DNA of 64,000 nt from Prochlorococcus sp. AG-402-M23 (GTDB lineage Bacteria; Cyanobacteriota; Cyanobacteriia; PCC-6307; Cyanobiaceae): contig QCIR01000007.1 of assembly GCA_003216575.1 (NCBI GenBank), positions 1-64,000 of the forward strand, given 5' to 3'. The translations under genes were made by a program, and so were the position numbers. The notes beneath the pieces are model-generated. The model searched no databases. It was not told the DNA's origin and saw only the letters and a program-made list of their open reading frames with translations. Of the stretch, positions 1-64,000 are shown one piece after another; position 1 is the stretch's first letter, and each line of letters starts with the position of its first letter.

Positions 1-128
1 CAATGGAATATAAGCAAAAGATCCTTAGAGTAGTATTTCCAAAAAAAAAATTAAATCTCAACCTAGACTGAAAAAATGCACTCAAATCAAAAAATTATCT
101 CCACAATTTAATCAATAATATCCTTCCA

Positions 129-1235
129 TTGCCTTGGCCTTTTTGGCCAAAAGAAGGACGTTTAATTATAGGATTAATTTCCTTATGGAGTATATCAGGC
201 ATTTTTATCCTGGGATCAGCTAGTTGGTGGGTAGCGAATAGAGAGATGGGTGATGGTGCTTATTACATCAAAAGACAAATAATTTGGCTGGCAGCAAGTT
301 GGAGCATTTTCTACCTAGCCATAAATATCAATCTAAAAAGATGGCTTAGGCTCTCTGGGCCTTGCCTTTTGATAGGCATGGTACTTATTGCCGCAACTAG
401 CTTTTTTGGGAGCACAGTTAATGGGTCAACTCGATGGTTAATTATCGGACCATTACAGCTTCAACCTTCGGAATTAATCAAACCTTTTATCATTATCCAA
501 AGTGCAAAACTTTTTGGTCAGTGGGAAAGAATAAGTTTAGAAAAAAAACTTTTTTGGTTAACTATTTTTGCATCTATTATTTTATTAATTATAAAACAGC
601 CAAATTTAAGTACTGCTGCTTTAACAGGAATATTACTTTGGATGATCGCCTTATCCGCTGGGATTAAATTTCGCTATTTATTTAACACCGCTCTATTAGG
701 CTTAGTTATTGGTTCAATAAGTATACTTTCTAATGAATATCAAAAAATCCGCGTGATGTCATTTCTTAACCCATGGAAAGACCCACAAGGAAGTGGATAT
801 CAATTAGTTCAGAGTCTTTATGCTATTGGCTCGGGTGGTCTATTTGGAAAAGGTTATGGACTTTCAATACAAAAATTACAATATCTTCCAATACAAAGTA
901 CTGACTTTATTTTTGCTGTATTTGCTGAAGAATTTGGATTCTTTGGATCTATTTTACTTTTATCATTTCTCCTTGTAGTATCTTATTTAAGCCTTAAGAT
1001 ATCTTTAAACTGTAGAAATAATTACTCAAAACTAATCGCCATTGGATCAGGAACTATTCTTGTTGGGCAATCAATTATGCATATTGCAGTTTCATCAGGT
1101 GCAATGCCAACCACTGGTCTACCTTTGCCATTTATTAGTTATGGAGGGAACTCATTAATTTCAAGCTTATTAATAGCTGCTTTATTGGTAAGGTCATCTA
1201 TAGAGTCAACAGATTTATTAGCTAAAAATCACTAA
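129..1235 (+). CDS. ftsW: FtsW/RodA/SpoVE-family cell division protein
   Basis: Multi-TM ORF with SEDS motifs (STVNGSTRWLIIGPLQLQPSELIKP, SGGLFGKGYG, TDFIFAVFAEEFGFFG, PFISYGGNSLI). Confidence 0.93.
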   Translation: MPWPFWPKEGRLIIGLISLWSISGIFILGSASWWVANREMGDGAYYIKRQIIWLAASWSIFYLAININLKRWLRLSGPCLLIGMVLIAATSFFGSTVNGSTRWLIIGPLQLQPSELIKPFIIIQSAKLFGQWERISLEKKLFWLTIFASIILLIIKQPNLSTAALTGILLWMIALSAGIKFRYLFNTALLGLVIGSISILSNEYQKIRVMSFLNPWKDPQGSGYQLVQSLYAIGSGGLFGKGYGLSIQKLQYLPIQSTDFIFAVFAEEFGFFGSILLLSFLLVVSYLSLKISLNCRNNYSKLIAIGSGTILVGQSIMHIAVSSGAMPTTGLPLPFISYGGNSLISSLLIAALLVRSSIESTDLLAKNH

Positions 1236-1275
1236 AATAAAATTCTAATTAGATAATCTAAGGATAGAACTAAAT

Positions 1276-2016
1276 GTGGTAAATCTTTTTTTGAACATTT
1301 CTTCTATAAATTTAATCTTCTCTGATTTCACTCGCAATAGCGAGCAGTTAATTAATAATGGTCTAAGCAGCCCTACTCCCTTAACTGTTGTATTGATTTT
1401 CATAGGAGGTCTTATGACCAGCCTAGGGCCCTGCTCATTGTCACTTTTACCGATAACAATTGCTTATTTAGCTGGATTTAAAAACAATCAAAAACCTTTA
1501 CAAAGAACTATTAGCTTCTGCAGCGGAATAGTTATATCACTAGTAATTTTGGGAAGTCTAAGCGGTTTCCTAGGGAAGATTTACGGTCAATTGCCAAGCT
1601 TCTTTTCAATATTTATTAGTTTTTTAGCGATAGTTATGGGTCTAAATCTTCTTGGACTTTTTAAATTTCCACTCCCATCAGGACCAGACCCTGAAATCTG
1701 GAAGAATCAAGTTCCTCCTGCATTAGCGCCAGTTTCAGCAGGATTAGCTTTTGGATTAGCCTCCTCTCCTTGCACAACTCCTGTCATTGCTGTTCTTCTC
1801 GCTTGGGTTAGTAAACAAGGTAATCCTTTAAATGGCATCATTTTCCTTGGAAGCTTTGCAATTGGGCAAGTTGTTCCTTTATTAGTTGCAGGTACTTTTG
1901 CAGCAAGTATCCCAAAATTATTATCCTTACGACCTATCGGGAAATGGGTCCCACCTATAAGTGGAGTGATTTTATTAACGCTTGGTTTTATAAGCCTTCT
2001 CTCTATTTGGATATAA
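1276..2016 (+). CDS. ccdA: Cytochrome c biogenesis transmembrane protein CcdA
   Basis: TM protein with GPCSLSLLPITIAYLAG and SSPCTTPVIAVLL motifs; followed by ccsB. Confidence 0.9.
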   Translation: MVNLFLNISSINLIFSDFTRNSEQLINNGLSSPTPLTVVLIFIGGLMTSLGPCSLSLLPITIAYLAGFKNNQKPLQRTISFCSGIVISLVILGSLSGFLGKIYGQLPSFFSIFISFLAIVMGLNLLGLFKFPLPSGPDPEIWKNQVPPALAPVSAGLAFGLASSPCTTPVIAVLLAWVSKQGNPLNGIIFLGSFAIGQVVPLLVAGTFAASIPKLLSLRPIGKWVPPISGVILLTLGFISLLSIWI

Positions 2017-2021
2017 AAGAG

Positions 2022-3302
2022 ATGAAAAAGATTAGCCAGGTTTTAAATTGGCTTTCTAGTTTAAAAATAGCTATATTAATTTTCTTATTAATATCAATTT
2101 CTTGTGCAATTGGGACTGTCATTCCACAACAAGAATCAAATCAATTCTATTATGAAAATTTCAATAAAAATCCTTGGCTAGGGATAATTAATGGAAATAT
2201 ATTATTACTTCTTGAATTCAATCATGTCTATACAAGTTTTTGGTTTTTATTTTTACTTGCTTGGCTAGGTATAGCTCTTGCAGTTTGTAGTTTTAGAAGA
2301 CAATTACCCATACTTAAATCAGCATTAAATTGGATTGACTATAAATCACCTCGTCAAATAGCAAAATTATCTATTGCTCAAACAATACGAACTAATAATC
2401 CTACAAAAAGCATAGAAAAACTTAAACTTAGTTTAAAGAATAATGGTTGGAATATCAAAGAAACAGATGGAAGGATAGCTGCACGACAAGGAGTAATAGG
2501 GAGATTAGGACCTATCTTAATCCATCTAGGTATGATTCTCTTGATGATAGGGTCAACTTACGGATCTTTAAACGGGCAAAGTATAGAAAAGTTTCTTGCC
2601 CCTGGTAGATCAATAACTTTATTAGAAAAGAATAAAGAACAGGAATTAACTATTGAGCTAGAAAAGTTTCAAATTGAAAGAGACCCTCAAGGAAGAGCTG
2701 AACAGTATATATCGAACATAAAGATTATAGAACCAAATGGTAAAGTTGAAGAGAAGGAAATTAGTGTTAATTATCCATTAAGATATAAAGGATTAACATT
2801 ATACCAAGCTGACTGGTCATTAGCAGCAATAACTCTTCAGATTAATAATAGTCCAAAATTACAAATTCCAATAAACTCAATTCCTGAGCTTGGTAAACAA
2901 GTATGGGGGACAATAATACCTACAAATGATGACGGAACAGACCCAATATTACTAACAGTTAATAGTGAACTAGGTCCTGTAATTATTTATAATAATGATG
3001 GAGCAAAGCTAGTTACGTTAACCACTAGCAAGCAAGCAGAAGTAAAAGGTAAATTAATAAAAATAATAAATATAGTCCCAAGTAGTGGATTACTTTTAAA
3101 GCGTGACCCTGGTGTCCCTCTTGTATATAGTAGTTTTGCGATGATACTAATTGGTGGTTCCTTAAGTCTAATTTCCACTAAAAAAATATGGGCTTTCCAT
3201 GAAGAGAAAAAATCTCTTATTTATATAGGTGGATTAAGCAATAGGAATCTTTCTGGTCTCTCCAAAGAATTGCCTAAGCTTATTAGTTTACTAGAAAATT
3301 AA
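2022..3302 (+). CDS. ccsB: Cytochrome c biogenesis protein Ccs1/ResB
   Basis: ResB-like ORF; likely start ATG at 2022 just after ccdA (ORF track begins at 1944). Confidence 0.88.
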
Positions 3303-3713
3303 ATCTAAATTTTTCCTTTTGCCATGAGAAACTCTGATAATAGTATGAACATTTCCTCTAGGATTAAAATCAGCCTCTATTTGCATCCATATGGGATCAG
3401 AAACCTCTACAAAATCATCTAAAATTAAATTTGCAACTTCTTCATGAGATATTTTCTTATCTCGAAAGCTATTTAAATAAAGTTTAATTGCTTTTAATTC
3501 TATTACCTTTTTATTTGGTTGATAAATTATTCTTAAAGTTGCAAAATCTGGATAACCAGAAAAAGGACACTTACAGGTGAATTCAGGAAAATCTACTGAA
3601 ATTTCATAATCTCTGTTATTAGTGGGATTTGGGAAACAAATTAATTTGCCAGTCTCTATTTCTCTCTCTCCATACATGATTTCCTCTTGGTTTTCTTGTT
3701 CTCTCTTAAGCAC
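3291..3713 (-). CDS. queF: NADPH-dependent 7-cyano-7-deazaguanine (preQ0) reductase
   Basis: [31 protein letters not shown] and EADFNPRGN motifs of type I QueF. Confidence 0.92.
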
Positions 3714-3807
3714 ATTTTAAAAGCATGTAAATCTCACATTACATAAAAGTTTGCTTAAACGATTCAAACCAAACATAAATTTCCTTCATCAGATAATTAC
3801 TCAAAAC

Positions 3808-4116
3808 ATGTCAAAAAGCCATTGTGTATCATTGATCACAAACCTAATCATCGCTATCCCCCCTAATAGATATAACAACAGGTTTTATATGGACATCAGC
3901 CTTTCTGAAAAAAGAAATGGAACTCAAATAGAAGCAAGGAGTATACATGGCATTCTTTGGCTCCAGACTCATTTTGAATCCGATAATTGGGAATCAATAT
4001 GTAATGGACTAGTAATAATTCCAAGCAAAGATGCTCAATTTCTTAGTGAAGATGCAACAAAGGCAGGTCTAAATGTAAATTTCGTCAGATGTCTAAGTCA
4101 ATTAGACAAAATCTGA
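3808..4116 (+). CDS. Conserved hypothetical protein (start at internal MSKSHCV likely)
   Basis: Open frame 3751..4116; no family recognised. Confidence 0.55.
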   Translation: MSKSHCVSLITNLIIAIPPNRYNNRFYMDISLSEKRNGTQIEARSIHGILWLQTHFESDNWESICNGLVIIPSKDAQFLSEDATKAGLNVNFVRCLSQLDKI

Positions 4117-4150
4117 TCAAAAACTATATAAAATTTAAGAAGTTACCTAA

Positions 4151-4495
<345 letters not shown>

Positions 4496-4497
4496 AC

Positions 4498-5292
4498 TTA
4501 TGAAATATTGATAATTTTTTCGATTTCAAAATTCTCTGTAACTTCATCACCCATCCAAAGAAGATATTCTTGATTACCAGCGGGGCCCTTTAAAGGGGAC
4601 GCAATTAATCCTTTTGGAAACCATCCATATTTTTTAGATTCATTGATGACCCCCTGAATTGCCTCAGCATGCAGAAAATAGTCACGAACAACACCACCTT
4701 TTCCCACTTTGTCTTTCCCAACTTCAAATTGAGGTTTTACTAGTACTAGTAATTCAGAATGGGAGTCTTGAAGAAGAGCTTTAATACTAGGCAAAACAAT
4801 TTTAAGAGAAATAAAAGATAAATCTGCTACAGCAAAGTCTGGTATTGGGTCTCCATCATTAAATAATTTTTCAGGAGTTAAATATCTAATGTTAGTTCTT
4901 TCCATAAGAACAACTCTTGGATCATTTCTAATACTCCATGCCGTTTGGCCATAACCAACATCTACTCCATAAACCTTTGCTGCCCCTAGCTGCAAAAGAC
5001 AGTCTGTAAAACCACCAGTTGAAATCCCTGCATCTAAGCAAATTCGATTCTCAATATTTAAAGGGAATTGATTAAACGCTTCAGCCAACTTTTCACCTCC
5101 GCGAGACACATACCTCAAAGGCTGCATAACTTCTATATCAAGATCTTTTACAACTTCTTGTCCTGGCTTATCAAGGATTTGTCCATTAATTGTCTTAACT
5201 TTGCCAGCTCTAATAAGCTTCTGCGCTTCTTGACGAGATTTAACTAACCCTTTAGTTAGCAAGTGAAGATCTAATCGCGATTTTTTAGTCAT
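4498..5292 (-). CDS. tlyA: TlyA-family 16S/23S rRNA methyltransferase (hemolysin-like)
   Basis: S4 domain (RLDLHLLTKGLVKSRQEAQKLIRAGKV) plus FtsJ-like GISTGGFTDCLLQLGA; likely start MTKKSRLDL at 5292. Confidence 0.87.
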   Translation of the reverse strand: MTKKSRLDLHLLTKGLVKSRQEAQKLIRAGKVKTINGQILDKPGQEVVKDLDIEVMQPLRYVSRGGEKLAEAFNQFPLNIENRICLDAGISTGGFTDCLLQLGAAKVYGVDVGYGQTAWSIRNDPRVVLMERTNIRYLTPEKLFNDGDPIPDFAVADLSFISLKIVLPSIKALLQDSHSELLVLVKPQFEVGKDKVGKGGVVRDYFLHAEAIQGVINESKKYGWFPKGLIASPLKGPAGNQEYLLWMGDEVTENFEIEKIINIS

Positions 5293-5387
5293 TTGTTTAC
5301 AAAAACAAACAGGAAACGGAACAAAAACCGCAGAACTGGGCCTAATCCTCTTTTTCAATAGAGAATCTAATCAATTGACCAAAGGTT

Positions 5388-5648
5388 TTGTCTAAAAAGC
5401 TCAGCCATCCAAGCAATGAAAATGAGCTATCTAGCCATGGTCGTTTTCATCTAACCCCAAAGAAGCAAACTGGAGAAGTGCTTGAACTTCTTCCTCCAGG
5501 AAGTTTTGCAAAATTTACCAATCAACCAAATGATTTGCCTCCTTTTCAAGTGATTGATTGCAAAGGAGGCAAATGCAGAGTCAGACAGCAGGCCTGGGGA
5601 AGATATGTTCATTGGGAAGTTGAACATAATAGACTCAAGTCAGCTTGA
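5388..5648 (+). CDS. Conserved cyanobacterial hypothetical protein
   Basis: 86-aa ORF directly upstream of purB; probable TTG start. Confidence 0.6.
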   Translation: MSKKLSHPSNENELSSHGRFHLTPKKQTGEVLELLPPGSFAKFTNQPNDLPPFQVIDCKGGKCRVRQQAWGRYVHWEVEHNRLKSA

Positions 5649-5691
5649 CCTTGACGAACTAAATTAAACTAACCTTTAACTTTGTAGCACT

Positions 5692-6987
5692 TTGATTGAG
5701 CGTTACACAAACCCAGAGATGGGAAATATTTGGTCCGAACAAGCCAAATACCAAACTTGGCTAGATGTTGAGATGGCAGCATGTGAGGCTAATTACAAAT
5801 TGGGGAAAATCCCAATTAGTGCAATGAAAACAATTCGAGAAAAGGCAAATTTCAACTCAGAACGCATACTCGAAATAGAAGTTGAAGTACGACATGATGT
5901 AATTGCTTTCCTAACAAATGTAAATGAATATGTTGGGGATGCTGGTCGTTACATTCATGTTGGCATGACAAGTAGCGATGTCCTAGATACAGCTCTTGCA
6001 CTTCAATTAAAGTCATCAGTAAAACTTTTAAGAAAAGAGCTTCTATTACTTGAAGAAGCTATTAGAGATTTAGCTAGAAAAAACAAGGAAACTGTAATGA
6101 TTGGACGTTCGCATGCAATACATGGAGAACCTATTACTTTTGGATTTAAGCTCGCTGGATGGCTAGCTGAAACCCTCAGGAACAAAGACAGACTAAGTAA
6201 TTTAGAAAGAGATATTTCCGTTGGGCAAATAAGTGGAGCCATGGGGACTTATGCGAATACAGATCCAGAAATAGAGAAAATCACTTGTGAGCTATTGGGT
6301 CTTCAAGCTGATACAGCCAGTACTCAGGTCATCTCCAGAGATAGACATGCTAATTATGTACAAATTCTTGCTTTAATTGGATCTTCATTGGATCGTTTTT
6401 CTACAGAAATTAGAAATCTTCAAAGAACAGACGTCCTTGAAGTAGAGGAAAACTTTGCCAAAGGCCAAAAAGGTAGCTCTGCAATGCCTCATAAAAGAAA
6501 TCCCATACGAAGTGAGAGAGTGAGTGGTCTGTCTAGAGTATTAAGAAGTTATGTAGTTGCAGCTCTTGAGAATGTCGCTCTATGGCATGAGAGAGATATT
6601 AGTCACAGCTCCAATGAAAGATTAATGCTTCCAGACACTTCCATTACTCTTCATTTTATGATCACAGAAATGACATCAATAATTAAAGGTCTAGGAATTT
6701 ATCCTAAAAATATGCTTAATAATTTGAATATTTATGGAGGAGTTGTTTTTAGTCAAAGAGTTCTTTTATCTTTAATTGAGAATGGAATGAGTAGGGAAGA
6801 TTCTTATCGATTAGTTCAAAAAAATGCTCATTCCGCCTGGAATCATCCCGAAGGAAATTTCAAGAAGAACCTTGAGAATGATCCAGAAATAATGAATATT
6901 CTCTCACCAGAAAAACTTTCTGACTGTTTTTCAACTGAATTACACCAATCGAATTTGAAGGTTATTTGGGATAGACTTGGTATATAA
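5692..6987 (+). CDS. purB: Adenylosuccinate lyase
   Basis: MIERYTNPEMGNIWSEQAKYQTWLDVE; GSSAMPHKRNPIRSE signature. Confidence 0.97.
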   Translation: MIERYTNPEMGNIWSEQAKYQTWLDVEMAACEANYKLGKIPISAMKTIREKANFNSERILEIEVEVRHDVIAFLTNVNEYVGDAGRYIHVGMTSSDVLDTALALQLKSSVKLLRKELLLLEEAIRDLARKNKETVMIGRSHAIHGEPITFGFKLAGWLAETLRNKDRLSNLERDISVGQISGAMGTYANTDPEIEKITCELLGLQADTASTQVISRDRHANYVQILALIGSSLDRFSTEIRNLQRTDVLEVEENFAKGQKGSSAMPHKRNPIRSERVSGLSRVLRSYVVAALENVALWHERDISHSSNERLMLPDTSITLHFMITEMTSIIKGLGIYPKNMLNNLNIYGGVVFSQRVLLSLIENGMSREDSYRLVQKNAHSAWNHPEGNFKKNLENDPEIMNILSPEKLSDCFSTELHQSNLKVIWDRLGI

Positions 6988-7112
6988 CTAGAGAAGATAA
7001 ATCAATTAATATTAGTTAGTAGAATATCTAAATGGTATAGCAATAGATTTAACTAAATTCCATAGCTATTATCATGAGCCCTAGGGAACTTTAAATTTTC
7101 AAACCAAGATCA

Positions 7113-8507
7113 ATGTCCAATATGAAAAGGCTTGAGAAAGATAGTCTAGGTTCAATTTCTGTTCCAGAAGATGCTTTATGGGGAGCCCAAACTCAACGAT
7201 CAATATTAAATTTCGCTATTGGTGATGAGGTCGTACCTCTTGAGATTATTTATGCCATTGCCCAAATAAAAGCCTCTGCAGCCAGAGTAAACTATCATTT
7301 AGGTCTAATAGATAAAGATATCGCGCAATTTATAACCGAAGCAAGTTCAGAAATTATTGCAGGTAAACATAATGATCAATTTCCTTTGAAAGTATGGCAA
7401 ACAGGTAGTGGAACCCAAACAAATATGAATGTAAATGAGGTAATCAGCAATATAGCTTCCAAGCGTTTGAATAATCCTTTAGGTAGTTTTGATCCACTAC
7501 ATCCCAATGATCATGTCAATCGCTCTCAATCTACTAATGACGTTTTCCCAGCAGCTATACAGATAGCCACAATACTTAATTTGAAAAAGACCTTAATACC
7601 CGAATTAAAAAAGCTCATTGATTTGTTTCATCAAAAAAGTCATGAATGGAAGGATCTTATAAAAATTGGACGTACTCATCTTCAAGATGCAGTACCGCTT
7701 ACTCTTGGGCAAGAAGTCTCTGCCTGGTCAAGTCAGTTAGAGACTGCATTAAAACGGATTGAAATCAACCTAGAAGAACTTTATTTACTTCCACTGGGAG
7801 GAACCGCTATTGGAACAGGAATAAATGCTCCAGAGAATTTCGACAACCTCATTGCTCTTGATATCTCTAGAAACACAAATTTACCCTTTGAAACAGCTGC
7901 TAATAAATTTGCCATCATGGCTAGTCATGATGGTCTTGTAAATATAATGTCCCAACTAAAATTATTAGCCGTAACTTTTCTCAAAATTGTTAATGATCTT
8001 CGACTTTTATCCTGTGGACCAAGAGCTGGATTATCAGAGCTACAGCTACCAGCCAATGAGCCAGGCAGCTCAATAATGCCAGGGAAAATCAATCCTACTC
8101 AATGCGAAGCTATGGCTATGGTATGTACACAAATAATTGGTATGGATACCTCAGTATCCATAGCAGGAAGTGGTGGACATCTACAAATGAATGTTTATAA
8201 GCCACTTATTGGATACAACATTTTAAAAAGTATTAATCTTATTCAAAATGCATGTAAAAGTTGCAGAGAGAATATGATTGAAGGTATTCAACCCAATAAA
8301 GCAAACATCAAACAATATCTAGATAATTCTTTGATGTTGGTCACTGCATTAGCTCCATCAATCGGATACGAAAAAGCAAGTAAAATTGCCCAATTAGCAC
8401 ATGAAAAGAATCTCAGTCTAAAAGAAGCATCAAGTCAACTAAACTATATCGAACCAGAAGAATTTGATAATCTCATTAATCCAAAATTTATGGTTGGGAC
8501 TAATTGA
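7113..8507 (+). CDS. fumC: Fumarate hydratase class II
   Basis: DSLGSISVPEDALWGAQTQRS; GSSIMPGKINPTQCEA signature. Confidence 0.97.
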   Translation: MSNMKRLEKDSLGSISVPEDALWGAQTQRSILNFAIGDEVVPLEIIYAIAQIKASAARVNYHLGLIDKDIAQFITEASSEIIAGKHNDQFPLKVWQTGSGTQTNMNVNEVISNIASKRLNNPLGSFDPLHPNDHVNRSQSTNDVFPAAIQIATILNLKKTLIPELKKLIDLFHQKSHEWKDLIKIGRTHLQDAVPLTLGQEVSAWSSQLETALKRIEINLEELYLLPLGGTAIGTGINAPENFDNLIALDISRNTNLPFETAANKFAIMASHDGLVNIMSQLKLLAVTFLKIVNDLRLLSCGPRAGLSELQLPANEPGSSIMPGKINPTQCEAMAMVCTQIIGMDTSVSIAGSGGHLQMNVYKPLIGYNILKSINLIQNACKSCRENMIEGIQPNKANIKQYLDNSLMLVTALAPSIGYEKASKIAQLAHEKNLSLKEASSQLNYIEPEEFDNLINPKFMVGTN

Positions 8508-8525
8508 AAAAATAAATTTTTAATC

Positions 8526-11303
8526 TCAATTAGTTCTTTCAGTTGCCGGATTAATCACCTCATGATTGTTTTCTTTTGTTTGCTTAATATCTTGAGCCTC
8601 ACAAACTGGAAATCTATCCATTAGTTTTACCGCTGCTTTAGCATTATTCCTAAGTTGCCTACTCACAGCCTCGCAATAGGGAATCTGTGAAAGCAAATCA
8701 TTTGTTCTTCTTAGAATTCTTACAACATCTCCCTCATCTAGAGAAGTATTTGAAATTAAATCCGTCCAAGTACTTCCTCTTGTCCAGGCCTCTACTAAAC
8801 CCATTAATTCTGAACTCCATAGGATTGGGACTTCTATACCGAATCGTTCTTGAACTCTAAATAATTCTCTGCGTATGTTTGATAAATCATTAAAGGCTTC
8901 GTCTGCAACTGCACTTGGAATAAATCCAGTCCATAAATCAGGGCGATTAACTTCCGTCACAATTGACTGAATCACTCCAGCTAATTCTGTCGGAGTAAGT
9001 TCATCAAGATGTCCACTCATCAAAACCAAACCTAACCACAATTCATTTTCACCTCTTAAGGATCCAATACCTCTGCCAATCTCAGTGGGGGTTAAATCAT
9101 CCAAGCATCCGAAGTGGTCTAGTATTTTAATCAGTGATAAAAAAGTTTCCCAGTGACGATTAGACCTGTCATAAAGGTTCTCCTCACGTTCACGAATTTC
9201 AATATCTAGTTCATTCATTTTACGTCTATGCTTCTTTAATTTTTTCTTATCTCCCCATCGATGAGCTGGCTGAAGTAATAATTCATCATCTAGCGATTTA
9301 ACTAATTGAGCTTGAGACAAAACTTCACTGGCAAGATCATATTGAGCAGTTCTCATATTATTTTTCCTAGCTAAATTTGAAATTATTAAGGCTATTTCAT
9401 TACTTATCGTATCCCCATGATGTATTTCACCCAGTCTACTAATTTCAGGAGGGGTAATATTTGCTACGTCTAGGCATGCCAGGTCAGCATAAAGACTAAC
9501 CACCTCCTTACAAGAAATAAGTATCCAAATATTTTCATCTGTTAAGCATAATAATTGAGATAATCTATCTACTTTTTGTATTTTTTCAACAATTACAGCA
9601 GGTATAACTTTGCCTTTTAGCTGTGAAGTTTTTAGGCTGATGAGGGTTCCATTATTTGCAAATTCTAAGGCTAAGATCAATTCATTAGATAAAGTTTCAG
9701 CAGATTGTTTTTGAAGGATTTTTAATAGTCGTCTCTCTTCCCTTAAATGACTTTTTATTTTTTCATATCTTTCAAAATCTGACCATGGTATATCTTCTGA
9801 AAAGGTTTTATATTGATTAAACTCCTCTTTTAGTCTAGACAGGTCTTCTTCCTCTTCAACCAAATCTAAACTAGCGATAAATCTACTAAAGCTCCTTTCA
9901 ATCAATTCTTTTGATTTATCTAAGTCATAACGCTGTAATAAATTCAGAACCATCCCATAGCTAGGCGTGAATTGGCTAATCAGTGGGTCCGCTGGGCTGG
10001 TTGCCAATTGACCAGCTTCTCGAACTCCTTCAAATCGAGTTTGGACAGTAACTACATAACCTCTAGAATCAAGACCTCTTCTTCCTGCTCTACCAGCCAT
10101 TTGCAAAAATTCACTCCCCATTAATTGACGATGTCCATTATCTGATCTCTTCGACAAAGTAGATATAATAGTACTTCTTGCCGGCATGTTGATTCCTGCA
10201 GCTAATGTTTCAGTTGCAAAAACGACCTTTATCAATCCCTCTTGAAATAATTCCTCAATCAATTCCTTCCACGCAGGAAGAACCCCTGCATGATGAGAGG
10301 CGATTCCATTAAATAAAGCTCTAATATGTAGATCATCTCTGAGCCCTTCTGAATTCAATATGGAATATTTTTCAAATCGATCTTGAATTAAATTTCTTTC
10401 TTCTTGATTAACCAAGCAAATACTAGCAATTGTTTTCACAGCCTTGTCACAACCACGACGACTAAATATGAAATAAATAGCAGGCAACATATTTCTTTCA
10501 GCCAACTTCGATATCACAAAGCCCAATGAAGGGGATTCGGGTTGACTAGGCTTGGATAACCGTCCTCTCTTCTTGTGTGATTTTGTTGGACGCCAAATCT
10601 TACAGTTTGGATGCAATCCAGTTCCTTTATCATTGAGTAATGGATGAAGTCCTTTAGCACTACAAAAATTGAATTCAAGGGGAACTGGCCTTAAATCACT
10701 AGATATTAGATCTGTCGGTCCATGCACTTGCTCAATCCAATCAGTTAATTGACCAGCATTGGCAACTGTTGCTGATAAAGCAACGAACTGAACGGATTTA
10801 GGACAATGAATAATTGATTCTTCCCACACCGTCCCTCTATGAGCATCATTCATGTAATGACATTCATCAAGGACAACAGTTTCTATATCAAGTAGAGGGT
10901 CATCATTTCTATCTGCTGCTGCATAAAGCATATTTCTAAAAATTTCAGTAGTCATAACAAGAATCGAAGCCTCTCTATTCAGGCTTAAATCACCTGTTAA
11001 AAGGCCCACATTGCTTGAACCAAATTGATGCCTAAAGTCTCTTAACTTTTGATTAGATAAAGCTTTTAAAGGCGTTGTATAAAATACCTTGTTGCCATGA
11101 GAAATCGCTCTATAAATAGCATACTCTCCTATCAATGTTTTTCCTGATCCTGTAGGGGCGCTGACAACCACAGAATGACCTTGATTGAGTGAATCAATTG
11201 CTTTAAGTTGAAACTCATCCAATGCAAAAGGAAAAATTTGCTTTGGATTTAAATTGTTTTGGAGGATTTCGTTCCCAGACGTATCTCTTTCTAATGAAGT
11301 CAT
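8526..11303 (-). CDS. Ski2/Mtr4-like DEAD/DEAH-box RNA helicase with DSHCT-type C-terminus
   Basis: APTGSGKTLIGEYA, DECHYMNDAHRGTVWEE, ALSATVAN, QMAGRAGRRGLDSRG motifs. Confidence 0.9.
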   Translation of the reverse strand: MTSLERDTSGNEILQNNLNPKQIFPFALDEFQLKAIDSLNQGHSVVVSAPTGSGKTLIGEYAIYRAISHGNKVFYTTPLKALSNQKLRDFRHQFGSSNVGLLTGDLSLNREASILVMTTEIFRNMLYAAADRNDDPLLDIETVVLDECHYMNDAHRGTVWEESIIHCPKSVQFVALSATVANAGQLTDWIEQVHGPTDLISSDLRPVPLEFNFCSAKGLHPLLNDKGTGLHPNCKIWRPTKSHKKRGRLSKPSQPESPSLGFVISKLAERNMLPAIYFIFSRRGCDKAVKTIASICLVNQEERNLIQDRFEKYSILNSEGLRDDLHIRALFNGIASHHAGVLPAWKELIEELFQEGLIKVVFATETLAAGINMPARSTIISTLSKRSDNGHRQLMGSEFLQMAGRAGRRGLDSRGYVVTVQTRFEGVREAGQLATSPADPLISQFTPSYGMVLNLLQRYDLDKSKELIERSFSRFIASLDLVEEEEDLSRLKEEFNQYKTFSEDIPWSDFERYEKIKSHLREERRLLKILQKQSAETLSNELILALEFANNGTLISLKTSQLKGKVIPAVIVEKIQKVDRLSQLLCLTDENIWILISCKEVVSLYADLACLDVANITPPEISRLGEIHHGDTISNEIALIISNLARKNNMRTAQYDLASEVLSQAQLVKSLDDELLLQPAHRWGDKKKLKKHRRKMNELDIEIREREENLYDRSNRHWETFLSLIKILDHFGCLDDLTPTEIGRGIGSLRGENELWLGLVLMSGHLDELTPTELAGVIQSIVTEVNRPDLWTGFIPSAVADEAFNDLSNIRRELFRVQERFGIEVPILWSSELMGLVEAWTRGSTWTDLISNTSLDEGDVVRILRRTNDLLSQIPYCEAVSRQLRNNAKAAVKLMDRFPVCEAQDIKQTKENNHEVINPATERTN

Positions 11304-11431
11304 TACTAAATCCTAGGGGAATATTCTATGACCACATGATTTTTGACGTGGATACATAATAAAATCAAGAAACTAAAGAAAAAATGTTAAGCCAGCAGTC
11401 AAATCTTTAACCACAGAACACAAAAACCAAT

Positions 11432-12574
11432 ATGCCTGAAATCCCTCACTCTAGAATTCGTAAACTAAGGACTTGGATCCCAGGGGAAAGACCATCAGAA
11501 TTGATTGGTGTAGATGAAAATAAAAATCAAATCACGTTAATTGACCTAGCAAGTAATGACTATCTAGACCTGGCAAGACATCCATCATTAATTGAGGCCG
11601 CAAGACAAATATTAGAAACTGATGGTGTTGGTTCTGGAGGATCAAGATTTATTACTGGTAGTAGAAATATTCATCAAAAACTTGAAACGAAGCTTGCTGA
11701 ATGGCTTGATCGTGAGATTGTCCTGCTTTACCCGAGTGGTTTCCAGGCTAACCTGGCTGCGGTTTTAGCACTAACTGATCGTCATACTCCTGTTATTTGT
11801 GATCGTCTGATACATCATTCTCTGCTTGTCGGAGTCAAAGCGAGTGGAGCAAAGCTCATTAGATTCAAGCACAACAATTTATCTGAACTAGAAACACTTT
11901 TAAAAAAATCTAGACAAAGCAATCCTAACAAGCAACCTTTAGTAATTACTGAAAGCCTTTTTAGCATGGAGGGGACAACAGCTCCCATCAAAGAAATTTC
12001 AAAACTATGCATTAAGTATGATTCAAAGTTATTGATAGACGAAGCTCATGCTTTTGGCGTCATGGGTCCAGAAGGAAGAGGTGAGTCATTTGGACTCAAA
12101 GAACCAATTTCAATGATCAGTGGGACTTTTGGTAAAGCATTTGGCAGTGGGGGAGCTTTTCTAGCAACTGACAAGATCACAGGAGAAAATCTAATACAAA
12201 ACTGTGGAGCATTTCGCTATACAACTGCATTAGCTCCTCCACTCTGTGCAAGTGCTTTAGCCGCGTTAAATCTAATTAAAAGTAATCCTAGCTGGGGTAG
12301 GGAACTGAAAGTGAAGTCAATAGACTTAAGGAACAGATTGTCTCAAATTGGGTGGCAACGACCTGTTGGAGGAGGTCCAATAATCTCCATCATTCTAGGT
12401 TCAGACGAATTAGCCATGGATTATCAAAAGGAACTTGAGGCACAAGGACTTCTAACTGTTGCGATCCGTCCACCAACGGTCCCTGAAGGTAAATCGAGAC
12501 TCAGGTTAGTAATCAGGCGAAATACGCCGGTTCAAGCCTTCGAAAGACTTATAGAAGTTCTTAAAAACAAATGA
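11432..12574 (+). CDS. bioF: 8-amino-7-oxononanoate synthase
   Basis: AOS family (NDYLDLARHPSLIEAARQ, GSGGSRFITGSRNIHQKLE, DEAHAFGVMGPEGRG, GTFGKAFGSGGAF) at the head of a bio cluster. Confidence 0.92.
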   Translation: MPEIPHSRIRKLRTWIPGERPSELIGVDENKNQITLIDLASNDYLDLARHPSLIEAARQILETDGVGSGGSRFITGSRNIHQKLETKLAEWLDREIVLLYPSGFQANLAAVLALTDRHTPVICDRLIHHSLLVGVKASGAKLIRFKHNNLSELETLLKKSRQSNPNKQPLVITESLFSMEGTTAPIKEISKLCIKYDSKLLIDEAHAFGVMGPEGRGESFGLKEPISMISGTFGKAFGSGGAFLATDKITGENLIQNCGAFRYTTALAPPLCASALAALNLIKSNPSWGRELKVKSIDLRNRLSQIGWQRPVGGGPIISIILGSDELAMDYQKELEAQGLLTVAIRPPTVPEGKSRLRLVIRRNTPVQAFERLIEVLKNK

Positions 12575-13308
12575 AAGAAATAATTGCTATGCATGGCTGG
12601 GCTGGTGATAGTCGTCAATGGGCAAATTGGGAAAAGATATTTAAAAATTGCGATTGGGAATGGCAAACTTTTGAACGCGGATATAAAGATATCACTCCTA
12701 ACTTACCCAAATGGAATCACAACTCAAATCAAGTCGCGCTTAAAAGAGTTGCCATATGTCACTCTCTTGGTTCACATTTGATAGACAAAGAAGTTTTGCA
12801 CTCAGCCACTCATGTAGTATTAATCAATAGCTTTAGTCGTTTTATTCCGAGTAACAAAGAGAATCGCCCTATAAAACTGGCCCTGAATAGGATGATGAAT
12901 AGGATTAATACGCCTAATGAAGCAGAAATGTTAAGAAAATTTCATATAAAAGCATATAAACCAAATCACATAGATGTTAAGCCATCCGAATCAAATCCCC
13001 TTCACGTATCAGATTCAGGAAGGTTGAGACTAAAAAATGATTTAAAACTTCTTATGAATTCTAATTCTCTACCAACTGGCTTAAACGATTCTGCCAAAGT
13101 ACTTATTGTTAACAGCGAACAAGACTATATTTTAGCTAATCAAACAAAAGAAAAGCTAGTTGAAGATTTAATAAACCACTTAGAGGCCATACCTAAAATA
13201 ATCAACCTCCAAGACGAGGGGCATTCCATCACAAAAATTAAAACTATCAAAAAAGTCAAACACTGGCTAGAATTTGATCATGCAAAAAACATGGTCCAGC
13301 CAAGTTAA
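12571..13308 (+). CDS. bioK: Alpha/beta hydrolase, probable pimeloyl-ACP methyl ester esterase (BioK-like)
   Basis: MHGWAGDSRQWANW, CHSLGSH nucleophile elbow, C-terminal DEGHS; overlaps bioF (ATGA) and lies directly before bioC. Confidence 0.7.
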   Translation: MKEIIAMHGWAGDSRQWANWEKIFKNCDWEWQTFERGYKDITPNLPKWNHNSNQVALKRVAICHSLGSHLIDKEVLHSATHVVLINSFSRFIPSNKENRPIKLALNRMMNRINTPNEAEMLRKFHIKAYKPNHIDVKPSESNPLHVSDSGRLRLKNDLKLLMNSNSLPTGLNDSAKVLIVNSEQDYILANQTKEKLVEDLINHLEAIPKIINLQDEGHSITKIKTIKKVKHWLEFDHAKNMVQPS

Positions 13309-14035
13309 TAAAAACTTTGACGAAGCTGCATTAAGTTATAACGAATCAGCCTCAATTCAAAAAAGTACTGCTTTAAAACTTGCAAAAATATGTTCTCATC
13401 ATTCAATTAAACATGGACTATGGGTCGACCTTGGTTCTGGCACTGGACTACTTGCTAAATCATTAGAAGATCTACATCCAAACCAATATGTAGTGAGATT
13501 GGATAATTCTAAAAAGATGATTGATCAACATTCAGAAAAGAGTTTTAAACAACTTTGGGATTTAAATAACGGGTTACCTAAATGGTCTGAAAAACCAAAT
13601 TTATTAGCTTCAAGTTTTGTTTTACATTGGCTTGATAATCCACAAAAGGAACTTAAGGAATGGTTGAATTCTATAAGCTTAGATGGATGGATTGCTTTAG
13701 CAATCCCAATCAAGGGAAGTTTTCCAGAATGGTATGAAGCTGCAGAAAAGGCAAATTTAACATGTACAGCTCTTGATTTACCTTCATACGACTCACTAAT
13801 AAGAGTCGTTCCGAAACAAAGTATTTTATATAATAAAATTGAAGTTATTAAACAAACAGCGAAGAAGGCGACTTCTTTATTAAAACCGATGATCAAGGTC
13901 GGAGCACAAAGTAGCCAGAAGGAAAAATTAAGTGTTTCAGATTGGCGACAGCTATTGTCTTTTTGGCCAATTGCAAACAAGGATAAACAAGTAAGCCTTA
14001 GTTGGTCAATTCAGTTTTTATTAATAAAGCGATGA
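13274..14035 (+). CDS. bioC: Malonyl-ACP O-methyltransferase BioC
   Basis: SAM methyltransferase (WVDLGSGTGLLAKSLE) in the bio operon; overlaps bioK end and bioD start. Confidence 0.85.
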   Translation: MIMQKTWSSQVNKNFDEAALSYNESASIQKSTALKLAKICSHHSIKHGLWVDLGSGTGLLAKSLEDLHPNQYVVRLDNSKKMIDQHSEKSFKQLWDLNNGLPKWSEKPNLLASSFVLHWLDNPQKELKEWLNSISLDGWIALAIPIKGSFPEWYEAAEKANLTCTALDLPSYDSLIRVVPKQSILYNKIEVIKQTAKKATSLLKPMIKVGAQSSQKEKLSVSDWRQLLSFWPIANKDKQVSLSWSIQFLLIKR

Positions 14036-14682
14036 GTACTTTCTCAAAAAGAATTATTATTTGTGGTACAGATACAGATGTAGGGAAAACGATAGTTAGT
14101 AGTTTTTTCGTCCAAGGTTTGAAAGGAATCTACTGGAAACCCATTCAAAGTGGAACAGAGGAATGTACAGATACCAAAACTGTTTGCAATCTCTTAAATC
14201 TTGAACCTAACCGCTATCTTCCTGAAAGATATAAATTCAAGGCTCCTGTCTCTCCACATTGGGCTGCCGAACAAGAGTCTGATTTTATTGAACCAACCAA
14301 TTTAAAATTACCTGACTTAGATGAATTAATAATCATCGAGACTGCAGGTGGTTTAATGGTTCCTTTAAATCGAGATTGGCTACAAATAGACCAATTAAAG
14401 GTTTGGGGATCTCCAATAATTCTTGTAGCCAGGACCGGTCTTGGCACTCTCAATCACACCTTATTAAGTCTAGAAGCCTTGAAACATAGAAATTTAGATG
14501 TATTAGGAATAGTATTAAATGGCCCTCCACACAAAGACAATCCAAAGACTCTAGAGCAATTTGGAGATACTAAAATTCTTGCAAGGCTTCCTATCTTTGA
14601 CAAAGTCAACGCAAAAGTACTTTCACAAGAATGGAATAAACAACAATTAAATCAAAAGCTTAAAAAATACATTCGAAATTAA
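14032..14682 (+). CDS. bioD: Dethiobiotin synthetase
   Basis: GTDTDVGKTIVSSFFVQGL, ETAGGLMVPL; ATG at 14032 overlaps bioC TGA (ATGA). Confidence 0.93.
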   Translation: MSTFSKRIIICGTDTDVGKTIVSSFFVQGLKGIYWKPIQSGTEECTDTKTVCNLLNLEPNRYLPERYKFKAPVSPHWAAEQESDFIEPTNLKLPDLDELIIIETAGGLMVPLNRDWLQIDQLKVWGSPIILVARTGLGTLNHTLLSLEALKHRNLDVLGIVLNGPPHKDNPKTLEQFGDTKILARLPIFDKVNAKVLSQEWNKQQLNQKLKKYIRN

Positions 14683-14733
14683 AATTTTATTTTTTTCTTA
14701 ATCAAAAGATTATTTTGACTTCAATCAAGTTAA

Positions 14734-16059
14734 ATGAAAGAAGAGGAAAAACTAAATTTGATGAATGAGAAAGAAACTTCAAATCAAACTATTCAGAATC
14801 CTCATATATGGCCACCATTCACACAACTTACATCCTCTAAGCCTCAATTATTAATTGAAAAAGCCAAAGGAGCCCTTTTACTTCCTAAAGACAGAGATCC
14901 AATAATCGATGGAATAAGTAGCTGGTGGGTCACTCTTCATGGTCATGCAAATGAATATATTGCTAAGGCTATCGCAACTCAAGCAGAGCAATTAGAACAA
15001 ATTATCTTTGCAGATTTTACTCATCCTCAAGCTGAGCTATTAGCTAATCGACTTAGTAAATTAACAGGTCTACACAAGTTATTCTTTTCAGACAATGGCT
15101 CTACAGCAGTAGAAGTAGCTTTAAAAATGGCTCGTCAATGGTGGAAAAACAAAGGTGACAATAGATCTCAAATCATCGCATTCGATGGTGCTTACCATGG
15201 AGATACATTTGGGGCAATGGCAGTAGGCGAACGCAATATATTTAGCGAGCCTTTTGAGCAAATGCTATTTCCTGTAAGTAGAGTCTCTTGGCCTGAGACA
15301 TGGTGGGGAGATGAAGATTTTGAGAAACGAGAAAATGAGGCTTTAGAAACTCTTGATCGCCTCTTAAAGACACCAACTATTGCAGTAATTCTTGAGCCAT
15401 TAGTGCAAGGAGCTGGAGGGATGCGAATGGTCCGTCCAGAATTTTTAATAGAAGTCGAAAAAAAAATTCGCCAGGCTAATTCTTTATTGATTACAGATGA
15501 AGTATTAACTGGCTTTGGAAGGTGTGGAAAATTATTTGCTTTCCAAAGAGCTGGATTAAAGCCAGACCTGATATCACTCTCGAAAGGATTAACCGGTGGA
15601 TTCCTTCCAATGGGAGTTACCATGTCCAGCAAAAAAATTTCAGAAGGCTTTCTTGGGGAAGATCCCAAGCAAACATTCTGGCACGGTCATAGTTTTACAG
15701 CTAACCCCTTAGGCTGCGCAGCTGCTAATGCCAGCTTAGATCTTTTAGAAAAATTCCCTCATAAATATTTAAATTTCGAGTCGCGTCATCTACCTCATCT
15801 ACAAAAAATAGTTAAAGATCCAAGAATTGAATGTCCAAGAATTACAGGAACAATTGCTGCTTTTAATATTAAAGTTCAAGGTAAAAAAGGGTATTTAAAT
15901 TCAGTTGGGAAAATTTTGAAGGCAACTGCATTAAAGGTTGGTGTTTTTATTAGGCCATTAGGAGATGTAGTATATCTAATGCCACCACTATGTATCACAG
16001 ATGAAGAATTAGAGAAGTGCTATTTAGGAATCCAAGAAGGCTTAAATTCTCTGTACTAG
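14734..16059 (+). CDS. bioA: Adenosylmethionine-8-amino-7-oxononanoate aminotransferase
   Basis: WPPFTQL, DGISSWWVTLHGH, DNGSTAVEVALKMA, DEVLTGFGRCGKLFA. Confidence 0.95.
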   Translation: MKEEEKLNLMNEKETSNQTIQNPHIWPPFTQLTSSKPQLLIEKAKGALLLPKDRDPIIDGISSWWVTLHGHANEYIAKAIATQAEQLEQIIFADFTHPQAELLANRLSKLTGLHKLFFSDNGSTAVEVALKMARQWWKNKGDNRSQIIAFDGAYHGDTFGAMAVGERNIFSEPFEQMLFPVSRVSWPETWWGDEDFEKRENEALETLDRLLKTPTIAVILEPLVQGAGGMRMVRPEFLIEVEKKIRQANSLLITDEVLTGFGRCGKLFAFQRAGLKPDLISLSKGLTGGFLPMGVTMSSKKISEGFLGEDPKQTFWHGHSFTANPLGCAAANASLDLLEKFPHKYLNFESRHLPHLQKIVKDPRIECPRITGTIAAFNIKVQGKKGYLNSVGKILKATALKVGVFIRPLGDVVYLMPPLCITDEELEKCYLGIQEGLNSLY

Positions 16060-16118
16060 CATTTTTTCTTATAAAGATTCTAAGCACTTAGCTATCTAAT
16101 TATTCCTAAAAATTCATA

Positions 16119-16559
16119 TTAAATTAACCAACTTGGAGTAAAATCTATTTTTCCACCTCTTAAAAAAGCAACAAACACTCCTAAAGCCAAGCTCAAGAAA
16201 ATAGAAATAATTAAAAGAAGAAGTGAAAACAATTCTCCACCTGAGAATGGTCGCCTTACCCCTATAGATTTAGAAAATTGTACAGGTTTTATATTTGTTA
16301 AATAAAGTTCTTTTTTCTGACTTATAAGATTATTTTCTTTCTCTATTAGCAAGTCATAGTTGGCCCTTAGGACAGGATCACTTAATAGATCATAAGCCTC
16401 ACAAACATTTTGAAATTGCCTTGTCGCTTCTTCTCTTGGCAAAGATGTCGTATCCGGATGAAGTCGCTTACTTAATTGACGGAAAGCTTTTCTGAGCTCT
16501 GCGTTATTAGCAGAGGGAGAAACTCCAAGCAGTTCGTAACAATTAGAGGAAGGAGTCAA
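16119..16559 (-). CDS. DnaJ-domain protein with C-terminal TM segment
   Basis: J-domain YELLGVSPSANNAELRKAFRQLSKRLHPDT plus hydrophobic C-terminus. Confidence 0.88.
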   Translation of the reverse strand: MTPSSNCYELLGVSPSANNAELRKAFRQLSKRLHPDTTSLPREEATRQFQNVCEAYDLLSDPVLRANYDLLIEKENNLISQKKELYLTNIKPVQFSKSIGVRRPFSGGELFSLLLLIISIFLSLALGVFVAFLRGGKIDFTPSWLI

Positions 16560-16637
16560 CTAAAGAAAATATGATCTAATAATAAATAGATTTTATCTAA
16601 ATATATCAGAACTGACTATTTCAAAAAACAATTAAAA

Positions 16638-17384
16638 ATGTCTACTAATAAAAACGACAAAGAATTAAATCATCTCACTATATGGAATGAGCTTGAATGG
16701 GTGCCCAGTGAAAAACAATTAGCTCAATTCGTCCATTTGCAAGAGTTGCTTAAAGAATGGAATAAGAAGAGCAACCTGACTCGTTTAGTCGATGGAGATG
16801 ATTTCTGGACTTCACAAGTATGTGATAGTTTGTTGCCACTGCATGAAGAACTTCAATGCCCAGAACTTTCTCATAAATATATTGATATTGGTTCTGGCTG
16901 TGGATTTCCTGGCATTGCCATAGCTATAGCAATGCCAAATTCAAATATTACTCTTTTAGATTCTTCAAATAAAAAAACGGCTTTTCTAAAAGAAGTATCT
17001 AAAGAAATTGGATTGAATTCTCGTATAACAGTCGTAACTGAACGAGCTGAGACAGCAGGAAAGGATCCAATCCTTAGAAGTAATTTCGACTATGCCATTG
17101 CAAGAGCAGTTGCTTCTGCAACTGTTGTAGCAGAATATCTCGTGCCTTTTTTAAATTCGACAGGTCAAGCACTCATATACAAAGGTGGATGGAGTGAAAC
17201 AGATCAAAAAATACTTAAGAAAGCTTTAATTGAACTGAATGCAAAGATCAAACGAACACATACATTCGCACTCCCTAACAATCGCGGTATAAGGAATATT
17301 ATTAGGATTAGTTCTATTAATAAATGTCCGAATCAATATCCAAGATCAATTGGTAAACCTAAAAAACAGCCTTTAGGTTTCTAA
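16638..17384 (+). CDS. rsmG: 16S rRNA (guanine-N7)-methyltransferase
   Basis: WNKKSNLTRLVD; YIDIGSGCGFPGIAIAIAMP. Confidence 0.94.
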   Translation: MSTNKNDKELNHLTIWNELEWVPSEKQLAQFVHLQELLKEWNKKSNLTRLVDGDDFWTSQVCDSLLPLHEELQCPELSHKYIDIGSGCGFPGIAIAIAMPNSNITLLDSSNKKTAFLKEVSKEIGLNSRITVVTERAETAGKDPILRSNFDYAIARAVASATVVAEYLVPFLNSTGQALIYKGGWSETDQKILKKALIELNAKIKRTHTFALPNNRGIRNIIRISSINKCPNQYPRSIGKPKKQPLGF

Positions 17385-18607
17385 ATTCCCCATAATCGAT
17401 CTCTTCTTTCTCCCCCCAATTGATCTTTCAATTTTCTAAGTACAAAAAGTATTTCAGAGCTCCACGGACTATTAATCAAAACTTCTTTCAAATCATCCTC
17501 GCTCACTTCACAATCCAAGCAATCTGCGTTTGAGCCTGGGAACCAATGCCCTCCTCTCCCTAAAAGAGCATAACGATCTTTAGCGAAGCTCTCCATATCC
17601 CAAGCCTCTAATAAATTATTTAACCATAACAAAATAGGTATATTTATTTCTCCTGGTGTTTGGTCCCAAGTCGGTAACCCAATTTTCCAAGTAGTCAACC
17701 ATAATTCTCCAAGCGACTTATATGAAGCATTAACTAGTCGTTTATCTATAGTATTAATTAACCCATGCATGATATCCATTTTAGAAATTGCACTTAAATG
17801 GATATCAAGATCTGCAGGCTTTGATGCTCCAACACTCAATGTATGAATTCTTTTATCCCTCAAGCAAAACAGATCATTAAATTCTATTGGATGCAAAGGA
17901 CTACATAACTCTAAAAGTTTCAATGATGGCGTATGTAAATGACCTCCCTTATCAGTAGGACTGATAATGAAAACCCCCATATCATTTGCATTTGCGGCTT
18001 CTAAAGCTCTTTCGTTTTCCTGACGAATAAAATACCAATGCAAATTAACATAATCAAAAAGCCCTGTTTCTATTGTTTTAATTATAAGGTCAACATTTGC
18101 ATGAGTTGAGAAGCCAATATGATCAATAAGACCATCTTTTCTCCAACGACGAACAATCTCTAAACATCCATTAGGTCGAATAGTCATATCTAAGTGCTCT
18201 GGAAGATTGATACCATGAATGGCTAACAAATCAATTTTTTGGGCACCTAATCGACTCATACTCAACTCAAGTTCTTGCTCAAATATCGAAGGATCATTAT
18301 TTGGTGGGATTTTCGTTTGCAAAATTCTTTTTGGGTCATCGATTTGACCGAAGGCCCAGCCTATCTGGCGTTCTGATGTTCCATAATGACGAGCAGTTTC
18401 TATATGATGCATACCTTTTTGAGCAGCATGCTTAATAGTTTTTCGCAAGATGTCTTGTTGTTGATTATTAATCTCTTTAGGATCTAAATCCTTCCAGCTT
18501 TGTTGAAAGCGCATCCCTCCAAGAGATAAGACTGGCATCTGAATCTCTGTTCGACCAAATCTTCTGGTGGGTATTGAATTATTTTTGATATCTTTATTTC
18601 TTGTCAC
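17381..18607 (-). CDS. Aldo/keto reductase-family oxidoreductase
   Basis: RRFGRTEIQMPVLSLGGMRFQQSW; IETARHYGTSERQIGWA. Confidence 0.88.
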   Translation of the reverse strand: MTRNKDIKNNSIPTRRFGRTEIQMPVLSLGGMRFQQSWKDLDPKEINNQQQDILRKTIKHAAQKGMHHIETARHYGTSERQIGWAFGQIDDPKRILQTKIPPNNDPSIFEQELELSMSRLGAQKIDLLAIHGINLPEHLDMTIRPNGCLEIVRRWRKDGLIDHIGFSTHANVDLIIKTIETGLFDYVNLHWYFIRQENERALEAANANDMGVFIISPTDKGGHLHTPSLKLLELCSPLHPIEFNDLFCLRDKRIHTLSVGASKPADLDIHLSAISKMDIMHGLINTIDKRLVNASYKSLGELWLTTWKIGLPTWDQTPGEINIPILLWLNNLLEAWDMESFAKDRYALLGRGGHWFPGSNADCLDCEVSEDDLKEVLINSPWSSEILFVLRKLKDQLGGERRDRLWGI

Positions 18608-18623
18608 TTATATTATTTAAAAA

Positions 18624-19043
18624 TCAAGTAACAGGTGGCAACCCTAAATTGCGAAATTGATGATTTTCCAATATTTTTTTTAATTTAATTAATTCTTCAA
18701 AAGAAACCCATTCAATACAATCAACAGGACAGGTATCTATAGCTTCTTGAATTAGTTCCTCACTATCTCCATCTTGTCTAAACGCTCTTGCTCTACCTTG
18801 TTCAGGCTCCATTGCAAAAGTGTTGGTAGCGACTGAGCTGCAATATGTACAGCCTATACATTTCCTCTCATCAACCCATACAGCTTTTTCTCTTAATTTT
18901 CCTCCTAATACTGGATCTCTACCATTGAGCTTGAATTCTTCAGTACTAACGGCTTGAAAAGCAGCATTTGGATCATGAATATCATTTGATGGCTGATATT
19001 CATGAGACCTAGTTTCAAAGGCTGCGCTAGGGTCAAAAGTCAA
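18624..19043 (-). CDS. 4Fe-4S ferredoxin
   Basis: CIGCTYCSSVATNTF ... DTCPVDCIEWV motif. Confidence 0.9.
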   Translation of the reverse strand: MTFDPSAAFETRSHEYQPSNDIHDPNAAFQAVSTEEFKLNGRDPVLGGKLREKAVWVDERKCIGCTYCSSVATNTFAMEPEQGRARAFRQDGDSEELIQEAIDTCPVDCIEWVSFEELIKLKKILENHQFRNLGLPPVT

Positions 19044-19058
19044 TTTTAATTAGTAAAT

Positions 19059-19451
19059 TTAGGAGTCCCAACGAGTAACTACTAATTCTATTGATCCATC
19101 TAAATTGTTTTTTTGCTCTGAGACTTGAAATCCTTCTTGAGCAGTTGAATCAAGAACGGTATTTAAAGCATAACGTTGAGTAACCTGAGCCAAAAATCTT
19201 TCAACTGGTATTGTTTGTTTCCAGAGGTCCAGATCAGTTACGAGTTCATATGATTTTTGCCCTTCATTCCAACGGAACCCTATATCTGAGCCTTTACTCA
19301 TTTCAACAGTCATTTCAGCTTTAACTGTTTGGCCTCTATAACCTCTAACTAAATTTTTACCTTCATTAGGTAAATAGCCAAGATCTAATAGAGCCTGTTT
19401 TAAGAACTCTTTCTTACGAAGTTGGGTTTTTACTGTGCTGAAATGTGACAT
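19059..19451 (-). CDS. ycf35: DUF1257/Ycf35-like protein
   Basis: MSHFSTVKTQLRKKEFLKQAL start typical of Ycf35; between ferredoxin and DUF2997-like genes. Confidence 0.82.
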   Translation of the reverse strand: MSHFSTVKTQLRKKEFLKQALLDLGYLPNEGKNLVRGYRGQTVKAEMTVEMSKGSDIGFRWNEGQKSYELVTDLDLWKQTIPVERFLAQVTQRYALNTVLDSTAQEGFQVSEQKNNLDGSIELVVTRWDS

Positions 19452-19678
19452 CAGTGAATTTCTGCAGGAATAATCTGTTTTTGAACCTTTTCACGAAGAA
19501 AGGTATCAGAGGTTGGTTCTCTATGCTCAACGGTGCCTAAGGCATCTTCAAGCTTCTCAGTTAAATCAATACATGCTTCACCAACAAGACCCTCGACGGT
19601 TTCTTCAACGCGTCCATCTTGTCGAATTTTAAAGCGCAATGTGCGTTGTGGCATGTAATAAGGGCCTAAGTCACGCAT
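19451..19678 (-). CDS. DUF2997-like small protein
   Basis: RTLRFKIRQDGRVEETVEGLVGEACIDLTEKLE; adjacent to ycf35. Confidence 0.75.
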   Translation of the reverse strand: MRDLGPYYMPQRTLRFKIRQDGRVEETVEGLVGEACIDLTEKLEDALGTVEHREPTSDTFLREKVQKQIIPAEIH

Positions 19679-19742
19679 GATATAGAAAAAAAGTATAAAT
19701 TCGCGAATTATTAATTACAACGAAGTGTTTTTGTACCAAAAA

Positions 19743-20552
19743 TTAAACCAATTGACCATCATCAATTAATGATTTTAATTTTTTTTCTACCTCTGGATTA
19801 TCCAATTGCTCCAAAGCTATCCTTGCTTCATACCTGACAGAAGGCTCCCTATCATTCAATAAAACAAAAATAAAAGTTTCTTCTATTTGAATTTGAATTT
19901 CCTCACTCAAAAGGCTGTAAAGACGACCCAGAGACCAAATGCAGTTACTTCTAACGATTGGTTCACCATCAACTTGCAAACTTTCAAGTAATTGATTTGC
20001 TGCTGGTAAAGAACTTTCAAAGGAATGAAGTCCAACTTCTGCTAAAGAACTTGATGCCCACAATCGAACAGCAGCAACATCTTGTTTTAATGCATTAATA
20101 AGAGGTTCTAATACAGGGGCATCAGGGTAATTCCCGAGACTCCATGCTGTAGCTTTTCGCACATAAGCATTACTGTCAAACCTCAACAAATGCAATAGAA
20201 GGTCGATAGCCTGTGGGCAAGGATTTCGCCCTAAAGCATAAACTGCGCTCATCCTGATAACAGGAGAAGGCTCATCAAGCAAAGGTACTAAGAATTGAAG
20301 CGCCCTAGGATCCCTATGTTCACAAAAGACCCTTAGACCTTGAAGTCTTTCTTCGTTGCCAGATTGAAGCCATTTCAATGCAAGATCACATTCTTTTGAT
20401 GAATTAACTAAATCTTCATTAGTTTTATCTAATTCAAGCTCATCTAAAGGATCTCCTGCCAATTGAGCAGCTAACTCTATAGCTAATAGATCAGGGTCTA
20501 TGGCCAAATTAGCCAGACCTTCTTGACTCAATTTTTGATTTGCATCATTCAT
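19743..20552 (-). CDS. HEAT-repeat (PBS-lyase-like) protein
   Basis: Repeated SAVYALGRNPCPQAIDLLLHLL / RKATAWSLGNYPDAPVLEPLINAL units. Confidence 0.85.
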   Translation of the reverse strand: MNDANQKLSQEGLANLAIDPDLLAIELAAQLAGDPLDELELDKTNEDLVNSSKECDLALKWLQSGNEERLQGLRVFCEHRDPRALQFLVPLLDEPSPVIRMSAVYALGRNPCPQAIDLLLHLLRFDSNAYVRKATAWSLGNYPDAPVLEPLINALKQDVAAVRLWASSSLAEVGLHSFESSLPAANQLLESLQVDGEPIVRSNCIWSLGRLYSLLSEEIQIQIEETFIFVLLNDREPSVRYEARIALEQLDNPEVEKKLKSLIDDGQLV

Positions 20553-20576
20553 AGCTCTGACGGAAGAAGAGCAAAC

Positions 20577-20702
20577 TTAATTAATTGGTGCTGGTGCAAG
20601 CATATCCCCAGGAAGCCATATGCGAGCGCTGACGGCAAATAAAGCAACAGCAAAAAGCGCAACTATTAGAATAGGAAAAAGAGTTGTACGTAAAAAACTC
20701 AA
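20577..20702 (-). CDS. Small (~41 aa) single-pass membrane protein, probable TTG start
   Basis: Manual translation: (M)SFLRTTLFPILIVALFAVALFAVSARIWLPGDMLAPAPIN*; absent from the supplied track. Confidence 0.6.
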   Translation of the reverse strand: MSFLRTTLFPILIVALFAVALFAVSARIWLPGDMLAPAPIN

Positions 20703-20752
20703 GGTTGCAAACTAATTAGTACTATATTCTGCTCTAAATTTTGTCCATTTGG

Positions 20753-22519
20753 CTATGCAAGGTCAACTTTTTTAGGTGTAAGTCTTGTTTTCTTCATTAA
20801 AAAGACACAACTGACTGCAATTGCAAGAGAAATCCAGCCACTCTTTTCTTGATGTAATAAGAAAGCACCCATACTGATTAAGCCACCATAAAGAATTCCT
20901 GAGCCTAAAACGAACCGAGATACAAGTACTGAAAGAGAGTCAACTGGATCAAGATTCAATTTTTTTCTTATCTTCCTCCAACCAGGACCTGGAGGTTTTA
21001 CCTGCATAACAAATTTAATAAGTGTATCTTCTGACTCTGGTTCAGTACAAAATAAAGTCAGCAGCCAAATTAAAGCAGTAAATGAAGTAGTAAAAAAGAG
21101 CCTTTTACCAAAATCTTCAATTATAAAATAAGGAGAAACTGAAGTAATTAGGCCTATAAAAAAGCCACTAAGCATTGCGGAAAGTTCTGCCAGAGCATTA
21201 ACTCGCCACCAAAACCACCTAAGGACAAGGACCGCACCTGGTCCTGTACCTATCGCAATAACAAGTCTAAACATTGAACCAATACTATTGCTAAACAAAG
21301 CGGTGACGACTCCAATTAGTAGCAACAAAATACTTGCAAACTGACCCATGAAAATCAACTCTCTAGGACCAGCCGATGGTCTCAAAAATCTTTTATACAA
21401 ATCATGAGTAAGATAACTCGCCCCCCAATTGATTGAAGTACTTACGGTGCTCATAAATGCAGCGACCAATGAAACCACGACTAATCCAAGACCAAAAGGC
21501 GGTAAATATGTAACAGCGAGAGATGGATAACTTAATTCCCAGTCAGATTGAGAAGGCAGGAGGACTAATCCCGCCAATCCAACTAAAATCCAAAGCCAAC
21601 TTCGAATAAGATAATTAACAATTAAAAAAACTACTCCCGCCAAAGTTGCCTGTTTTTCGTCTTTAGTAGCCAATAAGCGTTGAATAAATTCACCTCCTCC
21701 ATCACTACGTCTAAAACTCCACCACTGCAAAGAAATAAAAGCAAAAAAAGTAGTGATACTTATTCCTGACCCATCCAACCAATTAAAACCATCTTTATTT
21801 ACTGTCCATGGAAATAAAGAAAGCAGCTCAGGGCGATCTAATGCCTCTAACTTTATTAATAAATCCGACATACCACCTGATGCATCTAGTGCCACATAAC
21901 AAACAGCAAACGCACCTAAAAGAGCTAGTACAAGTTGAACAAAGTCATTAACCACTACGGCCCAAAGGCCACCTAAAACAGTGTAAATGAGCAAAAACAA
22001 AGCAACTAAAATCATTAAAAATATCGTGTCTGTAAAGGGACCAAATACAACATGTCCGTCAACTACACCTAGTGATTCAGCCACTTTACGCATTGCCAAG
22101 AAAGCATAACCAATGCCAATACAGTTGATTGGGACAGAAAGCAAAAAAGCTTTTATACCTCTTAAATAAGCTGCAGCTTTCCCCCCATAACGTAATTCAG
22201 TAAAGGCTGCATCAGTTAATACACCACTACGTCTCCAAAGTGGAGCGAAAATAAATGTCATAGCAACATGCGCAAGCCCAAAACTCCACCACTCCCAATT
22301 TCCTGCCAACCCTCTTGTCCCAATAAGGCCTGAGACATAGAGCGGAGTATCAATTGAAAATGTTGTAGCAGCCATGGACATTCCTGCAAACAAACCATTA
22401 AGGCGACGACCAGCTACAAAGTAATCTGCTTCATTATGGTTTTTCAGTGAAATATAAATCCCCAATAGCAAGGAAAATATTAAATAAACAAATAAAATAA
22501 ACCAATCAATAAATGTCAT
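20753..22519 (-). CDS. Sodium:solute symporter (SSS family)
   Basis: 13-TM-like ORF: DYFVAGRRLNGLFAGMSMAATTFS; AFMSTVSTSINWGASYLTHDLYKRF. Confidence 0.9.
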   Translation of the reverse strand: MTFIDWFILFVYLIFSLLLGIYISLKNHNEADYFVAGRRLNGLFAGMSMAATTFSIDTPLYVSGLIGTRGLAGNWEWWSFGLAHVAMTFIFAPLWRRSGVLTDAAFTELRYGGKAAAYLRGIKAFLLSVPINCIGIGYAFLAMRKVAESLGVVDGHVVFGPFTDTIFLMILVALFLLIYTVLGGLWAVVVNDFVQLVLALLGAFAVCYVALDASGGMSDLLIKLEALDRPELLSLFPWTVNKDGFNWLDGSGISITTFFAFISLQWWSFRRSDGGGEFIQRLLATKDEKQATLAGVVFLIVNYLIRSWLWILVGLAGLVLLPSQSDWELSYPSLAVTYLPPFGLGLVVVSLVAAFMSTVSTSINWGASYLTHDLYKRFLRPSAGPRELIFMGQFASILLLLIGVVTALFSNSIGSMFRLVIAIGTGPGAVLVLRWFWWRVNALAELSAMLSGFFIGLITSVSPYFIIEDFGKRLFFTTSFTALIWLLTLFCTEPESEDTLIKFVMQVKPPGPGWRKIRKKLNLDPVDSLSVLVSRFVLGSGILYGGLISMGAFLLHQEKSGWISLAIAVSCVFLMKKTRLTPKKVDLA

Positions 22520-22549
22520 AGGAACTCAAAAGTAATTATTTTTACTCAC

Positions 22550-23787
<1,238 letters not shown>

Positions 23788-23842
23788 TTAAAGTAGAAGA
23801 ATTAAATGTTAGAAAAGATAGAAGAGAATTGTTGAAAATTCT

Positions 23843-27964
<4,122 letters not shown>

Positions 27965-27992
27965 TCAAAAAAATAAAATTTGTTATGCAGAG

Positions 27993-29900
27993 TTATGAAG
28001 TGGCTGCTACAGCATCAATAATTGTGTGATTCATTACAACACGGCCAACTGTAGTCAATATGTAACGACTGATTAAACTGCCATCTTCATCCAAACGATC
28101 TCGTCGATATGTCCATTCCTCTACACGGGTTCCATCTTTCAAAGTCTCTGATTTACGAGGTTTTTGAAGCTCATCGTCATCCTCAACTTCACCAGAAAAT
28201 CTAACCCAAACCCAATCATGTAGATCTATTCTTTTATCTTCAAGAGCTTGTATTACGTCCTCAAGTGAGGCATATGTTTGTGCATAATCTCCAAACTTAG
28301 GTTGATTAGCTTGAGGTTGAATTGCAGTTAGGTAATAAGATCCTAAAACCATGTCTTGAGATGGGGTAACAATTGGATCCCCGGTTGCAGGTGAGAGAAT
28401 ATTGTTACTAGCTAGCATCAACATCCTTGCTTCTGTTTGAGCCTCAATAGCTAATGGGACATGAACAGCCATTTGATCCCCATCAAAATCAGCATTAAAA
28501 GCTGGACATACCAATGGATGTAGCTGTATAGCTCGACCAGCCACTAATTTAGGCTCAAATGCTTGAATGCCTAATCGATGCAGAGTAGGAGCACGGTTCA
28601 GAAGTATAGGATGTCCATCTATGACTTCCTGTAATACCTGCATTACTTCATCATCAGCTTTTTGGATCAGTTTCTTTGCAGCTTTGATGTTATTGACAAT
28701 ATTTTGTCGAATTAATCTATGAATTACAAAAGGTTGAAAAAGCTCTATTGCCATTTCTTTTGGCAATCCACATTGATGCATTTTCAGCTTAGGACCAACT
28801 ACGATTACTGATCGACCAGAATAATCAACTCTTTTTCCAAGAAGGTTCTGCCTGAATCTCCCTTGCTTACCCTCGATAATATCGCTTAATGATTTCAAAG
28901 GACGGTTATTTGCACCAACAACAGTTCTTCCTCTTCTCCCATTATCAATCAGCGCATCTACAGCCTCTTGTAACATCCTTTTTTCATTTCTCACTATTAT
29001 CTCAGGGGCCAAGATTTCTTGAAGACGAGCAAGGCGATTGTTCCTATTAATTACTCTTCTATACAAGTCATTTAAATCTGAAGTCGCAAATCTACCGCCG
29101 TCCAACTGAACCATAGGTCTTAAATCAGGTGGTATAACTGGTATCGCATCTAAAACCATCCATTCAGGACTTGCACTAGTAGCAATAAAATTATCTATTA
29201 CCCTTAGTCTTTTGATAAGTTTAGCTCTTTTTTGACCTTTGCTTGTTGCAATTTCTTCTCGCAATTGCTCGGCTACCTCTTTCAAGTTTAAATCTTCAAG
29301 TAATTGTTTTAATGCCTCTGCACCTATTCCAACAATGGGTTCATTCTCGATAATTGAATCCTCAGCATATATCTCGTCTTCAATTTCCAGCCATTCATCC
29401 TCAGTTAATAACTGCTTATACTTCAGATCCTTACTATCTCCAATATCTAAAACAACATAACAATTAAAATAAACAATTTGCTCGACATCTCTAAGAGGCA
29501 TGTCTAATAAAATAGCCACATAGCTAGGAATACCTTTTAAATACCAAACATGCGAAACAGGAGCGGCTAATTTAATAAATCCCATTCTATGTCTTCTAAC
29601 CCGACTTTCTGTTACCTCAACACCGCACCTTTCACAAACAATGCCACGATGTCTAACTCTTTTGTATTTTCCGCAATGACATTCCCAATCCTTTGACGGA
29701 CCAAAAATCTTTTCACAAAACAAGCCATCCATTTCAGGCTTCAAAGTTCGATAATTTATTGTTTCAGGCTTAGTAACTTCCCCAACAACCTGGCCATTTG
29801 GTAAAGTCCTTTGCCCCCATTCCATTACTCTTTCAGGGGAAGCTAATTTAATTTTGACGTAATCAAAATGATTTTCTGTACGTAGATTGCTATTAGTCAT
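27993..29900 (-). CDS. rpoC1: RNA polymerase gamma subunit
   Basis: [15 protein letters not shown] active-site motif; [16 protein letters not shown]. Confidence 0.98.
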
Positions 29901-29941
29901 GAGAAATTAAGATGTGTAGAAAATAGTTTCAATAGAGTTGA

Positions 29942-32900
29942 TTATTCCTCGTACTCTTTTCCTAAAGATTCATAAGTTGGTCTGCTTGGTGTACTCCTTC
30001 GTGGATTAACGTCTTGCATAAGATCAACTTCTTTACCATCATCTGTATAAACTCCAATATCTAATCCCAATGACTGCAGCTCTCTCATTAAAACTTTGAA
30101 AGATTCTGGAGTTCCTGGTCTTGGTATTGGTTTGCCTTTGACAATAGAATTTAGAGCCTCATTACGGCCTTGCATATCATCAGATTTTACAGTTAAAAGT
30201 TCTTGCAAAGTATATGCTGCTCCATAAGCTTCCAGTGCCCATACTTCCATTTCTCCCAATCGCTGTCCACCTTGCTGAGCCTTACCACCAAGAGGTTGTT
30301 GAGTAACCAAAGAATATGGGCCTGTAGAACGAGCATGTATTTTATCGTCAACTAAATGTACAAGTTTTAGGAAGTGTGCATAGCCAACAGCAACTGGTTG
30401 ATCAAAAGGTTCTCCAGTACGGCCATCCGTCAGAAGCAACTTACCTGGATCCTCTGGGTTATATACCCATGATTTACCTGGCTGTTTTGCCGCTTCTTTT
30501 AGATATGCTTGCACTGTCTGGTTAGACATCTCTGATCCATACATCTCATCAAAAGGTACGATTTTAACTCGACAATCCAAGTTTGAAGCAGCCCAACCCA
30601 TTAGGAGTTCAAAGACTTGCCCTACATTCATTCTGCTTGGGACACCAAGTGGATTAAGGCATATATCTACAGGAGTTCCGTCAGGTAAGTAAGGCATATC
30701 CTCTCTGGGAAGTATTCTACTAATAATCCCTTTGTTACCATGCCTTCCCGCCATTTTATCGCCAACTTGGATCTTTCTGCGTTGCGCGACATAGACTCTC
30801 ACAACCATATTTGCTCCAGGTGGTAACTCATCTCCTTGTTCTCTTGTATAGATTCTGACATCAACCACCCTGCCTCTTTCAGTTGAGGGAACGCGAAGAG
30901 AATTATCTCTTACATCTCTTGCTTTCTCTCCAAAAATAGCTCTTAGAAGCTTTTCCTCTGGTGGTTGGTCTGATTCTCCTTTTGGAGTTACTTTCCCCAC
31001 AAGGATGTCTCCACTTTCAACAAAAGCACCTATGCGGATAATTCCCATCTCATCCAAATTCCCAAGACTTTCTTCTGAGACATTTGGAATTTCCCTTGTT
31101 ATTTCTTCCGGGCCTAACTTTGTTTGACGAGCTTCTATTTCATATTTTTCAATGTGGACAGAAGTGTATAGATCATCTTTTACTAATCTTTCACTAACAA
31201 GAATTGCATCCTCATAGTTGTAACCCTCCCATGGCATGTACGCAATGAGTACATTTTGACCAAGAGCTATTTCCCCTCCCTCACATGCCGACCCATCAGC
31301 TAATACTTGACCAACAATCACTGGATCACCGTTAAATACTATAGGCCTATGGTTTAAACAAGTATCTTGATTAGATCGCTGATATTTTTGCAAATAGTGT
31401 GTGTGGTCAATGCCTTCCTCATCTGTAACCACAATTGCATTCGCATCGACATAAGTCACTGTTCCATTTACTTTTGAAATTGGAACCATTCCAGAATCTC
31501 TGGCAACTTGAGTTTCTAAACCGGTACCAACTAAAGGCCTTTCTGGACGTAAAAGAGGTACTGCTTGTCTTTGCATATTTGAACCCATCAAAGCTCTATT
31601 AGCGTCATCGTGCTCCAAAAATGGAATTAGCGAAGCAGCTACCGAAATGACCTGAACAGGGGATAGTTGTACATAATCAACTTGCTCAGGAGAAACAGTT
31701 TCAAAATCTTGTCGATACCTAACTGGCACAAGTTCCGCAAGTATTTTTCCTTCTTCGTCAGTAGCCACATCACCTGGAGCGACCCTGCACTCGTCTTCTA
31801 AATCTGCAGATAAATAAATAGGATCTCCTTCTTTAATTAATCTGCCATTTTCTACCTTCCAAAAGGGTGTTTCAATAAACCCATATTCATTAACTCTTGC
31901 GTGAGTTGCTAATGAATTAATAAGACCTGCATTTGGTCCTTCAGGAGTTTCGATGGGGCAAAGTCTTCCGTAATGAGAAGGATGAATATCTCTCACTGCG
32001 AAACCAGCTCTTTCACGTGTCAACCCTCCTGGTCCCAAAGCTGAGATTCGTCTTTTATGAGTTAATTCAGCTAATGGATTGGTTTGATCCATAAATTGAC
32101 TTAATTGACTTGAACCAAAAAATTCTTTAATTGCTGCAACCAAAGGTTTTGGATTAACCAGTTGAGCTGGAGTAAGCGAATCCGTTTCCCCAACCGTCAT
32201 CCTCTCTTTGATTATCCTTTCAAGTCTATTGAGACCAACTCGGACCTGATTCTGCAAAAGCTCACCAACTGACCTAACTCTTCTATTACCTAAATGGTCA
32301 ATATCATCTAAAGTTGCTCCACCTACGTCTAACTCTAAATTTATTAAATAATCTAATGTAGAAAGAACATCTTCATTTGTAAGTGTTCTTACATTATCAG
32401 GGATTGTTAAGCGTAATTTTTTATTTATTTTATATCTTCCAACTCTTCCTAAGTCATAACGCTTTGGATCAAAAAATCTTGTTTGTAGTAACTGTTGGCC
32501 ACCACTAACTGATGGAGGTTCGCCTGGCCTTAACTTCTTGTAAAGTTCAAGCAAGGCCTGATCTTCTGAACTTATACCTTCTTCATTTGCCGCATCAATT
32601 GACTTTTGGTAAAATTCAGGATGTCGTAATTTATCTATAACGTCATTATCTGACAAACCCATTGCCCTCATTAGAACATGAGCATTGATTTTTCTTGTTT
32701 TATCTACGCGAACATGTAATAAATCATTCTTATCAGTCTCAAACTTTAACCAAGCTCCTCGATTAGGAATAACACTTGCATTATATGTTCTTCTACCATT
32801 TTTATCTTGCTCATCTTTAAAATAAACTCCAGGACTTCTAACAATCTGATTAACTATTACTCTTTCAGCACCATTTATTATAAAAGTTCCTCGCTCAGTC

Positions 32901-33229
32901 ATTAAAGGGAGCTCGCCTATAAAAACTTCTTGTTCTTTAATTTCTCCGGTTTCTTTATTAACTAAACGACAAGTTACATACATTTGAGAAGCAAAAGTTG
33001 CGTCTCTTCTTTTTGCTTCTTCAACATCATGCCTAGGACGCTTAAGCTTATATTCTGAACCTATAAAATGCAATTCAAGCTTACCTGTATAGTCAGTAAT
33101 AGGAGAAAAATTGTCTAATTCTTCTATCAACCCTTTATCCAAAAACCACTTAAAACTTGATCTCTGCACCTCAACCAAATCAGGCAGATATGTAGCTGCT
33201 TTGGCTACCTGAATTGCGCTTCTGCTCAT
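29942..33229 (-). CDS. rpoB: RNA polymerase beta subunit
   Basis: RpoB motifs ([54 protein letters not shown]). Confidence 0.98.
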
Positions 33230-33480
33230 TCGAGAACCTGCGTTTATATTTAGAGGACGGGTTGATGTCTTGATGTTTTTAGGTCAAAAAATGATCGTCA
33301 CTAAGAAAAAACAAAATAAATCTCTTAAAAACTGAGATCTGAAAATGAATTTACTTAATTAAAAACAACTGACTAAAAAGGGGGATAACCTTAGAGGGTT
33401 AAGCGCAAATAACACGCTACACAAGACAATAAATAACTCTACACTCAAATATGACAATAAACTAGATCAAATGATGATTT

Positions 33481-34281
33481 TTAAGGCAACCCAAACAATT
33501 CCCTTGCATTTTGAGAGGTTCTTTGTGCAATTTCAGAAAAGGTTTCTCCCCTAAGCTCGGATATTTTTTCTGCCACATACCGGACAAAAGATGGCTCATT
33601 TCTCTTACCTCTATGGGGAGCGGGTGATAAAAAAGGACTATCAGTCTCAACTAAAAATCTATTTGAAGGAACTTCTTTCGCACATTCGTGAATATCATAA
33701 GCATTTTTGAAAGTTACATTTCCGCTAAAGCTTATATAAAAGCCAAGATCAAGAAAATTTCTCATCTGTTTAACATTCCCACTCCAGCAATGCATCACGC
33801 CTTTGGGACAGCAACTATCACTAGCAAGGTTAGTAAACACTTCCAGCATTTCTTTTGCGGCATCTCTGCAATGAACAATTACTGGCAAATTCAATTCATA
33901 CGCAAGATTCAATTGCGGAATTAGAATAGAACGCTGCTCGCTCAAGTTTTCTGCTTTGAAAAGATCAAGTCCTAATTCTCCTATAGCAACAACTCGGCTA
34001 TCATCTAGAGCTGCGTTTTTTAAAATACTCAGAGTGTCAGGAGTCCAATGATGAGCATCTAATGGATGAACTCCAACTGAATACCTCAGTTCATGAAATT
34101 GATCAGCTATTGCTTTAATAGCTGGAATTTCAGACGGTTCAACGCAAGCGTGTAATAACGCTTTAACTCCTTGGGATCTCCATCTTTGAGCTACTTCGTC
34201 TCTATCGTCATCAAAATTAGAAAAAACGATATGACAATGACTATCAATAATTGAATTTATGTGCTCGATCAAGATAAACAA
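33481..34281 (-). CDS. tatD: TatD-family metal-dependent hydrolase
   Basis: IDSHCHIVFSNFD, PVIVHCRDA, MHCWSG, LVETDSPFLSP. Confidence 0.93.
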   Translation of the reverse strand: MFILIEHINSIIDSHCHIVFSNFDDDRDEVAQRWRSQGVKALLHACVEPSEIPAIKAIADQFHELRYSVGVHPLDAHHWTPDTLSILKNAALDDSRVVAIGELGLDLFKAENLSEQRSILIPQLNLAYELNLPVIVHCRDAAKEMLEVFTNLASDSCCPKGVMHCWSGNVKQMRNFLDLGFYISFSGNVTFKNAYDIHECAKEVPSNRFLVETDSPFLSPAPHRGKRNEPSFVRYVAEKISELRGETFSEIAQRTSQNARELFGLP

Positions 34282-34321
34282 TAAATAGCTTTTTCAATCT
34301 TGAATTGAAAATGAATTATTC

Positions 34322-34708
<387 letters not shown>

Positions 34709-34735
34709 TCAAATTGAACCTATAGCCAAAAGTTC

Positions 34736-36085
34736 ATGACGCAAATAATTAATGAAGAAGAGGTTGAAAAAACCTTTCCAAATAAACCAATTATAAAATT
34801 AGTTGAAGGAACTGAGGAAGCGACTTCTGAACTTAAAAGAATTACTGAAAGGACATCAGGAACAATTCAAGAACAAGCTATAAAGGTAGTCAAAGATATT
34901 CTTCAAAACATCAGCGAAAGAGGTGACGAGGCTCTTAAAGAATACACTTCCCGCTTTGATGGCTTTTTAGCAGAATCATTACAGGTTCCTTCAGATGCAA
35001 TATTGAAAGCTTGGGAGGACACTCCAAAGACCTTGCAAGATTCTCTTCTCCTAGCAAAAAAAAGGATTGAGAAATTTCATAGTCTTCAAATCCCAAAAAA
35101 TGTCATTTATAGCGGTCCGCATGGTGAATTATTGGGAAGAAGATGGAGCCCAGTTGAGAAAGCAGGCATATATGTGCCAGGTGGAAGAGCCGCTTATCCA
35201 AGTACAGTGCTTATGAATGCTATCCCTGCCTACGTTGCAGGGGTAAATCAAACCATCATGGTTTCTCCAGCCAACCCACAAGGAGAAATAAATCAAACCG
35301 TTTTAGCAGCAGCACATATCACAGGTATCAACAAAGTTTTCCGCATAGGAGGAGCACAAGCCATTGGCGCTCTTGCTAATGGAACTCAATCAATTCCAAA
35401 AGTTGATGTAATTACAGGACCAGGGAATATATATGTCACTTTGGCAAAGAAAAATGTTTATGGGAAAGTAGGAATTGATTCTTTAGCAGGTCCAAGTGAA
35501 ATTTTAATCATCGCTGATCAATCAGCCAATTTGGAACATGTTGCATCAGACATGTTAGCTCAATCAGAACATGATCCTCTTGCTTCAGCAATCTTACTCA
35601 CTACAGATAAAACACTAGCGAAAAGTTTACCAAAAGAACTTGAACGTCAATTAACTAATCATCCAAGATTTGAAATTTGCAAAAAATCAATTCAAGACTG
35701 GGGTTTGATAGTCATTTGTGATGATTTAGAGCAATGTGTAAAATTAAGTGATGCTTTTGCTCCCGAACATCTTGAATTACTTGTAGACGATCCAAAGACA
35801 TTATCAGAAAGCATAAAAAATGCTGGCGCAATATTTCTGGGCTCATGGAGCCCAGAAGCTATTGGAGATTATCTTGGAGGGCCAAATCATACACTCCCCA
35901 CCTCGGGTACTGCAAGATTTGCGGGTGCTCTTGGAGTAGAAACATTTATGAAAAATACTTCACTTATTGATTTTTCTAAAGAAGCTTTTAATCAGACTAA
36001 AGATGCAGTGATAGAACTCGCGAGAAGCGAGGGTTTGCATAGTCACGCAGAATCAATAAAGATTAGAGATCTTAAATCTTTTTGA
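34736..36085 (+). CDS. hisD: Histidinol dehydrogenase
   Basis: [51 protein letters not shown]. Confidence 0.96.
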
Positions 36086-36782
36086 GCGAATTTACACCTA
36101 CTACTTTATTTTCTACTTTTCCAACTAAAACCTCGTCTGCAAGATTAACAAAAAGTCCGTTTTCAAGAACACCTGGAATGTTATTGATTTGAGACTCTAG
36201 TAAATCAGGTTGATCAATACCGTTCTTAAAAGTTAAATCAATTATCAAGTTTCCCTGATCAGTAACTATGGGTCCAGCCTTTTTCTTAGCCATCCTCAAA
36301 TCCCCTGATCCGCCTAATTTTTCCAATGTTTTTTGTACTTGTTTCCATGCAGAGGGAAGAACCTCAACTGGTAATTTGAAATCAAGGTTCAATTTTTTAA
36401 CAAGTTTTGATGAATCCACAACTACTACAAATTTCTTAGCCAAAGCAGCAACAAGTTTTTCCTGAACGTGACAGGCTCCCCCACCTTTAATTAGCTGAAA
36501 ATCGGGATCAACTTCGTCTGCCCCATCAATTGCTAGGTCAATTTCTGAAACGGAAGAGAGAGATGCAAGTGGTATACCTAACTCAGAAGCAAGAACTTCT
36601 CCTTGAAAAGATGTAGTCACTCCAACAATATCTTTAATTTCTCCTGATTTTATTTTCATAGCAAGAGCTTCAATCATCAAAGCTGCAGTTGATCCAGAAC
36701 CAAGACCAAGAATCATTCCGTTTTGAATTTGATCTACAGCCGCTTTAGCAACTGCTTGCTTCATTTGAGTTTGGAGATCCAT
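36072..36782 (-). CDS. rpiA: Ribose-5-phosphate isomerase A
   Basis: [37 protein letters not shown]. Confidence 0.96.
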
Positions 36783-36818
36783 TTAGTCGTACCTTTTCGA
36801 ATGACAGTAGCAATATTT

Positions 36819-37988
<1,170 letters not shown>

Positions 37989-38062
37989 TTAAAGTAAATC
38001 AATGCAAAAGAAGAAGAATTTTATTTTAGAGGTAACCGAAACCTTTATCTAGTAATATTTAA

Positions 38063-38614
38063 TTGCCTGACGGTACCTCTTTAAATAGAGGCGAGTCACA
38101 ACTTAAACCGCTCGGGCTTCCTGCCCGACTTCGACACCGCCTTTTGTCTAATCAAACAGTTACAGAATTGAAAGCTCTTACAACAAAGTCAGCAAACAAT
38201 AATGGCTTTGATGTAACAGAATTTAAAATGTTCACTCATTTAAATCCCTTGTCAATTCAAGTTAATATCCGACACAAAAATCTTGACAAGAAAGTCACTA
38301 TTGATGATTGCTCTATCCTAAGTGAACATATTGATGAAGCAATTCAAAATTCATCTATCCTTGAACAACCTTTTACTCTAGAAATAAGTAGCGAGGGAGT
38401 TAGTGAAATCTTAATTCATGAAAAAGATTTTCAAATTTTCAAAGGTTTTCCCATAGAAGTTACTTATCAGGATTTAAGAAAAATTGAACAACAAACGAAT
38501 GGTTTGCTTCTAAAAAGGTCAGATAATGATCTCCAAATAAATCACAAGGGGAAAATTCAACGGATTCCAGTCGAGGACGTCATTCAAGTCCGTCTTACAA
38601 CACCTTCTGGATAA
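38063..38614 (+). CDS. rimP: Ribosome maturation factor RimP (start uncertain; TTG at 38144 possible)
   Basis: RimP-like body (FTHLNPLSIQVNIRHK..DDCSILSEHIDEAI) upstream of nusA-ylxR-infB; the first ~27 codons may be leader. Confidence 0.85.
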   Translation: MPDGTSLNRGESQLKPLGLPARLRHRLLSNQTVTELKALTTKSANNNGFDVTEFKMFTHLNPLSIQVNIRHKNLDKKVTIDDCSILSEHIDEAIQNSSILEQPFTLEISSEGVSEILIHEKDFQIFKGFPIEVTYQDLRKIEQQTNGLLLKRSDNDLQINHKGKIQRIPVEDVIQVRLTTPSG

Positions 38615-38676
38615 AATCTAGATATTTAATTATCTAACCAAATCATTCTCATCCCTACCTCTATATCCCATCATCG

Positions 38677-40122
38677 ATGGCTCTTGTTTTACTCCCAGGC
38701 TTAAATAACTTAATTGAAGACATAAGTGAGGAAAAAAAACTTCCATCACAAGTTGTCGAAGCCGCATTAAGAGAAGCACTTCTAAAAGGTTATGAAAGAT
38801 ATCGAAGAACTCTTTACTTAGGTATCAGTGAAGATCCTTTTGAAGATGACTATTTTAGTAATTTTGATGTTGGTTTGGATTTAGAAGAAGAAGGCTACAG
38901 AGTTTTGGCAAGTAAAATAATAGTGGAAGATGTTGAAAGTGATGATCATCAAATCGCAATCGCAGAGGTGATGCAAGTTGCTGATGATGCTCAAGTAGGA
39001 GATACCGTTGTCTTAGATGTAACTCCAGAAAAAGAAGATTTCGGGAGAATGGCTGCAGCTACAACTAAGCAAGTTCTAGCTCAAAAGCTAAGAGATCAGC
39101 AAAGAAGAATGATTCAAGAAGAATTTGCTGACTTAGAAGACCCAGTCCTAACTGCCAGAGTTATTCGATTTGAAAGGCAATCTGTAATTATGGCAGTTAG
39201 TTCAGGACTTGGAAGACCAGAGGTCGAGGCAGAACTTCCTAGAAGGGATCAATTACCAAATGACAATTATCGAGCTAATGCAACATTCAAAGTTTTCCTT
39301 AAAGAAGTCAGTGAAATCCCAAGGCGAGGGCCTCAGCTTTTTGTAAGCAGATCAAATGCTGGACTAGTAGTTTATTTATTTGAAAATGAAGTTCCTGAAA
39401 TACAGGAAGGTTCAGTAAGAATTGTTGCTGTTGCTCGTGAAGCAAATCCACCTTCAAGAGCAGTAGGACCTAGAACTAAAGTGGCAGTTGACAGTATTGA
39501 AAGAGAAGTAGACCCAGTTGGTGCATGCATAGGTGCGAGAGGATCAAGAATTCAACAAGTCGTAAACGAACTTCGTGGAGAAAAAATAGATGTAATTCGT
39601 TTTTCTTCTGACCCTGTTCAATACATCTGTAATTCACTAAGTCCTGCAAGAGTTGAAGTAGTAAGACTCGTGGATCCTGAAGGTCAGCATGCCCATGTAT
39701 TAGTCCCCCCAGATCAACTTAGTCTTGCCATCGGTAGAGAAGGTCAAAATGTAAGGCTGGCTGCAAGGCTTACAGGATGGAAAATAGATATCAAAAATTC
39801 GCAAGAATATGATCAAGCTACTGAAGATTCTGAAGTTGCAGAATTAATTTCTCAAAGAGAAGAAGAAGAGGCTTTACAAAGACAAGCTGAACAAAGATTA
39901 GAGGCAGAACAGGCAGCAAGAGCTGAAGAAGATGCAAGGTTAAGAGAGCTTTATCCTTTGCCAGAAGATGAAGAAGACTTTCAAAATGAGCAAATTTCAG
40001 ATGACGATAGTAATGAATCTGAATCTGAATCTGAATCGATTGAAACTGATATAGAAGAAATAACTAATGAAGTTGACGACAGCGAAGATAAAATAACCAC
40101 ACAAGAGGAAGGAACCCGGTGA
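38677..40122 (+). CDS. nusA: Transcription termination/antitermination factor NusA
   Basis: KVAVDSIEREVDPVGACIGARGSRIQQVVNELRGEKIDVI; KH domains. Confidence 0.96.
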   Translation: MALVLLPGLNNLIEDISEEKKLPSQVVEAALREALLKGYERYRRTLYLGISEDPFEDDYFSNFDVGLDLEEEGYRVLASKIIVEDVESDDHQIAIAEVMQVADDAQVGDTVVLDVTPEKEDFGRMAAATTKQVLAQKLRDQQRRMIQEEFADLEDPVLTARVIRFERQSVIMAVSSGLGRPEVEAELPRRDQLPNDNYRANATFKVFLKEVSEIPRRGPQLFVSRSNAGLVVYLFENEVPEIQEGSVRIVAVAREANPPSRAVGPRTKVAVDSIEREVDPVGACIGARGSRIQQVVNELRGEKIDVIRFSSDPVQYICNSLSPARVEVVRLVDPEGQHAHVLVPPDQLSLAIGREGQNVRLAARLTGWKIDIKNSQEYDQATEDSEVAELISQREEEEALQRQAEQRLEAEQAARAEEDARLRELYPLPEDEEDFQNEQISDDDSNESESESESIETDIEEITNEVDDSEDKITTQEEGTR

Positions 40123-40394
40123 GTCAAAGTCCCATTCTGCGTCGATGTGTATCTTGCAAAAAAGTTCTTGATCGCAAGTTACTTTTAAAAGTTACTAAAG
40201 ATTTTCAGAATGGAGTAGTTCTCTCAGAGGGGATGGGAAGATCAGCCTATCTCTGTCCAACTGAATCATGTTTTGAGGAAGCACTAAAAAGAAAACGATT
40301 ACAAAAAGCCTTGAGATGTGAGATTCAATCAAGCGTTTTCAATATGCTCCAAAAACAACTTAATACCTGCATTGATTCAGATACTGAGGCATGA
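40119..40394 (+). CDS. ylxR: YlxR-family protein
   Basis: RRCVSCKKVLDRKLLLKV; GRSAYLCPTESCFEEALKRKRLQKALR; between nusA and infB. Confidence 0.92.
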   Translation: MSQSPILRRCVSCKKVLDRKLLLKVTKDFQNGVVLSEGMGRSAYLCPTESCFEEALKRKRLQKALRCEIQSSVFNMLQKQLNTCIDSDTEA

Positions 40395-40454
40395 TGTTAA
40401 TAAAGAGAACTCACTAAACTCAAAAACCAAATCTAAAGTTCCAGCACAACATTA

Positions 40455-43400
40455 ATGACCAGCAGCGGCAAAATCAGAATTTATGAATTGTCAAAGGATT
40501 TAAGCCTTGACAATAAGGATGTCTTAGACGCAGCTCGTAAACTTGCCATAGCAGCAAAGAGCCATAGCAGTTCAATAAGCAGTCTTGAGGCAACTCAAAT
40601 CAAAGATTTCCTAAAAAAAAGTAATGGTGTCGATCAAAAGAATAAAACCAGTAGAAAATTAGATAAAGAAATTCTTTCAGTTAAAAAAAGTCTTCCTAAA
40701 AATCAAAAGCCTGAAATCAAACAAAATACTCCTGCTCAATTAGAGAATTCATCATCCAATTTAAATGTCCCTTTAAAACCAAATCAAACTCCTATTAAAT
40801 CTAAAAATTCAACTATTACGAATGATAAAAAAGTCTTAAAAAGCAAACCTCCTGTAAAACAGCAAATAACTCCCCCTGTCAAACCAAACCAGCCATTACC
40901 TCCAAAGCCAAGACAAGAAGTAAAGCCAACTATTGCTAAACTAGTAGCAAAAACTGAGAAAAAAAATCCACTTCCTGAAGAAAAGAAAGCAACCAAATTT
41001 AAAAATCAACAAACAAACTCCGAATCAGTCAAAAAGCCAATAAATCAATCTCAAGCTACTTATCGGAAGGAACCAAATAGACCATTAGCTCCGCCAAGCA
41101 GACCACAAATAAATGCTCAAAATAAAAAACAAACAGCACTTAATAACCAAGAACGACAAAAAAGAATAAATACGGGTCAGATTCCTCCGCAGAAGTTTGG
41201 TCCAGGGGATTTTCAAAGAATAAACAAAAATCAAAGCAAGCAGACTCAGCCTTCGAGAACTCCTCAGCCTCCAACTAAAGGAAATACTCTTGAACTTGTA
41301 GGAGCACCAATACGAAGAGAAAAACCCATAAATAAACCGCAAACGACCGAAGTCAGAAATAAACCATCAATGCAATCTAGACCTGGTGGTCAAAAGCCTT
41401 CAGTATCTTCAAGTCGTCCAGGCTTATCAAATCGACCTGTTTCTAATAATCGAGTCAGCGCAGGACCAATTCGCCCTGGGTCGCCTAATCGACAAGGTGC
41501 TAATCGAGGTGGATTAGCAAATCGATCTAATCAAGGGCAAAATCGTCCAGGGGTTAATAACCGAGGAGGAGGACCAGTTCGTCCAGGATCTCCAAATCGA
41601 AGCGTGGGGCAAACGAGACCCTTTAACCCTTCCAAATCGGCTGGGGGGCAAAACCGTTCCAATAATCGTCCTGGAGTTCCATCTGGCATGAGAAAACCAG
41701 TTGCTCCAAGTGAATTAATGCAACTGCAAAAGCCTCAAGCCAGGCCAACTGCTCCGCAAAGAAAATCTGATTCTCCAACTAGTCCAAAACCAAAACGAGA
41801 CAACACGACTGGAGCAAGACCTCCAATAAATAGACCTGCTCCAGCAGCTCCTAAAAAACCAGCTCATAGACCTGGTGGTGCAGCTGCTCCCAGAAGAACA
41901 GGCAGGCCTGACTGGGATGACAGTGCGAAGCTTGATGCTTTAAGAAATAAATCGCCTCAAAAACAGCGTCAAAAAGTTCACATCATTGGAGAAAATGATG
42001 ATGCTCTAACTGCTGAAACAAGTGGATTTGCAGGGGAACAACAAGCAGTAGTTCTTTCCGCCAGCTTAGCTCGACCAACCAAACCCAAATCTGGCAGAAA
42101 AAACAATGGTAAGCCTTTAACTGCACTTAAAAAGCGTAAGAAAGAAACAACACGTCAAAGGCAACGAAGACGTGCCATGGAATTAAGAGCTGCTAGAGAA
42201 GCAAAGCTTGTCAGACCTGAAATGATTGTTGTACCAGAAGACAATCTTACAGTTCAAGAACTTGCCGACATGTTGAGTGTTGAAAGCTCTGAAATCATCA
42301 AATCATTATTTTTCAAAGGAATTACTGCCACTGTCACACAATCCTTGGATTTAGCGACTATCGAAACCGTTGCGGAAGAGTTCGGTGTTCCAGTTCTTCA
42401 AGATGATGTCGAGGAGGCAGCTAAAAAAACAGTTGAAATGATAGAGGAGGGAGATTTAAAACATTTAATTCGAAGACCTCCAGTCGTTACTGTGATGGGT
42501 CATGTTGACCATGGGAAAACATCTTTACTTGACGCTATTAGAAAAGCAAGGGTTGCAGCAGGAGAAGCTGGAGGTATTACTCAACATATTGGTGCCTATC
42601 AAATTGAGACTGAACATGATGGATCAACAAAGAAACTAACTTTTTTAGATACTCCTGGGCACGAAGCTTTTACTGCAATGAGAGCAAGAGGTACCAAGGT
42701 TACGGATGTAGCCATTTTGGTTGTAGCCGCTGATGACGGTGTTAGGCCTCAAACTCTTGAAGCTATCAGTCATGCAAGAGCAGCAAAAGTTCCCATTGTC
42801 GTAGCAATAAATAAAATTGACAAAGAAGGATCATCACCCGATCGCGTAAAACAAGAATTATCAGAGCAAGATTTATTGTCAGAAGAATGGGGAGGAGATG
42901 TAGTAATGGTTCCTGTTAGTGCCATTAAAGGGGAAAACATAGATAAGCTTTTAGAAATGGTTTTGCTTGTCACTGAAGTTGAAGATCTACAAGCCAACCC
43001 AGATAGATTGGCAAAAGGAACTGTCATAGAAGCTCACTTAGATAAGGCAAAAGGACCTGTTGCCACATTATTAGTACAGAACGGTACTCTTAAATCTGGA
43101 GATGTTGTAGCGGCTGGGCCAGTACTTGGGAAAGTAAGAGCGATGGTAGATGAGAATGGATCCAGAATTAAAGAAGCAGGTCCATCATTCCCAGTAGAAG
43201 CACTTGGATTTAGTGAAGTTCCAACAGCTGGTGATGAGTTTGAAGTTTACCCAGATGAAAAGACTGCAAGATCAGTAGTTGGAGAGCGAGCGACAGATGC
43301 TCGTGCAGCAAGACTAGCTCAGCAAATGGCTTCCAGACGAGTATCCCTTTCTTCAATTTCTGGTCAAGCCAGTGAAGGGGAACTAAAAGAATTAAATATA

Positions 43401-44000
43401 ATCCTTAAAGCTGATGTCCAAGGAAGTTTAGAGGCGATCCTTGGATCTCTTGAACAACTCCCCAAAGACGAAGTGCAAGTCAGGGTGTTGTTATCTGCTC
43501 CAGGAGAAATTACTGAGACCGATGTTGACTTAGCAGCAGCATCAGGTGCAGTTATTGTAGGGTTCAACACTTCTATGGCATCAGGTGCTAAACGTGCTGC
43601 TGACGCAAACGGAGTTGATGTTAGGGATTACGAAGTAATTTATAAGCTTTTAGAAGATATCCAATTAGCCATGGAGGGTCTTTTAGAACCGGAAATGATA
43701 GAAGAAGCATTAGGGGTTGCTGAGGTCAGAGCAATATTCTCAATTGGGAAAAGTGCCGTGGCAGGTTGCTATGTAACCACTGGAAAGATCCAACGGAATT
43801 GCCGAGTCAGAGTCAACCGAGGGAATCAAATCGTATTTGAAGGCGATCTAGATTCACTAAAGAGAAACAAAGATGATGTTAAAGATGTATCAACAGGTTT
43901 CGAATGCGGAATAGGTTGTGATCGTTTTGCAAACTGGGAAGAAGGAGATCAAATAGAGGCCTTCAAGCTAGTAACACAAAGAAGAAAGTTAACCAATTAA
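40455..44000 (+). CDS. infB: Translation initiation factor IF-2
   Basis: [38 protein letters not shown]; low-complexity N/P/R/G-rich N-terminus. Confidence 0.98.
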
Positions 44001-44059
44001 CTTACTCAATTAACTAAAAATATAAAAAGCAACTATTTGTAATTAATAACAGCTAAAAA

Positions 44060-44326
44060 CTAATCATCATCTGGTTTATTTCTATCTTTTAACAATAAAA
44101 AACCTAGTATAATTAATGCTGATGATTGAATTGCAAAATCTTTAATAGAAACAATATCTCCTGTAATAATTTTGCTAAACATGATAAAAAAACCTAGAGC
44201 AGCCGATCCAAAAAGAGCTATCCATACAGCTCTTCTTAATCCCCTAAAAGGATTTTGAGACTCCTTCAAAAGTCGCGATCTCAAATTAGGATCCAAATTT
44301 GGATCAGGCTTATTAGGATTACTCAA
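44060..44326 (-). CDS. DUF3493-like small membrane protein
   Basis: LRSRLLKESQNPFRGLRRAVWIALFGSAALGFFI typical of the cyanobacterial family. Confidence 0.75.
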   Translation of the reverse strand: MSNPNKPDPNLDPNLRSRLLKESQNPFRGLRRAVWIALFGSAALGFFIMFSKIITGDIVSIKDFAIQSSALIILGFLLLKDRNKPDDD

Positions 44327-44359
44327 AAATTAATTTAAAGATGATAATTTAATTCTAAT

Positions 44360-44431
44360 GCCGATGTAGCTCAGGGGTAGAGCAACTGATTCGTAACCAG
44401 TAGGTCGGTGGTTCAATTCCACTCATCGGCA
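44360..44431 (+). tRNA. tRNA-Thr (anticodon CGT)
   Basis: Manual cloverleaf: GCCGATG/CATCGGC acceptor, GCTC/GAGC D-stem, loop TTCGTAA, GGTGG-TTCAATT-CCACT T-arm; 72 nt with discriminator, no encoded CCA. Confidence 0.93.
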
Positions 44432-44689
44432 TAATGTTCTCAAAAAGTTTTACAAAGAAGTTTATTGAGAGAAAAGCTCAACACAAAACAAATAAGCAAA
44501 GATTACCTCCATATGAAAACTTACAACGCAGTTGAAATAACTAAGAACTTTCTTTTAGACAAATCCTGTGACTAATGATTCGAAAGCAAGCTCTCAGATG
44601 GTCTCTGCATAACGAAAGTGATCTTAGTATGTTAGGGTCTTAGCGCTCTAAATGTATGTCATCGGTTTTTTCCCTTACAAATAAAGGTT

Positions 44690-45436
44690 ATGACTTCTAC
44701 TGCTCCAAATGAGAATGTAAAAGATAATTTAAAAGAACAAATTTCTTGCAAATTAGTCTCAGAAATAATTCGTGAACGTATACAAGCGAATGGGGCCAGA
44801 TTTCATGCAAACGATAATATTTCTGATTTCATTCAACCAGGAGAGCTTGAAACCCTTGAAAGAGAAGTTGCAACAAGAGTTAGGGATTTACTCAAAACTT
44901 TATTGATTGATGTTGATAACGATCACAACACTCAAGAAACTGCCGAAAGAGTTTCCAGAATGTACATCAATGAAGTATTCAAAGGTAGATATCACCCTCA
45001 ACCTAAAGTTACCTGTTTCCCTAACGATAGAAATTTAGATGAGATCTATACGCTAGGTCCTATAACTGTTAGATCTGCATGTTCACATCATTTCGTTCCA
45101 ATCCTTGGAGATTGCTGGATAGGAATCAAACCAGGAGAAAAAGTTATTGGGATCTCGAAATTCGCAAGAGTAGCTGATTGGGTTTTCTCTAGGCCACATA
45201 TTCAAGAAGAAGCTGTAATGATTCTTGCTGATGAAATAGAACGCTTATGTGAACCAAAAGGGCTCGCAATTCTGGTTAAGGCTCAACATTATTGTATGAA
45301 ATGGCGCGGAGTAAAAGAGCCAGAAACCAGCATGATCAACTCAATTGTTAGGGGTGATTTTCGCCATGATGCAAGCTTAAAGCAAGAGTTTTTCGAACTT
45401 GTGAAACAGCAATCAAACTTCGGCAAGAATTACTAA
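44690..45436 (+). CDS. folE: GTP cyclohydrolase I
   Basis: ACSHHFVPILGDCWIGIKPGEKVIGISKFARV; EPKGLAILVKAQHYCMKWRGV. Confidence 0.96.
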   Translation: MTSTAPNENVKDNLKEQISCKLVSEIIRERIQANGARFHANDNISDFIQPGELETLEREVATRVRDLLKTLLIDVDNDHNTQETAERVSRMYINEVFKGRYHPQPKVTCFPNDRNLDEIYTLGPITVRSACSHHFVPILGDCWIGIKPGEKVIGISKFARVADWVFSRPHIQEEAVMILADEIERLCEPKGLAILVKAQHYCMKWRGVKEPETSMINSIVRGDFRHDASLKQEFFELVKQQSNFGKNY

Positions 45437-45780
45437 ATCAACTTCAGGGGTGTAAAACTTATAAAAAGCTCTTCTAAAGATACGATGGATCTATAAGTGA
45501 TAGTCCGATAAGAAAGCAAAAATGACTTCTTAGCGATCCTATTAGCAGCAGCAACCACATCTTCCCCTGTGCCAAATCAATTATTTTTCAAGAGAACTAA
45601 GCTTGACATCAATTCTGGTTTCAACTTGAGGACCAAAACGAAATCTTAGTCCTGCTAAAACTTTCGTTATATTGACATTGTAGATTTCATACGCAAGTTG
45701 CTTTAATCCATCCTCCTTTGCGATTTGAACTCCAGAGCCTCTACCGGTAAGCCACTTATTTAAATATCTTTCACTTCAAA
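45435..45780 (-). pseudogene. Possible degraded coding region (two frame-shifted fragments)
   Basis: Minus-strand reading: SERYLNKWLTGRGSGVQIAKEDGLKQLAYEIYNVNITKVLAGLRFRFGPQVETRIDVKLSSLEK*, then in a shifted frame GTGEDVVAAANRIAKKSFLLSYRTITYRSIVSLEELFISFTPLKLI*; no good start codon. Confidence 0.4.
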
Positions 45781-45991
45781 AAGATTCTGATATATTTTTT
45801 CTTTAATATGAATTCAAGATACGCCAAGAGGATCTCAACGTTCGGCAGATCCCCCCCCAAGTCAAGTCTTCAACATATGCATCAACTAATTAAGAAAAAG
45901 ATTGAATAAGAAAACTAAAAGGTATGACGATTGTGTCTTCATAAATCTGATTCATAGTCAACTTTGAACCCTTTTAAAACTTAATAAATTA

Positions 45992-46010
45992 AATCTCTAA
46001 AATAGAGATT
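45992..46010 (-). terminator. AT-rich hairpin downstream of the porin gene
   Basis: AATCTCTA-AAA-TAGAGATT perfect 8-bp stem; no long U tract. Confidence 0.3.
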
Positions 46011-46065
46011 ATGCTTTGATATTGTCTACTCAATTAGCTAGTCTGTCTGAAAGAAGACATTGACA

Positions 46066-47286
46066 TCAAAATTTGAAAGTAGTTTTAACTAATGCACCAT
46101 TTACATCTTCTTTCCCATCTTTTTCAATAACAAAATAAGCAGGAGTAACATTAATATTATCGCTTACCTTAAAATCATAAAAGACTTCCCAAGCCAAAGG
46201 ATCGTCATAACCACTATCATCTCTATGAGTTTCGGCTGTTCCAATACCAAAACCTAAAATATTCCCATCAATTAAAGCATCATTCCACAAAAATCCAACC
46301 ATCCAGGTATTTCCATCTTCAACCTTATTCATGGAAGTATCAGGATTATCCTCGTTATCAGGTTTTTTCCAACCCATCCCTGCACTCACGCTATAGTCGT
46401 CTCCAAATTGATAACTACCACTAATCCCAAAAGATGAATAGTCATTAATATCAGGAGTATTATCAGTATTCCCATTATCAGCCTGTGTGTATGCAGCGGC
46501 AAGAGTGAATTTCTCATCAACCCATGCCAACTGAGTTGTTATATGGTCTTTGCCTTCATCAGTCAAGAAGCCAATAGAAGAATTGGTTGCATCTTCAGAA
46601 ACAAAAAGTGCAGAAGCAACCAATTTTTCATGGGACCAAGTAATTCCAGCACCCGCTCCCATCTTTTTGGAATAAGTATCATTCGCACCTGCCTGATTTA
46701 AGACAAACAGAACTCCATCACCAGGATAAGCACTGGGCCAGACTCCAAGTAAATCATCTTGGCGAAGCTTCGGGCCAAAAGTTACTTGAATATCGTCTCC
46801 AACAGGAAATTGATAATATGCCTTATGAAGTTCTAATAAATCATTACTATTAAAAGCAGTATCTAATCTTGCCTCCCCCATCATTCCGAAGGGCTCCATC
46901 ATCCCAAAATTACCTACGCGAACAGCAGTCTTAAGCATGTCTTGGCCAGTAAAACTGGTCATAAACATCAGCTTTGTATCGTAATGAAAAACTGTCCCAT
47001 CCTTTTCCTCAGAAGTAGACATTCCACCCATTCCACCCATTCCAGAATCACTTACGCCATCTACTCCACCCAAAACAAAAGTCGTTTTTCCCATAAACAT
47101 AGTTGAAGGGTATGAATCCCCCATTTTCATGTGACCACCATGGTGATCATGATGACCTTTATGATCGCCACCTCCAGCTTCGACAGTTGCTGGAGCAAGA
47201 AGACCTATCGCAACAGGGAATAGAAGAATTTTACTTAGATTTTTCAAAATTTTTACTAGTTTTACTAGTTTTACTACCTCATACAA
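46066..47286 (-). CDS. Outer-membrane porin-like protein with His-rich N-terminus
   Basis: Signal-like N-terminus, GGGDHKGHHDHHGGHMKMG segment, alternating beta-barrel-like body, C-terminal KTTFKF. Confidence 0.75.
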   Translation of the reverse strand: MYEVVKLVKLVKILKNLSKILLFPVAIGLLAPATVEAGGGDHKGHHDHHGGHMKMGDSYPSTMFMGKTTFVLGGVDGVSDSGMGGMGGMSTSEEKDGTVFHYDTKLMFMTSFTGQDMLKTAVRVGNFGMMEPFGMMGEARLDTAFNSNDLLELHKAYYQFPVGDDIQVTFGPKLRQDDLLGVWPSAYPGDGVLFVLNQAGANDTYSKKMGAGAGITWSHEKLVASALFVSEDATNSSIGFLTDEGKDHITTQLAWVDEKFTLAAAYTQADNGNTDNTPDINDYSSFGISGSYQFGDDYSVSAGMGWKKPDNEDNPDTSMNKVEDGNTWMVGFLWNDALIDGNILGFGIGTAETHRDDSGYDDPLAWEVFYDFKVSDNINVTPAYFVIEKDGKEDVNGALVKTTFKF

Positions 47287-47546
47287 CTTAGGCTTTGTTT
47301 TTCCTAGGGCTATTGGCTATATGCCTCTTCAGTATGTGACTATCGATACAAATTAGAAGAGCATTTTTGTTTTGATAAGTGGAAGAAGAGCTAATACGCA
47401 CCTATATCCTAGTGATTACAAGAGCTGAATAAAAGAGAGGCTTCTTTCATTCTTTCAATTATTTAGAAACAATTCTAGGGGACTCAGTGACAACAATAAG
47501 AATCTAATTAATCTAAATACTAGAAAAGCTAGTAAGACCAAAAAGG

Positions 47547-47795
47547 ATGAAAAATCTTAAGCCTATTGTTTCTCTTTTAGTTATGTCACTGTCATTCTCA
47601 CTAATGGGCTGTTCAAGTAACTCAGAAACAAGCAGTACTCGTGCCCTCTTTGATACTAGAAAAGAAGCTGAAAACGCTGCCAAGGATTTCAATTGCAAGG
47701 GTGCTCATAAAATGGGTGACAAATGGATGCCTTGCAAAAGTCATGATGCTCATGAAAAAGGAGAAAAACATGAGGGACATCACCATCATCACTAA
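47547..47795 (+). CDS. Small lipoprotein with WMPC motif (DUF3721-like) and His-rich tail
   Basis: Lipobox-like LMGCSS; TRKEAENAAKDFNCKGAHKMGDKWMPCKSH; terminal EGHHHHH. Confidence 0.75.
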   Translation: MKNLKPIVSLLVMSLSFSLMGCSSNSETSSTRALFDTRKEAENAAKDFNCKGAHKMGDKWMPCKSHDAHEKGEKHEGHHHHH

Positions 47796-47807
47796 AAAGT
47801 TTAAGCA

Positions 47808-48251
47808 ATGACAACTTCAAATACTTCTAAGAAGGAAGCATCTAAAGGTCCTTCTCATTGTGGAAGTAAACCTAAAAAAATTGCGATTGGGATAGCACCA
47901 CTTGGATTCATTTCTATCGGAATTGTTCCAATGGGAATTGTGACCATTGGAATTGTTCCCATGGGTGTCGTTTCTATTGGCGCTGTAGCCATGGGAGTAT
48001 TAAATGCCTCAATAGTAGGAATGGGAATATTTTCTGCCGGAATAACAACCATGGGTCTAAAGGTATGGAGTCCAGAAAACAATGCTATTCAGGAGTCAAT
48101 CAATCGTTCTGATTCTTCATCTCCAAAAAATATATATGCATATCCAACTAAAGCTCAGGCAGAGGTCGAAGCCAAAAAGCTCGGATGCGTTGGTGTCCAC
48201 AAGATGGGTAAATTATGGATGCCTTGTGCAACCCATATCAACCCTAACTAG
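47808..48251 (+). CDS. Hydrophobic decapeptide-repeat protein with C-terminal WMPC motif (DUF3721-like)
   Basis: IGIAPLGFIS-IGIVPMGIVT-IGIVPMGVVS-IGAVAMGVLN repeats; C-terminal TKAQAEVEAKKLGCVGVHKMGKLWMPCATH. Confidence 0.75.
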   Translation: MTTSNTSKKEASKGPSHCGSKPKKIAIGIAPLGFISIGIVPMGIVTIGIVPMGVVSIGAVAMGVLNASIVGMGIFSAGITTMGLKVWSPENNAIQESINRSDSSSPKNIYAYPTKAQAEVEAKKLGCVGVHKMGKLWMPCATHINPN

Positions 48252-48382
48252 TCTTTAATTGATTAAGAATTTATAGTTGGGTATAAAATTCTTGGAAATA
48301 TATCTACAAACGACTCAATTCATCTCCCTGTTTTTTAACAAATTAGGATTTAATTAACTTTCGAAAAGTGATCTTAATTGGT

Positions 48383-49000
48383 CTAAGAATATATATCTTC
48401 AACTAAAATTGAACCCTTTTCGCAAATTTGCTGCTGTGAAGGGAACTCTTTATCGGAGCAACAACATTCTCCTTTATCTGAATTGTTGATCCAATTAATA
48501 ATCCCTGTTCGGATTGGTTGAGGACATACTTGTCCTTCTTTAAGATGATTGATTTCTTCGCTTGTTAAAGGATCAGCATGTTCAATAAAAAGAGACTCTT
48601 TAAGCCTAAAAGAACATGTCTCATTCCATTGTTCAAAACAATTTATATGGTTTATAAAATCATCCCATGCTTCTCTCATTGATCTATACCCCTTCCTTTT
48701 TAACTCTTTGCTGAAAACAGCTTTAATGAATTCATTAAAATTCTGCAATTCATGAGGTGTAAAAGATGATGTGACGTGGCTTTCATAATTAGGAAAGTCA
48801 AGTTTCTTCTCTATTGATTGCAGTCTTTGTTCAATCGTGTGAAATCGAGAATCTATCGATTCAACAGGCATGTTCTCTATTTGATTAACAAAACAATCAG
48901 AGACATAACCAACCAATGATTTTCCCGAAATCCTCGCACTCTCTTTAATCTTTTCTAAAAGTTTTGGGTCAATACTTACATTGAGTTGCGTTCTCTTCAT
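48383..49000 (-). CDS. Ribbon-helix-helix-like putative DNA-binding protein with coiled coil and Cys-rich C-terminus
   Basis: MKRTQLNVSIDPKLLEKIKESARISGKSLVGYVSD N-terminus; HTIEQRLQSIEKKL; KGECCCSDKE. Confidence 0.6.
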   Translation of the reverse strand: MKRTQLNVSIDPKLLEKIKESARISGKSLVGYVSDCFVNQIENMPVESIDSRFHTIEQRLQSIEKKLDFPNYESHVTSSFTPHELQNFNEFIKAVFSKELKRKGYRSMREAWDDFINHINCFEQWNETCSFRLKESLFIEHADPLTSEEINHLKEGQVCPQPIRTGIINWINNSDKGECCCSDKEFPSQQQICEKGSILVEDIYS

Positions 49001-49161
49001 GAGTTAATCAATGAAAGGGTGGAAAATATCCATTTAATTAATATTTTATTGAATCCAAAAACATTTCGTTACCATTTTTAGATTTCTTGATCTTTAAGAA
49101 GCTATGTCTTTTCATCCATCCAAAAAATACCTCTTAGAAGCAATTAAGAGTAAAAATAAAT

Positions 49162-49947
49162 CTATCTATTATTTGGCAGCAAAATCAATGAAATCACACA
49201 AAGAACACTAATCAAAGGTCCAGGAGGCAAATTCAAAAACATAGCAAGAGAAAAACCGATCAGCGATAATATCAATCCAAATATGGAGGATCTAACCATC
49301 GCAATCCATAAAGATCTTGCTTTCTGTAATCCCAATAAAGTTGGGGTTGAAAGTAACGCAATCACAAGAATGACTCCCACTGCAGACATTGAACTCACAA
49401 TGACAAGTGCCGTAGTAAAACCAAGAGCCAAATTTAAAAAAGATACATTAACTCCACTTGAAGCAGCTCCTTCTGGATCAAGACCAATATGAACAAGCTT
49501 GTCGTAACCAAAAAACATCAAGCAAATAAATACCGAGAAAGCGATCAAAGTTCTTAGCAGATCACTGAAATTTGCAGTTAATAAATCTCCAAATAAAACA
49601 GCCTCCAAATCAATCCTGATACCCAGTAGAGGTATAAGCAAAACACCAAGTCCCATCGAACCAGCAAGAATTGTATTCATAACCGCTTCGTAATTTTGAT
49701 TTTTTTTATTTGTCAAGCTTTCTGCAGCAATAGCTCCTATCAAGCCGCTGATGACTCCACCAATAGAAGGATCCAAACCAAGCGCCATAGCCAAAGCAAG
49801 ACCTGGCAGCACACAATGCGAAATTAAATTAACTTGAAGAAGCCTTTTATGAGTAATCAATACAGTTCCCATAGCAGGGCAAAGTATTCCAGAGAAGGAA
49901 GTTATCAAAAGAGGAATTATCCACCAATTTGTATAAAAAAAAGACAT
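49162..49947 (-). CDS. znuB: Zinc ABC transporter permease
   Basis: ABC-3 permease: CPAMGTVLITHKRLLQVNLISHCVLPGLALA; next to zur/znuC/znuA. Confidence 0.88.
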   Translation of the reverse strand: MSFFYTNWWIIPLLITSFSGILCPAMGTVLITHKRLLQVNLISHCVLPGLALAMALGLDPSIGGVISGLIGAIAAESLTNKKNQNYEAVMNTILAGSMGLGVLLIPLLGIRIDLEAVLFGDLLTANFSDLLRTLIAFSVFICLMFFGYDKLVHIGLDPEGAASSGVNVSFLNLALGFTTALVIVSSMSAVGVILVIALLSTPTLLGLQKARSLWIAMVRSSIFGLILSLIGFSLAMFLNLPPGPLISVLCVISLILLPNNR

Positions 49948-49994
49948 TTAGCAAATGATTTAGTATGGTCAGTTAGAGAGATGAAGTTAAGATC

Positions 49995-50405
49995 TTGCCA
50001 ATGAGTACAAGCAAGCCTGAAATCACTAGACGTCAACAGCAATTGCTCAATGAACTCAAGAAATGTACTGATGAATTGAGTGGGCAAGAACTACATAGAC
50101 AACTTCATAATGGTGACAACGCAATGGGATTGACCACGGTCTATCGAAACCTGCAAGCACTAGTAAAGCAAGGTTTGATTCGTTCCAGACATCTTCCCAA
50201 TGGTGAGGTTCTTTATGCGCCAGTTGAAAGAGATATTCATCATTTAACCTGCGTAAGCTGTGGAGACACCACACGCTTGAAGGGATGTCCGGTCAAAATG
50301 ATGGATCTGTCGAAAAACACTTCTAAAAACTTTGAGCTTTTGTTTCATACTCTTGAGTACTTTGGTCTCTGCCAAACTTGTTCTCAGCAATTGAATGCTG
50401 GATAA
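49995..50405 (+). CDS. zur: Fur-family regulator, probable Zur
   Basis: TTVYRNLQALVKQGLIR; HHLTCVSCGD ... CQTC; between znuB and znuC. Confidence 0.85.
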   Translation: MPMSTSKPEITRRQQQLLNELKKCTDELSGQELHRQLHNGDNAMGLTTVYRNLQALVKQGLIRSRHLPNGEVLYAPVERDIHHLTCVSCGDTTRLKGCPVKMMDLSKNTSKNFELLFHTLEYFGLCQTCSQQLNAG

Positions 50406-50428
50406 GAGTATTTGAATATGAATCAAAC

Positions 50429-51127
50429 CTATAACTTCCACCTCAAATAATTAATTGAACTAAGTTTTTCTTGAACTTCCTGAGGGCTACCAGAAGCCAA
50501 AATAATTTTATCTAAAGCAATAACCTTGTCATAGGCATTTAAAGATGTTCCCCAGTCGTGACTACTAACAAAAACCGTGAACCCCGAATCGGCTAGCTGA
50601 CGAATGATTAACAGGAAATCTTCTTTAGCCGGAGGATCAAAGGCGGAGCAAGGTTCATCAAGAAGAAAAATTTTGGCTGGATTCATTAATGTTTTTGCAA
50701 GTAATGCTCTTTGTTGCTGTCCACCAGACAAAGCATCAAGTCTCCTTTTTGCTAAATGAGATATTCCAACACGTTGAAGGGCAGCTTCTAATTCACAACA
50801 AGTTGATTTGGAATGATTTACTCGACCTAAAGAGACTAATCCTTCAACAGTAATTGGAAAATTCCAATTCAGCTTTCCTCTCTGAGGCATTAAAGCCACT
50901 TGAGATCGATTATTTCTCAATGGTTTTCCGCCAACAGTAATTTCTCCTTGATCCGGAGTGCTACTCCCTTGCAGCAAGCTTAATAATGTTGACTTGCCAG
51001 CGCCATTCGGACCAACAAGAGCAGTCAAAGTACCTGGCTCAAGCTTAAGAGAAACCTTACTTAAAGCAGGTTTGATATTACTGAAATAGGAATAAGTCAC
51101 ATTTTCAGCAATCAAACTAGACATCAA
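50429..51127 (-). CDS. znuC: Zinc ABC transporter ATP-binding protein
   Basis: GPNGAGKSTLLSLLQG; LSGGQQQRALLAKTL; Walker B FLLDEPCSAFD. Confidence 0.9.
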   Translation of the reverse strand: MMSSLIAENVTYSYFSNIKPALSKVSLKLEPGTLTALVGPNGAGKSTLLSLLQGSSTPDQGEITVGGKPLRNNRSQVALMPQRGKLNWNFPITVEGLVSLGRVNHSKSTCCELEAALQRVGISHLAKRRLDALSGGQQQRALLAKTLMNPAKIFLLDEPCSAFDPPAKEDFLLIIRQLADSGFTVFVSSHDWGTSLNAYDKVIALDKIILASGSPQEVQEKLSSINYLRWKL

Positions 51128-51174
51128 TTAGAGGATTTGCTGACAAGAAACATAATATACTTGCCAATCTCAAA

Positions 51175-51189
51175 TGAAAATGATTATCG
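51175..51189 (+). promoter_or_regulatory. Putative Zur box between divergent znuC and znuA
   Basis: TGAAAATGATTATCG resembles a TGATAATNATTATCA-type operator, ~30 nt before znuA ATG. Confidence 0.55.
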
Positions 51190-51218
51190 TTTTTTAGATA
51201 AGCTAATTTTTTGATTAA

Positions 51219-52736
51219 ATGTCGAGATTGTTCAACCAACCCATCAAAAGTAAAACAATATTCAATAAAACAGTCCTTAAGAGCTCTTTTCTTGCTGGAG
51301 CATTTTTATTCTCGGGAATTAATCAGAGTGCACAGGCAAATTCAAAACCAATTGTTGCCGTGGAGCCATTAGTCTGCGATGTCGTTTCTGCGATTGCACC
51401 ACCGTCATCTCCTGTAACCTGCTTAATTGACAGAAAACAAGATGTTCATGATGTCAAAATCACTCCAAGACAGGCCCAAACACTAAAAAGTGCAAACCAA
51501 GTATTTACTCTTGGTTCAGAGATGACCCCTGCAATCAAAAAATGGTTAGATAATCCTTTAACTGTTGTTGTCGGCGTAAGTGCAATAGAAATAGACGATC
51601 ATCATGACGATCACGATGATCATTCAGCAGCCAAGGATGATGACCACGATGATCATTCAGCTGCTAAACATGACGATCATGATGACCACGATGATCATGG
51701 CGATAGCCATGGAGAAGGAGCTTTTGAATGGGCTGGTGTTTTTGATCTTTCAGCAGGAACATACAAATGGTCTTTTGCCAAAGTCAATGGAGACTATGCT
51801 GATCCTGCAATGAAAATGGTTATTCTCAATTCTGGTGATATTGAAGCATCAGAAGAGCTTGCTAAAGAATTATTAGGATCTAAGAATTCAGAAACCAAAC
51901 GCAATAATGACAAACTTGTTGCGCAGGAAAAAGCATATTTTCTTTCATTCAATGAGAAGAAAGACATCACAACATTTACTGTAGAAATCAAAAAAGCTGG
52001 TAAATATGCATTCTTTACTGAGCATATGCCTTTTGAGTTTGAAGCCGACGAACATTTCTTTAAGGATGTTTCAGGCGACGATGTTGAACCTATAGCTCAA
52101 GTCCCAGATGAAGGCGATCATCATCATCACCATGATCATGGTGGGCTAGATCCTCATATCTGGCATGACCCTCATAACATCATCAAGATGGGAAATGTCA
52201 TTTCTAAAAATATCAATAAGAAAATTTCCTTCTTTGACAGAGAAACAAAAAAAGTTTTAAAAGAAAGAACTCAAGCCGTTAATTCTATTTTGGAAAATCT
52301 CGACTTATGGACTCAAAAACAAGTTGCCACAATTCCTACTGATCGAAGGACAATCGTTTCTAAGCACAAAGCGATGGAATATTACGGAGATGCATTTGGC
52401 TTGAAGACTTTGAGTCTATTAGATTTCCTTGGTGATTCTTCCAGCCTTAGACCAGAGACTATTTCAACGGTAATAGCTGAGCTCAAAGAAGAAAACGTAA
52501 ACGTCTTATTCGCTGAGCAAAAGCCTCCTTCCAAGCTATTAAAAAACTTGAGCAGACAAACTTCCACCCCTATCGCAAGAAATCAAATCTTTGTTGATGG
52601 TCTAATGCTAGAAGGGAATACTGTTTCAGTAGCAGTACACAACACATGTACAATTGTTGATTCGCTTGGTGGAGAATGTGATGAAAAAGAGGGTAAGAAA
52701 CTCGAGAATGAATGGAATTCCTTAACTAACCCTTAA
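51219..52736 (+). CDS. znuA: Zinc ABC transporter substrate-binding protein with His-rich loops and extra inserted domain
   Basis: PIVAVEPLVCDVVSAIA; DHDDHSAAK repeats; HHHHHDHGGLDPHIWHDPHN; C-terminal VHNTCTIVDSLGG. Confidence 0.92.
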   Translation: MSRLFNQPIKSKTIFNKTVLKSSFLAGAFLFSGINQSAQANSKPIVAVEPLVCDVVSAIAPPSSPVTCLIDRKQDVHDVKITPRQAQTLKSANQVFTLGSEMTPAIKKWLDNPLTVVVGVSAIEIDDHHDDHDDHSAAKDDDHDDHSAAKHDDHDDHDDHGDSHGEGAFEWAGVFDLSAGTYKWSFAKVNGDYADPAMKMVILNSGDIEASEELAKELLGSKNSETKRNNDKLVAQEKAYFLSFNEKKDITTFTVEIKKAGKYAFFTEHMPFEFEADEHFFKDVSGDDVEPIAQVPDEGDHHHHHDHGGLDPHIWHDPHNIIKMGNVISKNINKKISFFDRETKKVLKERTQAVNSILENLDLWTQKQVATIPTDRRTIVSKHKAMEYYGDAFGLKTLSLLDFLGDSSSLRPETISTVIAELKEENVNVLFAEQKPPSKLLKNLSRQTSTPIARNQIFVDGLMLEGNTVSVAVHNTCTIVDSLGGECDEKEGKKLENEWNSLTNP

Positions 52737-52745
52737 CTTTTAAGG

Positions 52746-52788
52746 TTGAAATAATGTCTAACTTTATCAAAGCTAGACATTATTTCAA
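52746..52788. repeat. Perfect 15-bp inverted repeat covering a start codon
   Basis: TTGAAATAATGTCTA-N13-TAGACATTATTTCAA; spacer contains CTTT-ATC-AAAG. Confidence 0.9.
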
Positions 52789-53110
52789 CTCAATGTTTCA
52801 AACAAAAGGATATAAAGCTTACAAACAACATTGGGAAGACCAGGCAGGTTTCATGGATAAGCCACCATGGAATAAAGACAAGATCTTAAAACTTACTATC
52901 TCAACTGATTTCGTAGAGAATCTAAAAGAACTTCAATTTTCAACTCACTCACTTAAAGAAGAGAATGGGGAAACTACATTAAAATTAAAAGTTCCATACA
53001 ATTACCAAGAACTTGATGACTTCAAATTCAAGTCACTGGAATTGTTAGGTATCAATGAGAATTGGCTCACTGATATTATTATTGACAACTCTCATTGTTC
53101 ACATCCTTAA
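52754..53110 (+). CDS. Hypothetical protein between znuA and cobW-like gene
   Basis: 118-aa ORF, collinear; starts MSNFIKARHYFNSMF, ends DNSHCSHP. Confidence 0.65.
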   Translation: MSNFIKARHYFNSMFQTKGYKAYKQHWEDQAGFMDKPPWNKDKILKLTISTDFVENLKELQFSTHSLKEENGETTLKLKVPYNYQELDDFKFKSLELLGINENWLTDIIIDNSHCSHP

Positions 53111-53119
53111 TTCAAAATA

Positions 53120-54502
53120 ATGAGCAACAAGCAAAAAGTACCGGTGACAATACTGACTGGTTTTCTAGGATCTGGAAAAACAACTCTACTTAATCGAATC
53201 CTGAGTGAAGAGCATGGTAAAAAAATAGCTGTTATTGAAAATGAATATGGTGAAGTTGGCATTGATCAAGGATTAGTAATCAATGCTGACGAAGAGGTCT
53301 TCGAGATGTCGAATGGTTGCATCTGCTGCACCGTTCGGGGTGATCTTATTCGTGTACTTGGAAACCTCATGAAGAGGCGAGACAAATTTGACTATGTATT
53401 AGTTGAAACTACTGGCCTTGCTGATCCTGGTCCTGTTGCTCAGACTTTCTTTATGGACGATGAAATCCGTGAGGAGTTTTCACTTGATGGCATAGTCACA
53501 CTTGTTGATGCAGCCCATATAGAGCAACAACTTGGTCGAAGTGATGAGAGTTCGGAGCAAGTTGCCTTTGCTGACGTCCTTATCTTAAATAAAACTGATC
53601 TAGTTTCAGATGAATCACTCGACAACTTAGAGTCACGGCTACGCGATATGAATCGCATGGCTCGTTTGATACGCAGTAAGCAAGCAGACGTCTCAATTGA
53701 TACTGTTCTAAATCTAAGTGCTTTTGATCTAGATCAAGTACTTCAGCGTCGTCCAACTTTTCTGGAACCAGAATATCCATTTGAGTGGACAGGTGTGTTT
53801 GCACTTGAAGAAGGTCGCTATGAACTTACTCTCGAAGAAGGGCCAGACCCTACTATGTCTCTTGTCCTGTTATTAAACCAAGGCAAGGATGAGACATCAC
53901 TCAACTCAGGGGCTGAATCATGCGTAAGACTATATGCCGAACAAGAACAACCTTTGGAACCAGGCGACATAGTCCCCGTTGGGAAGCATGTGAGCCTTCA
54001 ACTTCAATCCAAAGGGACTAAGTCTTTCTTTATAGATGTTGATAAGGCAAAGGATATAGGTCTATTCACTCAACATACAGCCGAAGAATTCAATATGAAG
54101 TTAAAGAAAGTAAATACTCCATCTAAGGACGAGAGAACTAATGATCAGAGCATCTCTACAATTTCTCCAATAGCTGAACGAGTTTGGGTAGCAGAGCACG
54201 AACATGATGACGAAGTAGGTTCCATTGCTATCGAGCGAACAGGGGATGTAGATCCAGAAAAACTCAATAGGTGGTTAAGCCGGCTCCTATCAGAAAAAGG
54301 GGTGGATATATTCCGCACGAAAGGATTCATTAGCTATGAGGGAGAGTCACGGCGAATAGTGTTTCAAGGAGTACATATGCTCTTCACCGCCCAACCTGAT
54401 AAAGAGTGGGGCAATGAGCCTCGCCGCAACCAACTAGTCTTTATCGGTAGAAATCTTGACGAAGCAGAGATGAGTAGGGAGTTTGACAAATGTCTGGTAT
54501 AG
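53120..54502 (+). CDS. CobW/COG0523-family GTPase (putative zinc metallochaperone) with inserted domain
   Basis: GFLGSGKTTLLNRIL, NGCICCTVRGDL, NKTDLV, CobW C-terminal domain; inserted FEWTGVF... domain at ~53780-54110. Confidence 0.92.
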   Translation: MSNKQKVPVTILTGFLGSGKTTLLNRILSEEHGKKIAVIENEYGEVGIDQGLVINADEEVFEMSNGCICCTVRGDLIRVLGNLMKRRDKFDYVLVETTGLADPGPVAQTFFMDDEIREEFSLDGIVTLVDAAHIEQQLGRSDESSEQVAFADVLILNKTDLVSDESLDNLESRLRDMNRMARLIRSKQADVSIDTVLNLSAFDLDQVLQRRPTFLEPEYPFEWTGVFALEEGRYELTLEEGPDPTMSLVLLLNQGKDETSLNSGAESCVRLYAEQEQPLEPGDIVPVGKHVSLQLQSKGTKSFFIDVDKAKDIGLFTQHTAEEFNMKLKKVNTPSKDERTNDQSISTISPIAERVWVAEHEHDDEVGSIAIERTGDVDPEKLNRWLSRLLSEKGVDIFRTKGFISYEGESRRIVFQGVHMLFTAQPDKEWGNEPRRNQLVFIGRNLDEAEMSREFDKCLV

Positions 54503-55563
54503 AAGCATTTAGTCCTAAGGGAATGCTTCATGAAGGTTGGTCTACTCAAGTCGAAGACTATGCGATTGTCTGCGGCTGGGCACTAGAAGGTAAAACATTT
54601 TTAGTAGGTGATGTGGCTGGTGGACTTTACGCATTTGAAGGGAAATCTGGGGAACCTATTTGGCAAGTAAAAGACATACATAAAGGTGGCTTACTAGCAA
54701 TGTCTATTCATCCAGATGGAAATACTTTTGCGACTGCTGGCCAGGATGGGCATGTATATATATGGGAAAGTCAAGAGGGTAAATCAACTAAAAAATTGGA
54801 ACTTGGCAAAGGATGGGTTGAGCATATCAAGTGGTCCCAAGACGGAAAGTTTTTAGCAGTAGTTTTTACTAAGTACGTCTATGTTTTTGATAAAAAAGGT
54901 CAAGAGCACTGGAGATCAGAGGAACATCCCAGTACTGTCAGCGCGATTGCTTGGTCTAATTCAAATGAATTAGCAACAGCATGCTATGGCCAGGTCACTT
55001 TTTTTGATGTAGTTAGCGACAAAGTCAATCAAAAGTTGGAATGGCGAGGTTCACTGGTATCTATGGTGCTTAGTCCAGATGGAGACATAGTGGCATGCGG
55101 CAGTCAGGATAATTCTGTTCATTTCTGGCGTCGTTCAACTGATGAAGATTCAGAGATGACAGGATACCCAGGTAAACCAAGCCACCTGGCTTTTGATCAA
55201 ACTGGCACAGTTCTAGCTACCGGGGGTAGTGATCGAGTGACAGTTTGGAGTTTTCAAGGCAATGGTCCTGAGGGCACTGTGCCAGGAGAGTTAATGCTTC
55301 ATACAGAACCAATTTCTTGCCTTGCTTTCTCTCATAGTGGAATGCTTTTAGCTTCTGGCGCTCGAGATGGTTCAGTTTTTTCTTGGTTTCTCCAAAAAGA
55401 TGGTCAGGGTGATCCAGTTGGTGGTGCATTTGCAGGTGACCTTGTAAGCCAAATCGCTTGGCATCCTGATGACACCGCCTTGGCTGCCATAAATGCAAAC
55501 GGAGGAATTACTGTTTGGGAGTTTAAGGTTCGAACAAAAGCGGCACCTCAAGGATTCGAATAA
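54490..55563 (+). CDS. WD40-repeat protein
   Basis: Multiple WD-like repeats (GNTFATAGQDGHVYIWE, GDIVACGSQDNSVHFWR, GMLLASGARDGSVFSW). Confidence 0.9.
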   Translation: MSGIEAFSPKGMLHEGWSTQVEDYAIVCGWALEGKTFLVGDVAGGLYAFEGKSGEPIWQVKDIHKGGLLAMSIHPDGNTFATAGQDGHVYIWESQEGKSTKKLELGKGWVEHIKWSQDGKFLAVVFTKYVYVFDKKGQEHWRSEEHPSTVSAIAWSNSNELATACYGQVTFFDVVSDKVNQKLEWRGSLVSMVLSPDGDIVACGSQDNSVHFWRRSTDEDSEMTGYPGKPSHLAFDQTGTVLATGGSDRVTVWSFQGNGPEGTVPGELMLHTEPISCLAFSHSGMLLASGARDGSVFSWFLQKDGQGDPVGGAFAGDLVSQIAWHPDDTALAAINANGGITVWEFKVRTKAAPQGFE

Positions 55564-55707
55564 GATAAATGTCTTATTTGCAATAGATACTCGAGATCGG
55601 CTCGATTGCTATTTCTTAGAAAACTAAAAATTCAACAAGAGGAGTTTTTACTGATGTATAAATATTCCACATAACTTATATATGGTTATATCCAACCAGA
55701 GGACTCA

Positions 55708-55851
55708 ATGAAAAAAACAATTCTTTGGCTTCAAGAATTACTCATTTCAATGGGAAATGCTCTATTTCATCCTTATAAAGATAACTCACCTCCAAGTTTT
55801 GAGGCACAGCCTTTCAGAGACGACCCGTATAAGAACCGAGGAATTGCATAG
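55708..55851 (+). CDS. Small hypothetical protein (47 aa)
   Basis: Manual translation MKKTILWLQELLISMGNALFHPYKDNSPPSFEAQPFRDDPYKNRGIA*, followed by a terminator. Confidence 0.6.
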   Translation: MKKTILWLQELLISMGNALFHPYKDNSPPSFEAQPFRDDPYKNRGIA

Positions 55852-55879
55852 GTTAAGGTCAAAATTTTTTTAAATTTCA

Positions 55880-55907
55880 AAGAGGGGGGCAAACGAGCCT
55901 CCTTTTT
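55880..55907 (+). terminator. Rho-independent terminator
   Basis: AAGAGGGGGGC-loop-GCCTCCTTTTT hairpin with U tract. Confidence 0.7.
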
Positions 55908-55978
55908 ATTATCTATTTACGAGAAGAAAAAGTAATGACCGAACAATGAGGAATTAGAGAATATGCTTTAATAGTCCC

Positions 55979-56134
55979 ATGAATACACCGATTAAGAAGA
56001 AGTTAAGCACTAGCAATTCTGGCGTTAACTTAAAAAAAACCGACAACAAACAACCTACTTGGCATTTTGAAGTAGAAGGTAGCGGTCAAAGAAAGAGATA
56101 CTTAAGGTCTCTTAAAGACAAAGCTGTAGCTTGA
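55979..56134 (+). CDS. Small basic hypothetical protein (51 aa)
   Basis: Manual translation MNTPIKKKLSTSNSGVNLKKTDNKQPTWHFEVEGSGQRKRYLRSLKDKAVA*. Confidence 0.5.
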   Translation: MNTPIKKKLSTSNSGVNLKKTDNKQPTWHFEVEGSGQRKRYLRSLKDKAVA

Positions 56135-56284
56135 TTGATAGCCTTTTAATTAAAACAACTTCATCTAAATTAAACCTAAAAGCTAGCCAACCAAGAGAGA
56201 GTAAAAGTCCCTGTGAGATTTTCATTGAAATGGTACTTTCAAGGGAATTAGATTCCAGAGATCAAAAAACCTTAAAAAAATTCT

Positions 56285-56914
56285 ATGAATTTAATTGCTA
56301 GTTATAAAAATAAAGGTTTTGAATCTGTTGCAGATGGCGTGATGTCATTTTTCGATCGTCGTACAGACTTGCATCGCAATGGAATCTCCTTTAGTAATGG
56401 GGCAAATAATGATTCAGATCCTGCAAAAATTTCTACAGATATCAGCCTTGTAGCAATAGATCGAACTGATCCAGAATCATTTGCTTTGTCTGAAGTAATA
56501 ATAAGAGGAGTCAATGCTGGTCTTCAAAGATACCTTGAAGAACGCCCACTTTTTAGCGAATGCGCTCCTGAACAATCTCTCTTTGTTAATCCCATTTTCA
56601 ATCTACAACGTTATGCTCCTGGGGAGGGGTTTAAGAAATGGCACTGTGATTGGACTATTAGCGAAGAAGCGACCGAACCAGTTCACAGAGTCTTAGCTTG
56701 GATTCTGTATTGCAATGATGTCGATTCAGGAGGAACAGAATTTCACTGGCAGGAATATCATGAGACAGCGGAACGAGGGAAACTAATTATTTTTCCCGCT
56801 GGTCTTACACATATTCATAGAGGTCGAGTTAATAAGACTCATCCAAAAACGATCGCGACCGGATGGATCAATGCCGGTTCAAGAGATTCATATATTTCTA
56901 GACTAGCTCGATAG
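56285..56914 (+). CDS. 2-oxoglutarate/Fe(II)-dependent oxygenase (prolyl-4-hydroxylase-like)
   Basis: HCDW (HxD), distal HIHRG histidine, GGTEFHWQ, P4H-like layout. Confidence 0.75.
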   Translation: MNLIASYKNKGFESVADGVMSFFDRRTDLHRNGISFSNGANNDSDPAKISTDISLVAIDRTDPESFALSEVIIRGVNAGLQRYLEERPLFSECAPEQSLFVNPIFNLQRYAPGEGFKKWHCDWTISEEATEPVHRVLAWILYCNDVDSGGTEFHWQEYHETAERGKLIIFPAGLTHIHRGRVNKTHPKTIATGWINAGSRDSYISRLAR

Positions 56915-57129
56915 TTAATTACTAATTTCATTCATTTAATAAGACCTCTCATTAGGAATATTCAATTTGATTGTCACTAATTCTTTAATGAATCACGAGT
57001 TCAGATCTAGATTGATAATAATTTTTGAAGAAGCTTCAACAGATTGGGAATGTATTGTGTATTATCAAACGACGTTCAGCTCAATTTGAGTCGCAGTTAG
57101 ATTCAAGCCATGGAACGGGGACTTGAACA

Positions 57130-57285
57130 ATGAAATTCACTTCAATGGCTGAGCTAACTTACAGAGGACTCAAGTACACACAAACCAAATCCGCCAAGGG
57201 GTCACATGAAGTGCACTTGCAATATTGTGGTCATGAAATCATGAGTAAGAGAATCCATGAAGCAATGAAAGCCGAGATGGGTTAA
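57130..57285 (+). CDS. DUF4278-like small protein (51 aa)
   Basis: Manual translation MKFTSMAELTYRGLKYTQTKSAKGSHEVHLQYCGHEIMSKRIHEAMKAEMG*; LTYRGLKY motif. Confidence 0.6.
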   Translation: MKFTSMAELTYRGLKYTQTKSAKGSHEVHLQYCGHEIMSKRIHEAMKAEMG

Positions 57286-57416
57286 CTAACAAGTAAAAAA
57301 CTTATATCCCATAAAGGTATAATTTTAAATGATACTTTATTGATTTTATATTTTTAAAATAAATACTCGAATAAATTTGATTATTTGAATCAATAAATAC
57401 AGATTAATTTTGTAGA

Positions 57417-57659
57417 TTGCTGTATTTATATATTCTTTTCAATTTCAACATGCAATATGAGCCAGGGACAATTGATTGTCATGTATTTTTAGAATGCAAA
57501 GAACAAATAGAAAAAATGCTACTTAGATTATACAAAGTAGACAATACTGAGCATATTTGTAACCAACTTCAAGCTATCTATCAACAAATAGAAGGTATGC
57601 ACGAATTGAAAAAAGTTAAACGAAAAAAAATTCTGTCAAGTCAAGAATTAATTAAATAA
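57417..57659 (+). CDS. Hypothetical protein (start may be MQYEPGTIDC)
   Basis: 80-aa ORF in an AT-rich region. Confidence 0.45.
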   Translation: MLYLYILFNFNMQYEPGTIDCHVFLECKEQIEKMLLRLYKVDNTEHICNQLQAIYQQIEGMHELKKVKRKKILSSQELIK

Positions 57660-57752
57660 ATTTATAACTTCAAATCATTATTGATAGATTTTTCATTTTG
57701 TATAAATTAAGTCTTAACTTATTTAACTAAATTAACTATAACTGTTATATCA

Positions 57753-57815
57753 GAAAACCCGTTCCAAAGTTTTCTGTCGGGAGGTCAGCACTACTGGGAA
57801 GGGTTTTGACCTCCC
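57753..57815 (+). ncRNA. Candidate structured RNA (pseudoknot/alternative hairpins)
   Basis: Interleaved complementary arms AAAACCCgTTCC/GGAAGGGTTTT and GGGAGGTCA/TGACCTCCC in a locally GC-rich, ORF-free segment. Confidence 0.5.
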
Positions 57816-57857
57816 TCCCCAATCTCGAATCATAAGTATATTTAAACCAATAATTTT

Positions 57858-58064
57858 CTAATTAAATCCTAGTTTTAGAGTGCCCCAAAGATCAAATGCA
57901 CCAAATAAAAAAGCTATAAAAACCAAGTCCCATGCTTTCTGCTTAATTGCCCAGGGAGCAAAAAAGACCTCACCGATCCCATGAAGAGCTGCCCCAACAC
58001 CTAGATGATCTAAAACCAAAAGGCCATGGGATAATAAAAATAACCCGCTAGCAAAGTATCTCAA
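57858..58064 (-). CDS. Small membrane protein (68 aa)
   Basis: Hydrophobic ORF MRYFASGLFLLSHGLLVLDHLGVGAALHGIGEVFFAPW...; no family recognised. Confidence 0.55.
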   Translation of the reverse strand: MRYFASGLFLLSHGLLVLDHLGVGAALHGIGEVFFAPWAIKQKAWDLVFIAFLFGAFDLWGTLKLGFN

Positions 58065-58415
58065 AAACGTATCGTAAGTTATAAGTTTATTTTTTTTTTA
58101 TATTCGAAAAAGTTGTCGCTGATGCAGGGATAGATTTAAAGGCTTTAACCATTTCATAAACTAAAAGTTTTTTATTTTTAATGTTTGATTTAGTCATGGA
58201 TTAGCAATATTTTAGATGAGCTAATTTATTAATATTCTTTATAATCTTATGTATCATTAATTGCTTTGTTAGCTAAATAAAACAAAACATATTAATACTT
58301 TTTAGTATATTTAAATACTTTAATCTCATGCCAAAGAAAAATAATTCGATAAAAATGAATTAATTAATACAGTTAGAAATATATATTCTAGTAATGTCTA
58401 AAACAAATAAAATTT

Positions 58416-58928
58416 TTGATGGAACTAAATTTTGTACCGGTTAATATTTTTCGAGAAACTCCTGAAGTAACTTTTTTAGATGCCAGTGTTAAAAGTTCAA
58501 ATGGTAGTGATGTTGTAATTCATAGAGGAGGAGCAATTTCACCACCTGATTCAAATGGCTTTGAGCAATATTATGTACACCATCATCAAATAGATAATAA
58601 TCTTGTGCTTGAGGGAGATAGAACTTTCACACTTTTAAATCCTCTTTGGGATGAACCTCATCACATAGTTTATCTTCACAGATTAATGGGTGCACTTCAA
58701 ATCCCTATCGGTACTTTTCATAGATCAATATCTGGAAAGAATGGAAGTATTGTTATCAATCAGGCAATTAGAGATGAACAATTTGAAGCGAGTTCAGAAT
58801 TTAATCCTATCAACATTGAAAATAGAATTGATCTACAAAAAGCAAAATCTAAAGAGCCTATTATCTGGTTATGGGAAAACGGAGAAATTAAGAGAATAAA
58901 AGATTCTCTATTTCTAAACGTAGCTTAA
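58416..58928 (+). CDS. Hypothetical protein, possible beta-rich (cupin-like) fold
   Basis: 170-aa ORF with YYVHHHQ and NPLWDEPHHIVYLHRLMGALQIPIGTFHRS segments. Confidence 0.5.
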   Translation: MMELNFVPVNIFRETPEVTFLDASVKSSNGSDVVIHRGGAISPPDSNGFEQYYVHHHQIDNNLVLEGDRTFTLLNPLWDEPHHIVYLHRLMGALQIPIGTFHRSISGKNGSIVINQAIRDEQFEASSEFNPINIENRIDLQKAKSKEPIIWLWENGEIKRIKDSLFLNVA

Positions 58929-59268
58929 ATAGGAGTAGAATCTAATTAAATCAATTTCATACATATAGTATCTAAAAAATATTTATCTTAGTTACTAGTT
59001 CTAAAAATAAAAAAATAATACATCTGACATCGCAATTCCAACATGGATAATCTCAGTTTCACTTAGCCTTCGCAAAGACATATACTAAAAACAAGTTGAA
59101 CAAATCAAACGAATATAGTAAGTATCAAAAAATGCTTTTTAATAATAATTAAATGAATTAGTACTATTCATTTAATGATCAAAGACTAAGACCAAAAAGA
59201 TCCTGTATCTATTAAGACAGACGAAAAATAGTATGATTAATAGCTATCTAAAATACATTCAGCAATAA

Positions 59269-59412
59269 ATGAGTCCACTTTTTAAATGCCTTGGCTGTGG
59301 ACAAAATATCGAAAGGTCAACAAAGACTTTTTGGAAAAAGAAAGGTCATATTCTTTGCTCTACTTGCCAAGACAAAATAGAGCAAGAAACTGCTTTTGCT
59401 CAAACGAAATAG
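59269..59412 (+). CDS. Small zinc-ribbon-like protein (47 aa)
   Basis: Manual translation MSPLFKCLGCGQNIERSTKTFWKKKGHILCSTCQDKIEQETAFAQTK*; two CxxC knuckles. Confidence 0.6.
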   Translation: MSPLFKCLGCGQNIERSTKTFWKKKGHILCSTCQDKIEQETAFAQTK

Positions 59413-59414
59413 TC

Positions 59415-60122
59415 TTAAACACTAAGGAATTTCTCTACTACAGCCTTACTTAATTCACTAGTTGGTCCATTTGCCACGATACCTCCGCGTTGCATTGCAT
59501 AATAACGATCTGCTTGTCTCACAAAATGCAGATGTTGCTCTACCAATAAAACTCCAACACCAGTCTCACTAATGATCCTTTTAACTGCTGACTCAATATC
59601 TTGAACGATATTCGGTTGTATTCCTTCGGTTGGCTCATCAAGTAATAGCAACTTTGGTTTTCCAAGTAATGCTCGCGCAATTGCAAGTTGTTGCTGTTGC
59701 CCTCCGCTTAAGTCCCCTCCTTTACGAGCTAGAAATTGTTTTAAGACAGGAAAAAGCTCGTATACCAAATTATCAATCTTTTTATGCTTTGCTAAACCTC
59801 CAGGTAACGCTTCCAATCCAAGTTGAAGATTTTCCTCGACAGTTAAATAAGGTATTATTTCTCGTCCTTGAGGAACATAAGCAATTCCAGAACGAGCCCT
59901 TTGATGAGGTGGCTTTCTATTTACCAAATCTCCATTAAAAACAATTTCTCCACGCCGTGGATTTAACAACCCAATTAAAGATTTAAGCAAAGTTGTTTTA
60001 CCTACTCCATTTCGACCTATAAGACAAATCATCTCACCTTGATTGATATTCATATCAACATCTCGAAGGATATGACTTTCGCCATAGTAAGTATTCAAGC
60101 CTTTTATCTGAAGCATAGTCAT
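59415..60122 (-). CDS. urtE: Urea ABC transporter ATP-binding protein
   Basis: LivF-like ABC (IGRNGVGKTTLLKSLIGLL, DLSGGQQQQLAIARALLG) in urt order. Confidence 0.92.
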   Translation of the reverse strand: MTMLQIKGLNTYYGESHILRDVDMNINQGEMICLIGRNGVGKTTLLKSLIGLLNPRRGEIVFNGDLVNRKPPHQRARSGIAYVPQGREIIPYLTVEENLQLGLEALPGGLAKHKKIDNLVYELFPVLKQFLARKGGDLSGGQQQQLAIARALLGKPKLLLLDEPTEGIQPNIVQDIESAVKRIISETGVGVLLVEQHLHFVRQADRYYAMQRGGIVANGPTSELSKAVVEKFLSV

Positions 60123-60877
60123 TGTTCTTCCTCATCAGTTTTTCCAAGATAAACCTCTATCACTAAAGGATCTTTTTGTATGTCACTCATGGAACCCTCT
60201 TTCAATACATGACCTTGGTGTAAAACACTAACAGGGCAATCAAGTCTACGAATAAATTCCATATCATGATCAATGACTAAAACTGTATGATCACCCGCTA
60301 AAGATTTAAGAAGATCAGCAGTTAAATCTGTTTCTTCATCAGTCAAACCAGCAACAGGTTCATCAACAAGTAAAAGATCAGGGTCTTGTCCCACTAGCAT
60401 CGCAATCTCAAGCCATTGTTTTTGACCATGAGAAAGCGCTCCGGCCCTTATATTGGCTTTTGATTGAAGGTTGACAATACTCATCAAATGTTGAATTTGA
60501 TCTAAATGCTTAACCTTTAAACTATTAATTAATAATGAGAAAGGAGTTTTAGGTCTACTCACTGCTAGAGCTAGGTTTTCTTGCACAGATAAATTCTCAA
60601 ATATCCTAGGACTTTGAAATTTTCTTCCAATCCCTTTACGCGCTATACGAAACTCTTTTTGGCCAACCAACGATTTTTCTTTAAAAATCACGTCACCCTT
60701 TGTAGGTGCTACTTTCCCTGTAATGACATCTAAGAATGTAGTTTTACCTGCACCGTTGGGACCAATAACTGCTCTAAGATCACCCTGATTCAAAACCAGA
60801 TTAAGATCTCTGAGAGCAAGGAATCCTTCAAAACTAACTGAAATTTGTTTTAGCTCTAGCAATGGAGAAGTCATCAT
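60119..60877 (-). CDS. urtD: Urea ABC transporter ATP-binding protein
   Basis: LivG-like ABC (IGPNGAGKTTFLDVITGK, LSHGQKQWLEIAMLV). Confidence 0.92.
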   Translation of the reverse strand: MMTSPLLELKQISVSFEGFLALRDLNLVLNQGDLRAVIGPNGAGKTTFLDVITGKVAPTKGDVIFKEKSLVGQKEFRIARKGIGRKFQSPRIFENLSVQENLALAVSRPKTPFSLLINSLKVKHLDQIQHLMSIVNLQSKANIRAGALSHGQKQWLEIAMLVGQDPDLLLVDEPVAGLTDEETDLTADLLKSLAGDHTVLVIDHDMEFIRRLDCPVSVLHQGHVLKEGSMSDIQKDPLVIEVYLGKTDEEEQ

Positions 60878-62001
60878 TTCACCTCACCTTGTTCATTGAC
60901 TTCAAGACTTGGATATGTTTCTAATTTTTTATTAATCCCAAGTAGAAACAATAATTTCTTTGGACCGTCTTTCCTAATCCATCCTAGTACCCCCTCTGGA
61001 AGAGCTGTTACAACAAGAATAAATAATCCACCTTGAATAAACATCCAGCTTGCTGGTAATGCTTCACTTACCAAACTTTTTGCATAATTAATTAAAACAG
61101 CTCCAAGTATTGCGCCTAGCAAAGTTCCTCTACCACCCACGGCAACCCAAACAACCATTTCTATAGAGAAAGGGACAGTCATAAACTGTGGAGAAACTAT
61201 TCCAGATTGAACTGTATACAAAGCCCCTGAAATACCAGCTAATCCTCCTGCTATTGAAAATATTATTGTTTTAAAAATTACTGGATTATAACCAGTGAAA
61301 CGAACTCGAGCTTCATCATCTCTAATTCCAATAAGGATATTTCCAAATCTATCTCGAACAATCCACCGGGCAAAAAACCAAGCAAGTATTACTAAAACAG
61401 CTGATATCCAAAAGAACCATCTTTGCATTATTTCTGAACCTACCATTTGTCCAAAAAGTTGAGTCACATCTGTTTTCAAACCATTTGTTCCATTAATCAA
61501 TTTCTGCTGTCCATTAAAGAAATTGAAAAAAACCAAAAGAGCCGCTTGTGTAAGGATTGAAAAATAAACACCTTTTATTCTATTTCTAAACACTAAATAC
61601 CCAAGAAGACCAGCAATAATAGCCGGTATCAGCCAAATGGAAATAAGAGTAAAAATTGAACTTTTAAAAGGTTCCCAGAAAAATGGAAGCTTTTCGACTC
61701 CATATAAACCAAAAAACTCAGGGATACCATTTGGGAATTCTCCTGCACTATTCAATTGGAGGAACATCGCAGCACAATATCCACCAAGTGCAAAGAAAAT
61801 TCCTTGACCTAAACTCAACATTCCTGTGAATCCCCAAATCAAATCCACTCCTAATGCCACTATTGCAAGCGATAAATATCTTCCTAATAGATTTAATCTA
61901 AAAACAGGAAGCACTGAGGGTGCAGCAATAATTAGGGCAATAAGTAATACCCAAATAGTTAAATTAATCCAACTTTTTTTTGTAGAAAAAATACTCATCA
62001 A
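60874..62001 (-). CDS. urtC: Urea ABC transporter permease
   Basis: LivM-like permease (WGFTGMLSLGQGIFFALGGYCAAMFL). Confidence 0.92.
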   Translation of the reverse strand: MMSIFSTKKSWINLTIWVLLIALIIAAPSVLPVFRLNLLGRYLSLAIVALGVDLIWGFTGMLSLGQGIFFALGGYCAAMFLQLNSAGEFPNGIPEFFGLYGVEKLPFFWEPFKSSIFTLISIWLIPAIIAGLLGYLVFRNRIKGVYFSILTQAALLVFFNFFNGQQKLINGTNGLKTDVTQLFGQMVGSEIMQRWFFWISAVLVILAWFFARWIVRDRFGNILIGIRDDEARVRFTGYNPVIFKTIIFSIAGGLAGISGALYTVQSGIVSPQFMTVPFSIEMVVWVAVGGRGTLLGAILGAVLINYAKSLVSEALPASWMFIQGGLFILVVTALPEGVLGWIRKDGPKKLLFLLGINKKLETYPSLEVNEQGEVK

Positions 62002-63159
62002 TCAAGACTCCACCATTCTTCCTTTTTGTGGGAACATCCCAGTTGGTTTAAATTGAAGGAATATGACTATCAGAGCAAATATCATTACTCTAGCCATGCT
62101 TGTTGTCGCAAAAAAATCTATTGTTGAATAAAGAGGGGAAGGCATATCTGGCCAAATAGTAAGTAGTCTTCCTGCTCCTATCAAATCAGTCATTATTCCA
62201 ATAGAGAAAGAAGCAAGGATTGTTCCTAATAAATTGCCCACTCCACCAAGAACAACAACCATAAAACATCCCACAATGTAATTTCCACCAACATTTGGTC
62301 CGACTGAGCCAAGGAGTGAAACTGCAACTCCTGCAACACCAGCGAGACCAGAACCTATTCCAAAAGTAATAATATCTACTGTTTCAGTGGATATACCTAA
62401 ACAATCACTCATTGGTCTATTTTGAGTTACTGCTCTAATTCTCATTCCCCAAGCTGTTTTATCAAGAAAGAAAATTACTACTAAAACAGATATTAAGGTA
62501 ATGAGGATTATTAAAAGACGCGTTTTAGGAAAAGTAATTCCAACAAAATCAATTCCACCTCTCATCCAAGAGGGAGCTGTAACATCAACATTCCTTGCAC
62601 TAGCGCGACTAAGTTTACTTACTAAAGACGATAAAACACCTCCTGTTGCTACACCTAACAAAGCTGAGAACCCCCAAGTACATGCTCTTATTAATTTACC
62701 TTTTGCACCATGAAGTAAGTCATCAGAAATAAATAGCGGTGTAAATAGGCCAAAGAAAAGTGCTATTACCAAACCACTGGCATAGGCTAGCGGAACACTT
62801 CTAACAAATTGTTGAAGGATTAGGCTCACTCCCCATGTGGCTAAAAGTGTTTCAAGAGGACTTCCATAGAGACGTCTAATAACCGTTCGTTCTAAAAGAA
62901 TTCCAACTGTTCCACTAACTAAAAAAGCAATACCAATTGCAACTATGACATACGAATCATAAAAAGGTTTTAAGAAAGAAACTTGTTTGAAAATTAATTG
63001 GGTTATGTATGTTGAATAAGCACCAAGCATCATCAATTCCCCATGAGCAAGATTGATGACACCCATTAAACCGAAGACAATTGCTAGTCCCAGTGCTGCG
63101 ACGAGCAAAACTGAGCCAATAGCAACGCCATTAAAAAGGCTTTCAAGAATAAGTTGCAC
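62002..63159 (-). CDS. urtB: Urea ABC transporter permease
   Basis: LivH-like permease (GLMGVINLAHGELMMLGAYSTY). Confidence 0.92.
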   Translation of the reverse strand: MQLILESLFNGVAIGSVLLVAALGLAIVFGLMGVINLAHGELMMLGAYSTYITQLIFKQVSFLKPFYDSYVIVAIGIAFLVSGTVGILLERTVIRRLYGSPLETLLATWGVSLILQQFVRSVPLAYASGLVIALFFGLFTPLFISDDLLHGAKGKLIRACTWGFSALLGVATGGVLSSLVSKLSRASARNVDVTAPSWMRGGIDFVGITFPKTRLLIILITLISVLVVIFFLDKTAWGMRIRAVTQNRPMSDCLGISTETVDIITFGIGSGLAGVAGVAVSLLGSVGPNVGGNYIVGCFMVVVLGGVGNLLGTILASFSIGIMTDLIGAGRLLTIWPDMPSPLYSTIDFFATTSMARVMIFALIVIFLQFKPTGMFPQKGRMVES

Positions 63160-63183
63160 TAGCTTGGTTGATTTTTTTAAAGA

Positions 63184-63209
63184 AATAAGGAGCCCGAAGG
63201 CTCCTTATT
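63184..63209. terminator. Hairpin in the urtA-urtB intergenic region
   Basis: AATAAGGAGCC-CGAA-GGCTCCTTATT, perfect 11-bp stem with tetraloop. Confidence 0.7.
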
Positions 63210-63237
63210 AGAATCTATTTATAAGTCAAAAATTGAA

Positions 63238-64000
63238 TCACATCCTATATTTTTCACCTTTCTTAGGATCAGTCCAATCACAAGCGTAGCCTTTTGAACT
63301 TGGATGTTTTTGGTTCCATGCTTGTGGTTCAACTACTCCAGTTTCTTCAAGGATAGTAAATCCACCCTCTGCGTTGATTTCACCGATTCTCACTGTTTGA
63401 GATAGGTGATGATTTGCCATAACTTCTACTGGCCCTTGGGGAGCATCGAATGTCTGACCAACCAATGCTTCTCTAACAGCATTGTCATCAAATGTTCCTG
63501 CATCTTCAACTGCCTGCTTCCAAAGATAAACCATGTTATAAGCAGATTCTTGAGGATCAGCTACAACACGATCACTACCCCATCTCTTCTTAAAACTCTT
63601 AGCAAATTTCTTAGAAGCTGGAGTATCAATAGACATCATGTAGTTCCAAGCACCATAGTGGCCTTCAAGGAACTCAGGTCCAATCGTACTAATCTCTTCT
63701 TCCGCAATGGAGTAGTTCATTACGTAATAACCATTGGAAGGAGTGATTCCTGCGTCCTGGATTTGTTTAAAGAAAGCAACGTTTTGATCACCGTTCAAAG
63801 TGTTAACGATGATTCCACCATCAGGAAGAGCAACTTTAATCTTGGAGATAATAGGAGCTACCTCTGTATTACCTAAAGGTAGATAGTCTTCTCCAACAAC
63901 TTTACCGCCAAGTTGTTTAACTTGAGCTTTAGTAATTGTGTTAGAAGTTCTTGGGAAAACATAATCAGAACCAACTAAGAAGAAATCTCCTCCAGCCGCT
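63238..64000 (-). CDS. urtA: Urea ABC transporter substrate-binding protein (5' end beyond window)
   Basis: Frame stays open past the 63798 track start (GGIIVNTLNGDQNVAFFKQIQDAG); C-terminal CDWTDPKKGEKYRM. Confidence 0.92.
   Translation of the reverse strand, partial: AAGGDFFLVGSDYVFPRTSNTITKAQVKQLGGKVVGEDYLPLGNTEVAPIISKIKVALPDGGIIVNTLNGDQNVAFFKQIQDAGITPSNGYYVMNYSIAEEEISTIGPEFLEGHYGAWNYMMSIDTPASKKFAKSFKKRWGSDRVVADPQESAYNMVYLWKQAVEDAGTFDDNAVREALVGQTFDAPQGPVEVMANHHLSQTVRIGEINAEGGFTILEETGVVEPQAWNQKHPSSKGYACDWTDPKKGEKYRM

Follow-up and report, generated by a model that had tools for sequence, protein, structure and literature searches.

A small-RNA gene conserved in Prochlorococcus whose hairpin loop may act on glutamine-II riboswitches

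In this study, we describe a small-RNA gene whose conservation in Prochlorococcus is well supported by sequence comparison, and which is presumably expressed. We propose, with about even confidence, that its product is a trans-acting small RNA (sRNA) directed at glutamine-II (Gln-II) riboswitches, and that it serves as a nitrogen-stress brake on the mRNAs of DUF4278 genes. The gene lies on the + strand of the window, i.e. the whole 64,000-nucleotide stretch of Prochlorococcus sp. AG-402-M23 DNA that was analyzed (contig QCIR01000007.1). Its features, and those of its proposed target nearby, are collected in Table 1.

Table 1. Positions in the window of the predicted sRNA, its promoter region and the neighbouring riboswitch. 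LLI, low-light-I group.
Feature	Position	Strand	Basis
Glutamine-II riboswitch (RF01704), proposed target	57070..57127	+	65.7 bits
UGGAACGGG, pseudoknot strand of the riboswitch aptamer, proposed pairing site	57111..57119	+	Residues as in PMC6698751
46-aa DUF4278-like protein under the riboswitch	57145..57285	+	PF14105 match, E 0.0011, below cut-off
Conserved promoter box GTATAAATTAAGTC	57700..57713	+	20-nt block 98% identical in LLI
-10 element TATAAC	57737..57742	+	Kept in the LLI alignment
Predicted small RNA (two hairpins)	57748..57817	+	Covariance-model match 57748-57817
Hairpin 1, stem CAGAAAAC/GTTTTCTG	57751..57776	+	Fold; stem rebuilt with other bases in relatives
Proposed seed CCCGUUCCA, perfect complement of UGGAACGGG at 57111-57119	57758..57766	+	Complementarity
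Hairpin-1 10-nt loop CCGUUCCAAA (CCGTTCCAAA), invariant family core	57759..57768	+	Alignments
Hairpin 2, stem GGGAGGUCA/UGACCUCCC	57779..57815	+	Fold
GGGAAGGG in the hairpin-2 loop, able to kiss the hairpin-1 loop; LLI only	57796..57803	+	

The element is flanked by an 80-aa ORF on the + strand (57417-57659) and a convergent 68-aa ORF on the - strand (57858-58064). It has no coding capacity, and no ORF follows it on its own strand. The + strand was predicted to fold into two hairpins, with a free energy of -27.9 kcal/mol. Over 91 nt, the z-score of this fold was -2.2 relative to dinucleotide shuffles, 6 of 200 being equally stable; for the 70-nt element and mononucleotide shuffles it was -4.8. 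A first-pass annotation of this DNA had proposed a pseudoknotted or switching RNA made of four interleaved arms. All four are found where it placed them (AAAACCCgTTCC at 57754-57765, GGGAGGTCA at 57779-57787, GGAAGGGTTTT at 57797-57807 and TGACCTCCC at 57807-57815), and the second and fourth form the stem of hairpin 2, around a loop containing GGGAAGGG. The first and third, in the form given there, run into the stem of hairpin 1. Their longer AAAACCC/GGGTTTT pairing is not maintained: relatives have TATT, TGTT, CATT or TCTT, and GGAAGGG alone is kept. We infer a 5' end at about 57747-57749. The 3' end probably lies where conservation stops, a position that is uncertain, as the window has no U-run after hairpin 2: a test for an intrinsic terminator there found hairpin 2 followed by TCCCCAATCTCG.

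The element is single-copy in its own genome. A search of 36 other genomes of the same genus recovered it from 30, at 90-98% identity, and it is also present in the sister genus g51. The genus of the window (g1) is taken here as the low-light-I (LLI) group, and g41 as the high-light (HL) group. Nearly all the LLI Prochlorococcus genomes searched carry the element, among them G032, which we take to be NATL2A (positions 1537150-1537219). Most HL genomes carry a relative at another locus, in which the 5' hairpin is kept letter for letter and the 3' half is different. The relative in G207, presumably MED4, is at about 689151-689225, next to other neighbour genes and downstream of an apparent pstB; copies thus sit in differing gene contexts. 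The pattern CAGAN{1,4}CCGTTCCAAN{1,5}TTCTG was found in 96 of 115 HL genomes, and a reversed-pattern control in none. Several HL genomes contain a second paralogue (type B), with the stem CAGAAU/AUUCUG. Several others, of 97-99% completeness, gave no pattern match, and a few more pattern-negative HL genomes had diverged copies. Two diverged copies 6.5 kb apart were observed in one HL genome (L352 and L361, at G375:C1:184412 and 190954), one of them with the loop UGUUCCAA. At another locus (L187, about 1485-1600; G392:C1:380238), the loop CCCGUUCCAAA is carried by an unrelated stem, GAGUUAA/UUCUUGACUC, followed by AGGUUUUACC; this is possibly a third paralogue or a decayed copy.

No other genus was found to have the element, with a covariance model applied to 251 genomes of the family or with the pattern applied to 151, besides one weak match in a genome of another picocyanobacterial genus (L092, G105). 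This covariance-model match was set aside, its loop being different (CCCUCUCGAAAAG). At positions 1501-1600 of L092, an unrelated-looking hairpin ACAGAAAACCCUCUCGAAAAGUUUUCUG is seen, followed by AAACCCUUUUUC...AAAAAAGGGUUUUCUG. In a pattern scan of named genomes, the true copies belonged to Prochlorococcus records and to a few filed as uncultured Synechococcaceae. A viral or phage origin was also considered and discarded: matches of a degenerate pattern in viral contigs were in unrelated contexts, the rest of the element being absent, and BLAST matches in phage were only partial. We propose from these surveys that the element is restricted to two lineages of Prochlorococcus, LLI and HL.

Conservation is sharply bounded, by the promoter box on one side and by the end of hairpin 2 on the other, and covers the box and the RNA only. 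Mean identity among LLI copies is 0.98 in a 20-nt block situated at -60 to -41 relative to the loop, stays at 0.95-1.00 throughout the element, and falls to 0.75 just past hairpin 2. The HL profile matches that of LLI, on a quite different sequence. Together with the genome count and identities given above, this footprint rules out chance. Covariation within LLI is uninformative, because there is almost no variation there. In relatives, stems are rebuilt with other bases: the hairpin-1 loop is closed by a C-G pair in LLI and HL type A and by U-A in type B, and one lineage has AACC/GGUU instead. Two versions of the 3' stem are seen in HL, AGGUCU/AGACCU and AGGUUU/AAACCU; the 92 elements include one U-G combination but no C-A. 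The MED4 relative (L042, 3152-3230) is a type A element with two copies of AGGUCU (AGGUCUCGAGGUCUU), each able to pair with AGACCU. The 5' copy is the likely partner, being supported by covariation with type B; the other may be conserved without pairing, or may serve AGACCU as an alternative partner.

Hairpins of this kind might also belong to a bidirectional terminator or a 3'-UTR element between convergent ORFs, with no function in trans. The convergent arrangement, which is found in LLI and in MED4, and a stable GC-rich hairpin, followed by a U-rich tract in the HL relatives, would agree with this. However, the window has no U-run on either strand, and an invariant hairpin-1 loop, an upstream box with its -10 element, and differing gene contexts are unexpected for a terminator, so that we consider this explanation very unlikely. 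The - strand also folds (z -1.8), and the function could reside there, as an RNA or as a protein-binding site, the features of the + strand being incidental. We give this almost no credence: the box, the -10 element, the 3' boundary and the HL U-rich tract are all oriented for the + strand.

The promoter region of the sRNA suggests how it may be controlled. In HL genomes, a GTAN8TAC (NtcA-type) box is present in 33 of 36 distinct type-A upstream regions, starting -50 to -52 from the CAG in hairpin 1; such a box turns up, anywhere in 120 nt, in 3% of shuffled upstreams, a comparison that yields no probability since the HL upstreams are related to one another. Counted from an assumed HL transcription start at the A of ATGCAG, the box has its centre at -41.5, which is the position reported for the NtcA box of the sRNA NsiR4 (PMC6316151). 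The HL box would then be placed as in an activated promoter. In LLI, window included, GTAT(C/A)AATTAAGTC is found at the same place, and the full GTAN8TAC in 0 of 30 copies; the box GTATAAATTAAGTC thus occupies the position of the HL box and has lost its right half-site. Nitrogen control in LLI is for this reason unproven.

The riboswitch of the window is 0.6 kb upstream of the sRNA, a linkage seen in LLI only. The DUF4278-like protein beneath it probably starts at the ATG at 57145 and not at 57130, as the upstream ATG is CTG in a related locus (L477). Just upstream of the riboswitch, positions 56285-56914 (+) encode a 2OG-Fe(II) oxygenase-like protein (PF13640, E 2.7e-8). Adjoining the sRNA locus, positions 59415-63798 (-) hold an apparent urtABCDE-like urea ABC transporter cluster, with two ATPases, two permeases and part of the binding protein, as judged by reading only. 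Gln-II riboswitches have been reported from marine picocyanobacteria only, in several copies, upstream of DUF4278 genes, whose products resemble the N-terminus of the glutamine synthetase (GS) inactivating factor IF17; they boost expression in nitrogen excess (PMC6316151). We counted 4-8 of them per genome in ten Prochlorococcus genomes.

The link between the two RNAs came from a search for complements of the loop in the 5' regions of NATL2A (1.6 Mb) and MED4 (0.4 Mb), which led to a MED4 DUF4278 gene with a Gln-II leader. Most of the riboswitches inspected contain GGAACGGG, the perfect complement of CCCGUUCC(A) in the sRNA. The predicted duplex has 8-9 bp and an energy of -16.2 to -17.4 kcal/mol; when the riboswitch pairs with its own 5' strand, the value is -6.8. 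A variant riboswitch with GGACGGGG pairs more weakly (-12.2). When NATL2A targets were ranked with the energy needed to open the mRNA taken into account, three of the six riboswitches came ahead of all 1755 ordinary 5' regions, and two more were within the best few. Shuffled loops paired as well with the riboswitch set in 3 of 3000 cases. In NATL2A intergenic DNA, GGAACGGG is the most frequent of 168 8-mers of the same composition, in a count that includes the sRNA's own antisense. Across elements, 98 of 98 distinct sequences retain 7-8 of the 8 pairs, wobbles included, a figure limited by the search pattern, which fixes the loop core. The conservation of GGAACGGG itself cannot show selection for pairing with the sRNA, since this strand is conserved by riboswitch function, and homologous riboswitches count as one target. 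The predictions indicate a conserved single-stranded seed with targets above chance, the Gln-II riboswitches coming first.

The same seed could nevertheless serve other targets, photosynthesis or nitrogen genes for instance, the match to Gln-II being a coincidence. The AAA of the invariant loop stays unpaired with the riboswitch, strong sites also exist in ordinary 5' regions, and three HL genomes have TTGGAACGG within the psbB coding sequence, as MED4 has within an HLIP-like ORF. Yet longer anti-loop sites (CTTTGGAACGGG, TTGGAACGG) are no commoner than those of a reversed-pattern control, and among 374 NATL2A/MED4 orthologue pairs no ordinary gene emerged as a convincing conserved strong target. 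The scarcity of shuffled loops matching the riboswitch set also speaks against coincidence, and we regard this explanation as possible but rather unlikely. Coding sites in psbB, HLIP-like and petE-like genes of HL were rejected as targets, as they are not conserved in LLI.

The first-pass annotation had a different role for the loop of hairpin 1, namely kissing that of hairpin 2. The topology it described does exist in LLI. The kissing helix consists there of GGAA/UUCC plus GG/CC around a bulged G and is kept in 21 of 21 distinct sequences, GGAAGGG and CCC(G)UUCC being invariant as well as complementary. The predicted duplex reaches -9.2 kcal/mol, but 3-7% of shuffled loops do equally well. 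The covariation that was to support the loop-loop helix was not found in LLI, and the sole compensatory change there (in L029) fits a competing inner helix, nested and built on the same G's. In HL type A, the kissing partner is worth -2.6 kcal/mol or worse: HL relatives lack the partner strand but have an identical hairpin-1 loop. Since the loop is invariant where its partner is missing, an intramolecular pseudoknot is not its main role, and self-kissing is at most an LLI elaboration. A cis-acting pseudoknotted or switching RNA, in which the fold with its two kissing loops would itself be the function, is accordingly improbable in our opinion. A pairing of GGGAAGGG with the CCTCCC tail was also tried and dropped, as the tail is not conserved. 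Of the original proposal, what holds is a functional structured sRNA, on account of its conservation, promoter architecture, rebuilt stems and lack of coding capacity; the pseudoknot as its conserved core does not.

How might a trans-acting sRNA work on Gln-II riboswitches? Crystallography of the Gln-II aptamer showed a pseudoknot helix in which C1-C5, at the 5' end, pair with G36-G40, together with a G41:C19 pair, and glutamine binds within this helix (PMC6698751). The authors of that structure propose that glutamine stabilizes this helix, by which the ribosome-binding site is freed (PMC6698751). The GAACGG at positions 36-41 of the aptamer is the exact core of the complement of the sRNA loop. 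Hairpin 1 would thus display CCGUUCCAAA, whose CCCGUUCC(A) would pair with GGAACGGG in the riboswitch hairpin loop, the strand whose pairing with the riboswitch 5' CGUUC makes the glutamine-binding pseudoknot. The sRNA loop holds this CGUUC as well, and the sRNA would in effect reproduce this pseudoknot strand of the riboswitch at greater length. By binding the mRNA while it is free of glutamine, the sRNA would keep the pseudoknot from forming, and glutamine requires this pseudoknot to turn translation on. In HL, the NtcA-type promoter would raise the sRNA in nitrogen stress, and the mRNAs of the DUF4278 genes, which are GS-inactivating-factor-like, would stay off. In LLI, the sRNA's own GGGAAGGG loop may keep the seed hidden until a better partner takes its place; the hairpin-2 loop UGGGAAGGG there resembles the riboswitch loop UGGAACGGG. 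In spite of these likenesses, the sRNA is not itself such a riboswitch: RF01704 gave no match at 57660-57880 at E up to 10, and the element has no downstream ORF on its strand. That the sRNA antagonizes the whole riboswitch class, the NtcA signal (in HL) and glutamine being read at the same few nucleotides in each Gln-II mRNA of Prochlorococcus, is a suggestion to which we attach somewhat less than even confidence.

The Rfam/Infernal search recommended with the first-pass annotation, Yfr families included, returned nothing above cut-off at 57660-57880, the best being Yfr17 with 11.6 bits against 50, and the HL loci had no Rfam match. Like the sRNA described here, the Yfr RNAs of Prochlorococcus are short intergenic stem-loop RNAs (PMC2518516, PMC7368042). 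By coordinates, the MED4 relative matches no entry among Yfr8-21 (PMC2518516). The loop is absent from the Yfr loci of MED4 that were sampled, and Yfr13, which folds differently, is unrelated. Yfr28 is at ftsQ/ftsZ, elsewhere than the MED4 relative (PMC7368042). The same source lists Yfr106-108 as validated in NATL2A; the sRNA, which NATL2A carries, could be one of these and may already bear a name.

Two known systems are close in some respects. NsiR4, from Synechocystis and other beta-cyanobacteria, is a small RNA with an NtcA box centred at -41.5 (PMC6316151), as the box of the HL form here would be with a start at the A of ATGCAG, and it represses gifA and pirA in Synechocystis (PMC9196836). 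Repression of small inhibitor proteins of nitrogen metabolism in nitrogen limitation, which we propose here, would be a further likeness. However, NsiR4 is described as pairing around the ribosome-binding site and not with a riboswitch aptamer, whereas the proposed seed here is a hairpin loop, and Prochlorococcus is reported to lack the NsiR4 targets gifA and pirA. As NsiR4 is reported absent from alpha-cyanobacteria (PMC6316151), the sRNA is not the same RNA; by analogy, it would be a functional counterpart of NsiR4 and not a homologue. In E. coli, the btuB mRNA is under both a riboswitch and a trans-acting sRNA, OmrA, but the OmrA site is in the coding sequence, and pairing there does not depend on the aptamer (PMC11162775). 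The site proposed here is instead the ligand-binding strand of a whole riboswitch class. Our literature search did not find the sequence of this sRNA, nor any Prochlorococcus sRNA linked to a glutamine riboswitch, nor any sRNA mimicking the pseudoknot partner of a riboswitch class. To our knowledge, no sRNA has been described that is aimed at the ligand-binding strand of a riboswitch class by such mimicry.

Prochlorococcus is reported to be without NsiR4 and without full-length GS inactivating factors, and its GS regulation was called unclear in a review (PMC6316151). If our proposal is true, an RNA linking NtcA to the multi-copy glutamine riboswitches would fill this gap in GS regulation by RNA alone.
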